64,000 nucleotides of DNA from Tabrizicola sp. (GTDB lineage Bacteria; Pseudomonadota; Alphaproteobacteria; Rhodobacterales; Rhodobacteraceae). The stretch covers positions 227,533 through 291,532 of the forward strand of contig NZ_JAEULO010000068.1 in the NCBI RefSeq assembly GCF_016793705.1, given 5' to 3'. A program made the translations under genes and the position numbers. The notes beneath the pieces were generated by a model that ran no database searches, was not told the origin of the DNA, and saw only the letters and a list, made by a program, of their open reading frames with translations. Below are positions 1-64,000 of this stretch, piece by piece (the first letter of the stretch is position 1; each line of letters opens with the position of its first letter).

Positions 1-74
1 CGCACGTCCTGCAACCGATTAATCATGGCGGCGAATCGGCGGGCCGGGGCAGGATGACAGGGAAGGAGACCGAC

Positions 75-557
75 ATGACATCACCCGAGAAACTGGCCAT
101 CGAGATGGGCCTCGACATCCCCGACTTCGACCGTGACGGCTATTACGGCGCGGGTTACGGCACGATGAAACCCTATCATCGGGTCGGCAGCCTGCTGTTC
201 CTGTCGGGCCATGTCGCGCAAAGGGGCACCGAGATCACCCAAAGGGGCCGCCTCGGCGCCGATGTGACGGTGGACCAGGGCTATCAGGCGGCGCGGCGGA
301 CCGGGGTGAACGTTCTGGGCGGCATCCGGCAGGCGGTGGGGTCGCTCGACCGCGTGAAGGGGATTGTCCGCAGCCTCAACTTCGTCGTCTGCGCGCCGGA
401 GTTCGAGGAGGTGAACAAGGTCTCCTCGGGTCTGTCGGACCTGTTCGTCGAGGTCTTCGGGCGCGAGCGCGGCCTTGGCGGTCGGGCGACGATTGGCGTG
501 ATGGCGCTCGCGAATGGTGTCTGCTTCGAGACCTGGGTCACGGTCGAGGTCGAATAG
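75..557 (+). CDS. RidA family enamine/imine deaminase-like protein
   Basis: The 160-aa product reads as a RidA (YjgF/YER057c/UK114) protein, a family that hydrolyses reactive enamine/imine intermediates made by PLP enzymes. It is at the longer end of the family, like the YjgH-type branch that starts with a substrate-like N-terminus. The pattern LLFLSGHVA near residue 40 and the C-terminal strand ending WVTVEVE fit the fold. ATG at 75 is preferred over ATG at 54 because an AAGGAG Shine-Dalgarno lies just before it. The exact substrate cannot be told from sequence. Confidence 0.85.
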   Translation: MTSPEKLAIEMGLDIPDFDRDGYYGAGYGTMKPYHRVGSLLFLSGHVAQRGTEITQRGRLGADVTVDQGYQAARRTGVNVLGGIRQAVGSLDRVKGIVRSLNFVVCAPEFEEVNKVSSGLSDLFVEVFGRERGLGGRATIGVMALANGVCFETWVTVEVE

Positions 558-559
558 CC

Positions 560-742
560 TCAGCGGCAGGGGGCCTGCGCGGCGACATGCGGTTTCAGCG
601 AGGCCCAGGCCGTCAGTCGGGCAATGGCTGCGGTCCAGCGCTGGCGACGATCTGCGCGGAGGACGGCCAGATGTTCTGCCAGATGTTGCGCGTGGGCGGA
701 GCGCGGGGCGATGCGGAGAAGGTCGAGGTTGACGCCGTTCAT
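560..742 (-). CDS. small hypothetical protein divergent from a LysR gene
   Basis: A 60-aa Arg/Ala/His-rich reading frame that starts 95 bp from, and divergent to, the LysR gene at 838. LysR regulators often control a divergent neighbour, and this is the only support besides an open frame with a normal ATG. It has no membrane segment or recognisable motif. It could equally be a chance ORF in GC-rich DNA; function unknown. Confidence 0.4.
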   Translation of the reverse strand: MNGVNLDLLRIAPRSAHAQHLAEHLAVLRADRRQRWTAAIARLTAWASLKPHVAAQAPCR

Positions 743-769
743 GGCTTTCGTTCCAGAATTCGATTGCCC

Positions 770-786
770 TTTGTCATTGCCACAAA
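770..786. promoter_or_regulatory. candidate LysR operator (TTTGT-N7-ACAAA)
   Basis: An interrupted palindrome TTTGT-N7-ACAAA lies in the divergent spacer between the small ORF (start 742) and the LysR gene (start 838). Its shape (5-bp arms, AT ends) agrees with LysR-type T-N11-A boxes. Assignment to the adjacent regulator is inference. Confidence 0.4.
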
Positions 787-837
787 TCCTGCGATATCTC
801 GACTCAGCAATTTCCTTGGGAAGAAAGTTGAAGTTAC

Positions 838-1707
838 GTGTCGCGCTGGCGTGATCTCCCCTCCCTGTCCGCGTTGCGGGCCTTTGACGCCACGGCGCGC
901 AGCGGCAGCTTCGCCGGGGCGGGGCGGGTGCTGAACGTCACCCATGCCGCGGTGACGCAGGCGGTGCGCGGGTTGGAGGCGGATCTGGGCATGCCGCTCG
1001 TGAGGCGGACGGGACGGACGGTCAGCCTGACCGAGGCAGGTGAAAGGCTCGCCCGCGCGCTGGACGAGGGGTTCGGCACGGTGGCGGCCGGCATCACCGC
1101 CCTGCGCGAGGCCGAGGCGCGGCGGGTGGTGCGGGTCACCACGACGACCTTCATCGCGGAAACCCATGTCATGCCGCGTCTGCCGGACTTCTGGGCGAAA
1201 CATCCCGGGGTCGAAGTGGCGCTGTCGCCCACTCCGTCGAAGGTCGAGCTGGCCAGGGATGGTTTCGACATGGCGATCCGGGCCTTGTCGGACGGCTGGA
1301 CCGAACCGCAGGGCGAAGAGATCAGGCCACTGGCCCGCATTCCGCTGCTGGCGGTCTGTGCACCATCGCTGATCGCGGGCCGACGGATGGACTTGCAGGC
1401 CCTGCCCTGGATCGTGGGGGAGGACAGCCCCTGGGACAACGAGCAGCTTGGCGCGACGGGGATCGACCCCGCGCGGCTGAACCGGGTGCAGGTGGGCAGT
1501 CCGCATCTGGAGATGTCGGCCTGCCGGCAGGGCCTGGGCGCGATGCTGGCGACCGAGATCATCTGCCGGGCGGATCTGGAGGCCGGGCGCCTGGTGCGCC
1601 TGCCGCTGGCCGATCTGCCGGAAGTGACCTATGCGGCGGTGCTGCCAAGTGGCCCGCGTCGCCCGGCGGTGGAGGCCTTCGCCGACTGGCTGGCAACGAT
1701 CTTCTGA
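838..1707 (+). CDS. LysR family transcriptional regulator (GcvA-like)
   Basis: The 289-aa protein has a standard LysR layout: an N-terminal winged helix (SLSALRAFDATARSGSF, then HAAVTQAVRGLEADLG, residues about 8-55) and a C-terminal periplasmic-binding-fold effector domain (about 93-289). Length and the LxALRAFxAxARxxSF pattern are typical of GcvA/AmpR-like members. It starts with GTG; no earlier in-frame start is near. The nearest possible target is the small divergent ORF, but the effector and targets are unknown. Confidence 0.9.
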   Translation: MSRWRDLPSLSALRAFDATARSGSFAGAGRVLNVTHAAVTQAVRGLEADLGMPLVRRTGRTVSLTEAGERLARALDEGFGTVAAGITALREAEARRVVRVTTTTFIAETHVMPRLPDFWAKHPGVEVALSPTPSKVELARDGFDMAIRALSDGWTEPQGEEIRPLARIPLLAVCAPSLIAGRRMDLQALPWIVGEDSPWDNEQLGATGIDPARLNRVQVGSPHLEMSACRQGLGAMLATEIICRADLEAGRLVRLPLADLPEVTYAAVLPSGPRRPAVEAFADWLATIF

Positions 1708-1748
1708 GGCTCAGGCCCCGGATCGGGCCCAGGGGTCAGGCCTCGGGG

Positions 1749-2471
1749 TCAGGCCTTGTCGCGGACCATCAGGTGATTGCCTTCACCCTTGGTCACGTCG
1801 AAGCGCCCGGTGCGTTTCAGGAGATCGGAGAGTTTCGCGCTGCCGTAGCTGCGGGGATCGAAGTCGGGATAGAGCTGCACAAGGACGTTGCCGAGCTGGC
1901 CGAGAGAATAGCTGTCCTCCTCGACGCCGATCTTCTTCATCGCCGCAAGGATCAGCGGGATGGCTTTCGAGGGCGCGTCTTTCTCGGCCCGGCTTGGCCT
2001 GGCCGGTGCCGGGGCATCGGCCGCGGGTTCCGGGGACGCCGAGAGGTTTTCAAGGAAGATGAAGCGGTTGCAGACATTGCGCAGGCTTTCGGGGGTCTTC
2101 TTCTCGCCCACCCCTATGACCTGGAGCCCGTCCTCGCGGATGCGGCTGGCAAGCCGGGTGAAATCGCTGTCCGACGACACCAGAACGAAGCCGTCGACCT
2201 TGCCCGCGTGCAATATGTCCATCGCATCGATGACAAGGCCGATGTCGGAGGCGTTCTTGCCCCTGGTGTTCGCGGATTGCTGGTGCATGACAAGGCCAAG
2301 GCTGCGGGCCTTTTCCTTCCATTGCGCCAGTGCGGAGGAGGACCAGTCGCCATAGACGCGACGGACCGAGGGTTCGCCATAGGCGGCGAGTTCGTCGAGC
2401 ACGGCCTCGATGTGGCGGGCGGGAATGTTGTCGGCGTCGATCAGGACGGCAAGGCGGGGATCGGCGGGCAT
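1749..2471 (-). CDS. NYN domain RNase-like protein with C-terminal OST-HTH/LOTUS-like domain
   Basis: The 240-aa protein begins with a LabA-like NYN/PIN domain: LIDADNIP at residues about 10-17, SDIGLVIDAMD near 75-85 and SSDSDFTRL near 99-107 supply the acidic metal-binding residues expected of this nuclease fold. After a Pro/Ala-rich linker, residues about 165-240 (GVEEDSYSLGQLGNVLVQLYPDFD and following) resemble an OST-HTH (LOTUS) RNA-binding domain. This architecture is widespread in bacteria and is thought to act in RNA turnover. It follows ybaK on the same strand after 62 bp. Confidence 0.85.
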   Translation of the reverse strand: MPADPRLAVLIDADNIPARHIEAVLDELAAYGEPSVRRVYGDWSSSALAQWKEKARSLGLVMHQQSANTRGKNASDIGLVIDAMDILHAGKVDGFVLVSSDSDFTRLASRIREDGLQVIGVGEKKTPESLRNVCNRFIFLENLSASPEPAADAPAPARPSRAEKDAPSKAIPLILAAMKKIGVEEDSYSLGQLGNVLVQLYPDFDPRSYGSAKLSDLLKRTGRFDVTKGEGNHLMVRDKA

Positions 2472-2533
2472 CGGGGCCTCCTTGGGGTGCTCCCTTTGTC
2501 GCCGAACCGGGTCGGCGGGGGAAGCGGAAAGCG

Positions 2534-3004
2534 TCAGGCGATCAGCGGCAGGGCCTGCGCGGAAAGTGCCCGGAGCGCAGCCTCGGGCGTGAGCGACAGC
2601 AGGAGCCCGCGCTGGCCCGCGTTGATCCAGACACGCGCGGCGGTGCAGGCTGTGCCCTCGATAGCCGTGGGAACAGCCCGCTTCTGCCCGAAGGGAGAGA
2701 TGCCGCCGACATGATAGCCGGTCAGCTTCTCGGCCTTCGGCGCGGGCATCATCGCGGCGGACTTGCCGCCAAAGGCCGTGGCAACGCGCTTCATGGAAAG
2801 CTGCCGGTCCGAGGGGATGACGCAGCAGGCGGGCTTGCCGTCGATCTCGACCATCAGGGTCTTGAGCATGACGGCAGGGTCGATCCCCAGCGCCTCTGCC
2901 GCCTGCAGGCCCGTCGCCTCGGCCTTCGGATCATAGGCGTAGGGGTGCAGCGTGACCTCGATCCCGAGGCCAGCCAGCGCGCGGAGGGCAGGGGTGGAGG
3001 ACAT
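2534..3004 (-). CDS. ybaK: YbaK/EbsC family aminoacyl-tRNA deacylase (Cys-tRNA(Pro) deacylase-like)
   Basis: 156 aa, the usual YbaK length. The family hydrolyses Cys-tRNA(Pro) made by prolyl-tRNA synthetase error. Supporting signs are VMLKTLMVEIDGKPACCVIPSDRQL (the conserved KTL and VIP strand, shown here in part), the conserved Lys-rich helix and GGISPFGQK near residue 100. The ATG at 3004 lies 3 nt after the vapC stop, so ybaK may be read from the toxin-antitoxin transcript, an unusual linkage between a tRNA-acting toxin family and a tRNA-editing enzyme. Confidence 0.88.
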   Translation of the reverse strand: MSSTPALRALAGLGIEVTLHPYAYDPKAEATGLQAAEALGIDPAVMLKTLMVEIDGKPACCVIPSDRQLSMKRVATAFGGKSAAMMPAPKAEKLTGYHVGGISPFGQKRAVPTAIEGTACTAARVWINAGQRGLLLSLTPEAALRALSAQALPLIA

Positions 3005-3007
3005 GGG

Positions 3008-3421
3008 TCAGACCAGCGGTTCGGGGAAAGGTGATTGCACCTTGGCTCCGGTGGCGAGGAAGGCGCGGTCACCGGTGACGACCGTCGCGTCCAGCGCGAG
3101 AGCGATGGCGGCGATCTGGAGATCGGCGCCGGTATTGCCGATGCGGGCGGAAAGCTGACCCCAGATGCGGGCGGCCGGGGCGTCGAAGGGCAGGATGCGG
3201 TCGGCGAAAAGCCGGGTGGTGCGGTCGAGCCAGGCGCGAAGCTCGCCGGCGAAGACCGGGTCGCGACGGGACTGCTGGGCGATGCCTCGTTCGATTTCGC
3301 CAAGGGTGATGACGCTGAGAAACAGTGCATCGTCCGGCTTGTCGGCCAGCCAGCGGGTGACATGCGGTGCGCGGTCGGGGCGGCGCAGCGCCGACAGGAC
3401 GTTGGTGTCGAGGAGGAACAT
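3008..3421 (-). CDS. vapC: VapC-type PIN-domain toxin
   Basis: A 137-aa PIN ribonuclease. MFLLDTNVLSALRR gives the first catalytic Asp; ITLGEIERGI supplies the conserved Glu; DLQIAAIALALDATVVTGDRAF supplies the C-terminal acidic cluster (parts quoted). It is close to FitB/VapC of Phd-type pairs. ATG at 3421 overlaps the antitoxin stop (TGATG), a hallmark of toxin-antitoxin coupling; a longer open frame upstream runs through the antitoxin gene and is not the start. The VapC family cleaves tRNA or rRNA. Confidence 0.9.
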   Translation of the reverse strand: MFLLDTNVLSALRRPDRAPHVTRWLADKPDDALFLSVITLGEIERGIAQQSRRDPVFAGELRAWLDRTTRLFADRILPFDAPAARIWGQLSARIGNTGADLQIAAIALALDATVVTGDRAFLATGAKVQSPFPEPLV

Positions 3422-3663
3422 CAGAAGGAAACGTCGCGTGGCAGTGCCCCGGCCCTGTCGATTTCCCCGCCGGGAAAGGCAAGCAGGTGGTCGGCAAACC
3501 GGCCCCGATGTTGGCCCGCCTCCGAGACGAGACGCGCGTAGTCGCTGGCCGACAGCACGACGACGGCAGGCTTTCCGCGCCGGGTCACTTCCTGCGGTCT
3601 TCCGCCAAGCGCGGCTTCGACCACTTCGGAAAAGCGATTCTTGGCGTCCTGCAAAGTCCACAT
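3421..3663 (-). CDS. Phd/YefM-family antitoxin
   Basis: An 80-aa antitoxin. The start MWTLQDAKNRFSEVVEAAL and following RGKPAVVVLSASDYARL are the standard Phd/YefM DNA-binding N-terminus; the C-terminal 30 residues should bind and block the VapC toxin. ATG at 3663 fits the family; an in-frame GTG at 3669 would add two residues. It is coupled to vapC by a 1-nt overlap and lies 7 nt after a perfect inverted repeat, its probable autoregulatory operator. Confidence 0.88.
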   Translation of the reverse strand: MWTLQDAKNRFSEVVEAALGGRPQEVTRRGKPAVVVLSASDYARLVSEAGQHRGRFADHLLAFPGGEIDRAGALPRDVSF

Positions 3664-3669
3664 GAGCAC

Positions 3670-3701
3670 ACCTATCTAGCCAGATAGCTAGCTAGATAGG
3701 T
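3670..3701. promoter_or_regulatory. toxin-antitoxin operator palindrome
   Basis: Perfect 11-bp inverted repeat (ACCTATCTAGC ... GCTAGATAGGT) with a 10-bp spacer that itself contains AGCTAGCT-like sequence. It sits immediately upstream of the antitoxin start and after the frmA stop, where Phd/YefM proteins bind to repress their own operon. No other such palindrome occurs nearby. Confidence 0.75.
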
Positions 3702-3723
3702 TGAAGGCTTTCTCCCGTCAAGC

Positions 3724-4854
<1,131 letters not shown>

Positions 4855-4950
4855 GGGGTTTCCCTCCCTTGAAGAATTTTTCGGAACCTGTGCCAAACTG
4901 GGGCGTAAAGCAATGACGGATTCGACTCCGAAGCATGAAGGATGCGACCC

Positions 4951-5232
4951 ATGAAACACGCCTTTCCCCTGCTTGTCTGCACCCCCCTGCTGCTGTCGGC
5001 CTGCGTGATGGAGCCGGTGCCGATGCCGCCCCCCGACCCGCTGGCCAGCTGCGGCGCGGACGAACTGCAATACCTGGTCGGTCGCCCCGGCGTGGTGCTG
5101 GACGGAATGCGCTTCAGCCAGGACGTGCGGGTGATCCAGCACGGCATGGCGGTGACGATGGACTACAGCGCCCAGCGGCTGAACTTCTGGCTTGACCGCC
5201 GCGACGTGATCGAGCGCGTGACCTGTGGCTGA
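4951..5232 (+). CDS. I78 family peptidase inhibitor lipoprotein
   Basis: 93-aa secreted protein. The N-terminus MKHAFPLLVCTPLLLSAC is a lipoprotein signal with lipobox LLSAC. The mature part (CGADELQYLVGRP, then HGMAVTMDYSAQRLNFWLD and IERVTCG) is the Inhibitor I78 core, a small serine-protease inhibitor with a Cys pair. ATG 4951 is chosen over ATG 4942 because it begins the signal peptide cleanly. The next gene overlaps its end by 8 nt and is a paralogue. Confidence 0.82.
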   Translation: MKHAFPLLVCTPLLLSACVMEPVPMPPPDPLASCGADELQYLVGRPGVVLDGMRFSQDVRVIQHGMAVTMDYSAQRLNFWLDRRDVIERVTCG

Positions 5233-5485
5233 TCGCGGGGCGCTGGCCGGGGTCCTGTGTCTGGTGCTGGCCGCCTGCGTGGACCAGCCAGGTCCCGACG
5301 CCTGCGGTGCGGCAGGGATGCAGGACCTCCTCGGCCAGGATCGGGGCGTGCTGGCGGCAATGACCCTGCCGACCGGTACCCGCGTGATCACGCCGGGCAT
5401 GGCCGTGACCGAGGACTACAGCGCCTCACGCCTGAACATCGACCTCGATGCGCAAGGCCGGATCACCGGCATCTGGTGTGGATAA
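5225..5485 (+). CDS. I78 family peptidase inhibitor lipoprotein (tandem paralogue)
   Basis: 86-aa paralogue of the preceding gene: signal peptide with lipobox LAAC, then CGAAGMQDLLGQ, PGMAVTEDYSASRLNIDLD and ITGIWCG, matching the I78 core. It starts with GTG at 5225, inside the last codons of the upstream gene, so translation is probably coupled. The pair looks like a local duplication. Target protease unknown. Confidence 0.78.
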   Translation: MADRGALAGVLCLVLAACVDQPGPDACGAAGMQDLLGQDRGVLAAMTLPTGTRVITPGMAVTEDYSASRLNIDLDAQGRITGIWCG

Positions 5486-5494
5486 AGCCGCAGG

Positions 5495-5525
5495 AAAAGC
5501 GTCCCGGCCTTTCGGTCGGGACGCT
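5495..5525 (-). terminator. Rho-independent terminator of the cytochrome c' gene
   Basis: 9-bp perfect stem (AGCGTCCCG / CGGGACGCT, arms 5498-5506 and 5517-5525). Read on the minus strand it ends in TTTT, so it serves the gene at 5545-5988; it may also slow plus-strand transcription from the I78 pair. Confidence 0.7.
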
Positions 5526-5544
5526 GCATCACCGGGGGTCTGCG

Positions 5545-5988
5545 TTATTCCTTCATGATGCGATAGGTGGTGTGGCAGTCCTTGCAGGCCCCGCCGAGCG
5601 CCCCCATCCCCGCCTTGATCGTATCCACCGAAGCGACGTCCAGCGCGCCCGCGGCATCGTTCGCGGCCTTGGCCTTCTTCAGGAAATCGTCCCAGTTTGC
5701 CCAGATCTCCGGCTTGGCTTCCGAGGCCGGGTCCGCCGCGCCCTGGTCCTTGAAGGTGGCCTCGATCTTGCCCGTCGCCTCGACCAGCGCGGCCTTGGCG
5801 CCTTCGGCAGCGGCGGCGTCGAAGGCGGTCTTGCCACCTGCCATGTCGCCGATGATGCCGACGTTCTTGCCGATGGTTTCCATCAGCTCCTCGCGCGCGA
5901 TGGCGTTCGGGTCCGTGCGTTCTTCCTCGGCGAAAGCGGCCCCTGCGGACAGGGTGGCACCGATGATCAAGGCTTTGGCAAACTTCAT
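5545..5988 (-). CDS. cytochrome c' (class II c-type cytochrome)
   Basis: 147-aa periplasmic haem protein. Signal peptide MKFAKALIIGATLSAGAAFA, then a four-helix body and a C-terminal haem site CKDCH at about residues 136-140 followed by TTYR, the usual placing for cytochrome c'. These bind NO and CO in photosynthetic and denitrifying bacteria; the exact role here is not shown. Arg/Lys at the helix end is conserved. It is transcribed away from the sigma-54-like gene and has its own terminator. Confidence 0.88.
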   Translation of the reverse strand: MKFAKALIIGATLSAGAAFAEEERTDPNAIAREELMETIGKNVGIIGDMAGGKTAFDAAAAEGAKAALVEATGKIEATFKDQGAADPASEAKPEIWANWDDFLKKAKAANDAAGALDVASVDTIKAGMGALGGACKDCHTTYRIMKE

Positions 5989-6155
5989 GTACTGGCTCCC
6001 TCGCTGGCTTTACCTTGGCCACTATAGGCGGGGCATTCCGTCACGATAGCCGGACGGTTGTGCTCTCACGCACTTGTCATCTGCGGTGGTGCGGGCTCAG
6101 CAGCGCGCAACCCAGGCCCTTGCGGCAGCGCGCTGTCCGTGGAAACCATCCACAC

Positions 6156-7400
6156 ATGAAGTCCCGCAACCGCATCTCGGTGCATCAGACGCAGCGCATG
6201 GCGCTGACCACCGGGCTTGCGACCTCGATCCGCATCCTGCGCGCCGATGCTGCCGGGCTCAGCCGCTATCTCGAGGAAGCGGCAGTGGAGAATCCGCAGA
6301 TCATCCTGACCCGGCCGCAGGTGCAGGAATGGCTGCCGCGCTGGAAATCGGCCTTCGGCTCGGACGACCGGCCCGAGCAGGAAGCCGCGGGGCCGAGCCT
6401 TGTCTCGCATGTGCTTGGCATGATCGAGGCGCTGCGGCTGGCCCAGGCCGAGGCCCGCATCGCCATGGCACTGGCCGAGGCGCTGGAACCCTCGGGCTGG
6501 ATCGGCCGCGCCCTGCCGGCGATTGCGGGGCAACTGGGGGTCGGGGTTCCGGCGGTGGAAAGCGTGCTCAGCCGTCTGCAACAGCGGGCCGAGCCGACCG
6601 GGCTTTTCGCCCGCAACCTCGCCGAATGCCTGCGGCTGCAAGCCGAAGAGGCGGGGGAACTCGACGCGCCCATGGCGGCACTTCTGTCCCGGCTCGACCT
6701 GCTGGCCAAAGGCGAGATCGACCGCATCGCGCGCGAGGCGGGGCTGGATTTGACGGACCTGCGCCAGGCCTTCGGGCGGCTGCGCAGCTATGACCCGAAA
6801 CCGGGCGCCGGGTTCGAGGTCAATGCCGCCCCGGTGCGCGAGCCCGACCTGATCGCCGAGAAGGGCGCGGCGGGCTGGATCGTCTCGCTGAACCGCTCGG
6901 CGCTGCCCTCGGTCTCGGTCGCCGAAGGCCGGGGCAAGGGACGGGCCGAGGCGCGGGCGCTGATCCGGATGATAGAGGGGCGGAACGCAACGCTTCTGTC
7001 GGTGGGGCAGGACATACTGACCCGGCAGACCGCTGCCCTCGAACACGGTCTTGGGGCGCTGGTGCCGATGACCATGGCCGAGGTGGCAATGGCGCTGGGC
7101 CTGCACGAGGGCACGATCAGCCGGGTCGTCGCGGGCACCGCGGTCGATACCCCGCGCGGCACCTGGTGGCTGCGTGCGCTCTTCACCAAGGCGGCGCGCG
7201 ACGGGGGCCTGGCGGCAGGCGCGCTGCGCGACCGGCTGGCGAAGCTGGTGGCGGGGGAGGACCCGGAGCATCCGCTTTCCGACGACGCCCTTGCCGCGGC
7301 TTTGGCCGAGGGCGGCACCCCCATCGCCCGGCGGACGGTCGCGAAATACCGCACGATGCTGAACCTGCCCCCGGCCCATCGGCGCAGGCGGCGGCACTGA
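6156..7400 (+). CDS. rpoN: sigma-54 (RpoN)-like sigma factor, divergent
   Basis: 414-aa sigma-54 family member. Region I is recognisable but worn (HQTQRMALTTGL ... ILRADAAGLSRYLEEAAVENPQI, quoted in parts, aligned to the Gln/Leu-rich start of RpoN); the acidic region II is almost absent. The core-binding and HTH parts follow, and the RpoN box ARRTVAKYR is intact near residue 392. The tail is Arg/His rich. ATG 6156 is chosen because it starts region I; the frame is open further upstream. Rhodobacter species carry several RpoN paralogues with separate duties (nif, flagella); no enhancer-binding protein is adjacent, so its regulon is unknown. Confidence 0.82.
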   Translation: MKSRNRISVHQTQRMALTTGLATSIRILRADAAGLSRYLEEAAVENPQIILTRPQVQEWLPRWKSAFGSDDRPEQEAAGPSLVSHVLGMIEALRLAQAEARIAMALAEALEPSGWIGRALPAIAGQLGVGVPAVESVLSRLQQRAEPTGLFARNLAECLRLQAEEAGELDAPMAALLSRLDLLAKGEIDRIAREAGLDLTDLRQAFGRLRSYDPKPGAGFEVNAAPVREPDLIAEKGAAGWIVSLNRSALPSVSVAEGRGKGRAEARALIRMIEGRNATLLSVGQDILTRQTAALEHGLGALVPMTMAEVAMALGLHEGTISRVVAGTAVDTPRGTWWLRALFTKAARDGGLAAGALRDRLAKLVAGEDPEHPLSDDALAAALAEGGTPIARRTVAKYRTMLNLPPAHRRRRRH

Positions 7401-7472
7401 TGTCGCTTCCGGGGCTGACAGCGGCGTGAACCTGCCTTAGCTGGCGGAAGGCGAAGCGGGGCAGGGACGAAG

Positions 7473-9473
7473 ATGGCGATCTTTCTGGGTGTCGATACCG
7501 GGGGCACCTATACCGATGCGGTGATCCTGGACGAGGCGGCGAATACGGTCCTCGGCAAGGCCAAGGCGCTGACCTCGCGGCACGACCTTGCGGTGGGGAT
7601 CGGCGAGGCGGTGGATGCGGCCATCGCGGCGGCGGGGGTCGGGGCGGCGGACGTGGCGCTGGTGTCGCTCTCCACCACTTTGGCGACCAACGCGCTGGTC
7701 GAGGGCCAGGGCGCCCGCGTGGCGCTGGTCTTCATCGGCTTCGACGATGCCGACCTCGGCCGCAGCGGCCTGACCGAGGCCTTGAAGGGCGACCCGGTGG
7801 TGAAGTTGCCAGGCGGGCATACCCATGCCGGGACCGAGGCCGCACCGCTGGACCTCGGGCTGCTGGAACTCATGGTGCGGGAACTGGGCGACGAGGTGTC
7901 GGGCTTCGCCGTCGCCTCACAATTCGCGACGCGGAACCCCGCGCACGAGATCGCGGCGCGCGACCTGATCCGCCGGGTGACGGGGCGGCCCGTGACCTGC
8001 TCGCATGAGCTGTCCGCCAACCTGAACGGCCCGAAGCGCGCCCTCACCGCCGTGCTGAACGCCCGGCTGATCGGGATGATCGACCGGCTGGTCGCCGCCT
8101 GCGAGCGGCATCTGGTGCAGGTGGGCATCGACGCGCCGCTGATGGTGGTGCGCGGCGACGGGGCGCTGATTTCCGCCGCCATGGTGCGCGAACGGCCGAT
8201 CGAGACGATCCTCAGTGGCCCCGCCGCCAGCATCGTCGGCGCGCGCTGGCTGACCGGGGCCTCCGACGCGCTGGTCAGCGACATCGGCGGGACGACGACC
8301 GACGTGGCGCTCCTGCGCGGCGGGCTGCCCGAGATCGACCCGCAGGGCGCGCGGGTGGGCGGCTTCCGCACTATGGTCGAGGCGGTGGCGATGCGCACGA
8401 CCGGCCTTGGCGGCGACAGCGAGGTGCATCTGGTAACGGAAGGCCTGACGGGCGGGTTGCGGCTTGGCCCCCGTCGGCTGATGCCGGTCTCGCTCCTCGC
8501 GATGGAGCATGGCGAGATGGTCCATGCGGCGCTCGACCGCTGGCTCTCGTCCGAGGCGGTGGGCGAGATGGACGGCCGTTTCGTCGTGCCGATGTCGGGC
8601 CAGCGCGGCGGGTTGAACGCCCGCGAACTGGCGGTGCTGGAGCGGATCACCAGGCCGATGACCATGGCCGCCGCGCTGACCTCGCGGCTCGAGGTCGCGG
8701 CGCTGGAACGGCTGGTCGCGCGGGGGCTGGTGATGCTCTCGGGCGTCACCCCCTCGGACGCGGCGCATGTGCTGGGGCGGCTGGACAGCTGGGACGGCGC
8801 GGCAGCGGAAAAGGCCCTGCGCCTGATCGCCAAGAGGCGCACCGGGGCGGGCGAGCGCTTCGCCACCGGGCCGAAGGTCTTCGCGCAAGCGGTGGTGGAT
8901 CAACTGACGCAGCAGACAGTCGATTGCCTTCTGGAAGCCGCTTTCGGCGAGGATGCGGAGTTCGCGGATGAAGCGCCGGAAACCCTCGCCCGCCACACGC
9001 TGACCAGGGCGGGCCTCGCCCGGCACCGGGGCGTTCTGGAGCTGGACGTCAGGCTTGGCGTCCCGGTCATCGGCCTCGGCGCCTCGGCCCCCTCCTACTA
9101 TGGTGCGGTGGGCGAAAGGCTGCATTGCCAGACGATCCTGCCCGAACATGCCGGTGTGGCGAACGCCATCGGCGCGGTGGCGGGGCAGGTCAGCCAGCGG
9201 GCAACCGGCACGGTGTCGTCGCCCGCCGAAGGCCGCTACGTCGCGCATCTGGCCGAAGGGCTGGAAAGCTTCTCCTCCTCGGAAGTCGCTCTCGCCGCGC
9301 TGGAAGCCGCGCTGGTCGCCGACGCCTCTTCCCGCGCGCGGGAGGCCGGGGCGGTGGACCTGCGGGTGACGGTCGAGCGCGAGGTGAACGAGGTCGAGAT
9401 CGAGGGCCGCACCATGTTCATCGAAGCGCGGGTCACGGCCACGGCTTCGGGCAGGCCAAGGGTGGCGCACTAG
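7473..9473 (+). CDS. hyuA: hydantoinase/oxoprolinase family protein (HyuA type)
   Basis: 666-aa ATP-dependent amidohydrolase of the HyuA/5-oxoprolinase family. The ASKHA-type phosphate motif GVDTGGTYTDA is at residues 5-15 and a second, SDIGGTTTDVALL, near 270. It has the length of the A subunit alone; no HyuB gene is adjacent, so it is either a stand-alone enzyme or its partner is elsewhere. Substrate (hydantoin, oxoproline or other cyclic amide) cannot be told. Confidence 0.85.
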   Translation: MAIFLGVDTGGTYTDAVILDEAANTVLGKAKALTSRHDLAVGIGEAVDAAIAAAGVGAADVALVSLSTTLATNALVEGQGARVALVFIGFDDADLGRSGLTEALKGDPVVKLPGGHTHAGTEAAPLDLGLLELMVRELGDEVSGFAVASQFATRNPAHEIAARDLIRRVTGRPVTCSHELSANLNGPKRALTAVLNARLIGMIDRLVAACERHLVQVGIDAPLMVVRGDGALISAAMVRERPIETILSGPAASIVGARWLTGASDALVSDIGGTTTDVALLRGGLPEIDPQGARVGGFRTMVEAVAMRTTGLGGDSEVHLVTEGLTGGLRLGPRRLMPVSLLAMEHGEMVHAALDRWLSSEAVGEMDGRFVVPMSGQRGGLNARELAVLERITRPMTMAAALTSRLEVAALERLVARGLVMLSGVTPSDAAHVLGRLDSWDGAAAEKALRLIAKRRTGAGERFATGPKVFAQAVVDQLTQQTVDCLLEAAFGEDAEFADEAPETLARHTLTRAGLARHRGVLELDVRLGVPVIGLGASAPSYYGAVGERLHCQTILPEHAGVANAIGAVAGQVSQRATGTVSSPAEGRYVAHLAEGLESFSSSEVALAALEAALVADASSRAREAGAVDLRVTVEREVNEVEIEGRTMFIEARVTATASGRPRVAH

Positions 9474-9496
9474 GGCTGCTCCTCATTCGGCTGTTC

Positions 9497-9524
9497 CCGA
9501 CGAGGAGACGAAGTCGAACGAGGA
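9497..9524 (+). repeat. dispersed GAGGAG-type intergenic repeat, copy 1
   Basis: 28-nt element made of CGACGAGGAG, a CGAAG core and CGAACGAGGAG, just after the hyuA stop. It differs at only two positions from the copy at 32059-32086, and is preceded by CTCCTC that could pair with the first GAGGAG. Function unknown. Confidence 0.55.
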
Positions 9525-9587
9525 GGCCCAAGCCGAGCCGATTCACCCTTGACCTCTTCCCGCCGCGCCCTTAATCCGCCCGCCAGT

Positions 9588-9664
9588 GGCTAGGTAGCTC
9601 AGCTGGTTAGAGCGCGCGACTCATAATCGCGAGGTCGAGGGTTCGAGTCCCTCCCTCGCCACCA
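9588..9664 (+). tRNA. tRNA-Met (CAT), probably elongator
   Basis: 77-nt cloverleaf with encoded CCA. D arm GCTC/GAGC, anticodon stem CGCGA/TCGCG with loop CTCATAA (anticodon CAT at 9622-9624), T stem GAGGG/CCCTC. The acceptor GGCTAGG pairs with CCTCGCC except for one T4-C69 mismatch. CAT could also be tRNA-Ile2 read by lysidine; the GGCTA start favours elongator Met. It is not initiator tRNA, because the acceptor has a normal G1-C72 pair. Confidence 0.88.
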
Positions 9665-9818
9665 CTTCCCGAAGACCCTGACGATCCCGGAGGCCCGTAG
9701 CCCCGCCTCGGTGCGGCCGTCCCGCGGCCAAGAAAGCCATTGCAGCGCAGGCCGGGCGCTGATTGATTGCATTAACAATGCCTTGCCCTGACCAGCCCTT
9801 GCGACGGGGTCCGGACCC

Positions 9819-12800
9819 TTGACCAGTCAGACCGACAGCTTCCTGGCGCGCTGCCTGTCCATTGACCTGGAGGTGGACCCGAAGACCGCGCGGCTTTTCG
9901 CCTTCGGCGCGCTGCGGGGCGGGGAGACGCTGGCCTACCGCGCCGGACCCTGGGCCGCTCTCGACATGGCACTCGACCGGCTGGAGGCGTTCAGTGCCGG
10001 GGCGACACATCTCGTCGGGCACAACATCCTGCGCCATGACCTGCCGCATCTGGCGGCGAACCGGGCGCGGCTGGCCGGGCTGGGCGCAGCGGCCGTCGAC
10101 ACGCTTTGGCTGAACCCGCTCGCCTTCCCGCGCAATCCCTATCACCACCTGGTCAAGCATTATCAGGACGGGCGGCTGGAGGTCGGCCATGTCAACGACC
10201 CGGTGGAAGATGCCCGGCTGGCGATGCAGCTTTTGTCCGACCAGATCGCCGCCTTCGCCCGGCTGGGAGAGGAAAGCCCGGACACACTGGCCGCCTGGCA
10301 CCACTTGACCACCCGCGGGTCCGAGGCGCCGGGCTTCGATGCCCTCTTCCAGGCGCTGCGCGGCCCCGCCCCCGGCGAGGCGGCAGCCCATGCGGCGATC
10401 CGGCGGCTCTTGACGGGGCAGGCCTGCAACCACCGGCTCGACCAGACGCTCGAGCGCCTCTCCGATCCGCAGAACGGCTGGCCGATGGCCTATGCGCTGG
10501 CCTGGATTTCGGTCGCGGGCGGGGCCTCGGTGATGCCGCCCTGGGTGCGGTTGCAGTTCCCGCAGGCCGCGCGGATCGTCCGCGACCTGCGCGACTCCAA
10601 CTGCGGCGACCCGGCCTGCGCCTGGTGCCGCGAGGGAAACGATCCGGGCCGCGCGCTGGAGCGCTGGTTCGGCTTTCCCGCCTTCCGGCCAGAGCCCGTG
10701 GACCCGGAAACCCGCAGGCCGCTTCAGGAACGCATCGTCGCCGAGGCGATGGCGGGCAAGTCGGTGCTGGGCATCCTGCCCACCGGCACCGGGAAATCGG
10801 TCTGCTACCAGATCCCGGCCCTGTCCCGCTTTGACCGGACCGGGGCGCTGACGGTGGTCATCTCGCCCCTTGTCGCGCTGATGGCAGACCAGGTGCAGGG
10901 CATGGCACGGGCGGGCATCTCCTGCGCCGTCACGGTGAACGGGATGCTGTCGCTGCCCGAACGCCACGACGCGCTGGAGAAGGTGCGGATGGGCGATGCG
11001 GCGATGCTGCTGATCTCGCCCGAACAGCTGCGCTCGCCTTCCGTCCGCTCCGTGCTGCACCAGCGCGAGGTCGGGCTCTGGGTGCTGGACGAGGCGCATT
11101 GCATCTCGAAATGGGGCCACGATTTCCGCCCCGACTACCGCTATGTCAGCCGCTTCATCAGGGAATCCTCGGGCGACAGCGTGCCGCCGGTCCTGTGCCT
11201 GACCGCCACGGCGAAGCCGGAGGTGGTGCGCGACATCCGCGACCATTTCCAGACGCGTGTGGGCGTCGACCTCATGCTTCTCGATGGTGGCGCGGTGCGG
11301 ACCAACCTGCATTTCGATGTCCTGCCGACGCAGAAGGCCACCAAGCTCTCCGACATCCTGACGGCAATCGAGGCGCACTTGCCGTCCGAAGGTGGCTCGG
11401 GCGCGATTGTCTATTGCGCCACGCGCGCCACGACCGAACGGGTGGCGGGGCATCTCAAGGCGCAGGGGCTGGCGGCGGACCACTTCCATGCGGGCCTTGA
11501 GCCCGAGCGCAAGCGCGAGGTGCAGGAGGCCTTCCGCACCGGCCAGCTTCGGGTCATCGCCGCGACCAACGCCTTCGGCATGGGCATCGACAAGCCCGAC
11601 ATCCGGCTGGTGGTGCACGCCGACATTCCGGGCTCGCTGGAGAACTACCTGCAAGAGGCGGGCCGCGCAGGCCGGGACCGGGCACCCGCCCGTTGTGTGC
11701 TGCTCTACGACCCCGAGGATGTCGAGCGGCAATTCTCGCTCTCGGCCCGGTCGCGACTGGCCCGGCACGAGATCGGCGCGATCCTCAAGGCGCTTCGGCG
11801 GATGGAGAAGCACAAGTCGGGCGAGGTGGTCGCCACCCCGGGCGAGATCGTGCGCGAGGAGAAGGACCAGGCGTTCGAGCGCGACCGGCAGACCGACGAC
11901 ACCCGCGTCAAGACCGCCGTCGCCTGGCTGGAGGAGGCGACGCTCCTCTCGCGTGAGGAGAACCGGGTGATGGTCTTCCCCTCCGCGCTACGCATCCGCA
12001 CGGTCGAGGACGCGGCGGCAATCCTTGACCGTGCCGATATCACGGGGGCGCGGAAGAAGCAGCTTCTGGATCTTGTCCGCCATGTGATGAACGCGGCCCC
12101 AGACGCTGGCGTGTCGACCGACGATCTGATCGGCGCGACCGGGCTTGCGGGCAAGGGCGTGGCCAAGGCCCTGGCCGATCTGGAGGCGCTGGGGATCGCC
12201 CGCAACGACACCGCGATCACCGTCTACCTGCACCTCGGCGTCGAGGACGCCTCGACCCGGCGGCTGGAGCAGGCGGCACGGCTGGAGACCGACCTGATCG
12301 AACTCATGCAGGAGGCCGCGCCAGATGCGCAGGGCAGCGTGCTGCCACTCCATCTGACCGAAACCTGTCAGGCGCTCCGCGACCGGGGCCATGTCCAGGT
12401 GCGGCCCGATCTGGTCGAGACGATCCTGCGCAGCATGGCGCAGGACGGGCGCGACCACGAGGGCAAGAGCGGTAGCCTGACGCTGCGAAAGCTCAGCCGG
12501 AACAGTCTGTCGCTGCGGCTGGGGCGGTCGTGGTCGCTGGTCGCGCGCATCGCCGATCTCCGCCGGCAAGGGGCGCAGGTGTTGCTGTCGCACCTGATCG
12601 GGCGGGCGGCAAAGGGCGCGCGGGGCAAGGATGTCCAGGTCGACACCATCCTTGGCGCGATGCTGGACGCGCTGAACGGCGATGCCCTTCTGCGGGCTGA
12701 CGTCAAGGACATGACCCGGCTGATGGACCGCGCGCTTCTCTGGCTGCATGAGCAGCGGATCGTGACGCTGGGCCGCGGGCTGACCGTGTTCCGCCCGGCA

Positions 12801-14927
12801 ATCACCGTGCATCTGAACCCGAAGGGTGGGCTCTTCACGCTGAATCATTTTGCGCCTTTGGAAGAGCATTACACCGAAACGACGATCCAGACGCATGTGA
12901 TGGCCGCCTATGCCGAAATCGGGCTTGCCGACATCAATCGGGCGCAGAAGCTGGCCGAGGATTACTTCAGGCTCGACCGCGACAGCTTCCTGCGGCAGTG
13001 GCTGCCGGGGCGCTCCACCGACCTCCGGCGGCAGACCACCAGCGCCTCATGGCGCGCCATCGTCGAGGCGCTGGACAATCCCGCCCAGGCCGAGATCGTG
13101 CGCGACGACCGCGAGCAGACCAACGTGCTGGTGCTGGCGGGGCCGGGGTCGGGCAAGACCCGCGTCCTTGTCCACCGCATCGCCTATCTGGTCCGGGTCC
13201 GGCGCGAGGACCCGCGCGGCATCCTGGTTCTGACCTACAACCGTCACGCCGCAGCCGAAGTCCGCGAACGCTTGCGCCGCCTGATCGGCGAGGATGCGGT
13301 GCTGGTCACGGTCTTGACCTGCCACGCGCTGGCGATGCGGCTGGTCGGTGCCAGCTTCGCGGGCGACCCGGGTCGCGAGCGCGACTTTGACGGCATCGTC
13401 ATGCAGGCGGTGGCGCTTCTGCGCGGCGACGGCCTCACCCGGCCCGAGGCCGAGGCCCTTCGCGAGACGCTGATCCAGGGCTACCGATGGCTTCTGGTCG
13501 ACGAATATCAGGACATCGGCCCCGAGGAATACGCCCTGATCGGCGCGGTGGCGGGCCGGTCGCTGGAGGACCCCGACCTGAAGATCAGCCTCTTCGCGGT
13601 GGGCGACGACGACCAGAACATCTACGCCTTCGCCGGGGCCTCGATCGACTTCATCCGCCGCTTCGAGGCGGATCATGCCGCGAAGCCCGTCTGGCTGACC
13701 GAGAACTACCGCTCCACCGGCCATATCATCGCTGCCGCGAATGCCGTCATCGCCCCGGCGGCGGGGCGGATGAAGGCGGGGCACGACATCACCGTGAACC
13801 GCGCGCGGGCGAAGGACCCGCCGGGGGGCGACTGGTCTGCACTCGACCCGGCGGCGCAGGGCCGCGTCACCCTGCTCGACGCCGGGCCGGGCGCGCGGGC
13901 GCAGGCGGTGGCGGCCCTGGACGAGTTGCAGCGCCTGTCGCGTCTCGACCCGGACTGGTCCTGGCGCAGATGCGCCGTGATCGCCCGCGACTGGAAGCGG
14001 CTCCTTCCGCTGCGCGCCCATGCCGAGGCGCTCGGCATCCCGGTCGACATGGCGAACGAGAAGATGCCAAGCCTCTGGCGCCTGCGCGAGATGCAGGCCT
14101 TCATCCGCGCGCTCCTGGCAGACCGTGCGCGGATGCTGGGTGTCGACGACCTTGTCGCGCTCCTCAACGCCCAGCCGCAGACCCGCTGGACCGACCTGGT
14201 CGGCGAGGGGATCGGCGCCCTGGCCCGCGAGCTGGCGGAAAAGACCGCGACCGTCCCCGATCTGGTGCAATGGTTCGGCGAATGGGCCCGCTCGGCGCGG
14301 GGCGAGCAGCGCGGGCTGTTGCTTCTGACCGCGCATCGTTCCAAAGGGCTGGAGTTCGACCATGTCGCGATCCTGGACGGCGGCTGGGACCGCCCGTCCC
14401 GCAACGAGGATGCCGAGGCCCCGCGCCGCCTGTTCTATGTCGCCATGACGCGGGCAAGGCAGACCCTGACCGTGCTGACCGGCGGCGCCCATGCCCTTGT
14501 CCGGCCGGGCGGGTGCGTCCTGCCGCGCCGGGTCCGTCCGGACCTTACCGCCGCGCCCGGCGTGCACCGGCACTACATTCCTGCCGATCCGAAGCTGGTG
14601 GACCTGTCCTACGCCGGACGCCTGAAACCCGGCCATCCCGCGCTTGCCGCCATCGCCGCCGCGCGTCCGGGCGATCCGGTGCGTCTTCTGCGGCAGGGCG
14701 ACCGCTGGCAGATCGAGAACGAGGCGGGAATCGTGCTGGGCCGCATGTCACGCTCTTTCCACCCACCCGATACGGGCGCACTCCTGTGCGGCGAGGTCGC
14801 CGCGATCCTCGGCTGGCGCGGGAAGGACGGTCAGGACGACTACGCCCGCCACCTGCATCGCGAGGCTTGGGAGGTGGTTCTGCCCGAGCTTGTCTATACG
14901 CTCAGCGCACCCGCCCCGGCAGCGTGA
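9819..14927 (+). CDS. exonuclease-like / RecQ helicase / UvrD helicase triple fusion
   Basis: A 1702-aa multidomain DNA repair protein. Residues about 12-150 look like a DEDD 3'-5' exonuclease (SIDLEVD with D16/E18, HNILRHD at 68-74, DPVEDARLA at 127-135). A Cys cluster (C262, C267, C270) may bind zinc. The RecQ core starts near 300: Walker A PTGTGKS at 321-327 and DEAH at 424-427, then helicase C and winged-helix regions. From about 1095 a UvrD/Rep superfamily 1 helicase follows: AGPGSGKTR near 1107, LLVDEYQDIGPEEY near 1225 and YVAMTRARQTL near 1538. It starts with TTG at 9819. It ends 6 nt from the convergent gnd. The architecture is known in proteobacteria but little studied. Confidence 0.9.
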   Translation: MTSQTDSFLARCLSIDLEVDPKTARLFAFGALRGGETLAYRAGPWAALDMALDRLEAFSAGATHLVGHNILRHDLPHLAANRARLAGLGAAAVDTLWLNPLAFPRNPYHHLVKHYQDGRLEVGHVNDPVEDARLAMQLLSDQIAAFARLGEESPDTLAAWHHLTTRGSEAPGFDALFQALRGPAPGEAAAHAAIRRLLTGQACNHRLDQTLERLSDPQNGWPMAYALAWISVAGGASVMPPWVRLQFPQAARIVRDLRDSNCGDPACAWCREGNDPGRALERWFGFPAFRPEPVDPETRRPLQERIVAEAMAGKSVLGILPTGTGKSVCYQIPALSRFDRTGALTVVISPLVALMADQVQGMARAGISCAVTVNGMLSLPERHDALEKVRMGDAAMLLISPEQLRSPSVRSVLHQREVGLWVLDEAHCISKWGHDFRPDYRYVSRFIRESSGDSVPPVLCLTATAKPEVVRDIRDHFQTRVGVDLMLLDGGAVRTNLHFDVLPTQKATKLSDILTAIEAHLPSEGGSGAIVYCATRATTERVAGHLKAQGLAADHFHAGLEPERKREVQEAFRTGQLRVIAATNAFGMGIDKPDIRLVVHADIPGSLENYLQEAGRAGRDRAPARCVLLYDPEDVERQFSLSARSRLARHEIGAILKALRRMEKHKSGEVVATPGEIVREEKDQAFERDRQTDDTRVKTAVAWLEEATLLSREENRVMVFPSALRIRTVEDAAAILDRADITGARKKQLLDLVRHVMNAAPDAGVSTDDLIGATGLAGKGVAKALADLEALGIARNDTAITVYLHLGVEDASTRRLEQAARLETDLIELMQEAAPDAQGSVLPLHLTETCQALRDRGHVQVRPDLVETILRSMAQDGRDHEGKSGSLTLRKLSRNSLSLRLGRSWSLVARIADLRRQGAQVLLSHLIGRAAKGARGKDVQVDTILGAMLDALNGDALLRADVKDMTRLMDRALLWLHEQRIVTLGRGLTVFRPAITVHLNPKGGLFTLNHFAPLEEHYTETTIQTHVMAAYAEIGLADINRAQKLAEDYFRLDRDSFLRQWLPGRSTDLRRQTTSASWRAIVEALDNPAQAEIVRDDREQTNVLVLAGPGSGKTRVLVHRIAYLVRVRREDPRGILVLTYNRHAAAEVRERLRRLIGEDAVLVTVLTCHALAMRLVGASFAGDPGRERDFDGIVMQAVALLRGDGLTRPEAEALRETLIQGYRWLLVDEYQDIGPEEYALIGAVAGRSLEDPDLKISLFAVGDDDQNIYAFAGASIDFIRRFEADHAAKPVWLTENYRSTGHIIAAANAVIAPAAGRMKAGHDITVNRARAKDPPGGDWSALDPAAQGRVTLLDAGPGARAQAVAALDELQRLSRLDPDWSWRRCAVIARDWKRLLPLRAHAEALGIPVDMANEKMPSLWRLREMQAFIRALLADRARMLGVDDLVALLNAQPQTRWTDLVGEGIGALARELAEKTATVPDLVQWFGEWARSARGEQRGLLLLTAHRSKGLEFDHVAILDGGWDRPSRNEDAEAPRRLFYVAMTRARQTLTVLTGGAHALVRPGGCVLPRRVRPDLTAAPGVHRHYIPADPKLVDLSYAGRLKPGHPALAAIAAARPGDPVRLLRQGDRWQIENEAGIVLGRMSRSFHPPDTGALLCGEVAAILGWRGKDGQDDYARHLHREAWEVVLPELVYTLSAPAPAA

Positions 14928-14933
14928 GCGTCC

Positions 14934-16331
14934 TCAGCCTTTCGCCCAGGGTCCGTGCGGCTGGTCCAGCCCGTCAATCCGCTGGAATCCGTGCAGCCCG
15001 AAGAAATCGCGCTGGCCCTGGATCATGTTCGCCGTCCCGCGCGCCGTCCGCATCAGGTCGAACCAGGCCAGCCCCGCCGACAGCGCGGGCAGCCCCAGCC
15101 CATGCAGCGCGCCCGCCGCCACCACCCGGCGCAAGGCCGGAAGCGTCCGGCGCAGGTGATCGGCAAAGAAGGGGGCCAGCATCAGGTTGCGACCGGGGTC
15201 CTCGGCAAGCGCCTCTGCCATGTCGTTCAGCATCGCCGAGCGGATGATGCAGCCCGCCCGCCAGACCCGCGCCACCCGGGGCATGTCCAAGGCCCAGCCG
15301 AACTCGCCCGCCGCCGCCGTCATCATCGCGAAGCCCTGGGCATAGCACAGGATCTTCCCCGCGATCAGCGCCTGTTCCAGATCGTCCAGCGCAACCTCAA
15401 CCCGCTCCGGCCCCGGCCCGTACAAGGCCTCGCCCGCTGCCCGCTCGCCGCGCCGGGAGGACACGTTCCGCGCCATCACCGCCGCCTCGATCACCGGGAT
15501 CGGGGTGCCGAGGTTCTGCGCCTCGATCGCCGTCCAGCGCCCGGTGCCCTTCTGCCCCGCCGCATCGACGATCATGTCCAGAAGCGGCCCGCCCTTGACC
15601 GGATCCGCCGCCCCTGCCACCGCCGCCGAAATCTCCACCAGGTAGGACCGCAGCACGCCCTCGTTCCAGCGCGCGAAAACCGGGGCGATTTCTGCGGCGC
15701 TCATCCCCAGCCCGTCGCGCATCACGCCATAGACTTCGGCGATCATCTGCATGTCGGCATATTCGATGCCGTTGTGGACGGCCTTGACGAAATGGCCCGC
15801 GCCGCCTTCGCCCATGTGGTCGGCGCAGGGGGTGCCGTCCTCGGCCCGGGCGGCGATGGCCTGGAACACCTTGCGCATCCGCTGCCAGTGGATGGGCAGG
15901 CCGCCCGCCATGATCGCCGGCCCATGCCGCGCCCCTTCCTCGCCCCCCGACACGCCGATGCCCATGAAGCCGAAGGGCAGGCCCGCCGCCGCCCGGCGGT
16001 TGGTGTCGTGGAAGTTGGCGTTGCCCGCGTCGATCACCAGATCCTCGGGCTGGAGGAGCGGCGCCAGCGCGGCGAGTTGGTCGTCGACCGGCTGGCCCGC
16101 CGGGACCATCAGGATGATCGAGCGCGGGCCTGCCATCGCCGCGACCAGCGCCTGCAGCGTGTCGGTCGGCACGATCCGCGCGGCAAGATCGCCCGCCCCG
16201 GCGTGGAAATCGTGCGTCACGCTGGTCGTCCGGTTCCAGACCGCGATCGGAAACCCCTTCTCCGCGATGTTCAGCGCCAGTGCCGCCCCCATGGTGCCAA
16301 GGCCGACCAGCCCGACCTGCGGTTTCTGCAT
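14934..16331 (-). CDS. gnd: 6-phosphogluconate dehydrogenase (decarboxylating)
   Basis: 465-aa oxidative pentose phosphate enzyme turning 6-phosphogluconate into ribulose 5-phosphate, CO2 and NADPH. Seen: NADP motif [12 protein letters not shown] at residues 9-20, the substrate pocket [18 protein letters not shown], catalytic [17 protein letters not shown] (in part) and the tail [20 protein letters not shown] (20 residues). ATG 16331 gives family length; the open frame extends upstream without a start. Its leader contains a long hairpin with a CG-centred palindrome, a possible operator. Confidence 0.95.
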
Positions 16332-16353
16332 CGCGATTCCTCCCATTCCGCCG

Positions 16354-16385
16354 CCCGGCGGTGTTTGCGCAAACAGACCGCCGGG
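16354..16385. promoter_or_regulatory. hairpin with CG-centred 14-bp palindrome in the gnd leader
   Basis: Arms CCCGGCGGT and ACCGCCGGG flank TGTTTGCGCAAACA (16362-16375), a perfect palindrome with a central CG, the form bound by LacI-family regulators. It lies 23 nt before the gnd start codon. Rhodobacter CceR is a LacI-family regulator of sugar catabolism, so a CceR-like site is a reasonable guess; it is inference only. Confidence 0.5.
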
Positions 16386-16515
16386 ACATGTCGGGGTCAA
16401 GCCCAAAGCCACCCTGGCCGGGGGGCATGGCGCGAACCCGCGGCGTCGCCGCCGGGACCGGCGGGAGTCGCTTCTGGCGCTGGCTGCGACGCCGCCGCGC
16501 ATGATAAGGGGGCGC

Positions 16516-17958
16516 ATGACCTATCGTTTCATGATCCAGGGCGCAGGCTCGAACGTCGGCAAGTCGCTGCTCGTCGCGGGCCTCTGCCGTCATTTCACGC
16601 GGCTCGGAATGACCGTCCGCCCGTTCAAGCCGCAGAACATGTCAAACAACGCCGCGGTGGCGACGGGCGGCGAGATCGGCCGCGCCCAGGCCCTGCAGGC
16701 CCGTGCCTGCAAGGCGTCGCCGCATGTCGACATGAACCCCGTCCTTCTGAAGCCCGAATCCGAAACCGGCGCCCAGGTCATCGTGCAGGGCCAACGCCTG
16801 ACCACGGTGAAGGCCCGCGACTATGCGGTGCTGAAGCCGCAGCTGATGACCCCGGTGCTGGACAGTTTCCGCCGCCTGCAGGCACAAGCCGACCTCGTCA
16901 TCGTCGAAGGCGCGGGCAGCCCGGCGGAAGTGAACCTGCGAGCGGGGGACATCGCCAACATGGGCTTCGCGCGCGCCGCCGATGTGCCGGTGATCCTGAC
17001 CGGAGACATCGACCGCGGCGGCGTCATCGCGCAACTGGTCGGTACGCAGGCCGTTCTCGACCCCGAAGATGCCGCGCTGATCCGGGGCTTCCTGGTCAAC
17101 AAGTTCCGCGGCGACCCCCGGCTTTTCGACGAGGGCTACCGCCTGATCGAAAGCCGTACCGGCTGGCAGGCCCTCGGCGTCATCCCCTGGTTCCCCCAGG
17201 CCCACCGCCTCCCCGCCGAAGACGCGGCCGATCTCGGGGGCACGCGCGGCAGCGGCAGCTTCCTCATCGCCGTCCCCCACCTGAACCGTATCGCCAATTT
17301 CGACGACCTCGATCCGCTGGCGCAGGAGCCCGGCGTCACTCTGAAGATCGTCAAGCCCGGCCAGCCCCTGCCGGTCGAGGCCGACCTGATCATTCTGCCG
17401 GGAAGCAAGGCCACCATCGCCGACCTCGCCCATTTCCGGGCGCAGGGCTGGGACATCGACCTCGCCGCCGCCCTGAGACGCGGCGCAAAAGTCCTCGGCC
17501 TCTGCGGCGGCTACCAGATGCTCGGGAAGGAAATCGCCGACCCCGACGGCATCGAGGGCAAGCCCGGCTCCGTCCCCGGCCTCGGCCTTCTCGACCTCAC
17601 CACCACGATGACCCCCGACAAGCGCGTCACGGAAACCGAAGCGATCCATCCCGCCTCCGGCACCCGCGTCACCGGCTACGAAATCCACCTCGGTCGCACG
17701 GACGGCCCCGACCGCGCCCGCCCGATGTTCACCGTGAACGGCCAGCCCGAAGGCGCGATCCGCGCCGATGGCCGCGTCATGGGCAGCTACCTGCACGGCA
17801 TGTTCAGCGAAGACAGATTCCGGCGCGCCTTCCTCGCCAGCCTCGGCGCCACGCCGGGCAATGCCAGCTACGACGCCACGGTCGAGGAAACCCTCGACGC
17901 CCTCGCTGACCACCTGGCGGCGCATGTCGACTGCGAAGCCCTGTCGAAGCTGGCGTAG
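16516..17958 (+). CDS. cobQ: cobyric acid synthase
   Basis: 480-aa glutamine-dependent amidotransferase that amidates adenosylcobyrinic acid a,c-diamide in cobalamin synthesis. N-terminal P-loop-like domain: [20 protein letters not shown] (residues 6-25) and [11 protein letters not shown]; central [15 protein letters not shown]-terminal glutaminase with nucleophile motif [12 protein letters not shown] and a late GSYLHGMF His. ATG 16516 follows AAGGGGG. No other cob gene is in the window, and I saw no cobalamin riboswitch in the 184-bp spacer to gnd. Confidence 0.95.
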
Positions 17959-17980
17959 GTCGGGGTTCACCCCGACTCTC
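17956..17980. repeat. GTCGGGG hairpin repeat, copy 1
   Basis: Stem GTCGGGGT/ACCCCGAC (17959-17976) right after the cobQ stop, preceded by TAG and followed by TCT. A near-identical unit follows azlC at 33091-33114 and a degraded one precedes pfkB at 36612-36633. No U-run follows, so it is a weak terminator at best. Confidence 0.5.
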
Positions 17981-18146
17981 CCGCCGCATCCCTGCATCCT
18001 TCCGCCCCTGTGACAACTCAGCCGCAGCCAAAAGAATTCACAGTTTCGCATGCTTTTCGGCCACAATCAGGGCGGGTAAACTTCCCGCATCTTCAGTGTG
18101 CAGGTTCGGGCCGTTCGCCCGCCGCCGCAAAAAAAAGGATCAGGAA

Positions 18147-18734
18147 ATGAAACTCGCCATCCTCGCCGCCGCTTCAGCGCTTCTCCTCGGCCAGAGCGCC
18201 GCCGCCCAGGATGGGTTCTACTACGGTATCGGCCTTGGCCTCACCCGGACCAGCACGGTCTCTCCGGTCGTTCCCGGCTATGAAGCGGATGCGACCGACG
18301 TTTCGCTCGCCCTGACGGCGGGCTACCGCTTCGCCGGCACGGCTGCGCTGAGCTACGGGATCGAGGGCAACCTCGACGTGCTCGGCGGCGCGACGATGAG
18401 CGATGGCGCCGACGCCTGCACCGGCAGTTCGCCCTCCTGGTGCAGCGTCGACACCGTCCTGCGCCTGCGCGGCACGCTGACGAACCAGCTGGCGAACGGC
18501 GGAGAGCTGACCTGGTCGCTGGGCGCGGTCATGGTCAAGGGCATCAGCGAGAATGGCCCCGGCAACAATCTCGATACCACCGGGCGCGGACTGTCCGTCG
18601 GTCTGGGCTGGCAACCGGGGGGCGGCATGCCGGTGCGGGTCGATGTGAACTACGATGCGATCCGCGACGACAACCAGCCCGCCTATGAGCGTGATCTCGA
18701 CCTGTTCGGCCTGCGCGTCTCGTATATGTTCTGA
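18147..18734 (+). CDS. outer membrane beta-barrel protein
   Basis: 195-aa protein with a signal peptide ending SAAAQ (about residue 21) and a body of alternating amphipathic strands (FYYGIGLGLTR, ALTAGYRFAG, YGIEGNLDVLGG, LRLRGTLTNQL, LSVGLGWQP, VRVDVNYDAI) ending in an aromatic LRVSYMF, the C-terminal Phe typical of BAM-inserted barrels. It fits an OmpA/porin-like eight-stranded barrel. One Cys pair (ACTGSS ... WCSVD) may form a disulfide. AGGA lies before the ATG. Function unknown. Confidence 0.75.
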   Translation: MKLAILAAASALLLGQSAAAQDGFYYGIGLGLTRTSTVSPVVPGYEADATDVSLALTAGYRFAGTAALSYGIEGNLDVLGGATMSDGADACTGSSPSWCSVDTVLRLRGTLTNQLANGGELTWSLGAVMVKGISENGPGNNLDTTGRGLSVGLGWQPGGGMPVRVDVNYDAIRDDNQPAYERDLDLFGLRVSYMF

Positions 18735-18743
18735 TCCGGCCAG

Positions 18744-18782
18744 CACGGGCGGGGTGGGCAGTCCTGCCCCCTTCCGCCCGTG
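18744..18782 (+). terminator. terminator-like hairpin after the beta-barrel gene
   Basis: Perfect 9-bp arms CACGGGCGG (18744-18752) and CCGCCCGTG (18774-18782) enclose a smaller GGGCAG/CTGCCC hairpin; GTTT follows. It lies 10 nt after the stop codon. Confidence 0.55.
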
Positions 18783-18855
18783 GTTTACCGATCCTGAACA
18801 CCCACGCGCAATTCCTTGAAATCATTGAAGGCCGCCAGTCCGTCCAGCGTGGACA

Positions 18856-19758
18856 TCACCCGCCCGCGCAGTCCGCGATCGTTTCCGCCAGACCGCGCAG
18901 CAGCGCCGCATAGGCCCCCGGCCCGGCCTCGAGCGAGGACCCCACCGGATCCAGTGCGGCGCCGATCCTGACCCCGGTCCCCTCGGCCAGCTGGTCCATC
19001 AAGGCCGGGTCATGCTGCACCTCCGGGAAGAGGCAGACCACGCCCCCCGCCTCGATCTGCTGCCGCAACCCGGCCAACCGCGCGGCACCGGGCGACGAGG
19101 CATCCCCCAGCGCGATGCTGCCGACGAAATCCAGCCCGTAATGGTCGCCGAAATAGCCGAAGGCATCGTGGAAGCTGACGATGGGCTTGCCCTGCACCGG
19201 CGCCAGGATCGCCGCCACCTCTGCGTCCAGCGCCGCGACCTGCGCCGCCGCCGCCTCTGCATTGGCCTGATAGGTGCCCGCATGCTCCGGGTCCAGCCGC
19301 GCCAGTTCCGCCGCGATCAGCCCAAGCCAGACCTGCGCATTGCCGGGGTCGAGCCAGGCATGGGGGTCCTCGGAGCCATGGTCGTGGCCCGCTTCGTCGT
19401 GGTCGTGATCGTCCTCTCCCTCGCCCTCGGCATAGCTGCGGCGCAGGGTTCCCTCGGCATCCAGCAGCGCCAGCGAGGCCGCGCCTTCGGGCCGGGTTTC
19501 CAGTGCACCCTCCAGCCAGGGCGTCAGCTCCGGCCCGATCCAGACCACCAGACCGGCCCCGGCCACCGCCCCGGCCTGGCTGGGACGCAGCTGGAAGTCA
19601 TGCTCGTCCGCCCCCTTGGCCAGCAAAAGCTCCGGCTGCCCCAGATCGCCCATCACCTGCGCGACCAGAGCGTGCACCGGGGGGATGTCGGTCACGACCG
19701 AAGGCACCTCGGCGAGGGCGGGGGTGGCGGTCATGAGGAGAGTAATGATATAACGCAT
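18856..19758 (-). CDS. znuA: zinc ABC transporter substrate-binding protein
   Basis: 300-aa periplasmic zinc-binding component of ZnuABC. Signal peptide about residues 1-16; zinc ligands in DIPPVHALVAQV (His), the His/Asp-rich loop GEGEDDHDHDEAGHDHGSED (20 residues) typical of ZnuA, PHAWLDPGN, and SFHDAFGYF. A late Cys pair is also a ZnuA trait. ATG 19758 is the start of the signal peptide. It is transcribed divergently from zur-znuC-znuB across a Zur box and is expected to be repressed by zinc-loaded Zur. Confidence 0.95.
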   Translation of the reverse strand: MRYIITLLMTATPALAEVPSVVTDIPPVHALVAQVMGDLGQPELLLAKGADEHDFQLRPSQAGAVAGAGLVVWIGPELTPWLEGALETRPEGAASLALLDAEGTLRRSYAEGEGEDDHDHDEAGHDHGSEDPHAWLDPGNAQVWLGLIAAELARLDPEHAGTYQANAEAAAAQVAALDAEVAAILAPVQGKPIVSFHDAFGYFGDHYGLDFVGSIALGDASSPGAARLAGLRQQIEAGGVVCLFPEVQHDPALMDQLAEGTGVRIGAALDPVGSSLEAGPGAYAALLRGLAETIADCAGG

Positions 19759-19791
19759 CAGTCTGGCCTTTCCTTTGCGCCGATCTATGTA

Positions 19792-19806
19792 TGTAATATC
19801 ATAACA
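19792..19806. promoter_or_regulatory. Zur box in the znuA/zur divergent promoter
   Basis: The near-palindrome TGTAATATCATAACA agrees with the alphaproteobacterial Zur operator form (TGTNAT...ATNACA). It lies between the znuA start (19758) and zur (19830). A second, weaker copy GTAATGATATAAC (19742-19754) falls in the first codons of znuA and may be chance. Confidence 0.65.
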
Positions 19807-19829
19807 CGTCAACCCCCGTGATACCGCCC

Positions 19830-20321
19830 ATGCCCGATTCCACCTCCCCCGACCTCGCCTTCGCCGCCCATGACCACACCCATTGCGCCCATGATGCGCT
19901 GGAACGGGCCGAGGCGCTGACGAAGGCCAGCGGCGCAAGGATGACCCCGGTCCGCCGCCGGGTTCTGGAAATCCTGCTGGAAGAACACAAGGCGCTCGGC
20001 GCCTATGACGTGCTGGCCCGGCTGGCGGTGGAGGGCTTCGGCAACCAGCCCCCCGTCGCCTATCGCGCGCTGGAATTCCTGGTGGAGCAAGGCCTTGCCC
20101 ACCGCATCCAGCGGCTGAATGCCTTCACCGCCTGCACCCATCCCGGTCAGGACCACGCCCCCGCCTTCCTGATCTGCCGCCTCTGCCACATGGTCGCCGA
20201 GGCCGAAGCCTCCGCCGCCCGCACGGCACTCGACGCCGAGGCCGCCCGCGCCGGTTTCCAGGTCGAACGCTCGACCATCGAGGCGCTCGGCCTCTGCCCG
20301 AACTGCCGGGAGGCCGCATGA
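19830..20321 (+). CDS. zur: zinc uptake regulator, Fur family
   Basis: 163-aa Fur-family repressor. The DNA-binding half includes RMTPVRRRVLEILLEEHKAL and the recognition helix region PPVAYRALEFLVEQGLAH; the zinc site has CRLCH and CPNC pairs typical of Zur. ATG 19830 gives a 24-nt leader after the Zur box; GTG 19818 would add four residues. It overlaps znuC by 4 nt (ATGA) and so is co-translated with the uptake system it should repress, plus autorepression. Confidence 0.92.
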   Translation: MPDSTSPDLAFAAHDHTHCAHDALERAEALTKASGARMTPVRRRVLEILLEEHKALGAYDVLARLAVEGFGNQPPVAYRALEFLVEQGLAHRIQRLNAFTACTHPGQDHAPAFLICRLCHMVAEAEASAARTALDAEAARAGFQVERSTIEALGLCPNCREAA

Positions 20322-21085
20322 GCCTGATCACCGCCGACCACATCTGCGTCCGCTTCGGGGCGGAGGAAGTGCTTCACGACATCAGCCTGACCGTCCGGCC
20401 CGGCGAGATCGTCACCATCCTCGGCCCCAACGGGTCCGGCAAGTCCACGCTGCTGAGGGCGCTCCTGGGCATCGTTCCGGCCGCCGAGGGGCGGATCACC
20501 CGCCAGCCCGGCCTGCGCATCGGCTATGTCCCGCAGCGGCTGACGATCGACCGCACCATGCCGATCACCGTGCGCCGGTTCCTGTCGCTCCCCTCCCGCG
20601 TCAGCGATGCCCAGGCCGGGGAGGCGCTGGCGCGTGTCGGCATGGCGGGGCAGGGGCATGAGCAGATGACCACGCTGTCCGGCGGCCAGTTGCAGCGGGT
20701 GCTGCTGGCCCGCGCGCTATTGGGTCGCCCGCAGCTCCTGATGCTGGACGAGCCGACCTCCGGCCTCGACCAGCCCGGCGAGGCGGCCTTCTACCGGCTG
20801 ATCGAGGAGGTGAGGGCGGAAACCGGCGCCGCCGTTCTGATGATCAGCCACGACCTGCATGTGGTGATGGCCGCCAGCGACCGGGTGATCTGCCTCAACG
20901 GCCATATCTGCTGCGAGGGCACGCCCCGCGTGGTCTCGACCGCGCCGGAATACCGCGCGCTCTTCGGTCTCGGGACGCAGGGCGCGCTGGCGCTCTACCG
21001 CCACGAACACGACCACGCGCATGAGGACGGGCCGCACCACCATCACCACGGGCACGACCACAGCCATGATCATCCCCATGCTTGA
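20318..21085 (+). CDS. znuC: zinc ABC transporter ATP-binding protein
   Basis: 255-aa ABC ATPase. Walker A GPNGSGKST, signature LSGGQLQR, Walker B LLMLDEPTSGLD and switch His in ISHDLHVVM are all intact. The last 35 residues form a His-rich tail (HEHDHAHEDGPHHHHHGHDH, 20 residues) that could hold zinc near the transporter. It overlaps both zur and znuB, making zur-znuC-znuB one translational unit. Confidence 0.95.
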   Translation: MSLITADHICVRFGAEEVLHDISLTVRPGEIVTILGPNGSGKSTLLRALLGIVPAAEGRITRQPGLRIGYVPQRLTIDRTMPITVRRFLSLPSRVSDAQAGEALARVGMAGQGHEQMTTLSGGQLQRVLLARALLGRPQLLMLDEPTSGLDQPGEAAFYRLIEEVRAETGAAVLMISHDLHVVMAASDRVICLNGHICCEGTPRVVSTAPEYRALFGLGTQGALALYRHEHDHAHEDGPHHHHHGHDHSHDHPHA

Positions 21086-21860
21086 CGATTTCCTTGTGCG
21101 CGCCGGGCTTGCCGCCGTCGGCCTCTCGCTCGCCACCGGCCCGCTCGGGTCTTTCGTCGTCTGGCGGCGGATGGCCTATTTCGGCGATGCCACCGCCCAT
21201 GCCGCCGTCCTGGGCGTGGCGCTGGCGCTGGCGACCGACCTGCCCATCGGCCTTGGCACGCTGACCGTTGCCCTTGCCATGGCCGTCACCGTCGCGGGCC
21301 TCTCGGCGCGGGGCTGGGCGATGGACACCACGCTCGGCGTCCTGGCCCATTCCGCGCTGGCCTTCGGCCTGGTTGCGGTCAGCTTCTTCCCGACCGTGCG
21401 CACCGACCTCTCCGCCTATCTTTTCGGCGACATCCTCGCCGTCAGCCGGGGCGACCTTGCGCTGGTCTGGCTCGGCGCGCTGGCTGTCCTCGCCCTTCTG
21501 GCCTGGCGCTGGCAGGCGCTTCTCACCGCCACCGTCAGCGAGGACCTCGCCCATGCCGCCGACATCCGCCCCGACCGCGAGCGGCTTGTCCTCGTCATCG
21601 CCCTCGCGCTGGTCGTCGCCGTGGCGCTGAAGATCGTCGGCGCGCTTCTCATCGCCGCCATGCTGATCATCCCCGCCGCCACCGCCCGCAGCTTCGCCCG
21701 CACACCCGAGGCGATGGCCGCCCTCGCCATCGCGATCGGCGCCGCCTCCGGGATCGGCGGCCTCGCCCTCTCGCTCTGGCAGGACACGCCCACCGGCCCC
21801 TCGATCATCGTGGTGGCCGCCGGACTCTTCGCACTGGCTTCGCTTCGGCAACAAAGTTAG
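21078..21860 (+). CDS. znuB: zinc ABC transporter permease
   Basis: 260-aa integral membrane permease of the ABC-3 family with about seven hydrophobic segments. FVVWRRMAYFGDATAHAAVLG and YLFGDILAV (quoted in part) are hallmark patterns of ZnuB/MntB permeases. ATG 21078 (MLDDFL) overlaps the znuC stop by 8 nt and matches homologue starts; ATG 21066 is an alternative that would add MIIP. Confidence 0.93.
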   Translation: MLDDFLVRAGLAAVGLSLATGPLGSFVVWRRMAYFGDATAHAAVLGVALALATDLPIGLGTLTVALAMAVTVAGLSARGWAMDTTLGVLAHSALAFGLVAVSFFPTVRTDLSAYLFGDILAVSRGDLALVWLGALAVLALLAWRWQALLTATVSEDLAHAADIRPDRERLVLVIALALVVAVALKIVGALLIAAMLIIPAATARSFARTPEAMAALAIAIGAASGIGGLALSLWQDTPTGPSIIVVAAGLFALASLRQQS

Positions 21861-21967
21861 GCGGATACCCGCATCCTGCCCGAAGCTTGCCAAAATTGCC
21901 CGCTATCACCACTGCCAGACCCGCCTAGGCCGCCGTTCCCAGGGCCAAAGTTACCAAGGACTGACCC

Positions 21968-23002
21968 GTGTTCCGACTGATCGGTTTTCTCGTGATCTTC
22001 GCCCTCAGTGCCGGGGGGTTCATGTTCGTCGACTACAAGATGTCCGCCCGATGGTCCGGGCGCGAGGATGCCGGGGGGCTGACCTTCGGCGAATATCTCC
22101 AAGGGCTTTCCGGGCGCATCTCGGGAATGGGCGGTGGTGGCGCACACGGGATGCCGAAGAAGCTTGCCGACATGCTGCCGAATCCGCCCGAAGGCTGGAA
22201 GGCCCGCCCGGTCGAAGCCGGCGACATCGACGGCTTCCTGCCGAAAAGCAGCAAGAACGCCGACAAGAAGGGCGTCGCGGCAGTGAAGGCGATGGCCGAG
22301 GGCGCCGCCGGTTCGGGCGTCGAGGTCGCGGCCCTGACCTTCCAGAAGGGCGACCGCAAGGTGATCGTCAAGGCGATCCGCTATCCCAACATCATCTTCA
22401 CCAGCTTCGCCGCGATGCAGCAGCGGCTGGAGCTTCGGATGAAAACCGCCGAGTTCCGCGGCACCGAATTCGCCACCGTGCGCGGTCTAGACGTGACCGA
22501 GGACCTGTTGCCCGACGGATTTCGGGGCCGCTACTTCCTCGCCGATGTGGGCGCACAGATCCATCTTCGCATCCTCGCGCCGAAACGGATGACGGACGAA
22601 GAGTTGGTGCCCTTCCTCGAAACGCTTCACGTCAAGGCGATGAACGCAAGCGTCGTCGACAAGGTCGAGGGGCTGGGCGAGGTGCCGGTGATCGTTCTCG
22701 CCTCGGCGCTGGACGGGGTGGAACGCGATGCCTATCTCGCCGATGTCGCCGCGCGCTCGGCCTCCGAGGCCACAAGGGCCGAGACCGAACGCGCCGAGGC
22801 CGAGGCAGCCCAGGCAGAGGAGGTGCCAACCGAAGAGGGCAGCGGCGGCGGATTCCTGAGCGGCCTCTTCGGCGGCGACGACGACGCGGGACCGGCAGAG
22901 GAAGCCAAGGCCCCGGCGAATGCCGCCAAGCCCGGCTGCAAGACCGGCAAGGACGGCGTCAAGCGCTGCACCGTCGAAAGCGCGGTTCCGGCGGAAAACT
23001 AG
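21968..23002 (+). CDS. membrane-anchored hypothetical protein
   Basis: 344-aa protein of unknown function. One N-terminal membrane anchor (LIGFLVIFALSAGGFMFV, about residues 4-21) leaves the rest probably periplasmic. The middle (about 70-240) looks globular; the tail is an Ala/Glu-rich low-complexity stretch with EAEAAQAEEVPTEE, then GGGFLSGLFGGDDD and a Cys pair (PGCKTGKDGVKRCTV). It starts with GTG after AAGGA. Its stop overlaps that of convergent speB by 4 nt. The family seems typical of Rhodobacterales; I cannot name it. Confidence 0.75.
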   Translation: MFRLIGFLVIFALSAGGFMFVDYKMSARWSGREDAGGLTFGEYLQGLSGRISGMGGGGAHGMPKKLADMLPNPPEGWKARPVEAGDIDGFLPKSSKNADKKGVAAVKAMAEGAAGSGVEVAALTFQKGDRKVIVKAIRYPNIIFTSFAAMQQRLELRMKTAEFRGTEFATVRGLDVTEDLLPDGFRGRYFLADVGAQIHLRILAPKRMTDEELVPFLETLHVKAMNASVVDKVEGLGEVPVIVLASALDGVERDAYLADVAARSASEATRAETERAEAEAAQAEEVPTEEGSGGGFLSGLFGGDDDAGPAEEAKAPANAAKPGCKTGKDGVKRCTVESAVPAEN

Positions 23003-23973
23003 AAGGTCAGCCCCGAAAACCGCGACGGGTTCTGCGGCACGCCCGGCAGGACGCACAGCATCTCGTACAGGAAATTCGCCCCGATCAGCGCGGTGTTGCC
23101 CGAAGGGTCATGGGGCGGTGACACCTCGACCAGATCGCAGCCGACAAGGTTCAGCCCGGCGCAGCCCCGGATGATCTCCAGCCCCTGCCAGGTGGTCAGC
23201 CCGCCCGGCTCCACCGTCCCGGTGCCGGGGGCGAAGGCCGAATCCAGGCTGTCGATGTCATAGGACAGATAGACCGGTGCATCGCCGATCTTCTCCCGCA
23301 CGATCTTCATCAGGGGGGTCAGCGACTTGTGCCAGCACTCCTCGGCCTGCACCACTGTCCAGCCCTGCCTGCGGCCCCAGTCGAAATCATCCGCCGCATA
23401 GCCGGTGGCGCGGAGCCCGATCTGGAACACCTTGTCGTTGATCAGGCAGCCATCCTCCCAGGCCCGGCGGAAGGGGCAGCCGTGCGCGACCTTTTCGCCG
23501 AACATGGTGTCGTTGATGTCGGCATGGGCGTCGATGTGGATCAGCGCGACCGGCCCGTGCCGCTCCTTGATCGCCCGCAGGATCGGCCAGGTCAGCGTAT
23601 GGTCGCCGCCCAGCGTCAGCGGGATCACCCCATGCGACAGCACCTCGCGGTAGTGCGCGGTGATGATGTCGACCGTCTTCTTCAGATCAAAAGTGTTGAT
23701 CGCCACATCGCCCAGATCGGCCACCTGCAGGTGGTCGAAGGGCGCAGCCCCGGTGGCCATGTTGTACGGCCGGATCATCCGGGATTCATCCCTGATCTGC
23801 CGCGGGCCAAGCCGGGTGCCGGGACGGTTCGAGGTGCCGTGGTCCATCGGAATGCCGATGAAACCCGCATCCAGCCCATTGGCAGAGGTCGCCGCAGGCA
23901 ACCGCATCATCGTCGCCGGTCCACCGAAGCGCGGCATGTCGTTGCCCCCGAGGGGTTGGTTGAAGCCGCTCAT
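22999..23973 (-). CDS. speB: agmatinase (ureohydrolase family)
   Basis: 324-aa binuclear manganese ureohydrolase, converting agmatine to putrescine and urea. Metal motifs: GGDHT near residue 145, HIDAHADIND near 170, and SYDIDSLDSAFAPGTG near 255. A guanidinobutyrase or arginase-like specificity cannot be excluded on sequence. ATG 23973 lies in an ATGA overlap with an upstream reading frame that has no start codon (see findings). The longer open frame upstream is not supported. Confidence 0.9.
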   Translation of the reverse strand: MSGFNQPLGGNDMPRFGGPATMMRLPAATSANGLDAGFIGIPMDHGTSNRPGTRLGPRQIRDESRMIRPYNMATGAAPFDHLQVADLGDVAINTFDLKKTVDIITAHYREVLSHGVIPLTLGGDHTLTWPILRAIKERHGPVALIHIDAHADINDTMFGEKVAHGCPFRRAWEDGCLINDKVFQIGLRATGYAADDFDWGRRQGWTVVQAEECWHKSLTPLMKIVREKIGDAPVYLSYDIDSLDSAFAPGTGTVEPGGLTTWQGLEIIRGCAGLNLVGCDLVEVSPPHDPSGNTALIGANFLYEMLCVLPGVPQNPSRFSGLTF

Positions 23974-24041
23974 CTCATCCGCCTTCCGTACTGGTCCGGG
24001 CCAAGCTTGCGCAGATTTCGCGCGGCGGCAAGCCGGGTCGC

Positions 24042-24069
24042 CTCCTCGCGCGCCTTCGGCTTCTCGTCG
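24042..24069 (-). repeat. dispersed GAGGAG-type intergenic repeat, copy 3 (divergent)
   Basis: On the minus strand this reads CGACGAGAAG, CCGAAGGCG, CGCGAGGAG: three mismatches to the copy at 32059-32086. It falls in the 134-bp gap between the C13 peptidase stop and speB, inside an open frame without a start, so it may be coding residue rather than a true repeat. Confidence 0.35.
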
Positions 24070-24107
24070 GTGGCGAGGAGAAACGAAGTGCACGACGAGC
24101 GCCCCCG

Positions 24108-25391
24108 TCAGCGCGCCGCCAGAAGCCGGTCCAGTACCGCCCCGATCTCCGCCCCTTCGCTGATCTGCGGCAGGCTCTGCGTCAGCCCGTCCGCCGCTTC
24201 CTTCCGCGCCACGTCCTGCGCCGCCAGCGGAAAGGCCTTGCGCGGGTCCGGCTCCGACCGCAGCCCGAGATCGAAGAACGACCGTCCGAACTCCGTCCAC
24301 TCCGCCCCGTCGCGGCACCCGAACGAGGTCCGGTCCCCCCGCGCCGCGGTGATGATCAGCCGGTCGGGCGCGGCGATGTCGTCGATGAACGACCCCGAAT
24401 GGCAGGCCGAGACGACGATCACCGCGGGGCCGATCCCGCTGGCCTCCAGCATCGCCGCAAACTCCGTCGCCATCAGGTCACGGGTCCCTGCCTCGGGGAA
24501 ATCCAGCGCAAAGCTGTCCTCACGGCCATGCGAGGCGAGGAAGAGGAAAGCCACATCCTCCGGCCCCTGCCGTCGGCCGATCTCGGCCAGCGCGCGGGCC
24601 AGGTTCGCCCGGTTCGCCAGCGGATACCGCATCGGATGGTCGTGGCTGTTCGCCAGCCGCAGCGTCCGCCCGCCCGAACCAAATTGCACGTCAAGAATGG
24701 CCGAGACGCTGTCCACCTCGGTCAGGAACACCGACTGCTCCGCCGTGCCCCCCAGCGCCAGGGCAAAAACCTCCGGCACCCCCGGCACCTGCGGCGTCAG
24801 CGCCGCGACCTGCTCCCCCATCAGCCGGTCTTGAGCCGCATACAGCGCCTCGACATCGACCGGCGTATAGGCCTCGTCCCATTCCGCATCGGGGAAAACA
24901 TACAGCGCGTCCACCGGGAACCAGCGCAGCGCCACCTCCTTGGTGCCGAGGAACACCACCGCCATCACCAGCCCCGCCCGGAGCCATTGCCGCCACGGCC
25001 CCCGCAGCAGCCAGACCAGCAGCGCCACCTGCAGCAGATGCGACACTCCCCGCACCGCCGCCACCCGCGCCTCGGTCGCGAACAGGCCGGGCGCCTCGCG
25101 AACCAGCGTCCAGAGCGCCAGGTTCAGCACTGCCCCCAGCAGGAACAACAGCGTCACCGCCCGCGCCAGCAGGTCCAGCCGCCCCACCAGCGCCAGCCCG
25201 AGGACCAGCCCCGCCACCACCACCGCGCTTTGCGCCACCGCCGTCTGCACGCCCCAGAGCGACAACTCGCCCCCCGGCCCGAACGTCCCCACCTGCGCCG
25301 CGATCTCGGCCAGCCACGAAACGACAATCGCCCCCAGCGCCACCAGCGCGGGCCGGGCCGAATTGCGCGGAAGCGTGTCGCTAACGATCAT
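24108..25391 (-). CDS. membrane-anchored C13 (legumain/caspase-fold) family peptidase
   Basis: 427-aa protein. Residues about 12-160 carry five hydrophobic segments; the C-terminal soluble half has the C13/caspase-clan dyad: LFLASHGRED (H288) and VIVVSACHSGSF (C330), followed by RLIITAARGDRTSFGC, which is the usual strand after the nucleophile. Clan CD peptidases cut after Asn, Asp or basic residues. Rhodobacteraceae homologues lack a known role. ATG 25391 follows AAAGGGA and opens the first membrane segment; upstream in-frame codons read as non-coding. Confidence 0.82.
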   Translation of the reverse strand: MIVSDTLPRNSARPALVALGAIVVSWLAEIAAQVGTFGPGGELSLWGVQTAVAQSAVVVAGLVLGLALVGRLDLLARAVTLLFLLGAVLNLALWTLVREAPGLFATEARVAAVRGVSHLLQVALLVWLLRGPWRQWLRAGLVMAVVFLGTKEVALRWFPVDALYVFPDAEWDEAYTPVDVEALYAAQDRLMGEQVAALTPQVPGVPEVFALALGGTAEQSVFLTEVDSVSAILDVQFGSGGRTLRLANSHDHPMRYPLANRANLARALAEIGRRQGPEDVAFLFLASHGREDSFALDFPEAGTRDLMATEFAAMLEASGIGPAVIVVSACHSGSFIDDIAAPDRLIITAARGDRTSFGCRDGAEWTEFGRSFFDLGLRSEPDPRKAFPLAAQDVARKEAADGLTQSLPQISEGAEIGAVLDRLLAAR

Positions 25392-25546
25392 GCCCGATTC
25401 CCTTTTCCGCCCTTCAACCCCAGAATCCGGGCAAGACTGCGGCGGCTTGTCGCGAATGTCGTTTTCTGACGCCAAAGGTCGGGTGGACTTGCCCGCCTTC
25501 TCGCGCCTCTGTCAGATAGGGGCAAACCTTTTGCGGGAGCCCCCAG

Positions 25547-28045
25547 ATGAAAACCCATGTGAAAGCCCTTGTCGTCGGCGGCGGCGCGGTCGGCACCGGG
25601 ATCGCCTACCACCTGGCGAAAGCCGGCTGGGACACCATGCTGGTGGAACGCGACGAGCTGACCGCGGGCTCCACCTGGCACGCCGCCGGTCTGCTGCCGC
25701 TCTTCAACATGGGCTACGCGACCACCCACATCCACAAGTACTCGGTCGACTTCTACAAGGGCCTGCAGGCTGAAACCGGCCTCGACGCGGGCTTCTATGT
25801 CGTCGGCAACCTGCGGATGGCGCAACACCAGCAGCGGATGGACGAGTATATGCTCTACTCCTCCGTCGCCGAGACCGCCGGGGTCTATCACGAGTTCCTT
25901 AGTCCCAAGGAAATCAAGGACCGCTGGCCGCTGGTCCGCACCGAAGACCTGATCGGCGCGCTCTACCACCCGCAGGACGGCTACATCAACCCGGCCGACG
26001 TGACTCAGGCCATGGCCAAGGGCGCCCGCCAGCACGGTGCCACCATCGAGCGCAAGGTTCAGGTCGACGGCTACCGCTGGACTGGCAGCGAATGGATCGT
26101 CTCCTGCACCCGGCTTGAGGAAAAGGGCGGGATGCTGGTCGCCACCGACGACAAGTTCGACATCACCGCCGAGCACGTCGTCACCGCCACCGGCAACCAC
26201 GCCCAGCGGACGGCCAAGCTCCTCGGCATCAAGACCCCCGCCGTGGTGGTCGAGCACCAGTATATCGTGACCGAACCCGACCCGGCGCTGGTGGAATGGC
26301 GCAAGACCAACCCGCAGCACCCGGTCCTGCGCGACGCCGACGCCAAGTGGTATGTGCGCGAGGAACGCGGCGGCTGGATCCTCGGCCCCTACGAGAAAGG
26401 CGCCCCCGCCCGCTTCCAGTATGGCGTCCCCGACAGCTTCCGCGCCGACCTCTTCCCGCTCGACCTCGAAAGGATCGAGCAGGAATACATGTCCTTCATC
26501 CACCGGATCCCGTCCTCGGAAACCGTGGGCCTGAAGGACGACTACAACGGCCCGATCTGCTATACCCCCGACGGCAACCCGCTGGTCGGCCCCGCCCCGG
26601 GCCTGCGCAACATGTGGCTGGCGGAAGGCTTCTCCTTCGGCATCACCGCCGCGGGCGGCACCGGCCATTACCTCGCCCAGCTGATGACGCAAGGCGAGGC
26701 CGAGATCGACATGGCCTCGCTCGACCCCAAGCGCTTCGGCGGCTGGATGACCACCGAATACGCTTCCCGCAAGAACGAGGAATGCTACGACCACGTCTTC
26801 ATCCTGCACCACCCGGACGAGGAACGCGAAGCCTGCCGTCCCTTGCGCACCGCCCCCGCCTATGACCGCCAGAAAGTGATGGGCGCGCAATTCGGTCAGG
26901 TGAACGGCTGGGAACGCCCGAACTACTATGGCCCGAAGGATGCCCCCGCCGACTTCGACCACAACTCGCGCAGCTTCCGCCGGGGTGAGTGGTGGCAGTA
27001 TGCGAAGGCCGAGGCCGAAGCCGTCCGCAACACCGTCGGCATCATCGACGCCTCTGCCTTCACCAAGCACCTGGTCCGTGGCCCCGGTGCGACCGCCTTC
27101 CTCGACCACTTCACCTGCAACAAGCTGCCGAACGTGGGCCGGATCAACCTGACCTATGCCCTGACCGACCACGGCACGACGCGGACCGAATACACCATCG
27201 TCCGGCTGAAGCAGGATGAATACTACCTGATCTCCGCCGGCGCCTGGACGGCCTACGACTACGACTTCCTTCAGAAATCCGCCGACGACTGGATGGCCGC
27301 AGGCAAGGGTGCCATCGACATCCATGACGTGACGACCCAATGGGGAGTCTACGCCCTCGCCGGTCCGAACGCCCGTGCGCTCCTGAAAGAGATCGTCAAG
27401 GACGCCGACCCCGACACCGTCCTGTCGAACAAGCGCTTCCCCTGGCTCAGCTACCGCGACATCGAGCTGGGCATGTGCCCCGTCCGCGCCGTCCGCGTGG
27501 CCTATACCGGCGAGCTTGGCTGGGAACTGCACTACCCGATCGAATTCGGCCGCTATCTCTGGGACCTGATCTGGTCGGTTGGCGAAAAGCACGGCCTGAA
27601 GGGCGTCGGTGCCCGGGCGCAGAACTGGCTGCGGCAGGAAAAATCCTACCGTGCCTTCGGCAACGAGCTTGGCCGCGACGCGACCCCGCTGGAGGCGGAC
27701 CTGCCGCGCTTTGTCGACCTGTCGAAAGAGTTCCGCGGCAAGGCCAGGATGCTGGAAACCGGCATCCGCTCCAAATGCGTGACACTGTTGATCGACGGCC
27801 CGGCGGACGCCGATCCCTGGGGCAAGGAAGCCATCCTGAACGGCGGCATCAAGGTCGGCCGCCTGACCTCGGGTGGCTATTCGGTCGCCTTCGGCAAGCA
27901 GATCGGCATGGGTTACGTCCCCGCAGACCTTGCGGTTCCCGGCACGAAGCTGAAGGTCAAGATGCAGCTCAAGGAATGGGATGCCGTCGTGACCGAAGAC
28001 AGCCCCTTCGACCCGACCAACGCCCGCATCCGGGTGGACGGTTGA
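25547..28045 (+). CDS. FAD-dependent GcvT-family dehydrogenase (dimethylglycine dehydrogenase-like)
   Basis: 832-aa flavoprotein. N-terminal Rossmann motif VVGGGAVGTGIAYHLAKAG (residues 9-27), the flavin-attachment pattern GSTWHAAGLLP near 43-53, a DAO fold to about 400, then a linker and a GcvT/aminomethyltransferase C-terminus (GVYALAGPNARALL, GELGWELHYP, GYVPADLAVPG). This layout oxidatively demethylates dimethylglycine or sarcosine and passes the one-carbon unit to tetrahydrofolate. Substrate is not proven; many Rhodobacterales have several paralogues. Confidence 0.9.
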   Translation: MKTHVKALVVGGGAVGTGIAYHLAKAGWDTMLVERDELTAGSTWHAAGLLPLFNMGYATTHIHKYSVDFYKGLQAETGLDAGFYVVGNLRMAQHQQRMDEYMLYSSVAETAGVYHEFLSPKEIKDRWPLVRTEDLIGALYHPQDGYINPADVTQAMAKGARQHGATIERKVQVDGYRWTGSEWIVSCTRLEEKGGMLVATDDKFDITAEHVVTATGNHAQRTAKLLGIKTPAVVVEHQYIVTEPDPALVEWRKTNPQHPVLRDADAKWYVREERGGWILGPYEKGAPARFQYGVPDSFRADLFPLDLERIEQEYMSFIHRIPSSETVGLKDDYNGPICYTPDGNPLVGPAPGLRNMWLAEGFSFGITAAGGTGHYLAQLMTQGEAEIDMASLDPKRFGGWMTTEYASRKNEECYDHVFILHHPDEEREACRPLRTAPAYDRQKVMGAQFGQVNGWERPNYYGPKDAPADFDHNSRSFRRGEWWQYAKAEAEAVRNTVGIIDASAFTKHLVRGPGATAFLDHFTCNKLPNVGRINLTYALTDHGTTRTEYTIVRLKQDEYYLISAGAWTAYDYDFLQKSADDWMAAGKGAIDIHDVTTQWGVYALAGPNARALLKEIVKDADPDTVLSNKRFPWLSYRDIELGMCPVRAVRVAYTGELGWELHYPIEFGRYLWDLIWSVGEKHGLKGVGARAQNWLRQEKSYRAFGNELGRDATPLEADLPRFVDLSKEFRGKARMLETGIRSKCVTLLIDGPADADPWGKEAILNGGIKVGRLTSGGYSVAFGKQIGMGYVPADLAVPGTKLKVKMQLKEWDAVVTEDSPFDPTNARIRVDG

Positions 28046-28068
28046 CCGATTTCTACGAAGATATCGTG

Positions 28069-28107
28069 CCGGAGCCTTCAAAGGCTCCGGTGCAAAATCC
28101 TTGAAGA
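28069..28107 (+). repeat. double-hairpin intergenic element, copy 1
   Basis: CCGGAGCC-TTCAAA-GGCTCCGG (28069-28090) followed by CAAAATCCTTGAAGATTT. The same plan, a strong palindrome then an ATCCTT/AAGGAT-like hairpin, recurs at 37660-37697 and 43349-43394. Here it follows the dehydrogenase stop and may act as its terminator. Confidence 0.5.
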
Positions 28108-28117
28108 TTTCGGCGGC

Positions 28118-28420
28118 TCACACCCGCCCCGTCACCTTCTTCCACCACCAGCGCGTGCCGACCAGCAGGAAGCGCCAGTCCTTGAAGAACTCCGGCGGCT
28201 TGCCCTCGATGGCGTGGCCGATGAACTGCAAGGCCCAGCCCAGGACGAACAGCCCCAGGGCCCAGGGCCAGAGGCCCGCGACGAAGATCGCCAACATTCC
28301 CAGCGCAATCGCCACCACGATCATCGGGATGCCGAAAGTATGCGTCAGCCGGTTCCACCGGTTCCGGTGGCTTTCCGCATATTCGGCGATCCAGTCGTCC
28401 CAACTGCGTCCGTTCAGCAT
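28118..28420 (-). CDS. DUF962/Mpo1-like membrane protein
   Basis: 100-aa membrane protein with two hydrophobic pairs (MIVVAIALGMLAIFVAG and WALGLFVLGWALQFIGHAIE). ESHRNRWNRLTHTFGIP and GHAIEGKPP are the His-bearing motifs of the DUF962/Mpo1 family; yeast Mpo1 is an iron dioxygenase in 2-hydroxy fatty acid alpha-oxidation. Bacterial function is untested. ATG 28420 follows GAGAGGAG; the open frame continues upstream without support. Confidence 0.78.
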   Translation of the reverse strand: MLNGRSWDDWIAEYAESHRNRWNRLTHTFGIPMIVVAIALGMLAIFVAGLWPWALGLFVLGWALQFIGHAIEGKPPEFFKDWRFLLVGTRWWWKKVTGRV

Positions 28421-28547
28421 CGCTTGCTCCTCTCCGGTCAAGGGTAGGCCCGGCTTTCCTCCTGGCCAAGCGGAATCCGGCCTCTGCCCCGGTCCCGACT
28501 TGAAGCTGTAAGACTCGGTCTCCATTTTCGTCACCATGGGGGCACGG

Positions 28548-28865
28548 ATGACCAACGGCGAACGCAGGTTTCAACGACAGTTCGACGCGCTGGCGCGGCT
28601 GATCCCGCCCCTGCGCGGGCCGATGTCGACGCTGCGGCGCGACAGCTGGTTTCCAGTCCGCTTCCCCCTTGCCCTGATCCTGATCGCGGGCGGTTTCTTC
28701 GCCTTCCTGCCCGTCCTTGGCGTCTGGATGCTGCCCCTCGGCCTTCTCCTCCTCGCCGTCGACCTGCCTGTCCTGCGCGGCCCGATCTCGGCACTGATCA
28801 TCCGGGGCCGCCGCAAGGGCCGTCGGCTCGCGATGCGCTGGCGACACTGGCGGCGGGGACATTAG
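28548..28865 (+). CDS. small two-TM hypothetical membrane protein
   Basis: 105-aa protein with two adjacent hydrophobic segments (FPLALILIAGGFFAFLPV and GVWMLPLGLLLLAVDLPVL) and a very basic C-terminus (RGRRKGRRLAMRWRHWRRGH, 20 residues). ATG 28548 is preferred for its GGGGG at the right distance; ATG 28536 would add four residues. Its stop overlaps the convergent ArsR gene by 4 nt. Homologues are seen in Rhodobacteraceae; function unknown. Confidence 0.65.
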   Translation: MTNGERRFQRQFDALARLIPPLRGPMSTLRRDSWFPVRFPLALILIAGGFFAFLPVLGVWMLPLGLLLLAVDLPVLRGPISALIIRGRRKGRRLAMRWRHWRRGH

Positions 28866-29191
28866 TCCTCCTCCGACAACTCCTGCTCCAGAAACCGTTC
28901 GAAGGCATCCAGGTCCAGCGGATCAACCTGCCCGAAGGCCCGCATCCAGACCGTCGCCTCGCGCATCGCCTCAGGTTCCAGCTTGCACCAGATCACCCGG
29001 CCGCGCTTTTCCCGGCTGATCAGGCTGGCCTCCGACAGGACCGCCAGGTGCTTGGAAATAGCGGCCAGGCTCATCGCGAAGGGTTCGGCGACATCCGTCA
29101 CCGCCATGTCGTCTTCCAGCAGCATGGCCAGGATCGCCCGCCGTGTCGGGTCGGCCAGCGCGGCAAAGACGGTATCCAGTCGGTCGGTCAT
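28862..29191 (-). CDS. ArsR family transcriptional regulator
   Basis: 109-aa winged-helix repressor. ALADPTRRAILAMLLE and MSLAAISKHLAVLSEASLISREKRGR are the standard ArsR HTH and wing (quoted in parts). No CxC or ELCVCD metal box is visible, so it is of the metal-independent kind; such regulators often sit next to SRPBCC/AHSA1 genes, absent here. It is divergent from the ATP synthase operon across 194 bp. Confidence 0.88.
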   Translation of the reverse strand: MTDRLDTVFAALADPTRRAILAMLLEDDMAVTDVAEPFAMSLAAISKHLAVLSEASLISREKRGRVIWCKLEPEAMREATVWMRAFGQVDPLDLDAFERFLEQELSEED

Positions 29192-29328
29192 CCGCCGCTT
29201 ATCCCGCGCGCCCTGGCAATCGTCAACCGCGGGGTTGAATATGGGAAAGCGCACCCGGGGGCCACCAAGGCACCGCATGACCTTCCAAACTCAAGCAAAT
29301 ACAGATACTTGCCTGCCGCTCTGCGCGC

Positions 29329-29357
29329 TTGACTCTCGCCCCCCCGCTCCGTAGAAC
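29329..29357 (+). promoter_or_regulatory. candidate sigma-70 promoter of the atp F0 operon
   Basis: TTGACT (29329-29334), exactly 17 bp, then TAGAAC (29352-29357), 28 nt before the atpI start. Both boxes are close to consensus and nothing better lies in the divergent spacer. Confidence 0.6.
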
Positions 29358-29385
29358 CGCGACGACCGTGAAGGGGCCAAGCCTT

Positions 29386-29712
29386 ATGGCAACCGAACCC
29401 GATCCTGACCGTCTCCGCGCCCTGGAAGCGCGGCTTCATCAGGCGAAGGGCAAGCCGGAGGTGAAGCCGACCGAAACGGCCAGGGGTTTCTCGCAGGGCG
29501 AGGTGGCCTGGAGGATGGTGATCGAGCTGGCGACCGGCATCCTGCTGGGGTCCGCCATCGGTTACGGGCTCGACGTGCTGTTCGGCACTCTGCCGGTCCT
29601 TCTGATCATCTTCTCGCTCTTCGGCTTCGCCGCGGGCATCAAGACGATGCTCGGCACCGCGAAGGAACTGGGACGAAAGACCGGCAAAGCCGGACAGGAC
29701 GAAGGGAACTGA
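29386..29712 (+). CDS. atpI: ATP synthase assembly/accessory protein AtpI
   Basis: 108-aa membrane protein with two hydrophobic helices ([20 protein letters not shown] and [17 protein letters not shown]) after a charged N-terminus; the GSAIGYGLD glycine pattern is typical of AtpI, which helps c-ring assembly and ion loading. ATG 29386 opens the conserved part. It starts the F0 operon, two nt before atpB. Confidence 0.88.
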
Positions 29713-29714
29713 CC

Positions 29715-30470
29715 ATGGCGACGGAAGAACACGGCAGCGGGCTGGCGATCCATCCGATGGATCAGTTCATCGTCAAGCCGCTGTTCGGCGACGGCCCGAT
29801 CCACTGGTACACCCCCACCAACGTCACCCTCTGGATGGGCATCGCCATCCTCGCGATGATCGCGCTTCTCGTCCTGTCGACCCGCCGCCGCGCCATCGTC
29901 CCCTCGCGCGGGCAGTCGGTGGCCGAGATGTTCTACGGCTTCATCCACAAGCTGGTGGAAGACGTCGCGGGACACGAAGGCCTGAAGTTCTTCCCCTATG
30001 TGATGACGCTTTTCATGTTCGTCTTCCTGTCGAACATCCTGGGCCTCATCCCGATGTCCTTCACCACCACCTCGCATATCGCCGTCACCGCGGTGCTGGC
30101 GTTGATGGTGTTCCTGACCGTCACCCTCGTCGGCTTCTACCGCAAGGGCCTCGGCTTCCTCTCGATGTTCTGGGTTTCCTCGGCGCCGCTGATCCTGCGC
30201 CCGATCCTCGCCGTGATCGAGCTGATCTCGTATTTCGTTCGTCCGCTCAGCCATTCCGTCCGTCTTGGCGGCAACATGATGGCCGGTCACGCCGTGATCA
30301 AGGTCTTCGCCGGGTTCGCCGGCGCGATGGGCGTGGCTTCGGTGCTGCCGATTGCCGCCATCGCGGCGGTCTACGGGCTTGAACTCCTGGTCGCCTCGGT
30401 CCAGGCCTACGTCTTCACCATTCTGACCTGCGTGTACCTGCGCGACGCCGTCGGCGACGCCCACCACTAG
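29715..30470 (+). CDS. atpB: F0F1 ATP synthase subunit a
   Basis: 251-aa integral membrane subunit forming the proton half-channels. [17 protein letters not shown] contains the essential stator Arg; the last helix [19 protein letters not shown] is also typical. Six or so hydrophobic segments. Part of atpI-atpB-atpE-atpX-atpF; the F1 genes are not in the window, as usual for Rhodobacterales. Confidence 0.97.
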
Positions 30471-30516
30471 GGTCCGGACAACCAACCTCAAGCATTCCAT
30501 CCATAGGAGAGACATC

Positions 30517-30753
30517 ATGGAAGGCGAACTCGCTCTGCTCGGCAAATACATCGGCGCCGGTCTTGCAACCATCGGTCTGGGCGGCGCCGGCATCGGCGTG
30601 GGCCACATTGCCGGCAACTTCCTGTCGGGCGCCCTGCGCAACCCGTCGGCCGCTCCCGGCCAGATGGCCAACCTCTTCGTCGGCATCGCCTTCGCCGAAG
30701 CGCTCGGGATCTTCTCGTTCCTGATCGCGCTCCTGCTGATGTTCGCCGTCTGA
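30517..30753 (+). CDS. atpE: F0F1 ATP synthase subunit c
   Basis: 78-aa hairpin of two membrane helices that form the c ring. Gly-rich helix 1 ([17 protein letters not shown]) and helix 2 with the proton-carrying Glu in [18 protein letters not shown]. The polar loop RNPSA is conserved. AGGAG precedes the ATG. Confidence 0.97.
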
Positions 30754-30836
30754 TCCGACGAACGACGCCCAGCGATTGGCGGCGCCGGATCATCGGCGCC
30801 GTTCCGGCGTGAAGACGAACCCGATGGGGGACGACG

Positions 30837-31388
30837 ATGTCAACTGAACCGATCGTTGAGGAGGCCGCCGGCCTTTGCGTCAACGAACATGGCGGCGCCA
30901 TCGGCATGCCGCAGCTTTGCGGCGACTGGATTCCGAACCAGGTCTTCTGGCTTCTGGTCACGCTGGTCGTGATCTACTTCGTGCTGTCGAAGATCGCCCT
31001 GCCGCGCATCGCTGCGGTGCTGGCCGACCGGAAAGGCACGATCACCAACGATCTCGCCGCCGCCGAAGAACTGAAGCAGAAAGCCGTCGCCGCCGAAAAG
31101 GCCTATAACGACGCGCTGGCCAATGCGCGGACGGAAGCGGGCAAGATCGTTGCGGCAGCCAAGGCCGAGATCCAGAAGGATCTCGACGCCGCCACCACGA
31201 AGGCCGATGCCGAGATCGCCGCGAAAGCCGCGGAATCAGAGAAGACCATCGCCGGCATCCGCGACGGCGCCGCCGCTGCGGTGGCCGAAGTCGCCCGCGA
31301 CGTGGCTGCCGAACTGGTCGGCGCGCTGGGGGGCGGGGCGGATGCGAAGACGGTCACGGCTGCCGTGACGGCACGGCTGAAGGGGTAA
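30837..31388 (+). CDS. atpX: F0F1 ATP synthase subunit b'
   Basis: 183-aa stator subunit. One N-terminal membrane helix ([19 protein letters not shown]) and a long charged alpha-helix, AADKxGTI-type linker and Ala-rich coiled coil. It is the b' form of photosynthetic and alphaproteobacterial enzymes, which use a b/b' heterodimer. Lies 4 nt before atpF. Confidence 0.93.
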
Positions 31389-31392
31389 GGCG

Positions 31393-31947
31393 ATGAAGAA
31401 ACTCTCCATCCTCCTTGCCCTTCTGGCCTCGCCCGCGATGGCGGCCTCGGGTCCGTTCTTCTCGCTGCAGAACACCAACTTCGTGGTGCTCATCGCCTTC
31501 ATCGCCTTCATCGGCATCCTGATCTACGCCAAGGTTCCCGCGAAGCTGACCGGCATGCTCGACGCCCGCGCGGCGACGATCAAGGCCGAACTGGACGAAG
31601 CGCGGAGCTTGCGCGAAGAGGCCAAGTCGATCCTCGCCACCTATGAGCGTCGGCAGAAGGAAGTGCAGGAACAGGCCGACCGGATCGTGTCGCAGGCCCG
31701 GGAAGAGGCGCTCGCCGCCGCCGCCCAGGCGAAGGCCGATCTCAAGGCCTCCATCGCCCGCCGTCTGGCTTCGGCGACCGAACAGATCGCCTCGGCCGAA
31801 GCAGCCGCGATCCGCCAGGTGCGCGAACAGGCCGTCTCGGTGGCCGTGGCCGCGGCAGGCGACGTGCTGTCGAAGCAGATGACGGCAGAGGCTGCGTCCT
31901 CCTCGATCGACGACGCGATTGCCCAGGTCGAAGCCCGGCTGCACTGA
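31393..31947 (+). CDS. atpF: F0F1 ATP synthase subunit b
   Basis: 184-aa stator subunit. The start MKKLSILLALLASPAMAAS looks like a cleavable signal, followed by the membrane helix FVVLIAFIAFIGILIYAKVP and the long Ala/Glu/Arg coiled coil that reaches F1. Such a signal-like extension is common in Rhodobacter AtpF. Last gene of the F0 operon; a terminator follows. Confidence 0.95.
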   Translation: MKKLSILLALLASPAMAASGPFFSLQNTNFVVLIAFIAFIGILIYAKVPAKLTGMLDARAATIKAELDEARSLREEAKSILATYERRQKEVQEQADRIVSQAREEALAAAAQAKADLKASIARRLASATEQIASAEAAAIRQVREQAVSVAVAAAGDVLSKQMTAEAASSSIDDAIAQVEARLH

Positions 31948-31967
31948 GCACCACTTGCAGAAATCGA

Positions 31968-31997
31968 AACCGGCGGTCCGCAAGGGCCGCCGGTTTT
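31968..31997 (+). terminator. Rho-independent terminator of the atp F0 operon
   Basis: 12-bp stem AACCGGCGGTCC (31968-31979), GCAA loop, GGGCCGCCGGTT (31984-31995) with one G-T pair, ending in a T run. It lies 20 nt after the atpF stop. Confidence 0.85.
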
Positions 31998-32058
31998 GCT
32001 TTGCGGGAACCGCTCGTCGAGCACTTTTCGTGCACTCCTCGCTGGAGCACCGCCCTCA

Positions 32059-32086
32059 CGACGAGGAGCCGAAGGCGAACGAGGAG
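32059..32086 (+). repeat. dispersed GAGGAG-type intergenic repeat, copy 2
   Basis: CGACGAGGAG, CCGAAGGCG, AACGAGGAG between the atpF terminator and the azlD stop; two mismatches to copy 1 at 9497. ACTCCTCG 22 nt upstream can pair with its first CGAGGAG. Confidence 0.55.
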
Positions 32087-32093
32087 TAGCCCC

Positions 32094-32393
32094 TCAAAGC
32101 CCCGCCCAGCGTAGCCCGGCCACCACGACAACCCCCAGCAAAGCCGCCGCCACGTCGCTGCGCAGCACCAGCGTCAGCCCCACGACCGCGGCCAGCGCCA
32201 GCCCCTCCGCCGGCCCGCCCGCCTGCACCGCCAGCGCGGTGATCCCGGCCATCACCCCCAGCGGCGTCGCCCGCAGCGCGGCCTCCACCCTTGGCGAGAC
32301 CGGAACGAAGCGCATCAGCGTGAACCCGGCGACCCGGCACAGGAGCGCCGCCGATGCCATCACCGCCAGCAGGACCGGGAAACTGTCGGTCAT
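32094..32393 (-). CDS. azlD: AzlD family branched-chain amino acid exporter small subunit
   Basis: 99-aa protein with about four hydrophobic segments. LLCRVAGFTLMRFVPVSP and ATPLGVMAGITALAV are typical AzlD patterns. AzlCD exports branched-chain amino acids and analogues. Its ATG overlaps the azlC stop (ATGA), so the two are coupled. A second AzlCD pair lies at 49.4-50.4 kb. Confidence 0.88.
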   Translation of the reverse strand: MTDSFPVLLAVMASAALLCRVAGFTLMRFVPVSPRVEAALRATPLGVMAGITALAVQAGGPAEGLALAAVVGLTLVLRSDVAAALLGVVVVAGLRWAGL

Positions 32394-33088
32394 GCCTCCC
32401 CCCGATGCATCAGTGCCGCCACAGCCCCGGCGGCCAGCCCCGCCCCGATGATCGCGGGCGCAGGCCCAGCGAGATGGAAGATCGCCAAGGCCGCCCCCGC
32501 GCCCACCGCCACCGGCAGCAGGTCGACCCGGCTGTGCACCATCGCCGTCACCATTCCGGCAGCAAAGCAGGGCAGCATCAGGTCGAAGCCCAGCGCTTCG
32601 GGACGCGGCAGCACCGAAACCGCCGCCGCCCCCAGCGCCGTGCCCGACAGCCAGCCCACCGCAATCGGCGCGCCGGTGCCCGCCAGGTAGGCCCGGTCCT
32701 CCTCGCCCGCCCGGATCGCCCGCATGGTCATCAGCCAGTTGGCGTCCCCCAGCAGCAGCAGGCTGCCATAGGCCTTCACCGGCCCCGCCCCCCACAGCCA
32801 GGGCTGCAAGGTCGCTCCGAACAACAGGTAGCGCGCATTGATCACCAGGATCGCCGCGAACAGCGCCCAGATCGTCGCCTGCCCGGTCTGCAACAGATTC
32901 ACTGCCGCCAGCTGCGCTGACCCGGAATAGATCGCAGCACTCATCGCCACCGACTTCACGACGCCGAACCCCGCCTGCGCCGCGACCAGCCCGAACCCCA
33001 GCCCGTAGGCAAAGATCGACACCGCCAGCGGCACCCCATCCCGCGCCCCGCGCCGGAAACCATCCAGGGAGAAGACCACCCCGCTCAT
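32390..33088 (-). CDS. azlC: AzlC family branched-chain amino acid exporter large subunit
   Basis: 232-aa membrane protein. GVPLAVSIFAYGLGFGLVAAQAGF and IYSGSAQLAAVNLL match the conserved AzlC start (A-YG-FG and SGSAQ); NARYLLFGATLQPWL is the central motif. About six to seven helices. First gene of an azlC-azlD pair; sequence clearly differs from the second copy, so they are old paralogues. Confidence 0.9.
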   Translation of the reverse strand: MSGVVFSLDGFRRGARDGVPLAVSIFAYGLGFGLVAAQAGFGVVKSVAMSAAIYSGSAQLAAVNLLQTGQATIWALFAAILVINARYLLFGATLQPWLWGAGPVKAYGSLLLLGDANWLMTMRAIRAGEEDRAYLAGTGAPIAVGWLSGTALGAAAVSVLPRPEALGFDLMLPCFAAGMVTAMVHSRVDLLPVAVGAGAALAIFHLAGPAPAIIGAGLAAGAVAALMHRGEA

Positions 33089-33090
33089 CG

Positions 33091-33114
33091 TAGGTCGGGG
33101 CGTGCCCCGACTCT
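33091..33114. repeat. GTCGGGG hairpin repeat, copy 2
   Basis: GTCGGGGC/GCCCCGAC stem (33094-33111) with TAG before and TCT after, the same frame as copy 1 after cobQ. Located 5 nt upstream of the azlC start, in its leader on the minus strand. Confidence 0.5.
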
Positions 33115-33128
33115 GCCCCCACCCCGAA

Positions 33129-33575
33129 TCATCGCGCCGCCGCCCGCAGCACCCGGTCCAGCACGTCCAGGAACCGGCTCCGGTCCGCCTTGGAGAAGGC
33201 CCTCCCGCCCCCCTGCCGGAATGGATCAGCCGACCGCAGGTCCTGCATCAGGTCCCTTGTGGCCAGCGCCATCCCGACATTGGCCGCCGTCAGTTCCTCG
33301 CCGTTGTGCTTGACCACCCGCGCCCCCGCCGCCACGCATTTCGCCGCCAGCGGGATGTCTCCGGTGACAACCACATCCCCCGGCCCGCAGGCTTCGGCGA
33401 TCCACTTGTCCGCTTCATCGGGGCCGCTGGAAACGAAGACGCTCTCCACCAGCGGGTTCTGCGAGGGTCTTATCCCCCCGTTCGACACCACCACCATCCG
33501 CACCCGATGGCGCGTCGCCACCGTCTCGGCCTCACCCTTCACCGGGCAGGCATCGGCGTCGATATAAAGCGTCAT
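33129..33575 (-). CDS. YaiI/YqxD family protein (DUF188)
   Basis: 148-aa protein of the YaiI/YqxD family, a PIN-like fold. [15 protein letters not shown] at the start, [13 protein letters not shown] and the tail [20 protein letters not shown] match family signatures closely, including acidic residues that could bind metal. Biological role unknown. Confidence 0.9.
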
Positions 33576-33660
33576 GTGGCCCCCGGATGGGCGTGGACAG
33601 GTGTTAAGAAACCCCTAACGGAAAATCGCAACCCATTGATTCTGAGGGAAACGCGGCGAT

Positions 33661-33675
33661 TGTCCACCGTGGACA
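33661..33675. terminator. 15-bp palindrome after the D-amino-acid transaminase gene
   Basis: TGTCCAC-C-GTGGACA is a perfect palindrome 2 nt after the stop of the minus-strand gene at 33678. The three T/A-rich bases beyond it are weak, so terminator or regulatory role is uncertain. Confidence 0.35.
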
Positions 33676-33677
33676 CC

Positions 33678-34541
33678 TCAGATCGCCGCCTTCCGCATCT
33701 CGTCCAGATAGATCTCCCGTAGCCGCGCCGCGACCGGCCCCGGCTTGCCGGTCCCGACCGGCTTCCCGTCGACCTCGACCACCGGCATCACGAAGATCGA
33801 GGCCGCGGTCGAGAACGCCTCGTCCGCCCCCTGCGCCTCGGCGGGAGTGAAGGCCCGCTCCTCCACCTCGAACTGCGCCTCCCTCGCGAAGCGCAGCACC
33901 GCCGCCCGGGTGATCCCGTGCAGGATATCGTTGCCCAGGGCCCGGGTGATGATCCGGTTCCCCTTTACGATCCAGGCGTTGTTCGAGGTCCCCTCGGTCA
34001 CCGCCCCGTCGTCATCCGTGAACCAGCTGTCGTCCACCCCCGCCTTCTTCGCCGCCATCTTCCCCATCGAGGGGTACAAGAGCTGCACCGTCTTGATATC
34101 CACCCGGCTCCACCGCAGGTCCGGGATGGTGATCACCCGGAACCCGGTCTTCGCGGCGGGCGCATCGGCCAGGTTCGGGATATCCTGCGTGAAGGCGACG
34201 ATGGTCCCCGGCAGGTCGGCGGCGGGGAATACAAAGCTGCGATCCCCCGGATTGCCCCGCGTGACCTGCAGGTAGATCATCCCCTGCTCGATCCCATTCC
34301 GCGCGACCAGTTCCCGGTGCATCGCCAAGAGTTCCGCCTCGCTGACCGGGCAGGTCATCTCCAGCTCCGCCAGCGACCGCCAGAGCCGTTTCACATGCCC
34401 GTCGAAGTCGATCAGCTTCCCGTCCAGCACCGAGGTCACCTCATAGACCCCATCCGCCATCAGGAAGCCCCGGTCGAAGATCGACACCTTCGCCTCGCTT
34501 TCGGGCAGGTAGTCTCCATTCACATAGACGGTGCGGGTCAT
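33678..34541 (-). CDS. dat: D-amino-acid transaminase (class IV PLP aminotransferase)
   Basis: 287-aa fold-type IV PLP enzyme transferring amino groups from D-amino acids. Seen: VSIFDRGFLMADGVYEVT near residue 20-37, the catalytic Lys in VDIKTVQLLYPS (about 146), and GAVTEGTSNNAWIV, which binds PLP phosphate. It is separated from the DgcA-type epimerase by 3 nt, which supports work on D-amino acids rather than branched-chain L-substrates. Confidence 0.88.
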   Translation of the reverse strand: MTRTVYVNGDYLPESEAKVSIFDRGFLMADGVYEVTSVLDGKLIDFDGHVKRLWRSLAELEMTCPVSEAELLAMHRELVARNGIEQGMIYLQVTRGNPGDRSFVFPAADLPGTIVAFTQDIPNLADAPAAKTGFRVITIPDLRWSRVDIKTVQLLYPSMGKMAAKKAGVDDSWFTDDDGAVTEGTSNNAWIVKGNRIITRALGNDILHGITRAAVLRFAREAQFEVEERAFTPAEAQGADEAFSTAASIFVMPVVEVDGKPVGTGKPGPVAARLREIYLDEMRKAAI

Positions 34542-34544
34542 GCT

Positions 34545-35507
34545 CTATCCCCAAAGCTGCGGCAGGGCCGGGTGGATGTGGCGGTCGTCGTATCGGACCG
34601 GATTGTCGCGGTCCTGCGCCATGTCGGCGGGGCCGTCAAGGTCGGACCAGTCGGCCGCCTGCGCGACCAGGATCGCGGGGGCCATCGAGAGCGAGGTCGA
34701 GATCATGCAGCCGACCATCACCTTCAGCCCCAGCCGCCGGGCCTCGGCGCGGGCACGCAGGGCCTCGGTCAACCCGCCGGTCTTGTCGAGCTTCAGGTTC
34801 ACCACATCGTACTTGCCCACCAGCCCGGGCAGCGAGGCCGCATCATGGGCGCTTTCGTCGGCGCAGACCGGCAGCGGGCGAGCGATCTCGGCCAGCATGT
34901 CGTCGGCCCCCTGCGGGAGCGGCTGTTCCACCATCTCCACCCCCAGCCGGATCAGGTGCGGGGCAAGGTCGGTGTAGACCTCGGGCGTCCAGCCCTCGTT
35001 CGCGTCGACGATCAGGCGGACCTTCGGGGCGCCCTGCCGGACCGCCTCGATCCGGGGCATGTCGGCGGGGGTGCCAAGCTTGACTTTCAGCACTGCACGA
35101 TGGGCGTTCCGCGCGGCGGCAGCGCGCATCGCCTGCGGCGTGTCGAGCGAGAGGGTGAAGGCGATCTCCACCGGCTTCGGCTCGGCGAGACCGGCAAGCT
35201 GCCACACGGGCCTTCCCGCAGCCTTCGCCTCCAGATCCCAGAGCGCGCAGTCCACCGCATTCCGTGCCGCGCCGGGCTTCATCGCCTGTTGCAGGGCGGC
35301 GCGCGTGATCCTCTCGGGCAGGGCGGTTATTGCCGCGATCGCCTCCTCCACCGTCTCGCCATAGCGCGGATAGGGCAGGCCTTCGCCCCAGCCGCGATAC
35401 CCGCCGCGGGTGACGGTGGCGGTGACCACCCGCGCCTCGGTCTTCGAGCCGCGCGAGATGGTGAAATGGTTGCGGAGCGGGAAGGTCTCGGCCTGGGCGG
35501 TGATCAT
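34545..35507 (-). CDS. dgcA: enolase-superfamily epimerase/racemase (DgcA / L-Ala-D/L-Glu epimerase type)
   Basis: 320-aa enolase-superfamily enzyme. The KxK pair is in LKVKLG, metal ligands in VDANEGW, EQPL and CADES, and the second catalytic Lys in NLKLDKTGG. Homologues epimerise Ala-Glu dipeptides of murein or racemise N-acetyl-D-Glu (DgcA, in marine alphaproteobacteria). The DgcN acyltransferase usually next to DgcA is not here. ATG 35507 is the family start; the open frame continues upstream. Co-transcribed with dat. Confidence 0.8.
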   Translation of the reverse strand: MITAQAETFPLRNHFTISRGSKTEARVVTATVTRGGYRGWGEGLPYPRYGETVEEAIAAITALPERITRAALQQAMKPGAARNAVDCALWDLEAKAAGRPVWQLAGLAEPKPVEIAFTLSLDTPQAMRAAAARNAHRAVLKVKLGTPADMPRIEAVRQGAPKVRLIVDANEGWTPEVYTDLAPHLIRLGVEMVEQPLPQGADDMLAEIARPLPVCADESAHDAASLPGLVGKYDVVNLKLDKTGGLTEALRARAEARRLGLKVMVGCMISTSLSMAPAILVAQAADWSDLDGPADMAQDRDNPVRYDDRHIHPALPQLWG

Positions 35508-35648
35508 GGGCGGGACTGTAGGGGGCAGCGCCGGGTTTGGAAAGGCGCGCGAGTTTCTGCATAAGCAAAAGGAATGTTGCGCCGCCGCGCGCAACAATAT
35601 AACCCTGGCAAAGCAACCCGCGACATATCCTTGCCCACAGGAATCCCC

Positions 35649-36605
35649 ATGAGCTTCCGCCTGCAACCCGCTGCCCCCGCCCGCCCGAACCGCTGCCAGC
35701 TTTTCGGCCCCGGCTCGCGGCCCGAGCTTTTCGCCAAGATGGCGGCAAGTGCTGCGGATGTGATCAACCTCGACCTGGAGGACTCCGTCGCCCCGGCGGA
35801 CAAGCCGCAGGCGCGGGCGAACATCATCAAGGCGATCTCCGAGGTCGACTGGGGCCGCAAGACGCTGAGCGTGCGGATCAACGGGCTGGATACGCCGTTC
35901 TGGTACCGCGACGTGGTCGACCTGCTGGAGCAGGCGGGCGACCGGCTGGACCAGATCATGATCCCTAAGGTCGGCTGCGCGGCGGATGTCTATGCGGTGG
36001 ATGCGCTGGTGACCGCCTGCGAGGCGGCGGCGGGTCGCAAGAAGCGGATCGGGCTGGAGGTGATCATCGAAACGGCGGCGGGGATCGCGCATGTCGAGGA
36101 GATCGCGGCCTCCTCCCCCCGCTTGCAGGCGATGAGTCTTGGCGCGGCGGATTTCGCCGCCAGCATGGGAATGCAGACCACCGGCATCGGTGGGACGCAG
36201 GAAAACTACTACATGCACCGCGAGGGGCAGAAGTATTGGTCCGACCCCTGGCACTGGGCGCAGGCGGCAATCGTGGCGGCCTGCCGGACACATGGCGTCT
36301 TGCCGGTCGACGGTCCGTTCGGGGATTTCTCGGACGAAGAGGGGTTCCGGGCGCAGGCGCGACGTTCGGCGACGCTGGGGATGGTCGGCAAATGGGCGAT
36401 CCACCCGAAGCAGGTGGCGCTGGCGAACGAGGTCTTCACGCCGTCCGAGGCGGCGGTAACCGAGGCGCGGGAAATCCTCGCGGCGATGGAGGCGGCGAAG
36501 GCCGCAGGCCAGGGCGCTGCGGTCTACAAGGGGCGGTTGGTGGATATCGCCAGCATGCGGCAGGCCGAGGTGATCGTGCGGCAGGCGGAGCTGATCGGGG
36601 TGTAA
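35649..36605 (+). CDS. mcl1: L-malyl-CoA / beta-methylmalyl-CoA lyase
   Basis: 318-aa CitE-like lyase, exactly the length of Rhodobacter Mcl1. It cleaves methylmalyl-CoA to propionyl-CoA and glyoxylate and malyl-CoA to acetyl-CoA and glyoxylate in the ethylmalonyl-CoA pathway. Seen: INLDLEDSVAP (Mg/CoA), SVRINGLDTPFWYRD, GLEVIIETAAG, and SLGAADFAASMGM. ATG 35649 follows CAGGAA; longer frame upstream is not used. This gene is a strong marker of acetate assimilation without the glyoxylate shunt. Confidence 0.95.
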   Translation: MSFRLQPAAPARPNRCQLFGPGSRPELFAKMAASAADVINLDLEDSVAPADKPQARANIIKAISEVDWGRKTLSVRINGLDTPFWYRDVVDLLEQAGDRLDQIMIPKVGCAADVYAVDALVTACEAAAGRKKRIGLEVIIETAAGIAHVEEIAASSPRLQAMSLGAADFAASMGMQTTGIGGTQENYYMHREGQKYWSDPWHWAQAAIVAACRTHGVLPVDGPFGDFSDEEGFRAQARRSATLGMVGKWAIHPKQVALANEVFTPSEAAVTEAREILAAMEAAKAAGQGAAVYKGRLVDIASMRQAEVIVRQAELIGV

Positions 36606-36611
36606 ACCGGG

Positions 36612-36633
36612 AGGTTGGGTCGAACCCCACTCT
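36612..36633. repeat. GTCGGGG hairpin repeat, degraded copy 3
   Basis: GGTTGGGTCGAACCCCACTCT in the mcl1/pfkB convergent gap keeps the GG...GGG...CCCC...CTCT layout of the copies at 17956 and 33091 but with a weaker stem. Confidence 0.35.
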
Positions 36634-37579
36634 ACACTTCGCTCACCGCACATTCCGGAAGCAGGCGCATCACGTCTTCCGGGCGACAGAGCTGGGTCGC
36701 GTCGGTGGTGACGGCGGCGGAAGCCGCGGCGGAGCCCATCGCCAGCGCCTCGGCGTTCGACTGGCCGCGCGACAGGGCCAGCACGAAGGCGGCGACGAAG
36801 CTGTCGCCCGCGCCGACGGTGGACTTGACCCGCACCTTGGCGGCCTTGGCGAAGAGCTTCTGACCGGCGTCGGCCAGAACGTTGCCTTCGGCCCCGCGCG
36901 CGACGATCACCGTCCTGGCCACGCCGCGCCGGACCAGCGATTGCGCGAATTCGGCGGTGTCGGCGAGGGTGGGGAGCGGCTTGCCGGCCAGTTCCTCGCC
37001 CTCGGGTCCGTCCATCCGCAGGACTTCCAGGCCGGGAATCGGATGGCGCACCGCCTCGGTCAGGGTGGCGCCGGACGTGTCGAGCACGATGCGGCTTTCG
37101 GGCATTGAGGCGGCGAGTTGCGCGGGAAAGTCGATCGGCACGCCGGGGGGCTGGCTGCCGGAGATCACCGAGATGCCGCCGGGCCGGGCGGTGGCGCGCA
37201 GGAGGGTGAAGACGCGGGCACGTTCCGCCTCGCCCCAGACAGGCCCTGGCAGCATGAAGCGGTATTGCTTGCCGCTGGTGGCCTCGTTCACGGTCAAGGA
37301 CTGACGCGTCTCGCCGGGGCCGAGGATGGAGAGGAAGGTCACGCCCTCGGCCCGGATCAGGCCCGCCAGCCGGTCGCCGGTCAGCCCGCCGATGGCGACA
37401 AGGGCGAGGCTGTCACCCCCCAGGGCCTTGATCGCGCGGGAGACGTTGAGTCCGCCGCCGCCGGGGTCGAGGAGCGGTTCGGCACAGCGCAGCTTGTGGC
37501 CGGGAGTCAGCTCGTGCACCTCGGTCGCCATGTCGAGCGCTGGGTTGAGCGTGAGGGTCAGGATCGGAAGCTGGGACAT
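36632..37579 (-). CDS. 1-phosphofructokinase/hexose kinase of the PfkB family
   Basis: 315-aa ribokinase-fold sugar kinase. TLTLNPALDMATEV at the start is typical of 1-phosphofructokinase and 6-phosphotagatose/PfkB enzymes; GGGGLNVSRAIKALGG is PfkB signature 1 and TVGAGDSFVAAFVLAL is signature 2 with the catalytic Asp. No fru PTS genes are adjacent, so phosphofructokinase (fructose 6-phosphate) activity is as likely as fruK. ATG 37579 lies near a CCGCTAT/ATAGTGG imperfect palindrome (37599-37613). Confidence 0.88.
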   Translation of the reverse strand: MSQLPILTLTLNPALDMATEVHELTPGHKLRCAEPLLDPGGGGLNVSRAIKALGGDSLALVAIGGLTGDRLAGLIRAEGVTFLSILGPGETRQSLTVNEATSGKQYRFMLPGPVWGEAERARVFTLLRATARPGGISVISGSQPPGVPIDFPAQLAASMPESRIVLDTSGATLTEAVRHPIPGLEVLRMDGPEGEELAGKPLPTLADTAEFAQSLVRRGVARTVIVARGAEGNVLADAGQKLFAKAAKVRVKSTVGAGDSFVAAFVLALSRGQSNAEALAMGSAAASAAVTTDATQLCRPEDVMRLLPECAVSEV

Positions 37580-37659
37580 GCGGCACCTGTTCGTGTTACC
37601 GCTATCATAGTGGCTTCGGCGTGAAATGGAACTGCTCGCGGCGGGTGGGGCCGGGGGCA

Positions 37660-37697
37660 AAAGTTTTCGAAAACTCTTGGCAGATTCCTTGGAAGGG
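37660..37697. repeat. double-hairpin intergenic element, copy 2
   Basis: Perfect palindrome AGTTTTCGAAAACT (37662-37675), then CTTGGCAGATTCCTTGGAAGG, in the same order and spacing as the elements at 28069 and 43349. It lies between the minus-strand zincin gene stop and the pfkB promoter. Confidence 0.5.
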
Positions 37698-37710
37698 TTT
37701 GGGCCGGGCC

Positions 37711-38121
37711 TCACTCCCACCAGGGGTCGATGGCGGCGATGTCGTCGTCGGACCAGCCGAAGTGATGCGCGATCTCGTGGATCACGACATGCGTCACCAA
37801 TTCCTGGATCGAGACATTGCCGCGTTCGGCCCATTCGTCGAGGATCGGGCGGCGGAAGAGCCAGACCACGTCGGGGCGGGTCATCTGGTCGGCGGTGGAT
37901 TTCTCGGTCAGCGGAATGCCGTCGTAGAGGCCGGTCAGGTCGAAGGCATCGTCGACACCCAGTTCCTCCAGCACCTCGTCCCCGGGGAAGTCCTCGACCC
38001 GCAGGCGGATGTGGGTGGCGGGTTCGCGGAACGGGTCGGGCAGGGTCGAGATCGCCTCATGCGCGAGCTGTTCGAGGAAGGCGAGGGAAGGGGCGATGCT
38101 GTCAGGCGAGGGGTTGGTCAT
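37711..38121 (-). CDS. minimal zincin-fold metallopeptidase family protein
   Basis: 136-aa protein with HEIAHHFG (about residue 118-125), the HExxH zinc site, close to the C-terminus; the fold is the minimal zincin (DUF1025-type) family. The acidic tail after GWSDDDIAAIDPWWE is normal. Whether it has peptidase activity is untested in most members. No signal peptide, so cytoplasmic. Confidence 0.88.
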   Translation of the reverse strand: MTNPSPDSIAPSLAFLEQLAHEAISTLPDPFREPATHIRLRVEDFPGDEVLEELGVDDAFDLTGLYDGIPLTEKSTADQMTRPDVVWLFRRPILDEWAERGNVSIQELVTHVVIHEIAHHFGWSDDDIAAIDPWWE

Positions 38122-38209
38122 GGGCGGAAGATAGGCGGCCCGCGAGGTGGGGGGAAGGGGGCGCGGCGATGCGCTGCCTGTGTTAGGCTGGGTCGGGCGG
38201 GAGGTCGGG

Positions 38210-38638
38210 ATGGCGAAGGAAGCGAAGACGAAGAGCGCGCCGCTGGACCGGGAGGCATGGCTGGCGGGGGTGGACCCGAAGCGGCGGGAGGAGGCCGGGC
38301 GGCTGCTGGCGATCTTCGGCGAGGTGACGGGCTGGGAGCCGCGGCTCTGGGGGCCGTCGATGGCGGGTTTCGGTCGCTATGCCTATCGCTATGCGAGCGG
38401 GCATTCGGGGGAGAGCCTGGCCACGGGGTTCTCGCCGCGGACGGCCGAGCTGTCGATCTACATCATGCCCGGCTATGCGGACTTCGGCGCGCTTCTGGCC
38501 CGGCTTGGCCCGCACCGGACCGGCAAGTCCTGCCTTTACATCCGGCGACTGGCGGCAGTGGACGAAACTGTGCTGCGCGAGCTGATCCGGGCGGGGCTGG
38601 AGGATCTGGCGCGGTACTGGCCGGTGCATCCGGTGTGA
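38210..38638 (+). CDS. DUF1801 domain protein
   Basis: 142-aa cytoplasmic protein. LWGPSMAGFGRYAYRYASGH and GFSPRTAELSIYIMPGY are the DUF1801/YdhG core, and GKSCLYIRRLAAVDETVLREL the conserved end. Function unknown. ATG 38210 follows GGAGG; the open frame runs upstream without a better start. Confidence 0.85.
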   Translation: MAKEAKTKSAPLDREAWLAGVDPKRREEAGRLLAIFGEVTGWEPRLWGPSMAGFGRYAYRYASGHSGESLATGFSPRTAELSIYIMPGYADFGALLARLGPHRTGKSCLYIRRLAAVDETVLRELIRAGLEDLARYWPVHPV

Positions 38639-38770
38639 TCCTGGAACGGGGAGCCGGCCTCGGGGCATCGAGCCCCTCGGACGGCGTTGCCACGGGATGC
38701 GGCACCGTCGGCGAAAACTGGACAAAGGCGGGGGCTTGTGACAGGGAAGGGCGCTTGAAGGAGCCCCCCG

Positions 38771-40096
38771 ATGACCGTCACCACCCGCTTCGCCCCCTCG
38801 CCCACTGGCTGGATCCATGTGGGCAACCTGCGCACTGCGCTGATGAACTACATGATCGCCCGCCAGAACGGCGGGACCTTCATCCTGCGGCTGGATGACA
38901 CCGACCAGGAACGGTCGAAACAGGAATATATCGACGGGCTGAAGGCGGACCTCGACTGGCTGGGCATCCGCTACGACCGGATCGAGCAGCAGTCGAAGCG
39001 GATGGACCGTTATGCCGCGGCGGCGGAGCGGCTGAAGGCGGCAGAGCGGTTCTACGAATGTTTCGAGAGCCCGGTCGAGCTGGACCTGAAGCGGAAGAAG
39101 CTGCTGAACATGGGGCGTCCCCCGGTCTATGACCGCGCGGCGCTGGCCCTGACCGAAGAGCAGAAGGCGGCCTACCGCGCCGAGGGGCGGCAGGGCTACT
39201 GGCGCTTCAAGCTGGATCAGGAGCGGATCGAGTGGAAGGACGGGATCATCGGGCCGATCTCGATCGACGCCGCGTCCGTCAGCGACCCGGTGCTGATCAA
39301 GGCGGACGGGCAGGTGCTGTATACCTTCGCCTCCTCGGTCGATGACGTGGAGATGGGGGTCACCCATATCGTGCGCGGGGCCGATCATGTGACGAACACG
39401 GCGACGCAGATCCAGATCATGAAGGCGCTGGGGGGCATCCCGCCGACCTTTGCGCATCACAGCCTCCTGACCGGACCGCAGGGCGAGGAATTGTCCAAGC
39501 GGCTGGGCGTCCTGTCGCTGCGCGACCTGCGGGCGCGGGGGGTGGAGCCGATGGCTTTGTTGAGCTTGATGGCGCGGCTGGGGTCGTCGAAGCCGGTGGA
39601 GCTGGCGGCCTCGATGGACGATCTGGTCGCGGGGTTCGACATCGGGTCGTTCGGCGCGGCGCCCACCAAGTTCGACGCCGAGGACCTGTTCCCTCTGACC
39701 CGCCACCATGTGCAGGCGCTGCCCTTCGCGGCGGTGAAGGAGCGGATCGTGGGCTTGGGTGTGCCGGACGCCGAGGCAGAGGCGTTCTGGGCGGTGGCCA
39801 AGGGCAACATCACGGTGCTGGACGATCTCGGGCAGTGGTGGACGCTCTTCCGCGACGGGGCGGAGCCGGTGGTGGACGAGGCGGACCGGGAATTCGTGGC
39901 GCAGGCCCTGGCGATGTTGCCGGCGCGGCCCTGGACCACGGCGACCTGGGGCGAGTGGACTTCCGCCGTCAAGGAGGCGACGGGGCGCAAGGGCAAGGAC
40001 CTGTTCCGCCCGCTGCGCCGGGCGCTGACGGGTCGCGATGCCGGGCCGGAGATGGCGGATGTGATGCCGCTTCTGCGCAAGGTGCCGGGCGTCTGA
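38771..40096 (+). CDS. gltX: glutamate--tRNA ligase (short form)
   Basis: 441-aa class I synthetase charging tRNA with glutamate. HIGH-type motif APSPTGWIHVGNLRTAL at residues 8-24 and KMSKS-type ELSKRLG near 241. It is shorter than the usual 470 aa and has HVGN for HIGH. Alphaproteobacteria often have two GltX proteins, one discriminating and one not; which this is needs the partner gene, outside the window. Confidence 0.92.
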   Translation: MTVTTRFAPSPTGWIHVGNLRTALMNYMIARQNGGTFILRLDDTDQERSKQEYIDGLKADLDWLGIRYDRIEQQSKRMDRYAAAAERLKAAERFYECFESPVELDLKRKKLLNMGRPPVYDRAALALTEEQKAAYRAEGRQGYWRFKLDQERIEWKDGIIGPISIDAASVSDPVLIKADGQVLYTFASSVDDVEMGVTHIVRGADHVTNTATQIQIMKALGGIPPTFAHHSLLTGPQGEELSKRLGVLSLRDLRARGVEPMALLSLMARLGSSKPVELAASMDDLVAGFDIGSFGAAPTKFDAEDLFPLTRHHVQALPFAAVKERIVGLGVPDAEAEAFWAVAKGNITVLDDLGQWWTLFRDGAEPVVDEADREFVAQALAMLPARPWTTATWGEWTSAVKEATGRKGKDLFRPLRRALTGRDAGPEMADVMPLLRKVPGV

Positions 40097-40111
40097 GCCC
40101 TTGGGCAGCCG

Positions 40112-40133
40112 CCGGGGGCGCTTCGCCCCCCGG
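40112..40133 (+). terminator. GC hairpin after gltX
   Basis: GGGGGCG-CTT-CGCCCCC stem (40114-40130) 18 nt after the gltX stop, followed by a C-rich run and GAGGATATTTGGG. The latter tail is common in Rhodobacterales intergenic DNA; no U-run. Confidence 0.45.
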
Positions 40134-40174
40134 ACCCCCCGAGGATATTTGGGCAAATGTGAAAGGGCTTTGGC

Positions 40175-41503
40175 ATGGCGGTGCCGCAGGCGAGGTTTGT
40201 CGAGGGCAACCTCTTCCGTCATGTGGCGGTGATGTCGCTGACCGGATCGGTCGGGCTGATGGCGATCTTCATCGTCGACCTCATCAACATGGTCTATATC
40301 TCCTGGCTGAAGGACCCGGTGCTGACGGCGGCCACGGGCTATGCCGGGGCGGTGATGTTCTTCACCACGGCCTTCGGCATCGGGCTTTCGATTGGGGTGT
40401 CGGCGCTGGTGGCGCAGGCGGTGGGCGCGCGCGATCCGGTGCTGGCGCAGGAGCGGGCGACGGTCGGGCTGATGCTGAGCCTGATCCTCGGCACCGGCTT
40501 TGCGGCACTGGTGTTGGTGCTGCTGCCCTGGATCGTGCCCGCTTTGGGCGCGACCGGGCGGACGGCGGACGAGACGCTGCAGTTCCTGCAGGTCTACACG
40601 CTGAGCCAACCCCTCCTGATCCTTGGCATCGTCGGCTCGGCCATCCTGCGCTCCTATGGCGAGGCGCGGCGGGCGATGATGGTGACGGTCTGGGGCGCAG
40701 TGGCGCTGGCCGCGCTGGACCCGGTGCTGATCCTCTGGGCGGGCTGGAAGCTGGAAGGCGCGGCTATTGCCGGGGCCGGGTCGCGCGTGGTCATGGCGAC
40801 GGTGGCGCTGATGCCGGTCTGGCGGCGGATCGGCGGTTTCGCTCCGCTCAGTCGCGAGGCGTTGACCAGCGGGCTGGGGCCGTTGTTCGCGATCTCGGGC
40901 CCGGCGATCCTGACCCAGATGGCGACGCCGGTCGGGCAAGCCATCGTGACTCGGATGGTCGCGGGCTATGGCGAGGCGGCGGTGGCGGGGATGGCGATTG
41001 CCGGGCGGCTGACGCCGGTGGCTTTCGCGATGATCTTCGCGCTGGCCGGAGCGGTGGGGCCGATCATCGGCCAGAACCTCGGCGCCGGGCAGATGGCGCG
41101 GGTACGGCGGACCTTCCGCGAGGCGGTGGTCTTCACCGCGCTGGTCATCACCACGGTCTCGGCGGTGCTTTTCGTGCTGCGCGGGCCGCTGGCGGACCTC
41201 TTCCATGCGACGGGCGAGACGCGGGAGCTTCTGTTCCTGTTCTGCGGGCCGCTGTCGCTTCTGTTCTTCTTCAACGGGCTGATCTTCGTCGCCAATGCCA
41301 CCTGCAACAACCTTGGCGCGGCCTACCAGTCGACCGTGATCAACTGGGCGCGGCATACGCTCGGCACGGTGCCCTTCGCCGCGCTTGGCGCGCAATGGGC
41401 GGGCGCGGCAGGGGTGCTGATCGGACAGGCGACGGGGGGCGTGGTCTTCGGTCTTCTGGCGATCTGGCTGGCCTGGCGGGTGATCCTGCGCCGCACGCTG
41501 TGA
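40175..41503 (+). CDS. MATE family multidrug/metabolite exporter
   Basis: 442-aa transporter with about 12 hydrophobic segments in two homologous halves. The start (SLTGSVGLMAIFIVDLINMVYISWLKDP, quoted in parts) and SIGVSALVAQAVGARDP are typical of MATE proteins, as is GPIIGQNLGAGQ at the start of the second half. Substrate unknown. It lies just upstream of the glycine riboswitch but is a separate unit. Confidence 0.88.
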   Translation: MAVPQARFVEGNLFRHVAVMSLTGSVGLMAIFIVDLINMVYISWLKDPVLTAATGYAGAVMFFTTAFGIGLSIGVSALVAQAVGARDPVLAQERATVGLMLSLILGTGFAALVLVLLPWIVPALGATGRTADETLQFLQVYTLSQPLLILGIVGSAILRSYGEARRAMMVTVWGAVALAALDPVLILWAGWKLEGAAIAGAGSRVVMATVALMPVWRRIGGFAPLSREALTSGLGPLFAISGPAILTQMATPVGQAIVTRMVAGYGEAAVAGMAIAGRLTPVAFAMIFALAGAVGPIIGQNLGAGQMARVRRTFREAVVFTALVITTVSAVLFVLRGPLADLFHATGETRELLFLFCGPLSLLFFFNGLIFVANATCNNLGAAYQSTVINWARHTLGTVPFAALGAQWAGAAGVLIGQATGGVVFGLLAIWLAWRVILRRTL

Positions 41504-41544
41504 TGTCGCTGGCCTGCGGCATACCGTCGTATTCCGTTTTCCTC

Positions 41545-41573
41545 TTGCCCGGACTGGGGGCTTTGCGCTAGGC
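41545..41573 (+). promoter_or_regulatory. candidate promoter of the glycine riboswitch/gcv operon
   Basis: TTGCCC (41545-41550), 17 bp, CTAGGC (41568-41573), with the aptamer beginning within 10 nt. Weakly consensus; placing is the main support. Confidence 0.45.
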
Positions 41574-41579
41574 AAGGCG

Positions 41580-41765
41580 CGTCAGGTTCGGGAGAATCCG
41601 GCGGGCCTCAACAGCCCAAAGGTGCCGAAGGAGCAACCGCCCCGGTAAACTCTCAGGCGCAAGGGACCGTAGCTGACGAAGAGACTCTGGAGAGTTCCCG
41701 CGCAAGGCGGGACGCCGAAGGGATAACGATCTCAGGCGTGCCGCAAGGCGCAGGGACAGAGGGGG
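41580..41765 (+). ncRNA. tandem glycine riboswitch upstream of gcvT
   Basis: Two glycine aptamers in series. Aptamer 1 (about 41581-41675) has GGGAGA, GTGCCGAAGGAGCAA and ACTCTCAGGCGCAAGGGACC; aptamer 2 (about 41681-41764) has CTGGAGAG, GACGCCGAAGGGATAAC, ATCTCAGGCGTGCCGC and AGGGACAGAGGG. The CCGAAGG and CTCAGGC boxes of both copies are intact. It should turn on the glycine cleavage genes when glycine is high. The last aptamer ends about 70 nt before the gcvT ATG. Confidence 0.95.
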
Positions 41766-41835
41766 CATCGCAGGGTGGGGATCGGCCCGCCTGTCGGTGC
41801 CGGTGCGTTTTCCGGCCAATGGGGGAGGGGCGGCG

Positions 41836-42957
41836 ATGGCCGACCTGAAGGAAGCGGACCTGCTGCATCTGGGGCTTGAACGCCTGCATGAAGAGCTTGG
41901 CGGCAAGATGGTGCCCTTCGCGGGCTACCTGATGCCGGTGCAATACCCGGACGGCGTGCTGAAGGAACACCTGCACACGCGCAGCGCCGCCGGGCTGTTC
42001 GACGTCAGCCACATGGGGCAGGTGATCCTGCGACCGAAGGGCACGATGGAGGCGCTGAAGCTCGCCTTCGAGGCGCTGATGCCGGTCGATGTGCTGGGGC
42101 TGGCCGAGGGGCGGCAGCGCTATGGCCTGTTCACCAATGACGGCGGCGGCATCCTCGACGATCTGATGTTCACCAACCGGGGCGATCACCTTTATGTCGT
42201 GGTGAATGCGGCCTGCAAGGCGGCGGACATCGCGCACATGACCGCCGGGATGCCGGGGGTTTCGGTGGAACCCGTGACCGACCGGGCACTGCTGGCCTTG
42301 CAGGGGCCGGGGGCCGAGGCGGCGCTGGAGGCGGTCGTGCCGGGCATCGCGGCGATGCGGTTCATGGATCACCGGGTGATCGGGGACATCTGGGTCAGCC
42401 GGTCGGGTTATACCGGCGAGGACGGGTTCGAGGTCTCGGTGCCCGAGGCCGAGGCCGAAGGGTTCGCGCGGAAGCTGCTGGCGCAGCCGGGCGTGGCGCC
42501 CATCGGGCTTGGCGCGCGGGACAGCCTGCGGCTTGAGGCGGGGCTGTGCCTCTACGGCCATGACATCGACACCTCGACCTCGCCCATCGAGGCCAATCTG
42601 ACCTGGGCGCTCCAGAAGGCCCGCAAGGCCGGTGGCGCCCGCGAGGGCGGCTTCCCCGGTGCGGCGCGGATCCTGAAGGAACTGGCCGAGGGGCCGGAGC
42701 GGGTGCGCGTGGGCCTGCGCCCCGAGGGCCGGGCCCCGATGCGCGAAGGCGTGGAGCTGTTCGCCGATGACGGCACGCCGGTCGGCCGCGTCACCTCGGG
42801 CGGGTTCGGGCCTTCGGTGAATGCGCCGATTGCGATGGGCTATGTCGCCCGCGCCCATGCTACACTCGGCACGACCCTTCTGGGCGAGGTGCGCGGCAAG
42901 CGCCTGCCCGTGACCGTATCCGAGCTTCCCTTCCATCCCACCACCTACAAGCGTTGA
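41836..42957 (+). CDS. gcvT: aminomethyltransferase, glycine cleavage T protein
   Basis: 373-aa tetrahydrofolate-dependent T protein: it takes the aminomethyl group from lipoyl-GcvH to give methylene-THF and ammonia. Seen: GGKMVPFAGYLMPVQYPDG, LFDVSHMGQ, GYTGEDGFEVSVP, LEAGLCLYGHDID and the last-strand RGKRLPVTVSELPFHP. ATG 41836 follows GGGGGAGGGG; the frame's earlier ATG at 41797 lies in the leader. First gene after the riboswitch. Confidence 0.95.
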   Translation: MADLKEADLLHLGLERLHEELGGKMVPFAGYLMPVQYPDGVLKEHLHTRSAAGLFDVSHMGQVILRPKGTMEALKLAFEALMPVDVLGLAEGRQRYGLFTNDGGGILDDLMFTNRGDHLYVVVNAACKAADIAHMTAGMPGVSVEPVTDRALLALQGPGAEAALEAVVPGIAAMRFMDHRVIGDIWVSRSGYTGEDGFEVSVPEAEAEGFARKLLAQPGVAPIGLGARDSLRLEAGLCLYGHDIDTSTSPIEANLTWALQKARKAGGAREGGFPGAARILKELAEGPERVRVGLRPEGRAPMREGVELFADDGTPVGRVTSGGFGPSVNAPIAMGYVARAHATLGTTLLGEVRGKRLPVTVSELPFHPTTYKR

Positions 42958-42966
42958 GGCAATGCG

Positions 42967-43326
42967 ATGAAATACACCAAGGAACATGAATGGCTGCGCG
43001 TCGAGGGTGACCATGTGGTCGTCGGCATCACCGAACACGCCGCGACCCAGCTGGGCGACGTGGTCTTCGTGGAACTGCCGGAGACCGAGACGCAGGTGGC
43101 CGAGGGCGACGAGGTCTGCGTGATCGAAAGCGTCAAGGCGGCCAGCGACATCCTGGCGCCGATCGACGGTGAGGTGGTGGCGGTCAACGAGAAGCTGGTC
43201 GACAACCCGGGCCTGGTGAACGAGGACCCGACGGGCGCCGCCTGGTTCTTCAAGCTGAAGGTTGACGACCTGAGCGTGCTCGATCAGTTCATGGACGAGG
43301 ACGAGTATCAGGACCTGATCGGCTGA
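42967..43326 (+). CDS. gcvH: glycine cleavage system H protein
   Basis: 119-aa lipoyl carrier. The lipoylated Lys is in CVIESVKAASDILAP (about residue 59), within the hammerhead fold; the start KYTKEHEWLRVEGD and end MDEDEYQDLIG are classic. It shuttles the aminomethyl group between GcvP, GcvT and the L protein. Lies 9 nt after gcvT. Confidence 0.97.
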   Translation: MKYTKEHEWLRVEGDHVVVGITEHAATQLGDVVFVELPETETQVAEGDEVCVIESVKAASDILAPIDGEVVAVNEKLVDNPGLVNEDPTGAAWFFKLKVDDLSVLDQFMDEDEYQDLIG

Positions 43327-43348
43327 CCGCCCCACGCGCGCGCGCGCC

Positions 43349-43394
43349 CCAAATTTCTTAAGCAAGAAATTTGGCAAAATCCTTGCTTAAGGAT
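43349..43394. repeat. double-hairpin intergenic element, copy 3, between gcvH and gcvP
   Basis: CCAAATTTCTT-AAGC-AAGAAATTTGG (43349-43374) then CAAA and ATCCTT-GCTT-AAGGAT (43379-43394). It sits inside the gcv operon, so it may attenuate or stabilise the mRNA rather than end it. Same layout as at 28069 and 37660. Confidence 0.55.
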
Positions 43395-43442
43395 CTTGGG
43401 GACTTGGTGCCGGGCGCATTCACTGACCATTCGAGGTGTCCC

Positions 43443-46310
43443 ATGACCTTCACCCCCACCGACTACAACCCCTACGACTTCGCCAACCGCCGCCACATCG
43501 GCCCCTCTCCGGTGGAGATGGAGGAGATGCTGGCCGCGACCGGCGTGCGTTCGCTGGACGAGCTGATCGAGCAGACCGTGCCGGCCTCGATCCGGCAATC
43601 GGAGCCTTTGAGCTGGGCGCCGCTGGCCGAACATGAGCTTCTGGCGAAGATGAGCGAGGTATCCCAGAAGAACCGGGTGATGGCCTCGCTGATCGGGCAG
43701 GGTTATTACGGCACTGTCACACCCCCGGCGATCCAGCGGAACATCCTGGAGAACCCGGCCTGGTATACCGCCTACACCCCCTACCAGCCCGAGATCGCGC
43801 AGGGACGGCTGGAGGCGCTCTTGAACTTCCAGACCATGATCTGCGACCTGACGGGCCTCGACGTGGCGAACGCCTCGCTCTTGGACGAGGCGACGGCGGC
43901 GGCGGAAGCGATGACAATGGCCGAGCGGGTCGCGAAGTCGAAGGCGAAGGCCTTCTTCGTCGACCGCTTCTGCCATCCGCAGACCATCGCAGTGATCCGC
44001 ACCCGGGCGATGCCGCTCGGGATCGAGATTATCGAGGATGACGTGCGGAATCTCGACCCGACCAGGGTGTTCGGGGCGATCTTCCAGTATCCCTCCAGCT
44101 ACGGTCATGTCGTCGACTTCACCGTCCGCATCGCGAAGCTGCATGCGGCCGGGGCTATCGCGATCATGGCGACGGACCTTCTCGCGCTCTGCATGCTGAA
44201 GGAACCCGGCGCGATGGGTGCCGATATCGCGGTCGGCTCGGCGCAGCGCTTCGGCGTGCCGATGGGCTATGGCGGGCCGCACGCTGCCTTCATGGCGGTG
44301 AAGGACGCGCACAAGCGGCAGATGCCGGGGCGGATCGTCGGGGTGTCGATTGATGCACAGGGCGGCAAGGCCTACCGGCTGTCGCTCCAGACCCGTGAGC
44401 AGCATATCCGGCGCGAGAAGGCCACGTCGAACGTCTGCACGGCGCAGGCGCTTCTGGCGGTGATGGCCAGCATGTATGCCGTCTTCCACGGACCGAAGGG
44501 GCTGCGGGCGATTGCCGAGCGCGTGCATTTCCTGACCCAGCGGCTGGCCCGCGCCTTGAAGGCGGCGGGGGCCAAGGTCTCGCCGAAAGGGTTCTTCGAC
44601 ACGATCACCGTCGAGGTCGGGGTCGGTCAGGCGGGCATCCTTGCGGCGGCGCGGAACGAGGGGCTCAACTTCCGCAAGATCGGCCTCGACCGGGTGGGGA
44701 TCAGCCTGGACGAAACGACGGATGAGCGGGTGCTGATCAAGGTCCTCCGCGCCTTCGGGATCGAGGGCGTGCCGCCGCACCGGGCGACGCTGGGCTTCCC
44801 GGAAGAGATGCTGCGGACGACCGACTACCTGACCCATCCCGTCTTCCATATGAACCGCGCCGAGAGCGAGATGATGCGCTACATGCGCCGGCTGTCCGAC
44901 CGCGACCTGGCGCTGGACCGGGCGATGATCCCGCTCGGCTCCTGCACGATGAAGCTGAACGCGGCGGCGGAGATGATGCCGATCACCTGGCCGGAGTTTG
45001 GCTCGCTCCACCCCTTCGCCCCGCGCGACCAGGCGGCGGGCTATGCCGAGGCGATCACCGACCTGTCGGCGAAGCTCTGCGAGATCACCGGCTATGACGC
45101 CTTCTCAATGCAGCCGAACTCGGGCGCCCAGGGGGAATATGCCGGACTTCTGACCATCCTCGCCTATCACCGCGCGCGGGGGGACCATGATCGCAAGGTC
45201 TGCCTGATCCCGACCTCGGCGCATGGCACCAACCCGGCCTCGGCGCAGATGGCGGGGATGGAGGTCATCGTCGTCAAATCCGCTCCGAACGGCGACGTGG
45301 ATGTCGAGGACTTCCGCGCCAAGGCCGAGGCGGCAGGCGACCGGCTGGCGGCCTGCATGATCACCTATCCGTCGACGCATGGCGTCTTCGAAGAGACGGT
45401 GAAGACGATCTGCAAGATCACCCATGACCACGGCGGGCAGGTCTATATCGACGGGGCCAACATGAATGCCCTCGTCGGGCTGGTGAAACCCGGCGAGATC
45501 GGTGGGGATGTGAGCCACCTGAACCTGCACAAGACCTTCGCCATCCCGCATGGCGGCGGCGGGCCGGGCATGGGACCCATCGGGGTGAAGGCGCACCTTG
45601 CGCCGCATCTGCCGGGTCATCCGGAGACCGAAGGCTCCGATGTGGCACGGCTGCACGACAACGATCTCGGGACCGTCTCGGCGGCGCCCTATGGGTCGGC
45701 CTCGATCCTGCTGATCAGCTGGGCCTATTGCCTGATGATGGGCGGGCCGGGCCTCACGCAGGCGACGCGGGTGGCGATCCTGAACGCGAACTACATCGCG
45801 GCGCGGCTTTCGCCCCACTACCCGATCCTGTTCATGGGCAACAAGGGCCGGGTTGCGCATGAATGCATCCTCGACACCCGCCCCTTTGCCGAGGCGGGGG
45901 TGACGGTGGACGACATCGCCAAGCGGTTGATCGACAACGGTTTCCACGCGCCGACGATGAGCTGGCCGGTGGCGGGGACGCTGATGGTGGAGCCGACAGA
46001 GTCCGAGACCAAGGCCGAGATCGACCGTTTCATCACTGCCCTTCTGGCAATCCGCGAAGAGATTGCGGCGGTGGAACGCGGCGAGATCAGTTCCGAGGAC
46101 TCCCCCCTCCGCCACGCGCCCCACACCGTTGCGGCGCTGGTCGGCGAATGGAACCGGAAGTACAGCCGCGAGGCCGGATGCTTCCCGCCCGGCGCGTTCC
46201 GGGTCGACAAGTACTGGCCGCCGGTGGGTCGGGTCGACAACGTCTACGGCGACCGCAACCTGATCTGCACCTGCCCGCCGATCGAGGCCTATATGGAAGC
46301 CGCGGAGTAA
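43443..46310 (+). CDS. gcvP: glycine dehydrogenase (decarboxylating), P protein
   Basis: 955-aa single-chain PLP enzyme (fused P1/P2 halves) that decarboxylates glycine and loads GcvH. Start [21 protein letters not shown] Lys in [39 protein letters not shown] and [14 protein letters not shown] are conserved. ATG 43443 gives family length. Operon order gcvT-gcvH-gcvP is standard. Confidence 0.97.
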
Positions 46311-46340
46311 CCCAAGGGCCGGGCCCGCGACAGGGCCCGG

Positions 46341-46886
46341 CTACCCCCGCCGATGCGTCGCCGCCACGCGCGAGATTTCCTCGTAGATGCCCGACAGCAG
46401 GTTCAGCGTCCGCGTCGCCTCGGCCAGGCGGTCGGAAAAGCCGGGCACGTTGGCCACCGCCTGCAACAACAGCCGCCGCCTGAGCGCGCCGTAGTCATCG
46501 GTCACGCGGCGCCCTTCGTCCGTCACCATATAGGTCACGCCCGACCGCCCCGCCCCCTTGCGCAGCACCAGCCCTGCGCCGATCAGCTTGCGCAGGGAAT
46601 ACTGGATGTTCGGCACGTCGTCGCGGTTGGTCAGCCGGGCGAGGTCCTTGATCGTCTTGGGCCGGTCATTCATGCGGATGATGTGCAGCAGCGCATTCTC
46701 CGGCCCGGTCGCCGCCAGATCACAGACCGAGGCCAGGCATTCCGACTGCCAGCGCCCGAATCCCTCGAAGGTCCGCATCAGCGCGAATTCCAGTTCGGTC
46801 GTGTCGACCTCGACCGCGCTTTCCGCCAGGTGCCAGCGCAGGTCGAGGCCGGGGGTTTCACCGGCATCATTTTGAGTTCGAACCAT
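46341..46886 (-). CDS. MarR-like winged-helix regulator
   Basis: 181-aa winged-helix DNA-binding protein. NALLHIIRMNDRPKTIKDLARLTNRDDVPN, IQYSLRKLIGAGLVLRK and SGVTYMVTDEGRRV (quoted in parts) form the HTH and wing of a MarR/YjhI-type fold; helices on both sides could dimerise. It is divergent from an LLM monooxygenase across 128 bp and is the obvious candidate to control it. Effector unknown. Confidence 0.82.
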   Translation of the reverse strand: MVRTQNDAGETPGLDLRWHLAESAVEVDTTELEFALMRTFEGFGRWQSECLASVCDLAATGPENALLHIIRMNDRPKTIKDLARLTNRDDVPNIQYSLRKLIGAGLVLRKGAGRSGVTYMVTDEGRRVTDDYGALRRRLLLQAVANVPGFSDRLAEATRTLNLLSGIYEEISRVAATHRRG

Positions 46887-46942
46887 TTTCTTCTCCCGCC
46901 GCCGCGCTCTGCCAGCCTGCGAAGTTTTGCCGCACCTGACGG

Positions 46943-46970
46943 TTGACGCAAATGGAATTTACGATAGACT
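46943..46970 (+). promoter_or_regulatory. candidate promoter of the LLM monooxygenase operon
   Basis: TTGACG (46943-46948), 16 bp, TAGACT (46965-46970) in the divergent gap, 45 nt before the start at 47015. The AT-rich stretch just after it is a plausible operator for the divergent regulator. Confidence 0.5.
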
Positions 46971-47014
46971 TTCAAACATAAAATATCACCAAAACCACAA
47001 CAGGGATCACCGAC

Positions 47015-48106
47015 ATGCCACACCACCCGATGCTCTCGGGCGACCGTTTCCGCTTGGGTACTTTTTCGACCAACTGCTCCTCGGGGATGACCCCCACCAA
47101 GGTGCCCGAACGCTGGGTCAACAGCTGGGACAACAACCTGAAGCTGGCGAAGATGCTGGACGAGGCCGGGATCGACTTCATGCTGCCGATCGCCCGCTGG
47201 ATCGGCTATGGCGGTGAAACCGATTTTCACGGCGGCGTGCTGGAGACGATGACCTGGGCCGCGGGCCTTCTGGCGGCGACGAAGAACATCGCAGTCTTCG
47301 CCACCATCCACACCGCGGCGAACCATCCGGTCGTGGTGGCCAAGCAGATCGCCACCATCGACCAGATCGGCCACGGCCGCGCGGGCCTCAACATCGTCGC
47401 GGGCTGGAACAAGCCGGAGTATGAGGCGCTTGGCCTCAGCCTGCCGGACGACCATGAAACCCGCTATGCCTATGCGCAGGAATGGTTCGACCTGGTGCAG
47501 AAGCTCTGGACCTCGGACGAACATTTCGACTGGGACGGCACCTATTTCAAAGCCAAGCGGGTGAAGGGCGACCCGAAGCCGATCCGCGGCTCGGTCCCGA
47601 TCATCAACGCGGCGGGCAGCCCGCAGGGGCGCGGCTTCGCCACCGACAACGCCGATTTCCTGTTCACCCCGGCCATCGACCTGGAGCGGTCGAAGGGCGA
47701 GATCGCCGAGCTCAAGGCACAGGCCGCCGCCAAAGGCCGCAAGGTCGACGTGCTGACTTTCTCCCACGTCATCTGCCGCCCGACCGAGGCCGAGGCGAAA
47801 GCCTATGCCGACTACACCGCCGTGCAGAACGCCGATACCGATGCGGTCGACAACCTGGTGCGGCTGCAGTTCGCCCATGCCCACAGCTTCCCGCATGACC
47901 TTCTGGCCCAGATCAAGCATCTCTTCGCGCTGGGGCATGGCGGCTACCCGCTGATCGGCACGCCGGATCTGGTGGCGGAAGGTATCCTGAAGCTGCACGC
48001 GACGGGCTTTGCGGGAACCACGCTGTCCTTCGTCGACTATGTCGAGGAGTTCCCCTATTTCCGCGACACTGTGCTGCCGAAGCTTCAGGCAGCGGGCATC
48101 CGCTAG
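47015..48106 (+). CDS. LLM-class FMN-dependent monooxygenase (RutA-like)
   Basis: 363-aa bacterial-luciferase-fold enzyme. RWIGYGGETDFHGGVLETMTW (part), ATIHTAANHPVVVAKQIATID and RAGLNIVAGWNKPEYEALG align with RutA-type pyrimidine oxygenase and related alkane-sulfonate/sulfone monooxygenases. It uses reduced FMN, supplied by the flavin reductase whose GTG overlaps its stop. The rest of a rut operon is missing, so the substrate is open. Confidence 0.88.
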   Translation: MPHHPMLSGDRFRLGTFSTNCSSGMTPTKVPERWVNSWDNNLKLAKMLDEAGIDFMLPIARWIGYGGETDFHGGVLETMTWAAGLLAATKNIAVFATIHTAANHPVVVAKQIATIDQIGHGRAGLNIVAGWNKPEYEALGLSLPDDHETRYAYAQEWFDLVQKLWTSDEHFDWDGTYFKAKRVKGDPKPIRGSVPIINAAGSPQGRGFATDNADFLFTPAIDLERSKGEIAELKAQAAAKGRKVDVLTFSHVICRPTEAEAKAYADYTAVQNADTDAVDNLVRLQFAHAHSFPHDLLAQIKHLFALGHGGYPLIGTPDLVAEGILKLHATGFAGTTLSFVDYVEEFPYFRDTVLPKLQAAGIR

Positions 48107-48591
48107 TGGACGCGAAAAGCTTCCGCGAGGCGACCAAGGCCTTCGTCGGCAATTGCAGCGTGATCACCGTGGGCGATGGTGACGAGGCTTCGGGCCTCGT
48201 CGTCACCTCGGTGATCTCGCCCTCGGCTGATCCGCCGCTGCTGTTGGCCGTGGTCAACCGCAGCGCCTCCAGCCACGGGTTGCTTCACAGCTATGGCCGC
48301 TTCGGCTGGTCCTCGCTGGGCCGGGCGCATCAGGCGGTGGCGGAGCGGTTCTCGGGCTTCGGGGGCGTGAAGGGCGCCGCGCGCTATGAGGGGGCGGAGT
48401 GGGAAACCGCCGTCACCGGCGCGCGGCTTCTGGTCGGCGCGCCTGCCGCCTTCGACTGCACGGTCGAGGAGATGATCGAACGCGACACCCATTCGATCCT
48501 GACCGGCCGGGTGCAGGCGGTCCGCACCACCCCCGGCGCCGGAGGGCTGGTCTACTGGAACGGGGCCTTCCGGGCGCTGGATCCCGCCTAG
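48106..48591 (+). CDS. NAD(P)H:flavin reductase family protein (RutF-like)
   Basis: 161-aa flavin reductase-like (split-barrel) protein. SVITVGDGDEASGLVVTSVISPSADPPLLLAVVNRS and HSILTGRVQAVR (in parts) fit the FMN-binding domain of two-component systems. It starts with GTG in a TAGTG overlap with the monooxygenase, so the two are made together. It should feed reduced FMN to its partner. Confidence 0.87.
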   Translation: MDAKSFREATKAFVGNCSVITVGDGDEASGLVVTSVISPSADPPLLLAVVNRSASSHGLLHSYGRFGWSSLGRAHQAVAERFSGFGGVKGAARYEGAEWETAVTGARLLVGAPAAFDCTVEEMIERDTHSILTGRVQAVRTTPGAGGLVYWNGAFRALDPA

Positions 48592-49235
48592 GGCTGCGGC
48601 TTCGGCGCGGGCGTGCCAAGCGCCCCGCCGGGCCGGGTGCCAAGCCCGCCGCCCGAACCGACGCCGCTGGTCTTCGGCTTGGTCAGGTCCGGCACCTTGG
48701 GCGGCGTCTTCACGCCGGGCGTCGTACCCAACACCTTGCCGCCGCCGCCTTGTCGCGCCAGGCAATCCTGCGCCTGCACCAGCGCCGGGCTGATCCCGTC
48801 CACGTCGAAACCGTCGTCGATCCCCATCCCCAGCATCCGCAGGTAGCGGCCGCTGTTCAGGAAATCCACCGTGGCCTGGATGCCGTCATAGGTGATTCCG
48901 CCATAGTCGGCGTCCCAGGCCTCGCCGTTGCCGATGGCGGGGATGCCGGTTTCCATCATCACCCACAGCTCGAACTTCTGGCCGGGCTGGAACTTCACGT
49001 CGGGCTGCCGAAGCAGGATCGACAGCGTGTCGTTGGGGTAAAGCCCGATCCACAGATCCTGCCCGTTCTGGTAGCTGACGGTGATGTAGCAATAGGAGAA
49101 CGCGCCGCGGTCGTCGGTGTAGGCCCCGCCGATCCAGTTGCCGGCCTCGAACTCCGACCCGGGGATTTCCCTGGATTGTGCGAGGGCCAGCGTCGGCGCA
49201 AGGGCGAGGGCGGCAGCGAGGGCAAGCGAGCGCAT
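48588..49235 (-). CDS. secreted hypothetical protein with Gly/Pro-rich tail
   Basis: 215-aa protein with signal peptide MRSLALAAALALAPTLALAQ, a globular middle (about 25-150: GNWIGGAYTDDRGAFSYC, LWIGLYPNDTLSILL) and a Pro/Gly/Lys-rich disordered tail. It resembles exported unnamed proteins of Rhodobacteraceae. Convergent with the flavin reductase, sharing 4 nt. Function unknown. Confidence 0.75.
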   Translation of the reverse strand: MRSLALAAALALAPTLALAQSREIPGSEFEAGNWIGGAYTDDRGAFSYCYITVSYQNGQDLWIGLYPNDTLSILLRQPDVKFQPGQKFELWVMMETGIPAIGNGEAWDADYGGITYDGIQATVDFLNSGRYLRMLGMGIDDGFDVDGISPALVQAQDCLARQGGGGKVLGTTPGVKTPPKVPDLTKPKTSGVGSGGGLGTRPGGALGTPAPKPQP

Positions 49236-49360
49236 GGGGCGGTTCCTGAGCAGGTTTCGACGATCAGAATGACGGCGCGGGGCGCATCGCGCAAGTCAGG
49301 CTTTCCGCAACAATGACGCAGCATTGACCGGAGGCGCTGCCCAAGGTAGCGCTTGCGGCG

Positions 49361-50047
49361 ATGACCCGGACCCGCCCGCCTTTCCTTGACGGCCTTGCCG
49401 CCAGCCTGCCCATCGTCATGGGCTATTTCCCCATCGCCTTCTCCTTCGGCGTTGCCGCCACCCAGGCGGGCTTCACCGGGCTGGAGGCCTTTGCGCTCTC
49501 GCTGATCATCTACGCCGGGGCCTCGCAATTCCTGGCGCTGGCGCTCCTGTCCTCGGGCGCGCCGGTGCTGGTTGCCGCCTTCACGCTGATCGCGATGAAC
49601 CTGCGCCACGTCCTTTACGGTCCCGCCCTGATGCGCGAGGCGGGCGAGGGCGCGACCCGCCGCCATGCCTGGGCCTGGGCCTGGGGCCTGACGGACGAGG
49701 TCTTCGGTCAGGCTTTGGGCGCGCTGGCGCGAGGGCAGCGGTTTTCCGAACCCTATATGTTCGGTCTCGGCCTTGGCGCCTATGCCTCCTGGGTCTCGGG
49801 TACCGTGGTCGGCGCCTATGCCGGGGGTGGCGCGCTGGAGGGCTGGCCCGCGGTGAACGCGGGGTTGGGTTTCATGCTGCCCGCCCTCTTCCTCGCGCTT
49901 CTCCTGTCGATCCTGAACCGGCGGCAGCTGCCGGTGATCGTGGTGGCGGGGTCGGTGACGGTGGTGGCCACGCTGGCGATCAGCGCGACCAGCGGCATCC
50001 TTCTGGGAATGCTGGCCGGGGCGGTGGCGGGGGTCCTGCGCAAATGA
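49361..50047 (+). CDS. azlC: AzlC family branched-chain amino acid exporter large subunit, second copy
   Basis: 228-aa protein. GLAASLPIVMGYFPIAFSFGVAATQAGF, IYAGASQFLALALL and MNLRHVLYGPALM (parts) are AzlC signatures. It overlaps the following azlD by 4 nt. It is not close in sequence to the 32-kb copy, so the two pairs may export different amino acids. Confidence 0.9.
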   Translation: MTRTRPPFLDGLAASLPIVMGYFPIAFSFGVAATQAGFTGLEAFALSLIIYAGASQFLALALLSSGAPVLVAAFTLIAMNLRHVLYGPALMREAGEGATRRHAWAWAWGLTDEVFGQALGALARGQRFSEPYMFGLGLGAYASWVSGTVVGAYAGGGALEGWPAVNAGLGFMLPALFLALLLSILNRRQLPVIVVAGSVTVVATLAISATSGILLGMLAGAVAGVLRK

Positions 50048-50367
50048 GCTGGGACCTGCTGACCGTCGCCCTGATGGCCGGGGCCGCGAACTGGGCCTTC
50101 CGCGCCCTGCCGATCCTCGCGCGGATGGAGCGGGTGGCCGCCTCGGGCTGGCTGGGCCGCTTCCTCGCCTCGACCGGCCCGGCAGCCATCGGCACGCTTT
50201 TCGTCGCGGCGATCCTGCCCTCGCTGGTGCCCGACCTCGCCCGCCTCCTGCCGGTGATCGTCGGCACGCTGGCGGTGCTGGCGGTCTGGTTCACCCGCAA
50301 GTCCGTCGTGCTCGCCACGCTGGCCGGGGCGCTGGCGCATGGTGCGACGACCTGGACCCTCGGCTGA
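50044..50367 (+). CDS. azlD: AzlD family small subunit, second copy
   Basis: 107-aa membrane protein with about four helices; NWAFRALPILARMERV and GPAAIGTLFVAAILPSLVPD resemble AzlD. ATGA overlap with azlC. A short gap of 54 nt leads to the DUF3775 gene. Confidence 0.85.
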   Translation: MSWDLLTVALMAGAANWAFRALPILARMERVAASGWLGRFLASTGPAAIGTLFVAAILPSLVPDLARLLPVIVGTLAVLAVWFTRKSVVLATLAGALAHGATTWTLG

Positions 50368-50421
50368 TGCTTGCGCGCTGCCGCCCATTGCGCGACCATG
50401 CCTGAAACGAAGGAGACCGCC

Positions 50422-50739
50422 ATGTTCGAGATCAGCCCGCAGAAGGTGGTGCATGTGATCTACCTGGCCCGCGAAACGGGGGCGGGGGATGCCGAGCTGC
50501 ACGCCTTCATCGACGCGCTGAACGATGACGATAAGGCGCAGCTGACGGCGGTCGCCTGGGTCGGTCGCGGCGCGTTCGAGCCCGAGGATTTCGACGAGGC
50601 GGTGGCAACGGCGCTGGCCGAGGCGACGACGCCCACGGCGGACTACCTGATGGGCATGCCGCACCTGGCCGAGAACCTGGAAGCGGGCCTTGAAGCGCTG
50701 GGCGTCGACGTGGCGGGCGAGGAAGAGGATTTCCTCTGA
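50422..50739 (+). CDS. DUF3775 protein
   Basis: 105-aa acidic protein. MFEISPQKVVHVIYLARE, DDDKAQLTAVAWVGRG and TADYLMGMPHLAENLEAGLEALG are the DUF3775 pattern. No known function; strongly conserved in alphaproteobacteria. ATG 50422 follows AAGGAGA; the longer frame is not needed. Confidence 0.88.
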   Translation: MFEISPQKVVHVIYLARETGAGDAELHAFIDALNDDDKAQLTAVAWVGRGAFEPEDFDEAVATALAEATTPTADYLMGMPHLAENLEAGLEALGVDVAGEEEDFL

Positions 50740-50800
50740 CGCCCTTGCGCGCGGGTCGGGCGCAGCACATCTTCAAGGCTTGAAAGATGTGGGGAACACC

Positions 50801-51244
50801 ATGCCCGTGGTTGATGCCGTGAAACTGACCTGCGCCACCTGCGGCCAGTCAAACCGCGTGCCGGTCGCCCGGCTGGCGGACAGCCCGAAATGCGGGGTTT
50901 GCGGTGCGGTGCTGCTGGATGGCGGCGTGGCCGAACTGGATGCCGCGACGCATGACAAGGTGACGCAGGGTGATGGCCTGCCGGTGCTGGTCGACTACTG
51001 GGCGCCCTGGTGCGGCCCCTGCCGGATGATGGCCCCTGAATTCGCCAAGGCCGCCAGGACGCTGGCTCCGGGCGTGCGGCTGATGAAGCTGAACACCGAG
51101 GACCATCCGCAGGTCTCCGCCCGCGCGGGCATCCGCGGCATTCCGGCGCTGATCCTTTACCGCAAGGGCCGCGAGATCGCGCGCCTCGCAGGTGCGCGCC
51201 CGGCGGCGGACATTATCGCCTTCGTGCGTGACCATGCCCAATGA
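50801..51244 (+). CDS. trxC: thioredoxin 2 (zinc-containing)
   Basis: 147-aa thioredoxin with an extra N-terminal zinc ribbon (CATC ... CGVC) as in TrxC, then the thioredoxin fold with active site [12 protein letters not shown] and the cis-Pro loop RGIPALILY. Cytoplasmic disulfide reductase for oxidative stress. The open frame reaches upstream into the preceding gene; ATG 50801 starts the zinc domain. Confidence 0.92.
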
Positions 51245-51304
51245 AGCCGCGTCGGACCCGGCTTGACTCTCCCCCCGATTTGCGATGAATACGGCGGCGC
51301 GGAT

Positions 51305-51380
51305 GGGGCAGTAGCTCAGTTGGGAGAGCGTATCGTTCGCAATGATAAGGTCAGGGGTTCGATCCCCCTCTGCTCCACCA
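51305..51380 (+). tRNA. tRNA-Ala (CGC)
   Basis: 76-nt cloverleaf with encoded CCA. Acceptor GGGGCAG/CTGCTCC, D arm GCTC/GAGC, anticodon stem TATCG/TGATA (one G-T), loop TTCGCAA with anticodon CGC (51338-51340), T stem AGGGG/CCCCT. It reads GCG alanine codons. It marks the end of the core region; tRNA 3' ends are common integration sites. Confidence 0.93.
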
Positions 51381-51383
51381 ATC

Positions 51384-51409
51384 TCCATTGATTTTTTTGA
51401 AAAAAATGG
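51384..51409 (+). terminator. terminator after tRNA-Ala
   Basis: CCATT...AATGG with internal TTTTTTT/AAAAAAA pairing right after the CCA end, an AT-rich hairpin typical of a tRNA transcript end. The rest of 51410-51662 holds direct repeats CCCGCCTAA (51426-51434 and 51438-51446) and AGAAC-N7-GTTCT (51450-51466); no gene seen. Confidence 0.55.
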
Positions 51410-51662
51410 GGGCTCTTGCGCTGTACCCGCCTAAGCGCCCGCCTAATTCAGAACGCTTAAGGTTCTACTCTGGCAGCTCTCGTGGACGAGTTGCGCTGCC
51501 TTTGAGGCGGGCCGGACGACCGGTTGTTACCGGCGAATAGCAGACACAGATCGACTCCCGTAAAGGTTGCAGATTCTGAACACAGTCGCGTCACTCTCTC
51601 ACCCCTTTTCCCGGACAACACACCCGGACATCGATCAACCGTGTCTAGGAAGAAGTCCTCAA

Positions 51663-51995
51663 ATGAATGTAAAGACAGTCTCGCTCGTTGGTGTGCTCTT
51701 GCTTTCGGCGTGTGCCAAGCAGCCCGACCAAATCGCCGCCGTCGAGGTGGGGGCGGACTCTTACTCGCGCCATTCGTGCAAGCAGTTGGTTTCTGAGAAG
51801 ACCAAGATTTCGCAGGAACTGGACAACCTCAGCGCCCGGCAGAAGTCTGCTGCCAGCGGTGATGCTTGGGGTGTTTTCCTGCTTGGTTTGCCGCTCTCCA
51901 GCATGTCGGGTGGCGACCAAGAGGCGCTGATTGCAGTCGCCAAGGGCAAGGTGCAGGCTATTGACCGTCAGATCGTGGCCAAAGGCTGCCGTTAA
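51663..51995 (+). CDS. small lipoprotein, unknown function
   Basis: 110 aa with signal peptide MNVKTVSLVGVLLLSAC (lipobox LLSAC), a helical charged middle (SCKQLVSEKTKISQELDN) that can form a coiled coil, a short hydrophobic stretch GVFLLGLPLSSMSGGDQ and a C-terminal helix ending GCR. Similar lipoproteins occur widely in Rhodobacterales and phages; unnamed. ATG 51663 is chosen from the signal; open frame runs upstream. Confidence 0.72.
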   Translation: MNVKTVSLVGVLLLSACAKQPDQIAAVEVGADSYSRHSCKQLVSEKTKISQELDNLSARQKSAASGDAWGVFLLGLPLSSMSGGDQEALIAVAKGKVQAIDRQIVAKGCR

Positions 51996-52055
51996 CGGAG
52001 GCCGTGAAGGAACCCCAACACCAGCGATTTAGCCACCATGCAACTCCGCTACAAA

Positions 52056-52080
52056 GAAAAGCCCCGCGCGACGCGGGGCT
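52056..52080 (-). terminator. terminator of the 52-53 kb minus-strand operon
   Basis: 9-bp perfect stem AGCCCCGCG / CGCGGGGCT (52060-52068 and 52072-52080); on the minus strand it ends in TTTTC, right for the gene at 52111-52875. Confidence 0.75.
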
Positions 52081-52110
52081 AGTTCCGGGGAAGGGTCCGG
52101 GATGGTGGGT

Positions 52111-52875
52111 TTAGGCTGCTGCCTTCAGGTAAGTCTCAATCGTGGCATCTGGGCGAATGATCGGCGCAACACTGGAGATTAGCTGAAGCTTCGGCCCGAC
52201 CATTTCGGGCGTAGGTGTTACAGCGATAAGGCGTGGAGCTTGTTCCAGCCGGGACAGGTCAGAAAGCTTTGTGAATGTCGCGGCTATCGAGATCGGATCC
52301 TTGGTGAACATGTCGAACACCAGTAGACCACGATCAGTCTTTACCACAGCGTCCACTTCATACTCGGCAGTAGAAGCCCCGATCATCCCCGCGTGGTGCT
52401 GGACCTCGGCATTTGGGAAGGCCATGCCGATCCGCTCATACAGGGTGTTAATGGTGCTGGCGGCCTTTGCGCGGGCCGCGCGGGCGATGGCCTCATCCAC
52501 CACTTCCTTGATCAGGCTGGCCATGGCGACAATCGCCCCGTGCAGTCTTTCTGCGCCGACGCGAATGAAAAGCATGGAGTGACCGTCGAACAGCGCGCCA
52601 TAGGGCGTAATCTTGGCGCGCGCCACGGCTCCGAACGTGCGTTCGCTGACCATGGCCAAGGTGGCCTCGAAGTGGGCGGTTCCATCGTCGGAGACCATGA
52701 ACGTCCCACCTGGCTCTGCCCAGACAGAAACGTCGACCATGGACCCGGTGCAAAGAGTGACCGGCATAGAAATACGATAGCGCCCGCCAACGGCATCCAA
52801 GGACACCAGCCGGGCGACAGCTGCATCGACTGCAACGTCAACGCCCTTCAGATGAGTGTGGTTCGGGGTTCCCAT
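52111..52875 (-). CDS. hypothetical protein, weak DUF1828-like N-terminus
   Basis: 254-aa soluble protein. The start (KGVDVAVDAAVARLVSLD, ISMPVTLCTGSMVDVSVWAE, GTFMVSDDGTAHFEA) weakly resembles the DUF1828 fold. The C-terminal part (AEYEVDAVVKTDRGLLVFDM, then SIAATFTKLSDLSRLEQAPRLIAVTP) is less clear and could be nuclease-like (D...ExK-type spacing is not convincing). Its start lies inside the end of the upstream gene, so the two are coupled. Defence or addiction roles are possible but unproven. Confidence 0.7.
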   Translation of the reverse strand: MGTPNHTHLKGVDVAVDAAVARLVSLDAVGGRYRISMPVTLCTGSMVDVSVWAEPGGTFMVSDDGTAHFEATLAMVSERTFGAVARAKITPYGALFDGHSMLFIRVGAERLHGAIVAMASLIKEVVDEAIARAARAKAASTINTLYERIGMAFPNAEVQHHAGMIGASTAEYEVDAVVKTDRGLLVFDMFTKDPISIAATFTKLSDLSRLEQAPRLIAVTPTPEMVGPKLQLISSVAPIIRPDATIETYLKAAA

Positions 52876-53363
52876 GGCGGTACTGGCATGTCCTTCAGGT
52901 TCTGAATATGGAGCAATTCGCCCGCTTGTGCTAGAAGATCGTCAAGATTGTCTGGGATCGGGTCCAAGGGTAACGCGACTGGCAAGTCGTATCCTCGGTC
53001 AAAAAGTTCATCGAAGCCAAAGAGATAGTGCAGTTCTGGGTCGTGGAAGTGTGTCCGACCTGCATCAACGAAGCGATGCGGGCCACACCCGGCCAACGTG
53101 TTTCCGTGTCCTAGGCCACGCCAATCCACCCTGGCGATGCATCTCGGTCTCAGCTTGATTTCGGCGAGAAGGTTGAGGGCCATCCGCTCGTCGGGCCGCT
53201 CTGGCGCGCACATGGCCATGAAGGTAACGCCGCTCATGATGAAGCCATCCGCTTCCAAGCTGCCCGTTAGGCGCAGCGTGTCGTTGACGGGCTTCCATGA
53301 CGAGAAGGCAAGGACACGCTTCGGTGCATTTACCGCCGCACAGATGTCCTTAAGGCTTTTCAA
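52848..53363 (-). CDS. hypothetical protein coupled to the DUF1828-like gene
   Basis: 171-aa acidic protein, no signal peptide or membrane segment. LRLTGSLEADGFIMSGVTF, RPDERMALNLLAEI and HRFVDAGRTHFHDPELHYLFGFDELF are distinctive but unknown to me; the His/Asp content (HFHDPELH) might bind metal. It overlaps the next gene by 28 nt. Together they form a two-gene unit in the accessory region. Confidence 0.72.
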   Translation of the reverse strand: MKSLKDICAAVNAPKRVLAFSSWKPVNDTLRLTGSLEADGFIMSGVTFMAMCAPERPDERMALNLLAEIKLRPRCIARVDWRGLGHGNTLAGCGPHRFVDAGRTHFHDPELHYLFGFDELFDRGYDLPVALPLDPIPDNLDDLLAQAGELLHIQNLKDMPVPPWEPRTTLI

Positions 53364-53373
53364 CGCCCGCGCC

Positions 53374-53568
53374 TCACGGGTTCTTCTCCGCTTCCACCAT
53401 CGCCGCCCAAGCCTTATCCCCCAGCACGATCCGCAGAACCGCGTCCACTGTCGGCAGGTAGCTCACCCACATGGGGCCGCCGTCGAACATGACGTCTGGC
53501 GGGTGGCCTTCGAGGTTGCAAAGGGCGCGAGCGGCGCGCTCGCGGGGGGATTTGGGGCGGGAAGTCAT
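53374..53568 (-). CDS. small hypothetical protein
   Basis: 64 aa, starting MTSRPKSPRERAARALCNLEGHPPD and ending VLGDKAWAAMVEAEKNP (in parts). The pattern RAARALCxLxGxPPDxxFDGxPMW is frequent in small phage and integrative-element proteins. Same strand, 10 nt before the 171-aa gene, so probably the first gene of that operon. Confidence 0.6.
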   Translation of the reverse strand: MTSRPKSPRERAARALCNLEGHPPDVMFDGGPMWVSYLPTVDAVLRIVLGDKAWAAMVEAEKNP

Positions 53569-53714
53569 GGCGGCCAGAGAGCTTTCGTCGGATCGTCTGC
53601 TGTGGCTGAAACTGACTCAGTCGCAACGCACCCGTCCAGTGCTTTTGTTTGGCATCTGCGACCGGGGCGCTGGTCGCAGGGGGGAAGGTCTATAGGCGCC
53701 ACCTGCGCAAATGG

Positions 53715-53740
53715 AAAAGCCCCGCGCTGGGCGGGGCGTT
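53715..53740 (-). terminator. terminator of the 55.3-53.8 kb minus operon
   Basis: GCCCCGC (53719-53725) / GCGGGGC (53731-53737); minus-strand side ends in TTTTCC. It separates the repressed small-gene operon (55292 to 53790) from the next minus-strand genes. Confidence 0.75.
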
Positions 53741-53789
53741 TCGTCGCTGTGAGGGCCAATGCCGGGATTGGTAGTTTGACAGGTGATGG

Positions 53790-54218
53790 TCAGGTGTCCG
53801 CGCATCCGTATTCTGCTTCGCGTGCAATCCTCTTGGCGTTGCCGAGAATGGCGCTGAGATGGTCCAGATCGCGGGACAAGAGTTCCAGCGCCCACATAAC
53901 CTGATCCGCAAACCAGAGCAGCGCATCACGATCCGGCCCCGGATTGGCGGTATCCAAGTCCCGGATCATCGGACGCAGTGCCTTGGCCATGTGCAAGGCT
54001 TCCTCGAACTTGCCGGGATAGGTCGCGCCGTTCGGGTGCATAAGCCTAAGGGCTGCATCTACAATGGCCTCTGGATCTGTTGGAAGCGTGGCTTCAAACG
54101 CTGCTTGCCGTTGCCGCAACGCGTCAACTTTCGCGCGGTTGTCGTTGAGAATGAACTCTGCGCAAAGGGCGTAGCCCTCTACCTGCTCGTTCTCCCAAAG
54201 AGAGACGGGCCGCGTCAT
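53790..54218 (-). CDS. small hypothetical island protein
   Basis: 142-aa helical protein with no recognised motif (KVDALRQRQAAFEATLPTDP, MAKALRPMIRDLDTANPGPD, LLSRDLDHLSAILGNA). ATG 54218 overlaps the upstream 66-aa gene stop by 4 nt. Last gene before the terminator at 53715; the open frame continues upstream in a non-coding fashion. Confidence 0.65.
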   Translation of the reverse strand: MTRPVSLWENEQVEGYALCAEFILNDNRAKVDALRQRQAAFEATLPTDPEAIVDAALRLMHPNGATYPGKFEEALHMAKALRPMIRDLDTANPGPDRDALLWFADQVMWALELLSRDLDHLSAILGNAKRIAREAEYGCADT

Positions 54219-54415
54219 GCATCCTCCTCCGGCAGGTTGGTGCTGTCCAAGCCCAACTGCAGCTCTTTCACCAGCGTGTAGATTTCCCCGACAAGAACGA
54301 AGCCAAGGTTTTCCCGTTCCGGGCGACCGAAGCAGGCAGACAATGCGCCCGACAAGCATTCGGCGAGATTGGCGGTCTGTTGCAGTTCGTGGAAGTAGGC
54401 TTGCCGATCGTTCAT
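54215..54415 (-). CDS. small hypothetical island protein
   Basis: 66 aa, MNDRQAYFHELQQTANLAEC then PERENLGFVLVGEIYTLVKEL; helical. Its ATG overlaps the upstream gene and its stop overlaps the downstream one (ATGA both sides), which strongly suggests a real translationally coupled gene. Unknown function. Confidence 0.65.
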   Translation of the reverse strand: MNDRQAYFHELQQTANLAECLSGALSACFGRPERENLGFVLVGEIYTLVKELQLGLDSTNLPEEDA

Positions 54416-54612
54416 TGTGCCCGCTCCATGGCTGCGTGGCTAATCTTGATGGCAAGGCGCTGGTGCAGCACCGCGTTCATCAGAAAGTCGGGCGTGAAGT
54501 CCTGCGGTCGCTCGCCCAGCGCGTCCAGCGCCAAGGTGAGCATGTCGTGCAGTTCGTTCCACTTCTCCTCTGGCAAAACGCCGGGGGCCGATTGGCTGCT
54601 CTGGCTCTGCAT
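54412..54612 (-). CDS. small hypothetical island protein
   Basis: 66 aa from ATG 54612 (MQSQSSQSAPGVLPEEKWNE), helical C-terminus (DFLMNAVLHQRLAIKISHAAME). An earlier ATG at 54651 would add 13 residues, but AAAGGAA precedes 54612. ATGA overlap with the next gene. Function unknown. Confidence 0.6.
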   Translation of the reverse strand: MQSQSSQSAPGVLPEEKWNELHDMLTLALDALGERPQDFTPDFLMNAVLHQRLAIKISHAAMERAQ

Positions 54613-54656
54613 GGGCAGGTTCCTTTCTCGGTTGTCAGGATGGGGAGGCAAGCCGA

Positions 54657-55292
54657 TCAGGCCGCCGGGGGAAAGTTGTGCGTCGCGCCGTCTACCTTGA
54701 TAGTCAGGACGGTGGCGAGGTTGACCGACCGGGGGGCTTTCGCTTGGGTATCCCAGACCGGCAGGAGGTTCGGATGGCGCTGGGCGCGGGCTTCAGCCGC
54801 CTTGCGCCCTGCCTCGCTGGCGGCCTCGCCCTTGACGTGGAACTTGAGGGCGGCGGGCTGCACCCGCATGACGCGGCGGGTTCCGTCGGTCTTGATGAAA
54901 GTGACGACGCAGAAGCGACCTTGTGCGGAGGCGATCAGCGCCCGCTTGGCGGCGAAGTCCTCGGCCACCGCGTCGGCTTCCCGCGCTACAGCCTCGCCTA
55001 GCGCACGGCGCGCGGCGGCGAGACGCTCGATACCGTCGAAGCCCAGCCGGTCGGTGTTTTCCATGTTTTCGATTTCCGCGCGGATCGAGGAGGCGGTGCG
55101 CCCGGCGAATTCAGCTACCCGTTCCGCAGCCCGGCGGGCGGTCTCGACAGCGCGGCGGGCCGCTTCCTTCGCATTCCACCAGACCAGCTTGAGGGCGCGC
55201 GACAGGCGCTGGCCCCAAGTCTCGCGGTTGCCCGCGAAGCGGCGGGCGATGGTCCAGGCTTCCGTCATGATCTGGGCGCGGTCGAAGGTCAT
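54657..55292 (-). CDS. coiled-coil protein with C-terminal WYL_2 (SH3-like) domain
   Basis: 211 aa. Residues about 30-125 are Ala/Arg/Glu-rich helix (AARRAVETARRAAERVAEF ...), likely a coiled coil. The C-terminal part (CVVTFIKTDGTRRVMRV, NLLPVWDTQAKAPRSVNLATVLTIKVDG) matches the WYL_2/DUF2693 beta-barrel found in phage and plasmid proteins. First gene of a four-gene operon whose promoter carries repressor-type palindromes shared with the divergent XRE gene. Confidence 0.75.
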   Translation of the reverse strand: MTFDRAQIMTEAWTIARRFAGNRETWGQRLSRALKLVWWNAKEAARRAVETARRAAERVAEFAGRTASSIRAEIENMENTDRLGFDGIERLAAARRALGEAVAREADAVAEDFAAKRALIASAQGRFCVVTFIKTDGTRRVMRVQPAALKFHVKGEAASEAGRKAAEARAQRHPNLLPVWDTQAKAPRSVNLATVLTIKVDGATHNFPPAA

Positions 55293-55307
55293 TGCGGCTT
55301 CTCCGTT

Positions 55308-55373
55308 GTGCTGTTAGCATATAAATAGGGCCGACAGCATATGCTGTCAACCCACTAAAAGTGCTGACAGCAC
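55308..55373. promoter_or_regulatory. divergent operator region with three related palindromes and a consensus promoter
   Basis: Three related sites: GTGCTGTTAGCAT (55308-55320), the perfect GACAGCATATGCTGTC (55333-55348) and the perfect GTGCTGACAGCAC (55361-55373). On the minus strand TTGACA (55350-55345) and TATTTA (55327-55322) with 17-bp spacing form a near-consensus promoter that the middle palindrome covers. Together this looks like the control switch of the element, bound by the XRE protein next to it. Confidence 0.75.
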
Positions 55374-55390
55374 AAATATTGAGGCATCAT

Positions 55391-55627
55391 ATGACCGCAG
55401 ATCAGTTCAGAATGGCGAAAGCGGCGCTGGGCATCGCCAATCCAGAGCTTGCCGAAGCGACCGGCCTGCACCGGAACACGCTCAACAAACTCGACAAGGG
55501 CGAAGGGAAGGCGTCTACGGTCCAGCTCGTGCGGCTGACGCTAGAGGCCCGGGGGATCCAGTTCCTGGAAGGTGGCCAAGTGGCGGCGGGACCGGGTGTT
55601 GCAGTGAAAGGGGCGGTCGATGGATGA
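55391..55627 (+). CDS. XRE family transcriptional regulator (repressor-like)
   Basis: 78-aa HTH protein: MTADQFRMAKAALGIANPEL, AEATGLHRNTLNKLDKGEGK and STVQLVRLTLEARGIQFLEGG follow the XRE helix order with recognition helix LHRNTLNKLDKG. ATG 55391 matches family starts; an in-frame start at 55361 lies inside an operator. Likely binds the palindromes upstream and represses the divergent promoter. Confidence 0.85.
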   Translation: MTADQFRMAKAALGIANPELAEATGLHRNTLNKLDKGEGKASTVQLVRLTLEARGIQFLEGGQVAAGPGVAVKGAVDG

Positions 55628-55880
55628 CGACGACTTCAAAGAGGAAATGGCGAAGCTGAGAAAGTTTAGGAACGAAACTGAATGGCTTCCGCTGCTCGTC
55701 ATTGCCATTTTCTGGGGCGGGCTATGGTGGAACGGCATCAAGCCGGAGCCACAAATCAATGCCCTCTTAGGGGCCGTCGCCGTAGTCGGATACCTTGTTT
55801 TCCGGGAAGTGCGGGCCATGCATGCGACCATCCTGCATTCGCAAATTTTGGCGGCAAGAGGCAAACACATTCGATTGTAA
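55620..55880 (+). CDS. small two-TM membrane protein
   Basis: 86 aa with two hydrophobic segments (WLPLLVIAIFWGGLWWNG and INALLGAVAVVGYLVF). It overlaps the XRE gene by 8 nt, hence is coexpressed with the repressor; an exclusion or immunity function would be typical but is a guess. Confidence 0.65.
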   Translation: MDDDDFKEEMAKLRKFRNETEWLPLLVIAIFWGGLWWNGIKPEPQINALLGAVAVVGYLVFREVRAMHATILHSQILAARGKHIRL

Positions 55881-55984
55881 TCAGTGCTCTATCGCCGTAA
55901 GCGCGCCTCTGGTTTTTGCCTGCAATAACAGTTGCAAAACGTAGGTTCACTTATCGTCCGCGACCCGGGATTTAGCGGAACTCT

Positions 55985-56191
55985 TCAAACTTCGTCGTGC
56001 CCCCATCGCTCCGGTCCGCTCAGATGATCGGTTGTCCATGGGCGGCGGTCAATCCAAGGCTGCACCGTCAACGCATCAAGAATGCTGCCGCGCGCCAGAG
56101 CGAGAAACGCCTCCGCTGTCGCATGGAAACCCTGTCTCTCGGCTGCGCTGGCGGCCAAAAGAGCACGGAAAGTCACTTCGTCAGGAAACAT
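55985..56191 (-). CDS. small hypothetical island protein
   Basis: 68 aa (MFPDEVTFRALLAASAAERQ ... FLALARGSILDALTVQPWID). GAGGAG lies 9 nt before the ATG at 56191. It follows the integrase on the same strand after 57 bp. The gap (55881-55984) holds nothing I recognise. Function unknown. Confidence 0.55.
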   Translation of the reverse strand: MFPDEVTFRALLAASAAERQGFHATAEAFLALARGSILDALTVQPWIDRRPWTTDHLSGPERWGHDEV

Positions 56192-56248
56192 GGCGGAAAA
56201 CTCCTCGCAGCCACTCCAAAGCCGTAGCAGCAGCCGGTTAACAGGCGG

Positions 56249-57730
56249 TTAACCCGGTCGGCCATGAATGCCAAAGGCTTCAAGCACCTCAGATGGGGTC
56301 CGAATGGAGCTGCGCTGACGCCGGTCGGCTGGCGCAAGACCGCCGCCGTAGCTGCGCCAGTCATTGCCATGGACGGCAGCCCATATCGCTTCCAGCCTTG
56401 GCCGTTGCAGCCGTGCCTCCGCCTGGTAGGCCTCGGACAATGGGGAAAACCTGGTCCTGATCTGATCCTCTCTGAACTGCTCCGCCAGATGGCCATAGGT
56501 CGCCGCGACAGAGCGGGTGTCTGCGTGACCAAGTTGGCGGGCCACAAGGCTCAAGGGCACTCCGTTCCGCACCAGGTCGCTGGCGTATGTGTGGCGAAGT
56601 CCATGGAACACGAATTCCGGGGGAAGCCCGGCTTGGCTGACCGCACGCCGGAACAGGTTCGCGTGCTGCCGATTCCAGACCTTCCCCTTGTCGGATAGCA
56701 GGACGCGGTCGCCCTGTTCCTTGCCCTCGCAGAGCGAAAGAAAGAACGCCATCGCCTCATCAGGCAGGAACACAAAGCGGGCAGGCGCGAGTTTGAACGC
56801 GGACACATGCAGCCCAAAGACCTCTCTACCCACATCACCGACCCTGAGTTGCCCCAACTCGCCAACGCGGCATCCGGTATAGAGTCCCGCTAGCACCAGG
56901 TTCGCGAGCGCTGGCGTACAGTTGCTCAACAGCCTGTGGCATTCGTCGCGGTCTAGGAACAACGTCCTGGCCGCCGGAGGAACCGCAATCCGATGCAGAC
57001 ACCTCAGGGGGCGATCCGACGAAATTCTTCCGCTATCCCAGGCATGCCGAAACGCCATCCGCAGTACGGTGATGACGCTATTGAAGGCCCGCTTCGCGCG
57101 CCTGACCAGATCGGCAGAAGGATCAACGTTGGAAGTCCCAGCTCTGGCCCGCGTGGCGTGCGTGGCAAGAACACGTTGCGCAATGTCGCGCAGGTGGCGG
57201 GCGTTGAACTCTTCCAGGGCCTCGCTCAGTATCGGCCCCGACAGGTGAAAATTGATCAGCACGATATTGTTGTAGTGTCCGCCGGGGGAGCGGGCGATGC
57301 GCGACCATTCAAGGTAGTCGGCAAGTGCCGAACCGACCGTGTAGACCGACCCATAGGGGCAGAAATTGAGACCTTCCGCCTTTCCTATCGGCCTCGCGCT
57401 TTTCGCGACTGCGCGGACAGGTTCGCTCTCGAACCATGCGATGGCGAGACGAAGTGCGCTTTCGTAGCTGATGGCTTCCGGGTCGCATTCGCGTGCCGAG
57501 GCCAGCCTGCGCTGAACGTAGCGGCCTCCAACGGTCATGAAGCGCGCTGTCCAGGTGCAGATTCTGGCGTTTGGGACGTAGACACCGATTTGCCTGCACC
57601 TTGCCACCGAATGCCAATAGGGCGGCTCGCGCGGCCTCAGTTCGCGGCGTTGCTCAACCTTTGAAAAGGGGCATACGGGGGCTGACGCCCAGCCCATTGG
57701 CGCAAGCCGATCACATTCCGGGGCCTTCAT
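56249..57730 (-). CDS. int: tyrosine recombinase/integrase
   Basis: 493-aa site-specific recombinase. The catalytic set is complete: R288 (GLYTGCRVGELGQL), K313, H376-x-x-R379 (FHGLRHTYAS), H402 (QLGHADTRSV) and nucleophile Y412 (ATYGHL). A SAM-like core-binding domain precedes and about 80 residues follow the tyrosine. ATG 57730 follows a strong GGAGGA. It would integrate or excise the accessory region; a palindromic GGTTAAC pair (56236-56253) overlaps its stop codon. Confidence 0.93.
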   Translation of the reverse strand: MKAPECDRLAPMGWASAPVCPFSKVEQRRELRPREPPYWHSVARCRQIGVYVPNARICTWTARFMTVGGRYVQRRLASARECDPEAISYESALRLAIAWFESEPVRAVAKSARPIGKAEGLNFCPYGSVYTVGSALADYLEWSRIARSPGGHYNNIVLINFHLSGPILSEALEEFNARHLRDIAQRVLATHATRARAGTSNVDPSADLVRRAKRAFNSVITVLRMAFRHAWDSGRISSDRPLRCLHRIAVPPAARTLFLDRDECHRLLSNCTPALANLVLAGLYTGCRVGELGQLRVGDVGREVFGLHVSAFKLAPARFVFLPDEAMAFFLSLCEGKEQGDRVLLSDKGKVWNRQHANLFRRAVSQAGLPPEFVFHGLRHTYASDLVRNGVPLSLVARQLGHADTRSVAATYGHLAEQFREDQIRTRFSPLSEAYQAEARLQRPRLEAIWAAVHGNDWRSYGGGLAPADRRQRSSIRTPSEVLEAFGIHGRPG

Positions 57731-57908
57731 TGTCGCTTCCTCCATGTCCGTGACCGATGGTGTGTAGCAGCGCATGGACCGTCCGAAGAACGCAACGACC
57801 GAGCGCTCTGGCGCGAGGGGATTAATCATTGCGGCGGCAACGGCCCGATTGCGGCCTATGTTCTGACAAGCTCGCACGGGAAGCTTGCCATTCAACCTGG
57901 AGGATACC

Positions 57909-58061
57909 ATGCGAATCTTTGTCACAATCGCTTTTGCGACCGCCATTTCTGCTCTGTCTCCCCTGCCTGCAGATGCTCATGGCGGCGGGTGCCGCAAGAA
58001 CTCCCCGCCCGGTCAGTGCTGCCACATGGACAACAGCACCGGGTACGTGCACTGCCACTGA
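57909..58061 (+). CDS. 50-aa secreted Cys/His-rich protein
   Basis: A gene too short for most tracks: signal peptide MRIFVTIAFATAISALSPLP then HGGGCRKNSPPGQCCHMDNS and GYVHCH. The end, HGGGC...CH...YVHCH, matches the small 'YHCH'/excalibur-like secreted proteins common in alphaproteobacteria and phages. GGAGGATACC precedes ATG 57909. It is divergent from the integrase and ends with a hairpin at 58121. Function unknown; metal or nucleic-acid binding is a guess. Confidence 0.7.
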   Translation: MRIFVTIAFATAISALSPLPADAHGGGCRKNSPPGQCCHMDNSTGYVHCH

Positions 58062-58392
58062 CGGGCATTTTCGGTTATAGTTTCAGTGCCTGATCAGTAC
58101 CTATTCTCGGGTGCGTCAGGCCCGCCTGTTACCAAGAGATAACAGGCGGGTCCGGGCGCTGATCTACCGTTGTTTTCAGCGCGTCTTTTGGCTGCCGAAA
58201 GACCTTCATCGAGTGTGACCAGCGGGACGGGACCTCAGGGTTATGTTAGGGTGGTGAGCGGTGCGCCTGACAGTCTGATCCGCCCCTGTTTTCAGCATCA
58301 AGAGGGGTTAGCGTCCGTCCGTTGTGCTGCAGTGGTCTTGAGTGCTTCGGCGTGACGAAGGCCAAGACTTCTTCGGCATTGTCGCATCCAGA
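58062..58392. other. gene-free gap upstream of the SRAP operon
   Basis: No credible ORF. It holds a strong hairpin CCCGCCTGTTA / TAACAGGCGGG (58121-58131 and 58140-58150), probably the end of the secreted-protein transcript although no U-run follows, and otherwise featureless sequence up to the tandem repeats at 58393. Confidence 0.5.
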
Positions 58393-58414
58393 CTTGCGCG
58401 AATCTTGCGCGAAT
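58393..58414. repeat. tandem 11-bp direct repeat next to a LexA box
   Basis: CTTGCGCGAAT twice, head to tail with no spacer, ending exactly where the LexA box begins. It may give two -35-like TTGCGC hexamers for the SOS promoter or bind another regulator. Confidence 0.55.
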
Positions 58415-58429
58415 GTTCTCTCTATGTTC
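58415..58429. promoter_or_regulatory. LexA (SOS) box
   Basis: GTTC-TCTCTAT-GTTC: the alphaproteobacterial LexA site is the direct repeat GTTC-N7-GTTC. It lies 31 nt before the start of the two-gene unit 58460-59400, whose second gene encodes an SOS response-associated peptidase, so DNA-damage control is well supported. Confidence 0.8.
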
Positions 58430-58459
58430 TCGTGGTTGGCCTCGACAGGAATCACTGCC

Positions 58460-58774
58460 ATGCCCGCCGCCGGTCCATCCGGGAACCCGTTCCGCAACCG
58501 CCGCATGTGCGATGCCGCCCACGACGGGATGCTCATCACCCTGCGCTGCAACGGTTGCCGAAGGACATTGCACTTCTGGGCTGCCGATCTGGTCAAGGTC
58601 GTGGGTGAGCATCACCAAGTCCACCTTGCACCCTGGCCGTGTAGCCGGTGTCAAACGGCAGATTTCATCGACGTCTCGTGGACCGTTCCGGGCGCTGCGA
58701 TGCTGACTGGCTTGACCGTGCGGCGCCCTGTCCGCAAGATCGAGCGCTGGCTTTGGCGGAACGAAAAGGCCTGA
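58460..58774 (+). CDS. zinc-ribbon-like protein of an SOS unit
   Basis: 104 aa. Two Cys pairs, CNGCRR (about residue 32) and PCSRCQT (about 64), suggest a zinc ribbon; the rest (LVKVVGEHHQVHLAPWP) is beta-rich. Similar proteins often precede SRAP genes in alphaproteobacteria. ATG 58460 follows AGGA; an upstream in-frame ATG at 58424 lies in the LexA box. The stop is 2 nt before the SRAP start. Confidence 0.7.
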   Translation: MPAAGPSGNPFRNRRMCDAAHDGMLITLRCNGCRRTLHFWAADLVKVVGEHHQVHLAPWPCSRCQTADFIDVSWTVPGAAMLTGLTVRRPVRKIERWLWRNEKA

Positions 58775-58776
58775 CG

Positions 58777-59400
58777 ATGTGCAACCTCTACAACCAGACC
58801 ACTGCCGCCGAGGCCATGCGCCAGCTTTTCGCCGACATGGACAATCAGGCGGGCAACGTCGAAACAGGCGACGTCTACCCTGACCGCATGGCGCCTATCA
58901 TCACGGCAGAGGGTGGCGGTCATGCCCTGCGCAGCGCCAGATGGGGCCTGCCGTCGCCACCGCAGTTCCACAGCCCGTCTGGCATAGACCGGGGCGTGAC
59001 CAACGTCCGCAACACCGGCTCGCCCCACTGGCGGCGCTGGTTGGGGCCGGATCACCGCTGCCTGGTCCCTGTGACCAAATTCGCCGAACCGCGCCCCGGT
59101 GGCAGAGGATCGGGCAACGCCTGGTTCCGGTCGCGCGAGGAACGCCCGATGTTCTTCGCCGGGATCTGGGTGCCGGACTGGACCTCGATCCGCAAGCTGA
59201 AGGATGGCCAGACGACCGATGACCTCTATGCGTTCCTGACCTGCCCACCGAATGCCGAGGTGGGGGCGATCCACCCCAAGGCGATGCCGGTCATTCTAAC
59301 CGAGGCGGATGAGTGGTCAGAGTGGCTGACTGCACCTTGGGCCGAGGCGGTGAAGCTGCAGCGACCGCTGCCGGACGGGGCGCTGGAGGTGGGTGATTAG
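58777..59400 (+). CDS. SRAP (HMCES/YedK-like) abasic-site protein
   Basis: 207 aa. Catalytic Cys2 follows Met (MCNLYNQTTAAEAMRQLF), as needed for the thiazolidine link to abasic sites; conserved Asn in VTNVRNTGSPHWRRWL and the His of AIHPKAMPVIL are present. The usual GFYEW Glu is replaced by TKFAEP, with the Glu kept. SRAP proteins shield abasic sites in single-stranded DNA, which suits a replicating or damaged mobile element. Co-transcribed with the zinc-ribbon gene under LexA. Confidence 0.88.
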   Translation: MCNLYNQTTAAEAMRQLFADMDNQAGNVETGDVYPDRMAPIITAEGGGHALRSARWGLPSPPQFHSPSGIDRGVTNVRNTGSPHWRRWLGPDHRCLVPVTKFAEPRPGGRGSGNAWFRSREERPMFFAGIWVPDWTSIRKLKDGQTTDDLYAFLTCPPNAEVGAIHPKAMPVILTEADEWSEWLTAPWAEAVKLQRPLPDGALEVGD

Positions 59401-59462
59401 CGCAGGCAGCGCGCAGTTCGGAGTTTCCTGCTTTCAGGAAAGGGAGGATCCATCTGAGGCGG

Positions 59463-59738
59463 CTAATCGGAAGTATCAGACCCGATCAGAGGAAGGGAAA
59501 TCTCGCGGCTTTCGCGCAGCAGTTCCGCGACCATCTTGCGCATCTCCTCAGCCTGCTTCGCCCGACCGCCGTGGCGATAGGCCGGGTTGAGCTTCCCAGG
59601 CCCAGCGCCGCCGCGCGCGCCGTGCATCCGGCACACGGTCCAGCCCCGGACGGGGTGATTGCAGCAAGGCAGGCCTGTCCGCTTGCTGCGTGCGGTGCAG
59701 CGGGGAACCTGCTGCAAGGGGTAGCCGTCAGGTTTCAT
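59463..59738 (-). CDS. phage-type zinc-finger protein with HGARGGAGPGK motif
   Basis: 91 aa. CTARSKRTGLPCCNHPVRGW and CRMHGARGGAGPGKLNPAYR form the Cys/HG motif of small proteins often found near phage terminase genes or in integrative elements (HGxxGGxxPGxxNxxxxHG). A Shine-Dalgarno GGGGGAGGGG precedes ATG 59738, inside the tail of the upstream gene. Function unknown; terminase small subunit-like packing is only a guess. Confidence 0.68.
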   Translation of the reverse strand: MKPDGYPLQQVPRCTARSKRTGLPCCNHPVRGWTVCRMHGARGGAGPGKLNPAYRHGGRAKQAEEMRKMVAELLRESREISLPLIGSDTSD

Positions 59739-60300
59739 CTTCGCCCCTCCCCCCGTGGTTGACGTTTCCAACGACTGCTTGCGCCCCGTTCTCGACTGTC
59801 ACCCGCTCGACCCGGACAACCTGTTGCCCCTTCGATCGATAGCGCTTCAGCGTGTCCATCTGGACGGCATAGCTGCGGCTGAGCTTGTTCAATGCCCGCT
59901 CGGCTGCATCCTGTTGCGGGATATTCTCGACATGGTTCAAGCGCCGGGCGAGCATCAAGGTCGCCTGGTGAATGGCGGCCATCTGCGTCAGCAAGAGCAC
60001 TTCGGCGGCATCGCGGGGCTGCATGGCATCGACAAAGCCAAGTACGAAGTTCGTGGACTTTTCGTCCGCGCGCTTCTTGTGCGAGCCGAGACACGCTGCT
60101 TGAGAAAGCACCATGTCGGCGACCGGCACGGTGCTGGCACCTTTCAGGATGCGGTCCCATTTCCCGCGCGCAGTGATGTGCAGTACCTCGTCTTCCCACT
60201 TCAGTTCGGCACGGGGCGGATCGACATTGGCGGCAGTGGGAGACCACGCGGCAGGTTGGTCCATATCCTTGCCTTTGGCTTTCAAGCTCCGTGAGGTCAT
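59728..60300 (-). CDS. hypothetical island protein paired with the zinc-finger gene
   Basis: 190 aa, acidic and helical: LGFVDAMQPRDAAEVLLLTQ MAAIHQATLMLARRLNHVEN, then ALNKLSRSYAVQMDTLKRYRSKGQQVV and NGAQAVVGNVNHGGRG (shown in parts). The pattern QMxAIHxAxMxxxRR...LNKLSRxxAxxxDxLxRxRxKGQQ...AVVGxV is widespread in alphaproteobacterial prophages. ATG 60300 follows GGGGAGGA, better than ATG 60342. Ends 11 nt inside the zinc-finger gene; the pair is a fixed cassette. Confidence 0.7.
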   Translation of the reverse strand: MTSRSLKAKGKDMDQPAAWSPTAANVDPPRAELKWEDEVLHITARGKWDRILKGASTVPVADMVLSQAACLGSHKKRADEKSTNFVLGFVDAMQPRDAAEVLLLTQMAAIHQATLMLARRLNHVENIPQQDAAERALNKLSRSYAVQMDTLKRYRSKGQQVVRVERVTVENGAQAVVGNVNHGGRGEDET

Positions 60301-60646
60301 GCCTGCGTCCTCCCCGGGTGTGTGCTGCGTATTGTCTGGCATGCGGGGTTAGCCACCGTCGTTTCCTTTCCAGGGTGTTGGATAGCTGGGCAGCGCCGCG
60401 AGAGTATCGCGGGCCAAGGTGCGGGCGGCATTTGGCGAAAGGGGGCGGCTATATGTCCCGCATTTCCAGCATCTCCACAAAACCCCCACCCCCGGTTTTG
60501 CCTGCTCTCGGAGCGAACGAAGGGGGGCGCGGGTAGCCAAGAGACCGGCCCTCCAGACTTTTGCCCACCCCCAATGTTCGGCGTCTTGTCGATCCGCAGA
60601 GGTGCCATGCAGCACCGCCGAGGCGGTGGGTATGGTAATTAAGGAT
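60301..60646. other. gene-free gap in the accessory region
   Basis: I see no credible gene here. It holds small inverted repeats, CAAAACC/GGTTTTG (60478-60500) and CACCGCC/GGCGGTG around 60613-60628 (the latter downstream of the initiator-like gene on the minus strand and a possible weak terminator), and the promoter for the pair below must lie in it. Confidence 0.45.
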
Positions 60647-60788
60647 GTCCTCATTTTAGGGACAGGGACGGTGCAGAAACTGCTCATTTCGTCCCTCTTT
60701 TTGGGACAGGCTGTCCTCTTTTTGGGGACAGGGTTTGCCGAAACGTCCCTATTTCGATGACAGGGTTGTCCTCATTTTGGTGACAGGG
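60647..60788. repeat. five 21-nt iteron-like repeats
   Basis: Units at 60647-60667, 60691-60711, 60713-60733, 60745-60765 and 60768-60788. Each begins GTCC, has a T-rich middle and ends GGACAGG or TGACAGG, an imperfect inverted repeat. Spacings of 44, 22, 32 and 23 are near multiples of the DNA turn. Unit 1 is outside the gene at 60684; units 2-5 are inside and are read in three different frames. An origin/iteron or initiator-binding array is the best reading. Confidence 0.75.
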
Positions 60789-61238
60789 TTTTGTTTTTCC
60801 GTTCCTGCCGGTCGGGTTGTTGGTCAGCGTCTTGATGACCGGGAAATCGCCGCCCTCGCGCCAGCTCTGGTAAAGCTTCCGGCCTGAGGGCTGGTTCGGC
60901 AACTCGATCTCGGTCAACTCATAGGCTGGGGATTTGGCCTCGCCAGTGAAGCCAAGGCTCGCCGCTTCTTTGACGACCAGGAAGCCCTTCTTCTGCAGGG
61001 CTATGAACGCCTGTGCCGCCGCGTTCTTGCTGCACCCCATCCGATCTGCCGCCTGCCTGACAGACAGCCTGAGCGTGCCGTTGTTGTTGGCCTTCGGTCC
61101 GTGCCATTCCAGCTTCAGCCACGGGTAGAGGGCTTGCGCAGTTGGCCCAAGCGCCCGCCAAGCATCGGTCTGCATAAGGTTGCGGACCATGACTGTGAAG
61201 TGTTCGGCCCGCCTTTCGTTTCTCTTGTCGCGCCCCAT
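60684..61238 (-). CDS. replication-initiator-like winged-helix protein
   Basis: 184 aa. N-terminal half: basic start RNERRAEHFTVMVRNLMQTD, then WRALGPTAQALYPWLKLEWH and a winged helix (RLSVRQAADRMGCSKNAAAQ AFIALQKKGFLVVKE), the look of phage/plasmid replication and helix-turn-helix proteins. The C-terminus is low complexity and formed by the iteron repeats (CHQNEDNP, PVIEIGT, TLSPKRGQ, PVPKRGTK). Its ATG overlaps the PC4 gene stop (TGATG). Initiator role is inferred from fold and repeats. Confidence 0.65.
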   Translation of the reverse strand: MGRDKRNERRAEHFTVMVRNLMQTDAWRALGPTAQALYPWLKLEWHGPKANNNGTLRLSVRQAADRMGCSKNAAAQAFIALQKKGFLVVKEAASLGFTGEAKSPAYELTEIELPNQPSGRKLYQSWREGGDFPVIKTLTNNPTGRNGKTKPCHQNEDNPVIEIGTFRQTLSPKRGQPVPKRGTK

Positions 61239-61453
61239 CAGTCGCCTCCGCCGTCGCTAGGGGCCACGATGGAGCAAATGGCCTTCGCGACTTCCAATGC
61301 ACGATCCGGGCGCAACGCGATGCCCTGCTTGCCGGGTCGCATTTCGCCGTCTTGGGCGAGATACCAGGTGCGGATGTTCAGCAGGGGTGTGCCTCGGAAG
61401 TCGTCAAGTGACACTCTGACTTCCTCGCTGCGGTTCTTCTGGATGACTATCAT
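61238..61453 (-). CDS. PC4-like single-stranded-DNA-binding protein
   Basis: 71 aa with the PC4 transcription coactivator/ssDNA-binding fold: EEVRVSLDDFRGTPLLNIRT WYLAQ, then RPGKQGIALRPDRALEVAKAI (quoted in parts). Bacterial and phage PC4 proteins bind ssDNA during replication or recombination. ATG 61453 follows GGAGGGCAG; the stop of the 33-aa micro-gene overlaps it, and its own stop overlaps the initiator-like ATG. Confidence 0.78.
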   Translation of the reverse strand: MIVIQKNRSEEVRVSLDDFRGTPLLNIRTWYLAQDGEMRPGKQGIALRPDRALEVAKAICSIVAPSDGGGD

Positions 61454-61551
61454 TCTCTGCCCTCCCCATAGGCGAGGTGAGCGAGGGCGGCTGCCACAGG
61501 GCCAGAAAAGCCCCACAGGCGACGAAGGCGCAGGAGACGAAGGGCGGTCAT
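61450..61551 (-). CDS. 33-aa micro-protein, translationally coupled on both sides
   Basis: MTALRLLRLRRLWGFSGPVA then AALAHLAYGEGRE: a short basic, amphipathic or weakly hydrophobic peptide. It is too short for ordinary gene calling, but its ATG overlaps the upstream stop (ATGA, 61551/61548) and its TGA overlaps the PC4 start (ATGA, 61453/61450), so it fills the only gap in the six-gene chain. Function unknown. Confidence 0.6.
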   Translation of the reverse strand: MTALRLLRLRRLWGFSGPVAAALAHLAYGEGRE

Positions 61552-61865
61552 GCGGTGCCCTCCATGCCCTGACAGGCGCGGAAGGTGTCAAGGCGGCCCT
61601 TCCCGAAGCGAACCGCCTCAACTGTCTCGGGGCCACACCCCAGCACGTCCGCCGCGTCGGCAGCAGCGTCACCCGTCCGAGTCGCATAGTCGCTGATGTT
61701 GTCCAGGATGACCGCCAGGTCAGCAGGGCCGCTGTTCAGGCCCTTTGTCGCCGCCTCTCGCGTCAGCGCGGCCAAAATGGCGATGTAACCCAGAAGACGG
61801 GCTTGCGGCGGCAGAGCCGTTTCGTCTGCGAGATGCGCAACGGGCTGTTGATCCGCGTCGGTCAT
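61548..61865 (-). CDS. hypothetical island protein
   Basis: 105-aa acidic helical protein (PPQARLLGYIAILAALTREA ATKGL, then DAADVLGCGPETVEAVRFGK). Its ATG overlaps the topoisomerase-like gene stop and its stop overlaps the micro-gene start. No motif recognised. Confidence 0.65.
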   Translation of the reverse strand: MTDADQQPVAHLADETALPPQARLLGYIAILAALTREAATKGLNSGPADLAVILDNISDYATRTGDAAADAADVLGCGPETVEAVRFGKGRLDTFRACQGMEGTA

Positions 61866-62758
61866 GCCGCCACCCCCAGCCGGTCGAGGAGCAACAGGCG
61901 TGCTTCAGCTTCGCGGGCCAACACATCCACCCGTACCGTCGCAATCTGCCTGGCCTCCACCGCATCCCGCACGATCTGCGACAGCAAATCCGGTGGAATG
62001 GCCTCTGCCTGAACGGTCTCGCCCTGAAAGGCTCGATTGTCGGTCGGTTTGGGCGGGGCAGTTGGCAGGCCCAGCGCCTCTGCCTGTGCCCGTGTCACGG
62101 CAAGGCGGGTGAAGTTCGGGAAAGGCCCGCCAAGGCTCTGCACCATCGCCGAGACGTCTTCCGCAAGCGCGCTGAACAGGTGGACGCCGCTAGGGTCATG
62201 GTCGCCGACATGCAGGATTTCGACGCCCTCGCTGAATCCTTGGGCATCGGCGATTTCGCGGGCAAGCTCGTGCTTCGCAGTCAGGCTGTCGAAGCCACCG
62301 GACGATAGGACAGGGATGCCGTAGTCGGCGACCGCAGAGGCCAGCATCGGGGCCATGCCCGAGGCTTCGCAAAGCAGCCAGAGACGCGTTGGCTGGCCCT
62401 CCTGCCGGTCAAGCCTGAAGTTCCGCGCGGCCCTGGCGACGCCTTGCAACCATTCCTGCGGCCCTGACCACACATCGCCGCCGTGCCGTGTCCCGCCATC
62501 GTCCCGGATCGCGTCAAAGGCGATGAACCCGGCGCGGCGGGCGCGGCCCAGCGTCTCGCAGAGCCGGGAATAGGCCTGTTCCGTCTTGTCGTAGCCATGC
62601 ACCCCAACAAGGCGATAGAAGACCTGCCGAATGGTGAGCGGCAGGTGCTCCTGATACTCGTCCAGCACACCGCGCACCTGCGCCAAAAGGGCCAGAGTGT
62701 CGGGCCGGGGGTTCCATGGCGCGAAGCCGCGCGGGCGGGTTTTCGGGCGCGCTTTCAT
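61862..62758 (-). CDS. Spo11/topoisomerase VI subunit A-like protein (mini-A type)
   Basis: 298 aa. Residues about 35-80 form the winged helix with the candidate nucleophile Tyr48 in LTIRQVFYRLVG; the Toprim domain follows with E131 (LLCEASG) and the DxD D186/D188 (HVGDHDPSG). These are the key residues of TopoVIA and Spo11, enzymes that break DNA via a 5'-phosphotyrosine. No B-subunit (GHKL ATPase) gene is in the window, as in the 'mini-A' families of mobile elements. It could nick or break element DNA in replication. Coupled on both sides by ATGA overlaps. Confidence 0.8.
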   Translation of the reverse strand: MKARPKTRPRGFAPWNPRPDTLALLAQVRGVLDEYQEHLPLTIRQVFYRLVGVHGYDKTEQAYSRLCETLGRARRAGFIAFDAIRDDGGTRHGGDVWSGPQEWLQGVARAARNFRLDRQEGQPTRLWLLCEASGMAPMLASAVADYGIPVLSSGGFDSLTAKHELAREIADAQGFSEGVEILHVGDHDPSGVHLFSALAEDVSAMVQSLGGPFPNFTRLAVTRAQAEALGLPTAPPKPTDNRAFQGETVQAEAIPPDLLSQIVRDAVEARQIATVRVDVLAREAEARLLLLDRLGVAA

Positions 62759-63075
62759 GCGGCCACCGGCTGGGTGGCCTTGCGAGCCACCTTCGATCTG
62801 AGGAAATAGCGCCCGTGGCGGCCCGGGAAATCGCCCCCGTGCGGCTCGTCTTCGCGGATGATGGTCAGCCCGTGCTCGTGCCGCAGATCGAAGACATAGG
62901 CATGCAGCCGAGGCCCGTTCATTTCGATAGCGGTAAGGCCGCGCGGGCCTGCCAGGATCAGCATTTCCAGCGCCCAGCGGTCGCGGCCCATCAAGACAAT
63001 TTCCCGCGTTTCTTTATCGGAGTCTTGGACCGTGTAGACCGCTCGGCCCCAGCGTTTCTGTTTCTCTTGGGTCAT
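62755..63075 (-). CDS. winged-helix phage-type protein
   Basis: 106 aa. MTQEKQKRWGRAVYTVQDSD then RDRWALEMLILAGPRGLTAI EMNGPRLHAYVFDLRHEHGL TIIREDEP: a helix-turn-helix/winged-helix unit often seen in prophages. ATG 63075 begins this conserved part; the open frame extends upstream as a less likely coding run. First gene of the coupled chain down to the initiator-like gene. Confidence 0.7.
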   Translation of the reverse strand: MTQEKQKRWGRAVYTVQDSDKETREIVLMGRDRWALEMLILAGPRGLTAIEMNGPRLHAYVFDLRHEHGLTIIREDEPHGGDFPGRHGRYFLRSKVARKATQPVAA

Positions 63076-63181
63076 ACTCTCTGCCTCATTGCGGGCAGGG
63101 TCGGATCGGGCTATATTCTGAGCATCCTGTAATGCCGTGAACGAATAGAGCCGCCGCCCTGCCGAGGTGTGGCGGTTTCGT

Positions 63182-63367
63182 TTAGGCGGCATGCGCCCGC
63201 GATTTCTCCCAAGCCTCAACTTCCGAGAGCCGCCAGCGGGTGCAGCCGGGTGTAAGGTTCACGGGTTTGGGGAAGGACGGATCAACCTTGGCCCAGCGCC
63301 AGGGGGTTGCCCTGTGGACGCCGTATCGGGCCGCGACTTGGGCGTCGGTGACGTAAACTTCTTGCAT
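63182..63367 (-). CDS. AlpA-type HTH excisionase/regulator
   Basis: 61 aa: MQEVYVTDAQVAARYGVHRA TPWRWAKVDPSFPKPVNLTP then RWRLSEVEAWEKSRAHAA. This is the AlpA/MerR-like HTH used as excisionase or activator of element integrases, with the ATPWRW wing and FPKPV turn. ATG 63367 follows AACATG context; earlier start 63382 adds five residues. It lies upstream of the replication-like chain on the same strand. Confidence 0.82.
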   Translation of the reverse strand: MQEVYVTDAQVAARYGVHRATPWRWAKVDPSFPKPVNLTPGCTRWRLSEVEAWEKSRAHAA

Positions 63368-63468
63368 GTTGCGCACTCCCACGGATTACGATGGGAGGCA
63401 GGGTATTGCCGCGAAGTTGGCGCAGCGAGATGATCAAAAAGCTCAAAAATGTTTCAGAAAGTTATGAT

Positions 63469-63888
63469 CTATTTCTGTTCTCGCTCTTTCGCTTCCTTAA
63501 GGTCAGCGAAGGCGCGTTTCAGTGACATCAAGCTGAAATCGTCGTCTAGAATGTCCAGCATCTCGCGGTGGACCTGCTTCCAAGACTTCGTCCGCTCGCT
63601 GCTACCGTAGTGTCGGAGGGCGGCTTCTGCAATTCTTTCACGTTTTTCCTTGGTTCTTCCCGGCCCTTTGGCCCGCTTCTGATGCTCGGTCTCTCTCTCG
63701 GGTGTAGCAGAATCGTCGATCCCATGAAGTGCATCGAGGTACGTCCTGAGGTCCTTCTCCAGAGACTCGAACTCGAGGATTTTCATGCAGAGTGCGCGGC
63801 CACGAAAACGGGCTGCCATCCAGTAGGCGTCGAGCCAATCGCTCAGCCTAAACCTGGCTGCTAGGGTCAGGACCCATTGATCTTCCAC
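63469..63888 (-). CDS. hypothetical protein, possibly cut at its 5' end by an IS
   Basis: 139 aa from GTG 63888 (VEDQWVLTLAARFRLSDWLD at the start, EIDDSATPERETEHQKRAKG P-type basic middle, and LKRAFADLKEAKEREQK at the end). The frame stays open to an in-frame TGA at about 63903, right where the IS begins, and no Shine-Dalgarno precedes the GTG. The true N-terminus may have been removed by the insertion. Internal ATG 63786 is another possible start. Function unknown. Confidence 0.5.
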   Translation of the reverse strand: MEDQWVLTLAARFRLSDWLDAYWMAARFRGRALCMKILEFESLEKDLRTYLDALHGIDDSATPERETEHQKRAKGPGRTKEKRERIAEAALRHYGSSERTKSWKQVHREMLDILDDDFSLMSLKRAFADLKEAKEREQK

Positions 63889-63889
63889 T

Positions 63890-64000
63890 TTCGGCGTGAT
63901 TCAGGCTCTGCGAGGAGACTGACCGATGAGCAACCTTTTCTGGCTGACCGAAGCGCAGATGGCGCGGCTGCAACCCTTCTTTCCCAAGAGCCATGGCAAG
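63890..64000 (+). mobile_element. IS5-type insertion sequence, left end (partial)
   Basis: The transposase start at 63926 is preceded by a short leader with GATTCAGGCTCTGCGAGGAG, which should hold the left inverted repeat; the exact tip and target duplication cannot be set because the right end is outside the window. Confidence 0.6.
63926..64000 (+). CDS. IS5 family transposase, N-terminal fragment (truncated by window end)
   Basis: The 25 visible residues, MSNLFWLTEAQMARLQPFFP then KSHGK, are the well-known start of IS5-type (IS427-like) transposases. AGGAG stands before ATG 63926. The rest lies outside the window. Confidence 0.85.
   Translation, partial: MSNLFWLTEAQMARLQPFFPKSHGK

What the first reader, a model, noticed from the sequence alone, without database searches (positions are those of the whole stretch)
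60684..63075. Six-gene coupled chain with a Spo11/TopoVIA-like protein but no B subunit
Winged-helix protein, mini-A-like topoisomerase (Tyr48, E131, D186/D188), unknown protein, 33-aa micro-protein, PC4 ssDNA-binder and initiator-like protein are linked by 4-, 4-, 4-, 4- and 1-nt overlaps. Such tight order suggests one machine. A TopoVIA-like nuclease making tyrosyl-linked breaks plus an ssDNA-binder and an iteron-bearing initiator would be an uncommon replication or transfer start system.
Basis: partly seen in the sequence, partly recalled or inferred. Interest (0 to 1): 0.82.

Follow-up and report, generated by a model that had tools for sequence, protein, structure and literature searches.

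The report
Mini-A topoisomerase in a satellite-like replicon
A small mobile DNA element in an alphaproteobacterium carries, in one tightly packed gene block, a known but unstudied virus-borne relative of the meiotic DNA-breaking enzyme Spo11 next to a phage-like replication origin; related elements suggest that the enzyme is an optional add-on to the replication module rather than the part that starts replication.

Summary
The six minus-strand genes are real (overlaps 4, 4, 4, 4, 1 nt). The 298-aa protein is a Mini-A: it matches phage NP1's protein, the Mini-A example of a review, and its model has a winged helix with Tyr48 and a TopoVIA/JetD-like Toprim domain. R44 and Y48 are present in 81 of 81 aligned relatives. 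The Topo VI B marker domain was found in none of 16 genomes (host plus 15 with Mini-A). The operon belongs to an element of about 14 kb in tRNA-Ala; its integrase probably lies on another contig beyond an IS. The initiator gene carries a lambda-O-like origin: five 19-bp palindromes with the same spacing (22/23, 32/33, 22, 44 bp) in 9 of 11 initiators, though their sequence changes. Yet 5 of 8 genomes with a close initiator show no Mini-A, and the nearest Mini-A relatives sit beside a Toprim primase (with DUF3987 in four). Initiators joined Mini-A from three Mini-A clades. So Mini-A is an exchangeable accessory of satellite-like replication modules, not the starter; most likely a B-less type IIB cleavage enzyme acting on topology or recombination of the replicating element (activity inferred). 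The 33-aa protein is a conserved microprotein, usually behind HTH_91.

The parts
62755..63075 (-). HTH_91 winged-helix protein, 106 aa (P0001)
   Evidence: Pfam PF22324 E 3e-29; relatives behind AlpA in several elements
61862..62758 (-). Mini-A (type IIB topoisomerase A-like), 298 aa (P0002); Tyr48, Arg44, Glu131, Asp186, Asp188
61548..61865 (-). orphan protein, 105 aa (P0003)
   Evidence: no family hit; no relative among 15,962 ORFs of the collected loci
61450..61551 (-). 33-aa microprotein (P0004)
   Evidence: relatives in L008, L009, L010, L051, L054, L064; codon-position differences 8/3/17 in L009 against L054
61238..61453 (-). PC4-type (ssDNA-binding) protein, 71 aa (P0005)
   Evidence: Pfam PF02229 E 2.8e-15; relatives in L015, L051, L062
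60684..61238 (-). O-like replication initiator, 184 aa (P0006)
   Evidence: weak PHROG hits; relatives in 34 of 295 genomes; iteron array at its 3' end
60646..60785 (-). putative origin: five 19-bp palindromic iterons at 60767-60785, 60744-60762, 60712-60730, 60690-60708, 60646-60664, straddling the initiator stop codon
63182..63367 (-). AlpA-type excisionase/regulator, 61 aa
   Evidence: Pfam PF05930 E 5.4e-6
63862..64000 (+). one end of an IS copy that runs past the contig end
   Evidence: sequence identical to C68 and C9 up to about here; other IS end on C68, C48 and C18
51305..51380 (+). tRNA-Ala(cgc), attachment site; its last 14 nt recur on contig C18 next to an integrase gene
   Evidence: same tRNA occupied in L008
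59463..60342 (-). two downstream genes (102 and 204 aa) also paired in L064
54657..55627 (.). two distal genes (54657-55292 minus; 55391-55627 plus, HTH) whose relatives follow the replication genes in L009 and L062

Best explanation
This is the early/replication operon of a satellite-like integrative element in a tRNA-Ala gene. The O-like initiator binds, presumably as dimers, five helically phased palindromic iterons at the 3' end of its own gene and starts theta replication; PC4 probably protects or channels the opened single strands; AlpA and HTH_91 act in excision and regulation. Mini-A is an exchangeable accessory, not the starter: as a homodimer without a B (ATPase) partner it would make Tyr48-linked staggered breaks in bent or crossed DNA and reseal or release them, helping topology, decatenation or recombination of the replicating element. 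Shown: family, conserved catalytic residues, missing B-domain marker, origin architecture, optional and repeated association. Inferred: catalytic activity, ATP independence, target, exact step, dimer, and the far side of the element on C18.
For: Homology to a named Mini-A; R44 and Y48 81/81, E131 80/81, acidic residue at 252 81/81, with R-x3-Y spacing as R102/Y106 of M. mazei Top6A; model and Toprim match; TopoVIA is the best PDB profile match (E 0.13 and 0.028); no Topo-VIb_trans in 16 of 16 genomes, control positive in 4 of 14; iteron array; Mini-A directly upstream of an initiator in L051 and L052, from other Mini-A clades; Mini-A with primase and DUF3987-cluster genes in L008-L011, with the primase in L015 and L054; in phage PaMx25 Mini-A is next to Sak4 and one gene from a ligase, with Cas4 and helicase genes nearby.
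Against: No activity shown. The DxD part of the 81/81 counts is by construction, since the scan pattern held it. A protein with an intact site could still act against other DNA. Similarity to TopoVIA by sequence is marginal; Foldseek gave no PDB match at E<=0.001. The winged-helix domain alone did not list TopoVIA. Other GHKL ATPase families were not searched. Helper phage, excision and replication are untested.
Confidence: 0.6

Rival explanations
1. Mini-A is part of the replication start itself: it breaks DNA at or near the iteron array and the initiator and PC4 build a fork on the break.
For: Translational coupling with initiator and PC4; directly upstream of an initiator in L051 and L052.
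Against: Same initiator family and same iteron spacing in L020 and L060-L064, where no Mini-A ORF was found in the stretch held; 5 of 8 genomes with a close initiator show no Mini-A; Mini-A also sits beside a different primase module.
Confidence: 0.1
2. Mini-A is a Spo11-like programmed break-maker: once theta copies exist it makes double-strand breaks that switch the element to recombination-dependent, concatemer-forming replication suited to phage packaging.
For: No B domain found; neighbours in phage PaMx25 include an annealing protein and a Cas4 exonuclease; seven Mini-A loci have HNH, TerL and capsid genes within 5 kb.
Against: No direct evidence; no annealing protein or exonuclease family was found among the 20 window proteins scanned.
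Confidence: 0.15
3. Mini-A is a weapon: a JetD-like nuclease that cuts competing plasmids, helper phage or host DNA.
Against: No other PADLOC hit among the eight window proteins given, so no JetABC motor there; in phages and elements it lies among replication and recombination genes.
Confidence: 0.1
4. Mini-A is only a structural or regulatory DNA-binding protein and does not cut.
For: No assay; the function of Mini-A is given as unknown in a review (PMC8084294 passage).
Against: Tyr48 and Arg44 kept in 81 of 81, Glu131 in 80 of 81 relatives.
Confidence: 0.05

Closest known systems
Mini-A subfamily of type IIB topoisomerases (Takahashi et al. 2020, paper not held, recalled; passages of PMC7614492, PMC8084294, PMC8185306, PMC11302465)
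   Same: tblastn match over 84% of the query to phage NP1's protein, the example named in PMC7614492 Fig. 4 legend; size, Toprim, catalytic Tyr, carried by mobile elements, no B subunit found.
   Different: Sits in a satellite-like integrative element, coupled to PC4, a microprotein and an O-like initiator; no listed paper pointed to such a setting.
Topo VI A subunit / Spo11
   Same: Winged helix with R-x3-Y and Toprim E...DxD; Toprim part aligns with 1d3y and 9o0g.
   Different: No B subunit found; shorter; sequence match marginal.
Lambda O / ori-lambda
   Same: Iterons are 19-bp imperfect palindromes at the initiator gene (passages of PMC5043065, PMC7466680).
   Different: Five sites straddling the stop codon with 22/32/22/44 spacing, against four inside the gene in lambda; protein similarity weak.
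PICMI and PICI satellites (passages of PMC10803314, PMC6092414)
   Same: Small element with integrase, a gene overlapping the integrase, AlpA, replication gene and origin; L008-L011 have integrase, AlpA and a DUF3987-cluster gene (Pfam-tested in L008).
   Different: No DUF3987 gene found in the window element; sits in tRNA-Ala, not by fis; no helper or induction known.
JetD / MksG nuclease (Wadjet)
   Same: Related Toprim part.
   Different: No JetABC hit; smaller protein.

Membership tests
Mini-A | homology to a named Mini-A (phage NP1) | tested here: met
   tblastn 29.3%, 84% of query, E 3e-22; NP1 named as Mini-A in PMC7614492
Mini-A | winged helix with catalytic Tyr plus Toprim E/DxD | tested here: met
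Mini-A | no B subunit gene | tested here: met
   PF09239 found in 0 of 16 genomes; other GHKL families not searched
Mini-A | DNA cleavage or relaxation activity | not testable with these tools
   no assay
Topo VI / Topo VIII | B (GHKL-transducer) part, separate or fused | tested here: not met
   298-aa protein without it; no Topo-VIb_trans in the genome, which is 94.5% complete
Lambda-O-type initiator replicon | palindromic iterons at the initiator gene | tested here: met
Lambda-O-type initiator replicon | initiator protein homologous to O | tested here: inconclusive
   phrog_345 E 0.0048, phrog_186 E 5e-4
PICMI satellite | integrase and AlpA together | tested here: inconclusive
   AlpA in the window; integrase on C18 behind a copy of the same IS end, the link across the IS being inferred
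PICMI satellite | DUF3987/DUF5906 primase | tested here: not met
   no DUF3987 hit in the 20 window proteins scanned with Pfam nor in the window's ORFs with a home-made profile, which missed L010
PICMI satellite | helper-phage-dependent spread | not testable with these tools
   -
JetD/Wadjet nuclease | operon with JetABC motor | tested here: inconclusive
   only a weak JetD hit of Mini-A itself; the other seven window proteins given to PADLOC had none

The most novel reading that the evidence does not exclude
Bacterial satellites use a B-less, Spo11-like enzyme to make programmed double-strand breaks in their own replicating DNA, turning initiator-driven theta copies into recombination-driven concatemers; it would be a prokaryotic parallel of meiotic break formation, with PC4 and the 33-aa protein as helpers.
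Probability: 0.13. Interest if true: 0.85.

Novelty: new variant of a known kind. Interest (0 to 1): 0.5.

Why it matters
The role of Mini-A is given as unknown in a review. These elements put it in a small, swappable setting: the same kind of initiator and origin exists naturally with and without Mini-A, so its contribution can be tested by simple gene removal. A TopoVIA relative that works without the ATPase subunit would also bear on how the cleavage subunit is controlled, a question shared with Spo11. The five-iteron origin, constant in spacing but not in sequence, is a clean case of initiator-origin coevolution.

Full report
OBSERVATION. On the minus strand the genes run HTH_91 62755-63075, Mini-A 61862-62758, orphan 61548-61865, 33-aa 61450-61551, PC4 61238-61453, initiator 60684-61238, with overlaps of 4, 4, 4, 4 and 1 nt. 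Pfam names HTH_91 and PC4; PHROGs calls the Mini-A 'DNA topoisomerase' (phrog_6247, E 1.9e-34); the initiator has only weak hits to O-like and DnaD-like proteins; the 105-aa and 33-aa proteins have no convincing hit. NCBIfam found nothing for the six; PADLOC only a weak JetD hit of Mini-A (E 0.0066).

MINI-A. P0002 matches 67 phage records and 47 plasmid records, each below 60% identity; of the 30 plasmid rows shown the best are actinobacterial (Rubrobacter 52.7%, Streptomyces up to 50.4%). Phage NP1, one of the matches (29.3%, E 3e-22), is named as the Mini-A example in a review (PMC7614492, passages). At E<=1e-8, 6 of 196 genomes of the order and 14 of 394 of the family match, the host counted in both. 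In alignment A1 (26 rows) E131, D186 and D188 are invariant and Y48 is present in the 25 rows that cover it. One search found 308 viral relatives and kept 80; A2 holds the window and 80 of 85 sequences (5 duplicates dropped; L151 had no ORF hit). In A2 R44 and Y48 are 81/81 and E131 80/81; D186/D188 were part of the scan pattern, so their 81/81 is not independent. R44-Y48 has the same spacing as R102-Y106 of M. mazei Top6A, and E131/D186/D188 correspond to E202/D254/D256 (PMC13040014, passages); E252 as the match of E342 is my inference.

NO B SUBUNIT. Topo-VIb_trans (PF09239) was found in 0 of 16 genomes (the host and 15 with Mini-A), while the control rings in 4 archaea among 14 genomes. Other GHKL families were not searched.

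THE ELEMENT. tRNA-Ala(cgc) at 51305-51380 stands beside a thioredoxin gene and, further out, gcvP; in Paracoccus alkenifer (L008) a related element sits at the same tRNA beside the same two genes, with a 14-nt repeat of the tRNA end at 2521, giving about 7.6 kb. The window's contig ends in an IS that starts at about 63862. The far end of this IS occurs on contigs C68, C48 and C18; C18 carries next to it a tyrosine integrase 67.7% identical to that of L009 and a copy of the last 14 nt of the tRNA (12 found by search, 14 read off the printed sequences). I take C18 as the missing side; without the IS the element is then about 14.4 kb. This placement is inferred, not assembled. The integrase at 56249-57946 is unrelated to these. 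None of 20 window proteins scanned gave a relaxase or conjugation family; ORFs outside these 20 were not scanned.

CONTEXT IN RELATIVES. Gene calls and clusters for 27 sources come from a home-made caller, so small genes are uncertain. Common order: AlpA, HTH_91, microprotein, then Mini-A with (a) a DUF7146/Toprim primase and a DUF3987-cluster gene in L008, L009, L010 (L053 is the same contig) and L011, and the primase in L015 and L054 (Pfam names tested on L008); in L008 the Mini-A follows these genes; or (b) an initiator in window, L051 and L052. L051 holds an HTH_91-like gene (Pfam E 0.05, below cut-off), a 38-aa microprotein, PC4, Mini-A and initiator with 4, 4, 4, 1-nt overlaps. L052 lacks HTH_91, PC4 and microprotein hits. 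Without a Mini-A ORF in the stretch held: L062 (AlpA, HTH_91, PC4, unknown, initiator), L064 (AlpA, HTH_91, microprotein, unknown, initiator), L060, L061, L063, L020. Of the 8 genomes with an initiator match above 150 bits, 3 (host, G236, G238) have Mini-A next to it; G117, G156, G157, G256 and G298 show none or 33 (which of these searches held them I infer from the handle numbers). A tree of 100 Mini-A rows puts the window in a 17-row clade (98/99) with the primase-type elements, L051 in a 12-row clade (99/97) with five TerL/HNH/capsid-bearing viral contigs among others, and L052 in a 9-row clade (100/99); some long branches are unsure and the root is only the midpoint. On the simplest reading initiators have met Mini-A at least three times.

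ORIGIN. A five-site array (7-5-7 palindromes, spacing 22-32-22-44, +/-1) scored 58/70 in the window; in 9 of 11 initiators none of 150 random spacings and none of 20 shuffles reached the observed score (window, L020, L051, L052, L060, L061, L062, L063, L064; L063 is the weakest with 50/70); it failed in L091 and L102. The spacing was chosen after looking at the repeats of these same sequences, so this is a description with a control, not an independent test. Sequences differ between elements (TGTCC...GGACA, CGTCACC...GGTGACG, TGTCCTA...TAGGACA). The spacings are near 2, 3, 2 and 4 helical turns. Lambda iterons are 19-bp inverted repeats that bind O dimers, with the origin inside the O gene (PMC5043065, PMC7466680, passages).

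MICROPROTEIN. Relatives lie in L008, L009, L010, L051, L054 and L064 (circular profile, but the sequences share an ending of the kind G(L/M)xxxxAxx(I/L)AxLx(W/Y/F)G, my reading). L009 against L054 differ at codon positions 8/3/17, as a coding gene would. It follows the HTH_91 gene directly in L008, L010, L051, L054 and L064, and occurs without Mini-A in L064, so its partner is more likely HTH_91 than Mini-A.

MECHANISM AND VERDICT. The initiator and its origin exist without Mini-A, and Mini-A exists with another replication set. Mini-A is therefore best read as an exchangeable accessory of early replication modules. Precedent for ATP-independent action exists in Topo VIII: M. marina relaxation and A. 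degensii cleavage (PMC7614492 passage). Phage PaMx25 has Mini-A next to Sak4 and one gene from a ligase, with ThyX, Cas4 and helicase nearby. Whether it relaxes, decatenates or breaks DNA is open. The satellite label rests on gene content only (PICMI: integrase, overlapping gene, AlpA, primase; PMC10803314 passages); no helper is known.

NOVELTY. Mini-A itself is known. Searches for Mini-A or Topo VI with mobile elements, satellites, AlpA or Rhodobacteraceae and for phased iterons with satellites listed no title or abstract start that describes Mini-A in such replicons or this origin; I read passages only, most subscription papers are not held, and the founding Mini-A paper is not held.

Noticed in passing
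window 60646-60785 and initiator genes of L020, L051, L052, L060-L064: Five palindromic iterons with the same 22/23-32/33-22-44 bp spacing but changing sequence: spacing conserved, half-sites drift.
   Followed up: yes
window 56249-57946 and 58777-59400: A second tyrosine integrase without blastp match to the integrases of L008, L009 and C18, near an SRAP gene (Pfam E 8.4e-22); perhaps a nested element or cargo.
   Followed up: partly
window 63469-63861 and L165 112-627: An ORF overlapping the integrase by 1 nt on C18 runs into the IS end, as does one in the window: possibly one gene split by the IS, recalling the integrase-overlapping gene of PICMIs. The pieces matched neither L009 nor L064.
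   Followed up: partly
L011 7129-7992 and 8870-9751: Two copies of the primase-cluster gene flank Mini-A.
   Followed up: no
L085, L087, L096, L100, L104, L105, L059: Mini-A with HNH, TerL and HK97-type capsid genes within 5 kb; the six viral contigs are 5-14 kb long: possible capsid-forming satellites.
   Followed up: partly
L071 (Paenibacillus durus 15,151-bp plasmid): Mini-A on a tiny plasmid with a gene annotated as Zot-domain protein; may be a virus genome.
   Followed up: no
L068, L069, L070 (plasmids), L012 (genome contig): Mini-A 46-52% identical to the window's in Streptomyces and Rubrobacter, closer than the phage versions aligned (24-27%).
   Followed up: no
L099 10357-11274 and 7 other loci: A gene cluster whose tested member is DUF5131 recurs within 5 kb of Mini-A in 8 loci.
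   Followed up: no
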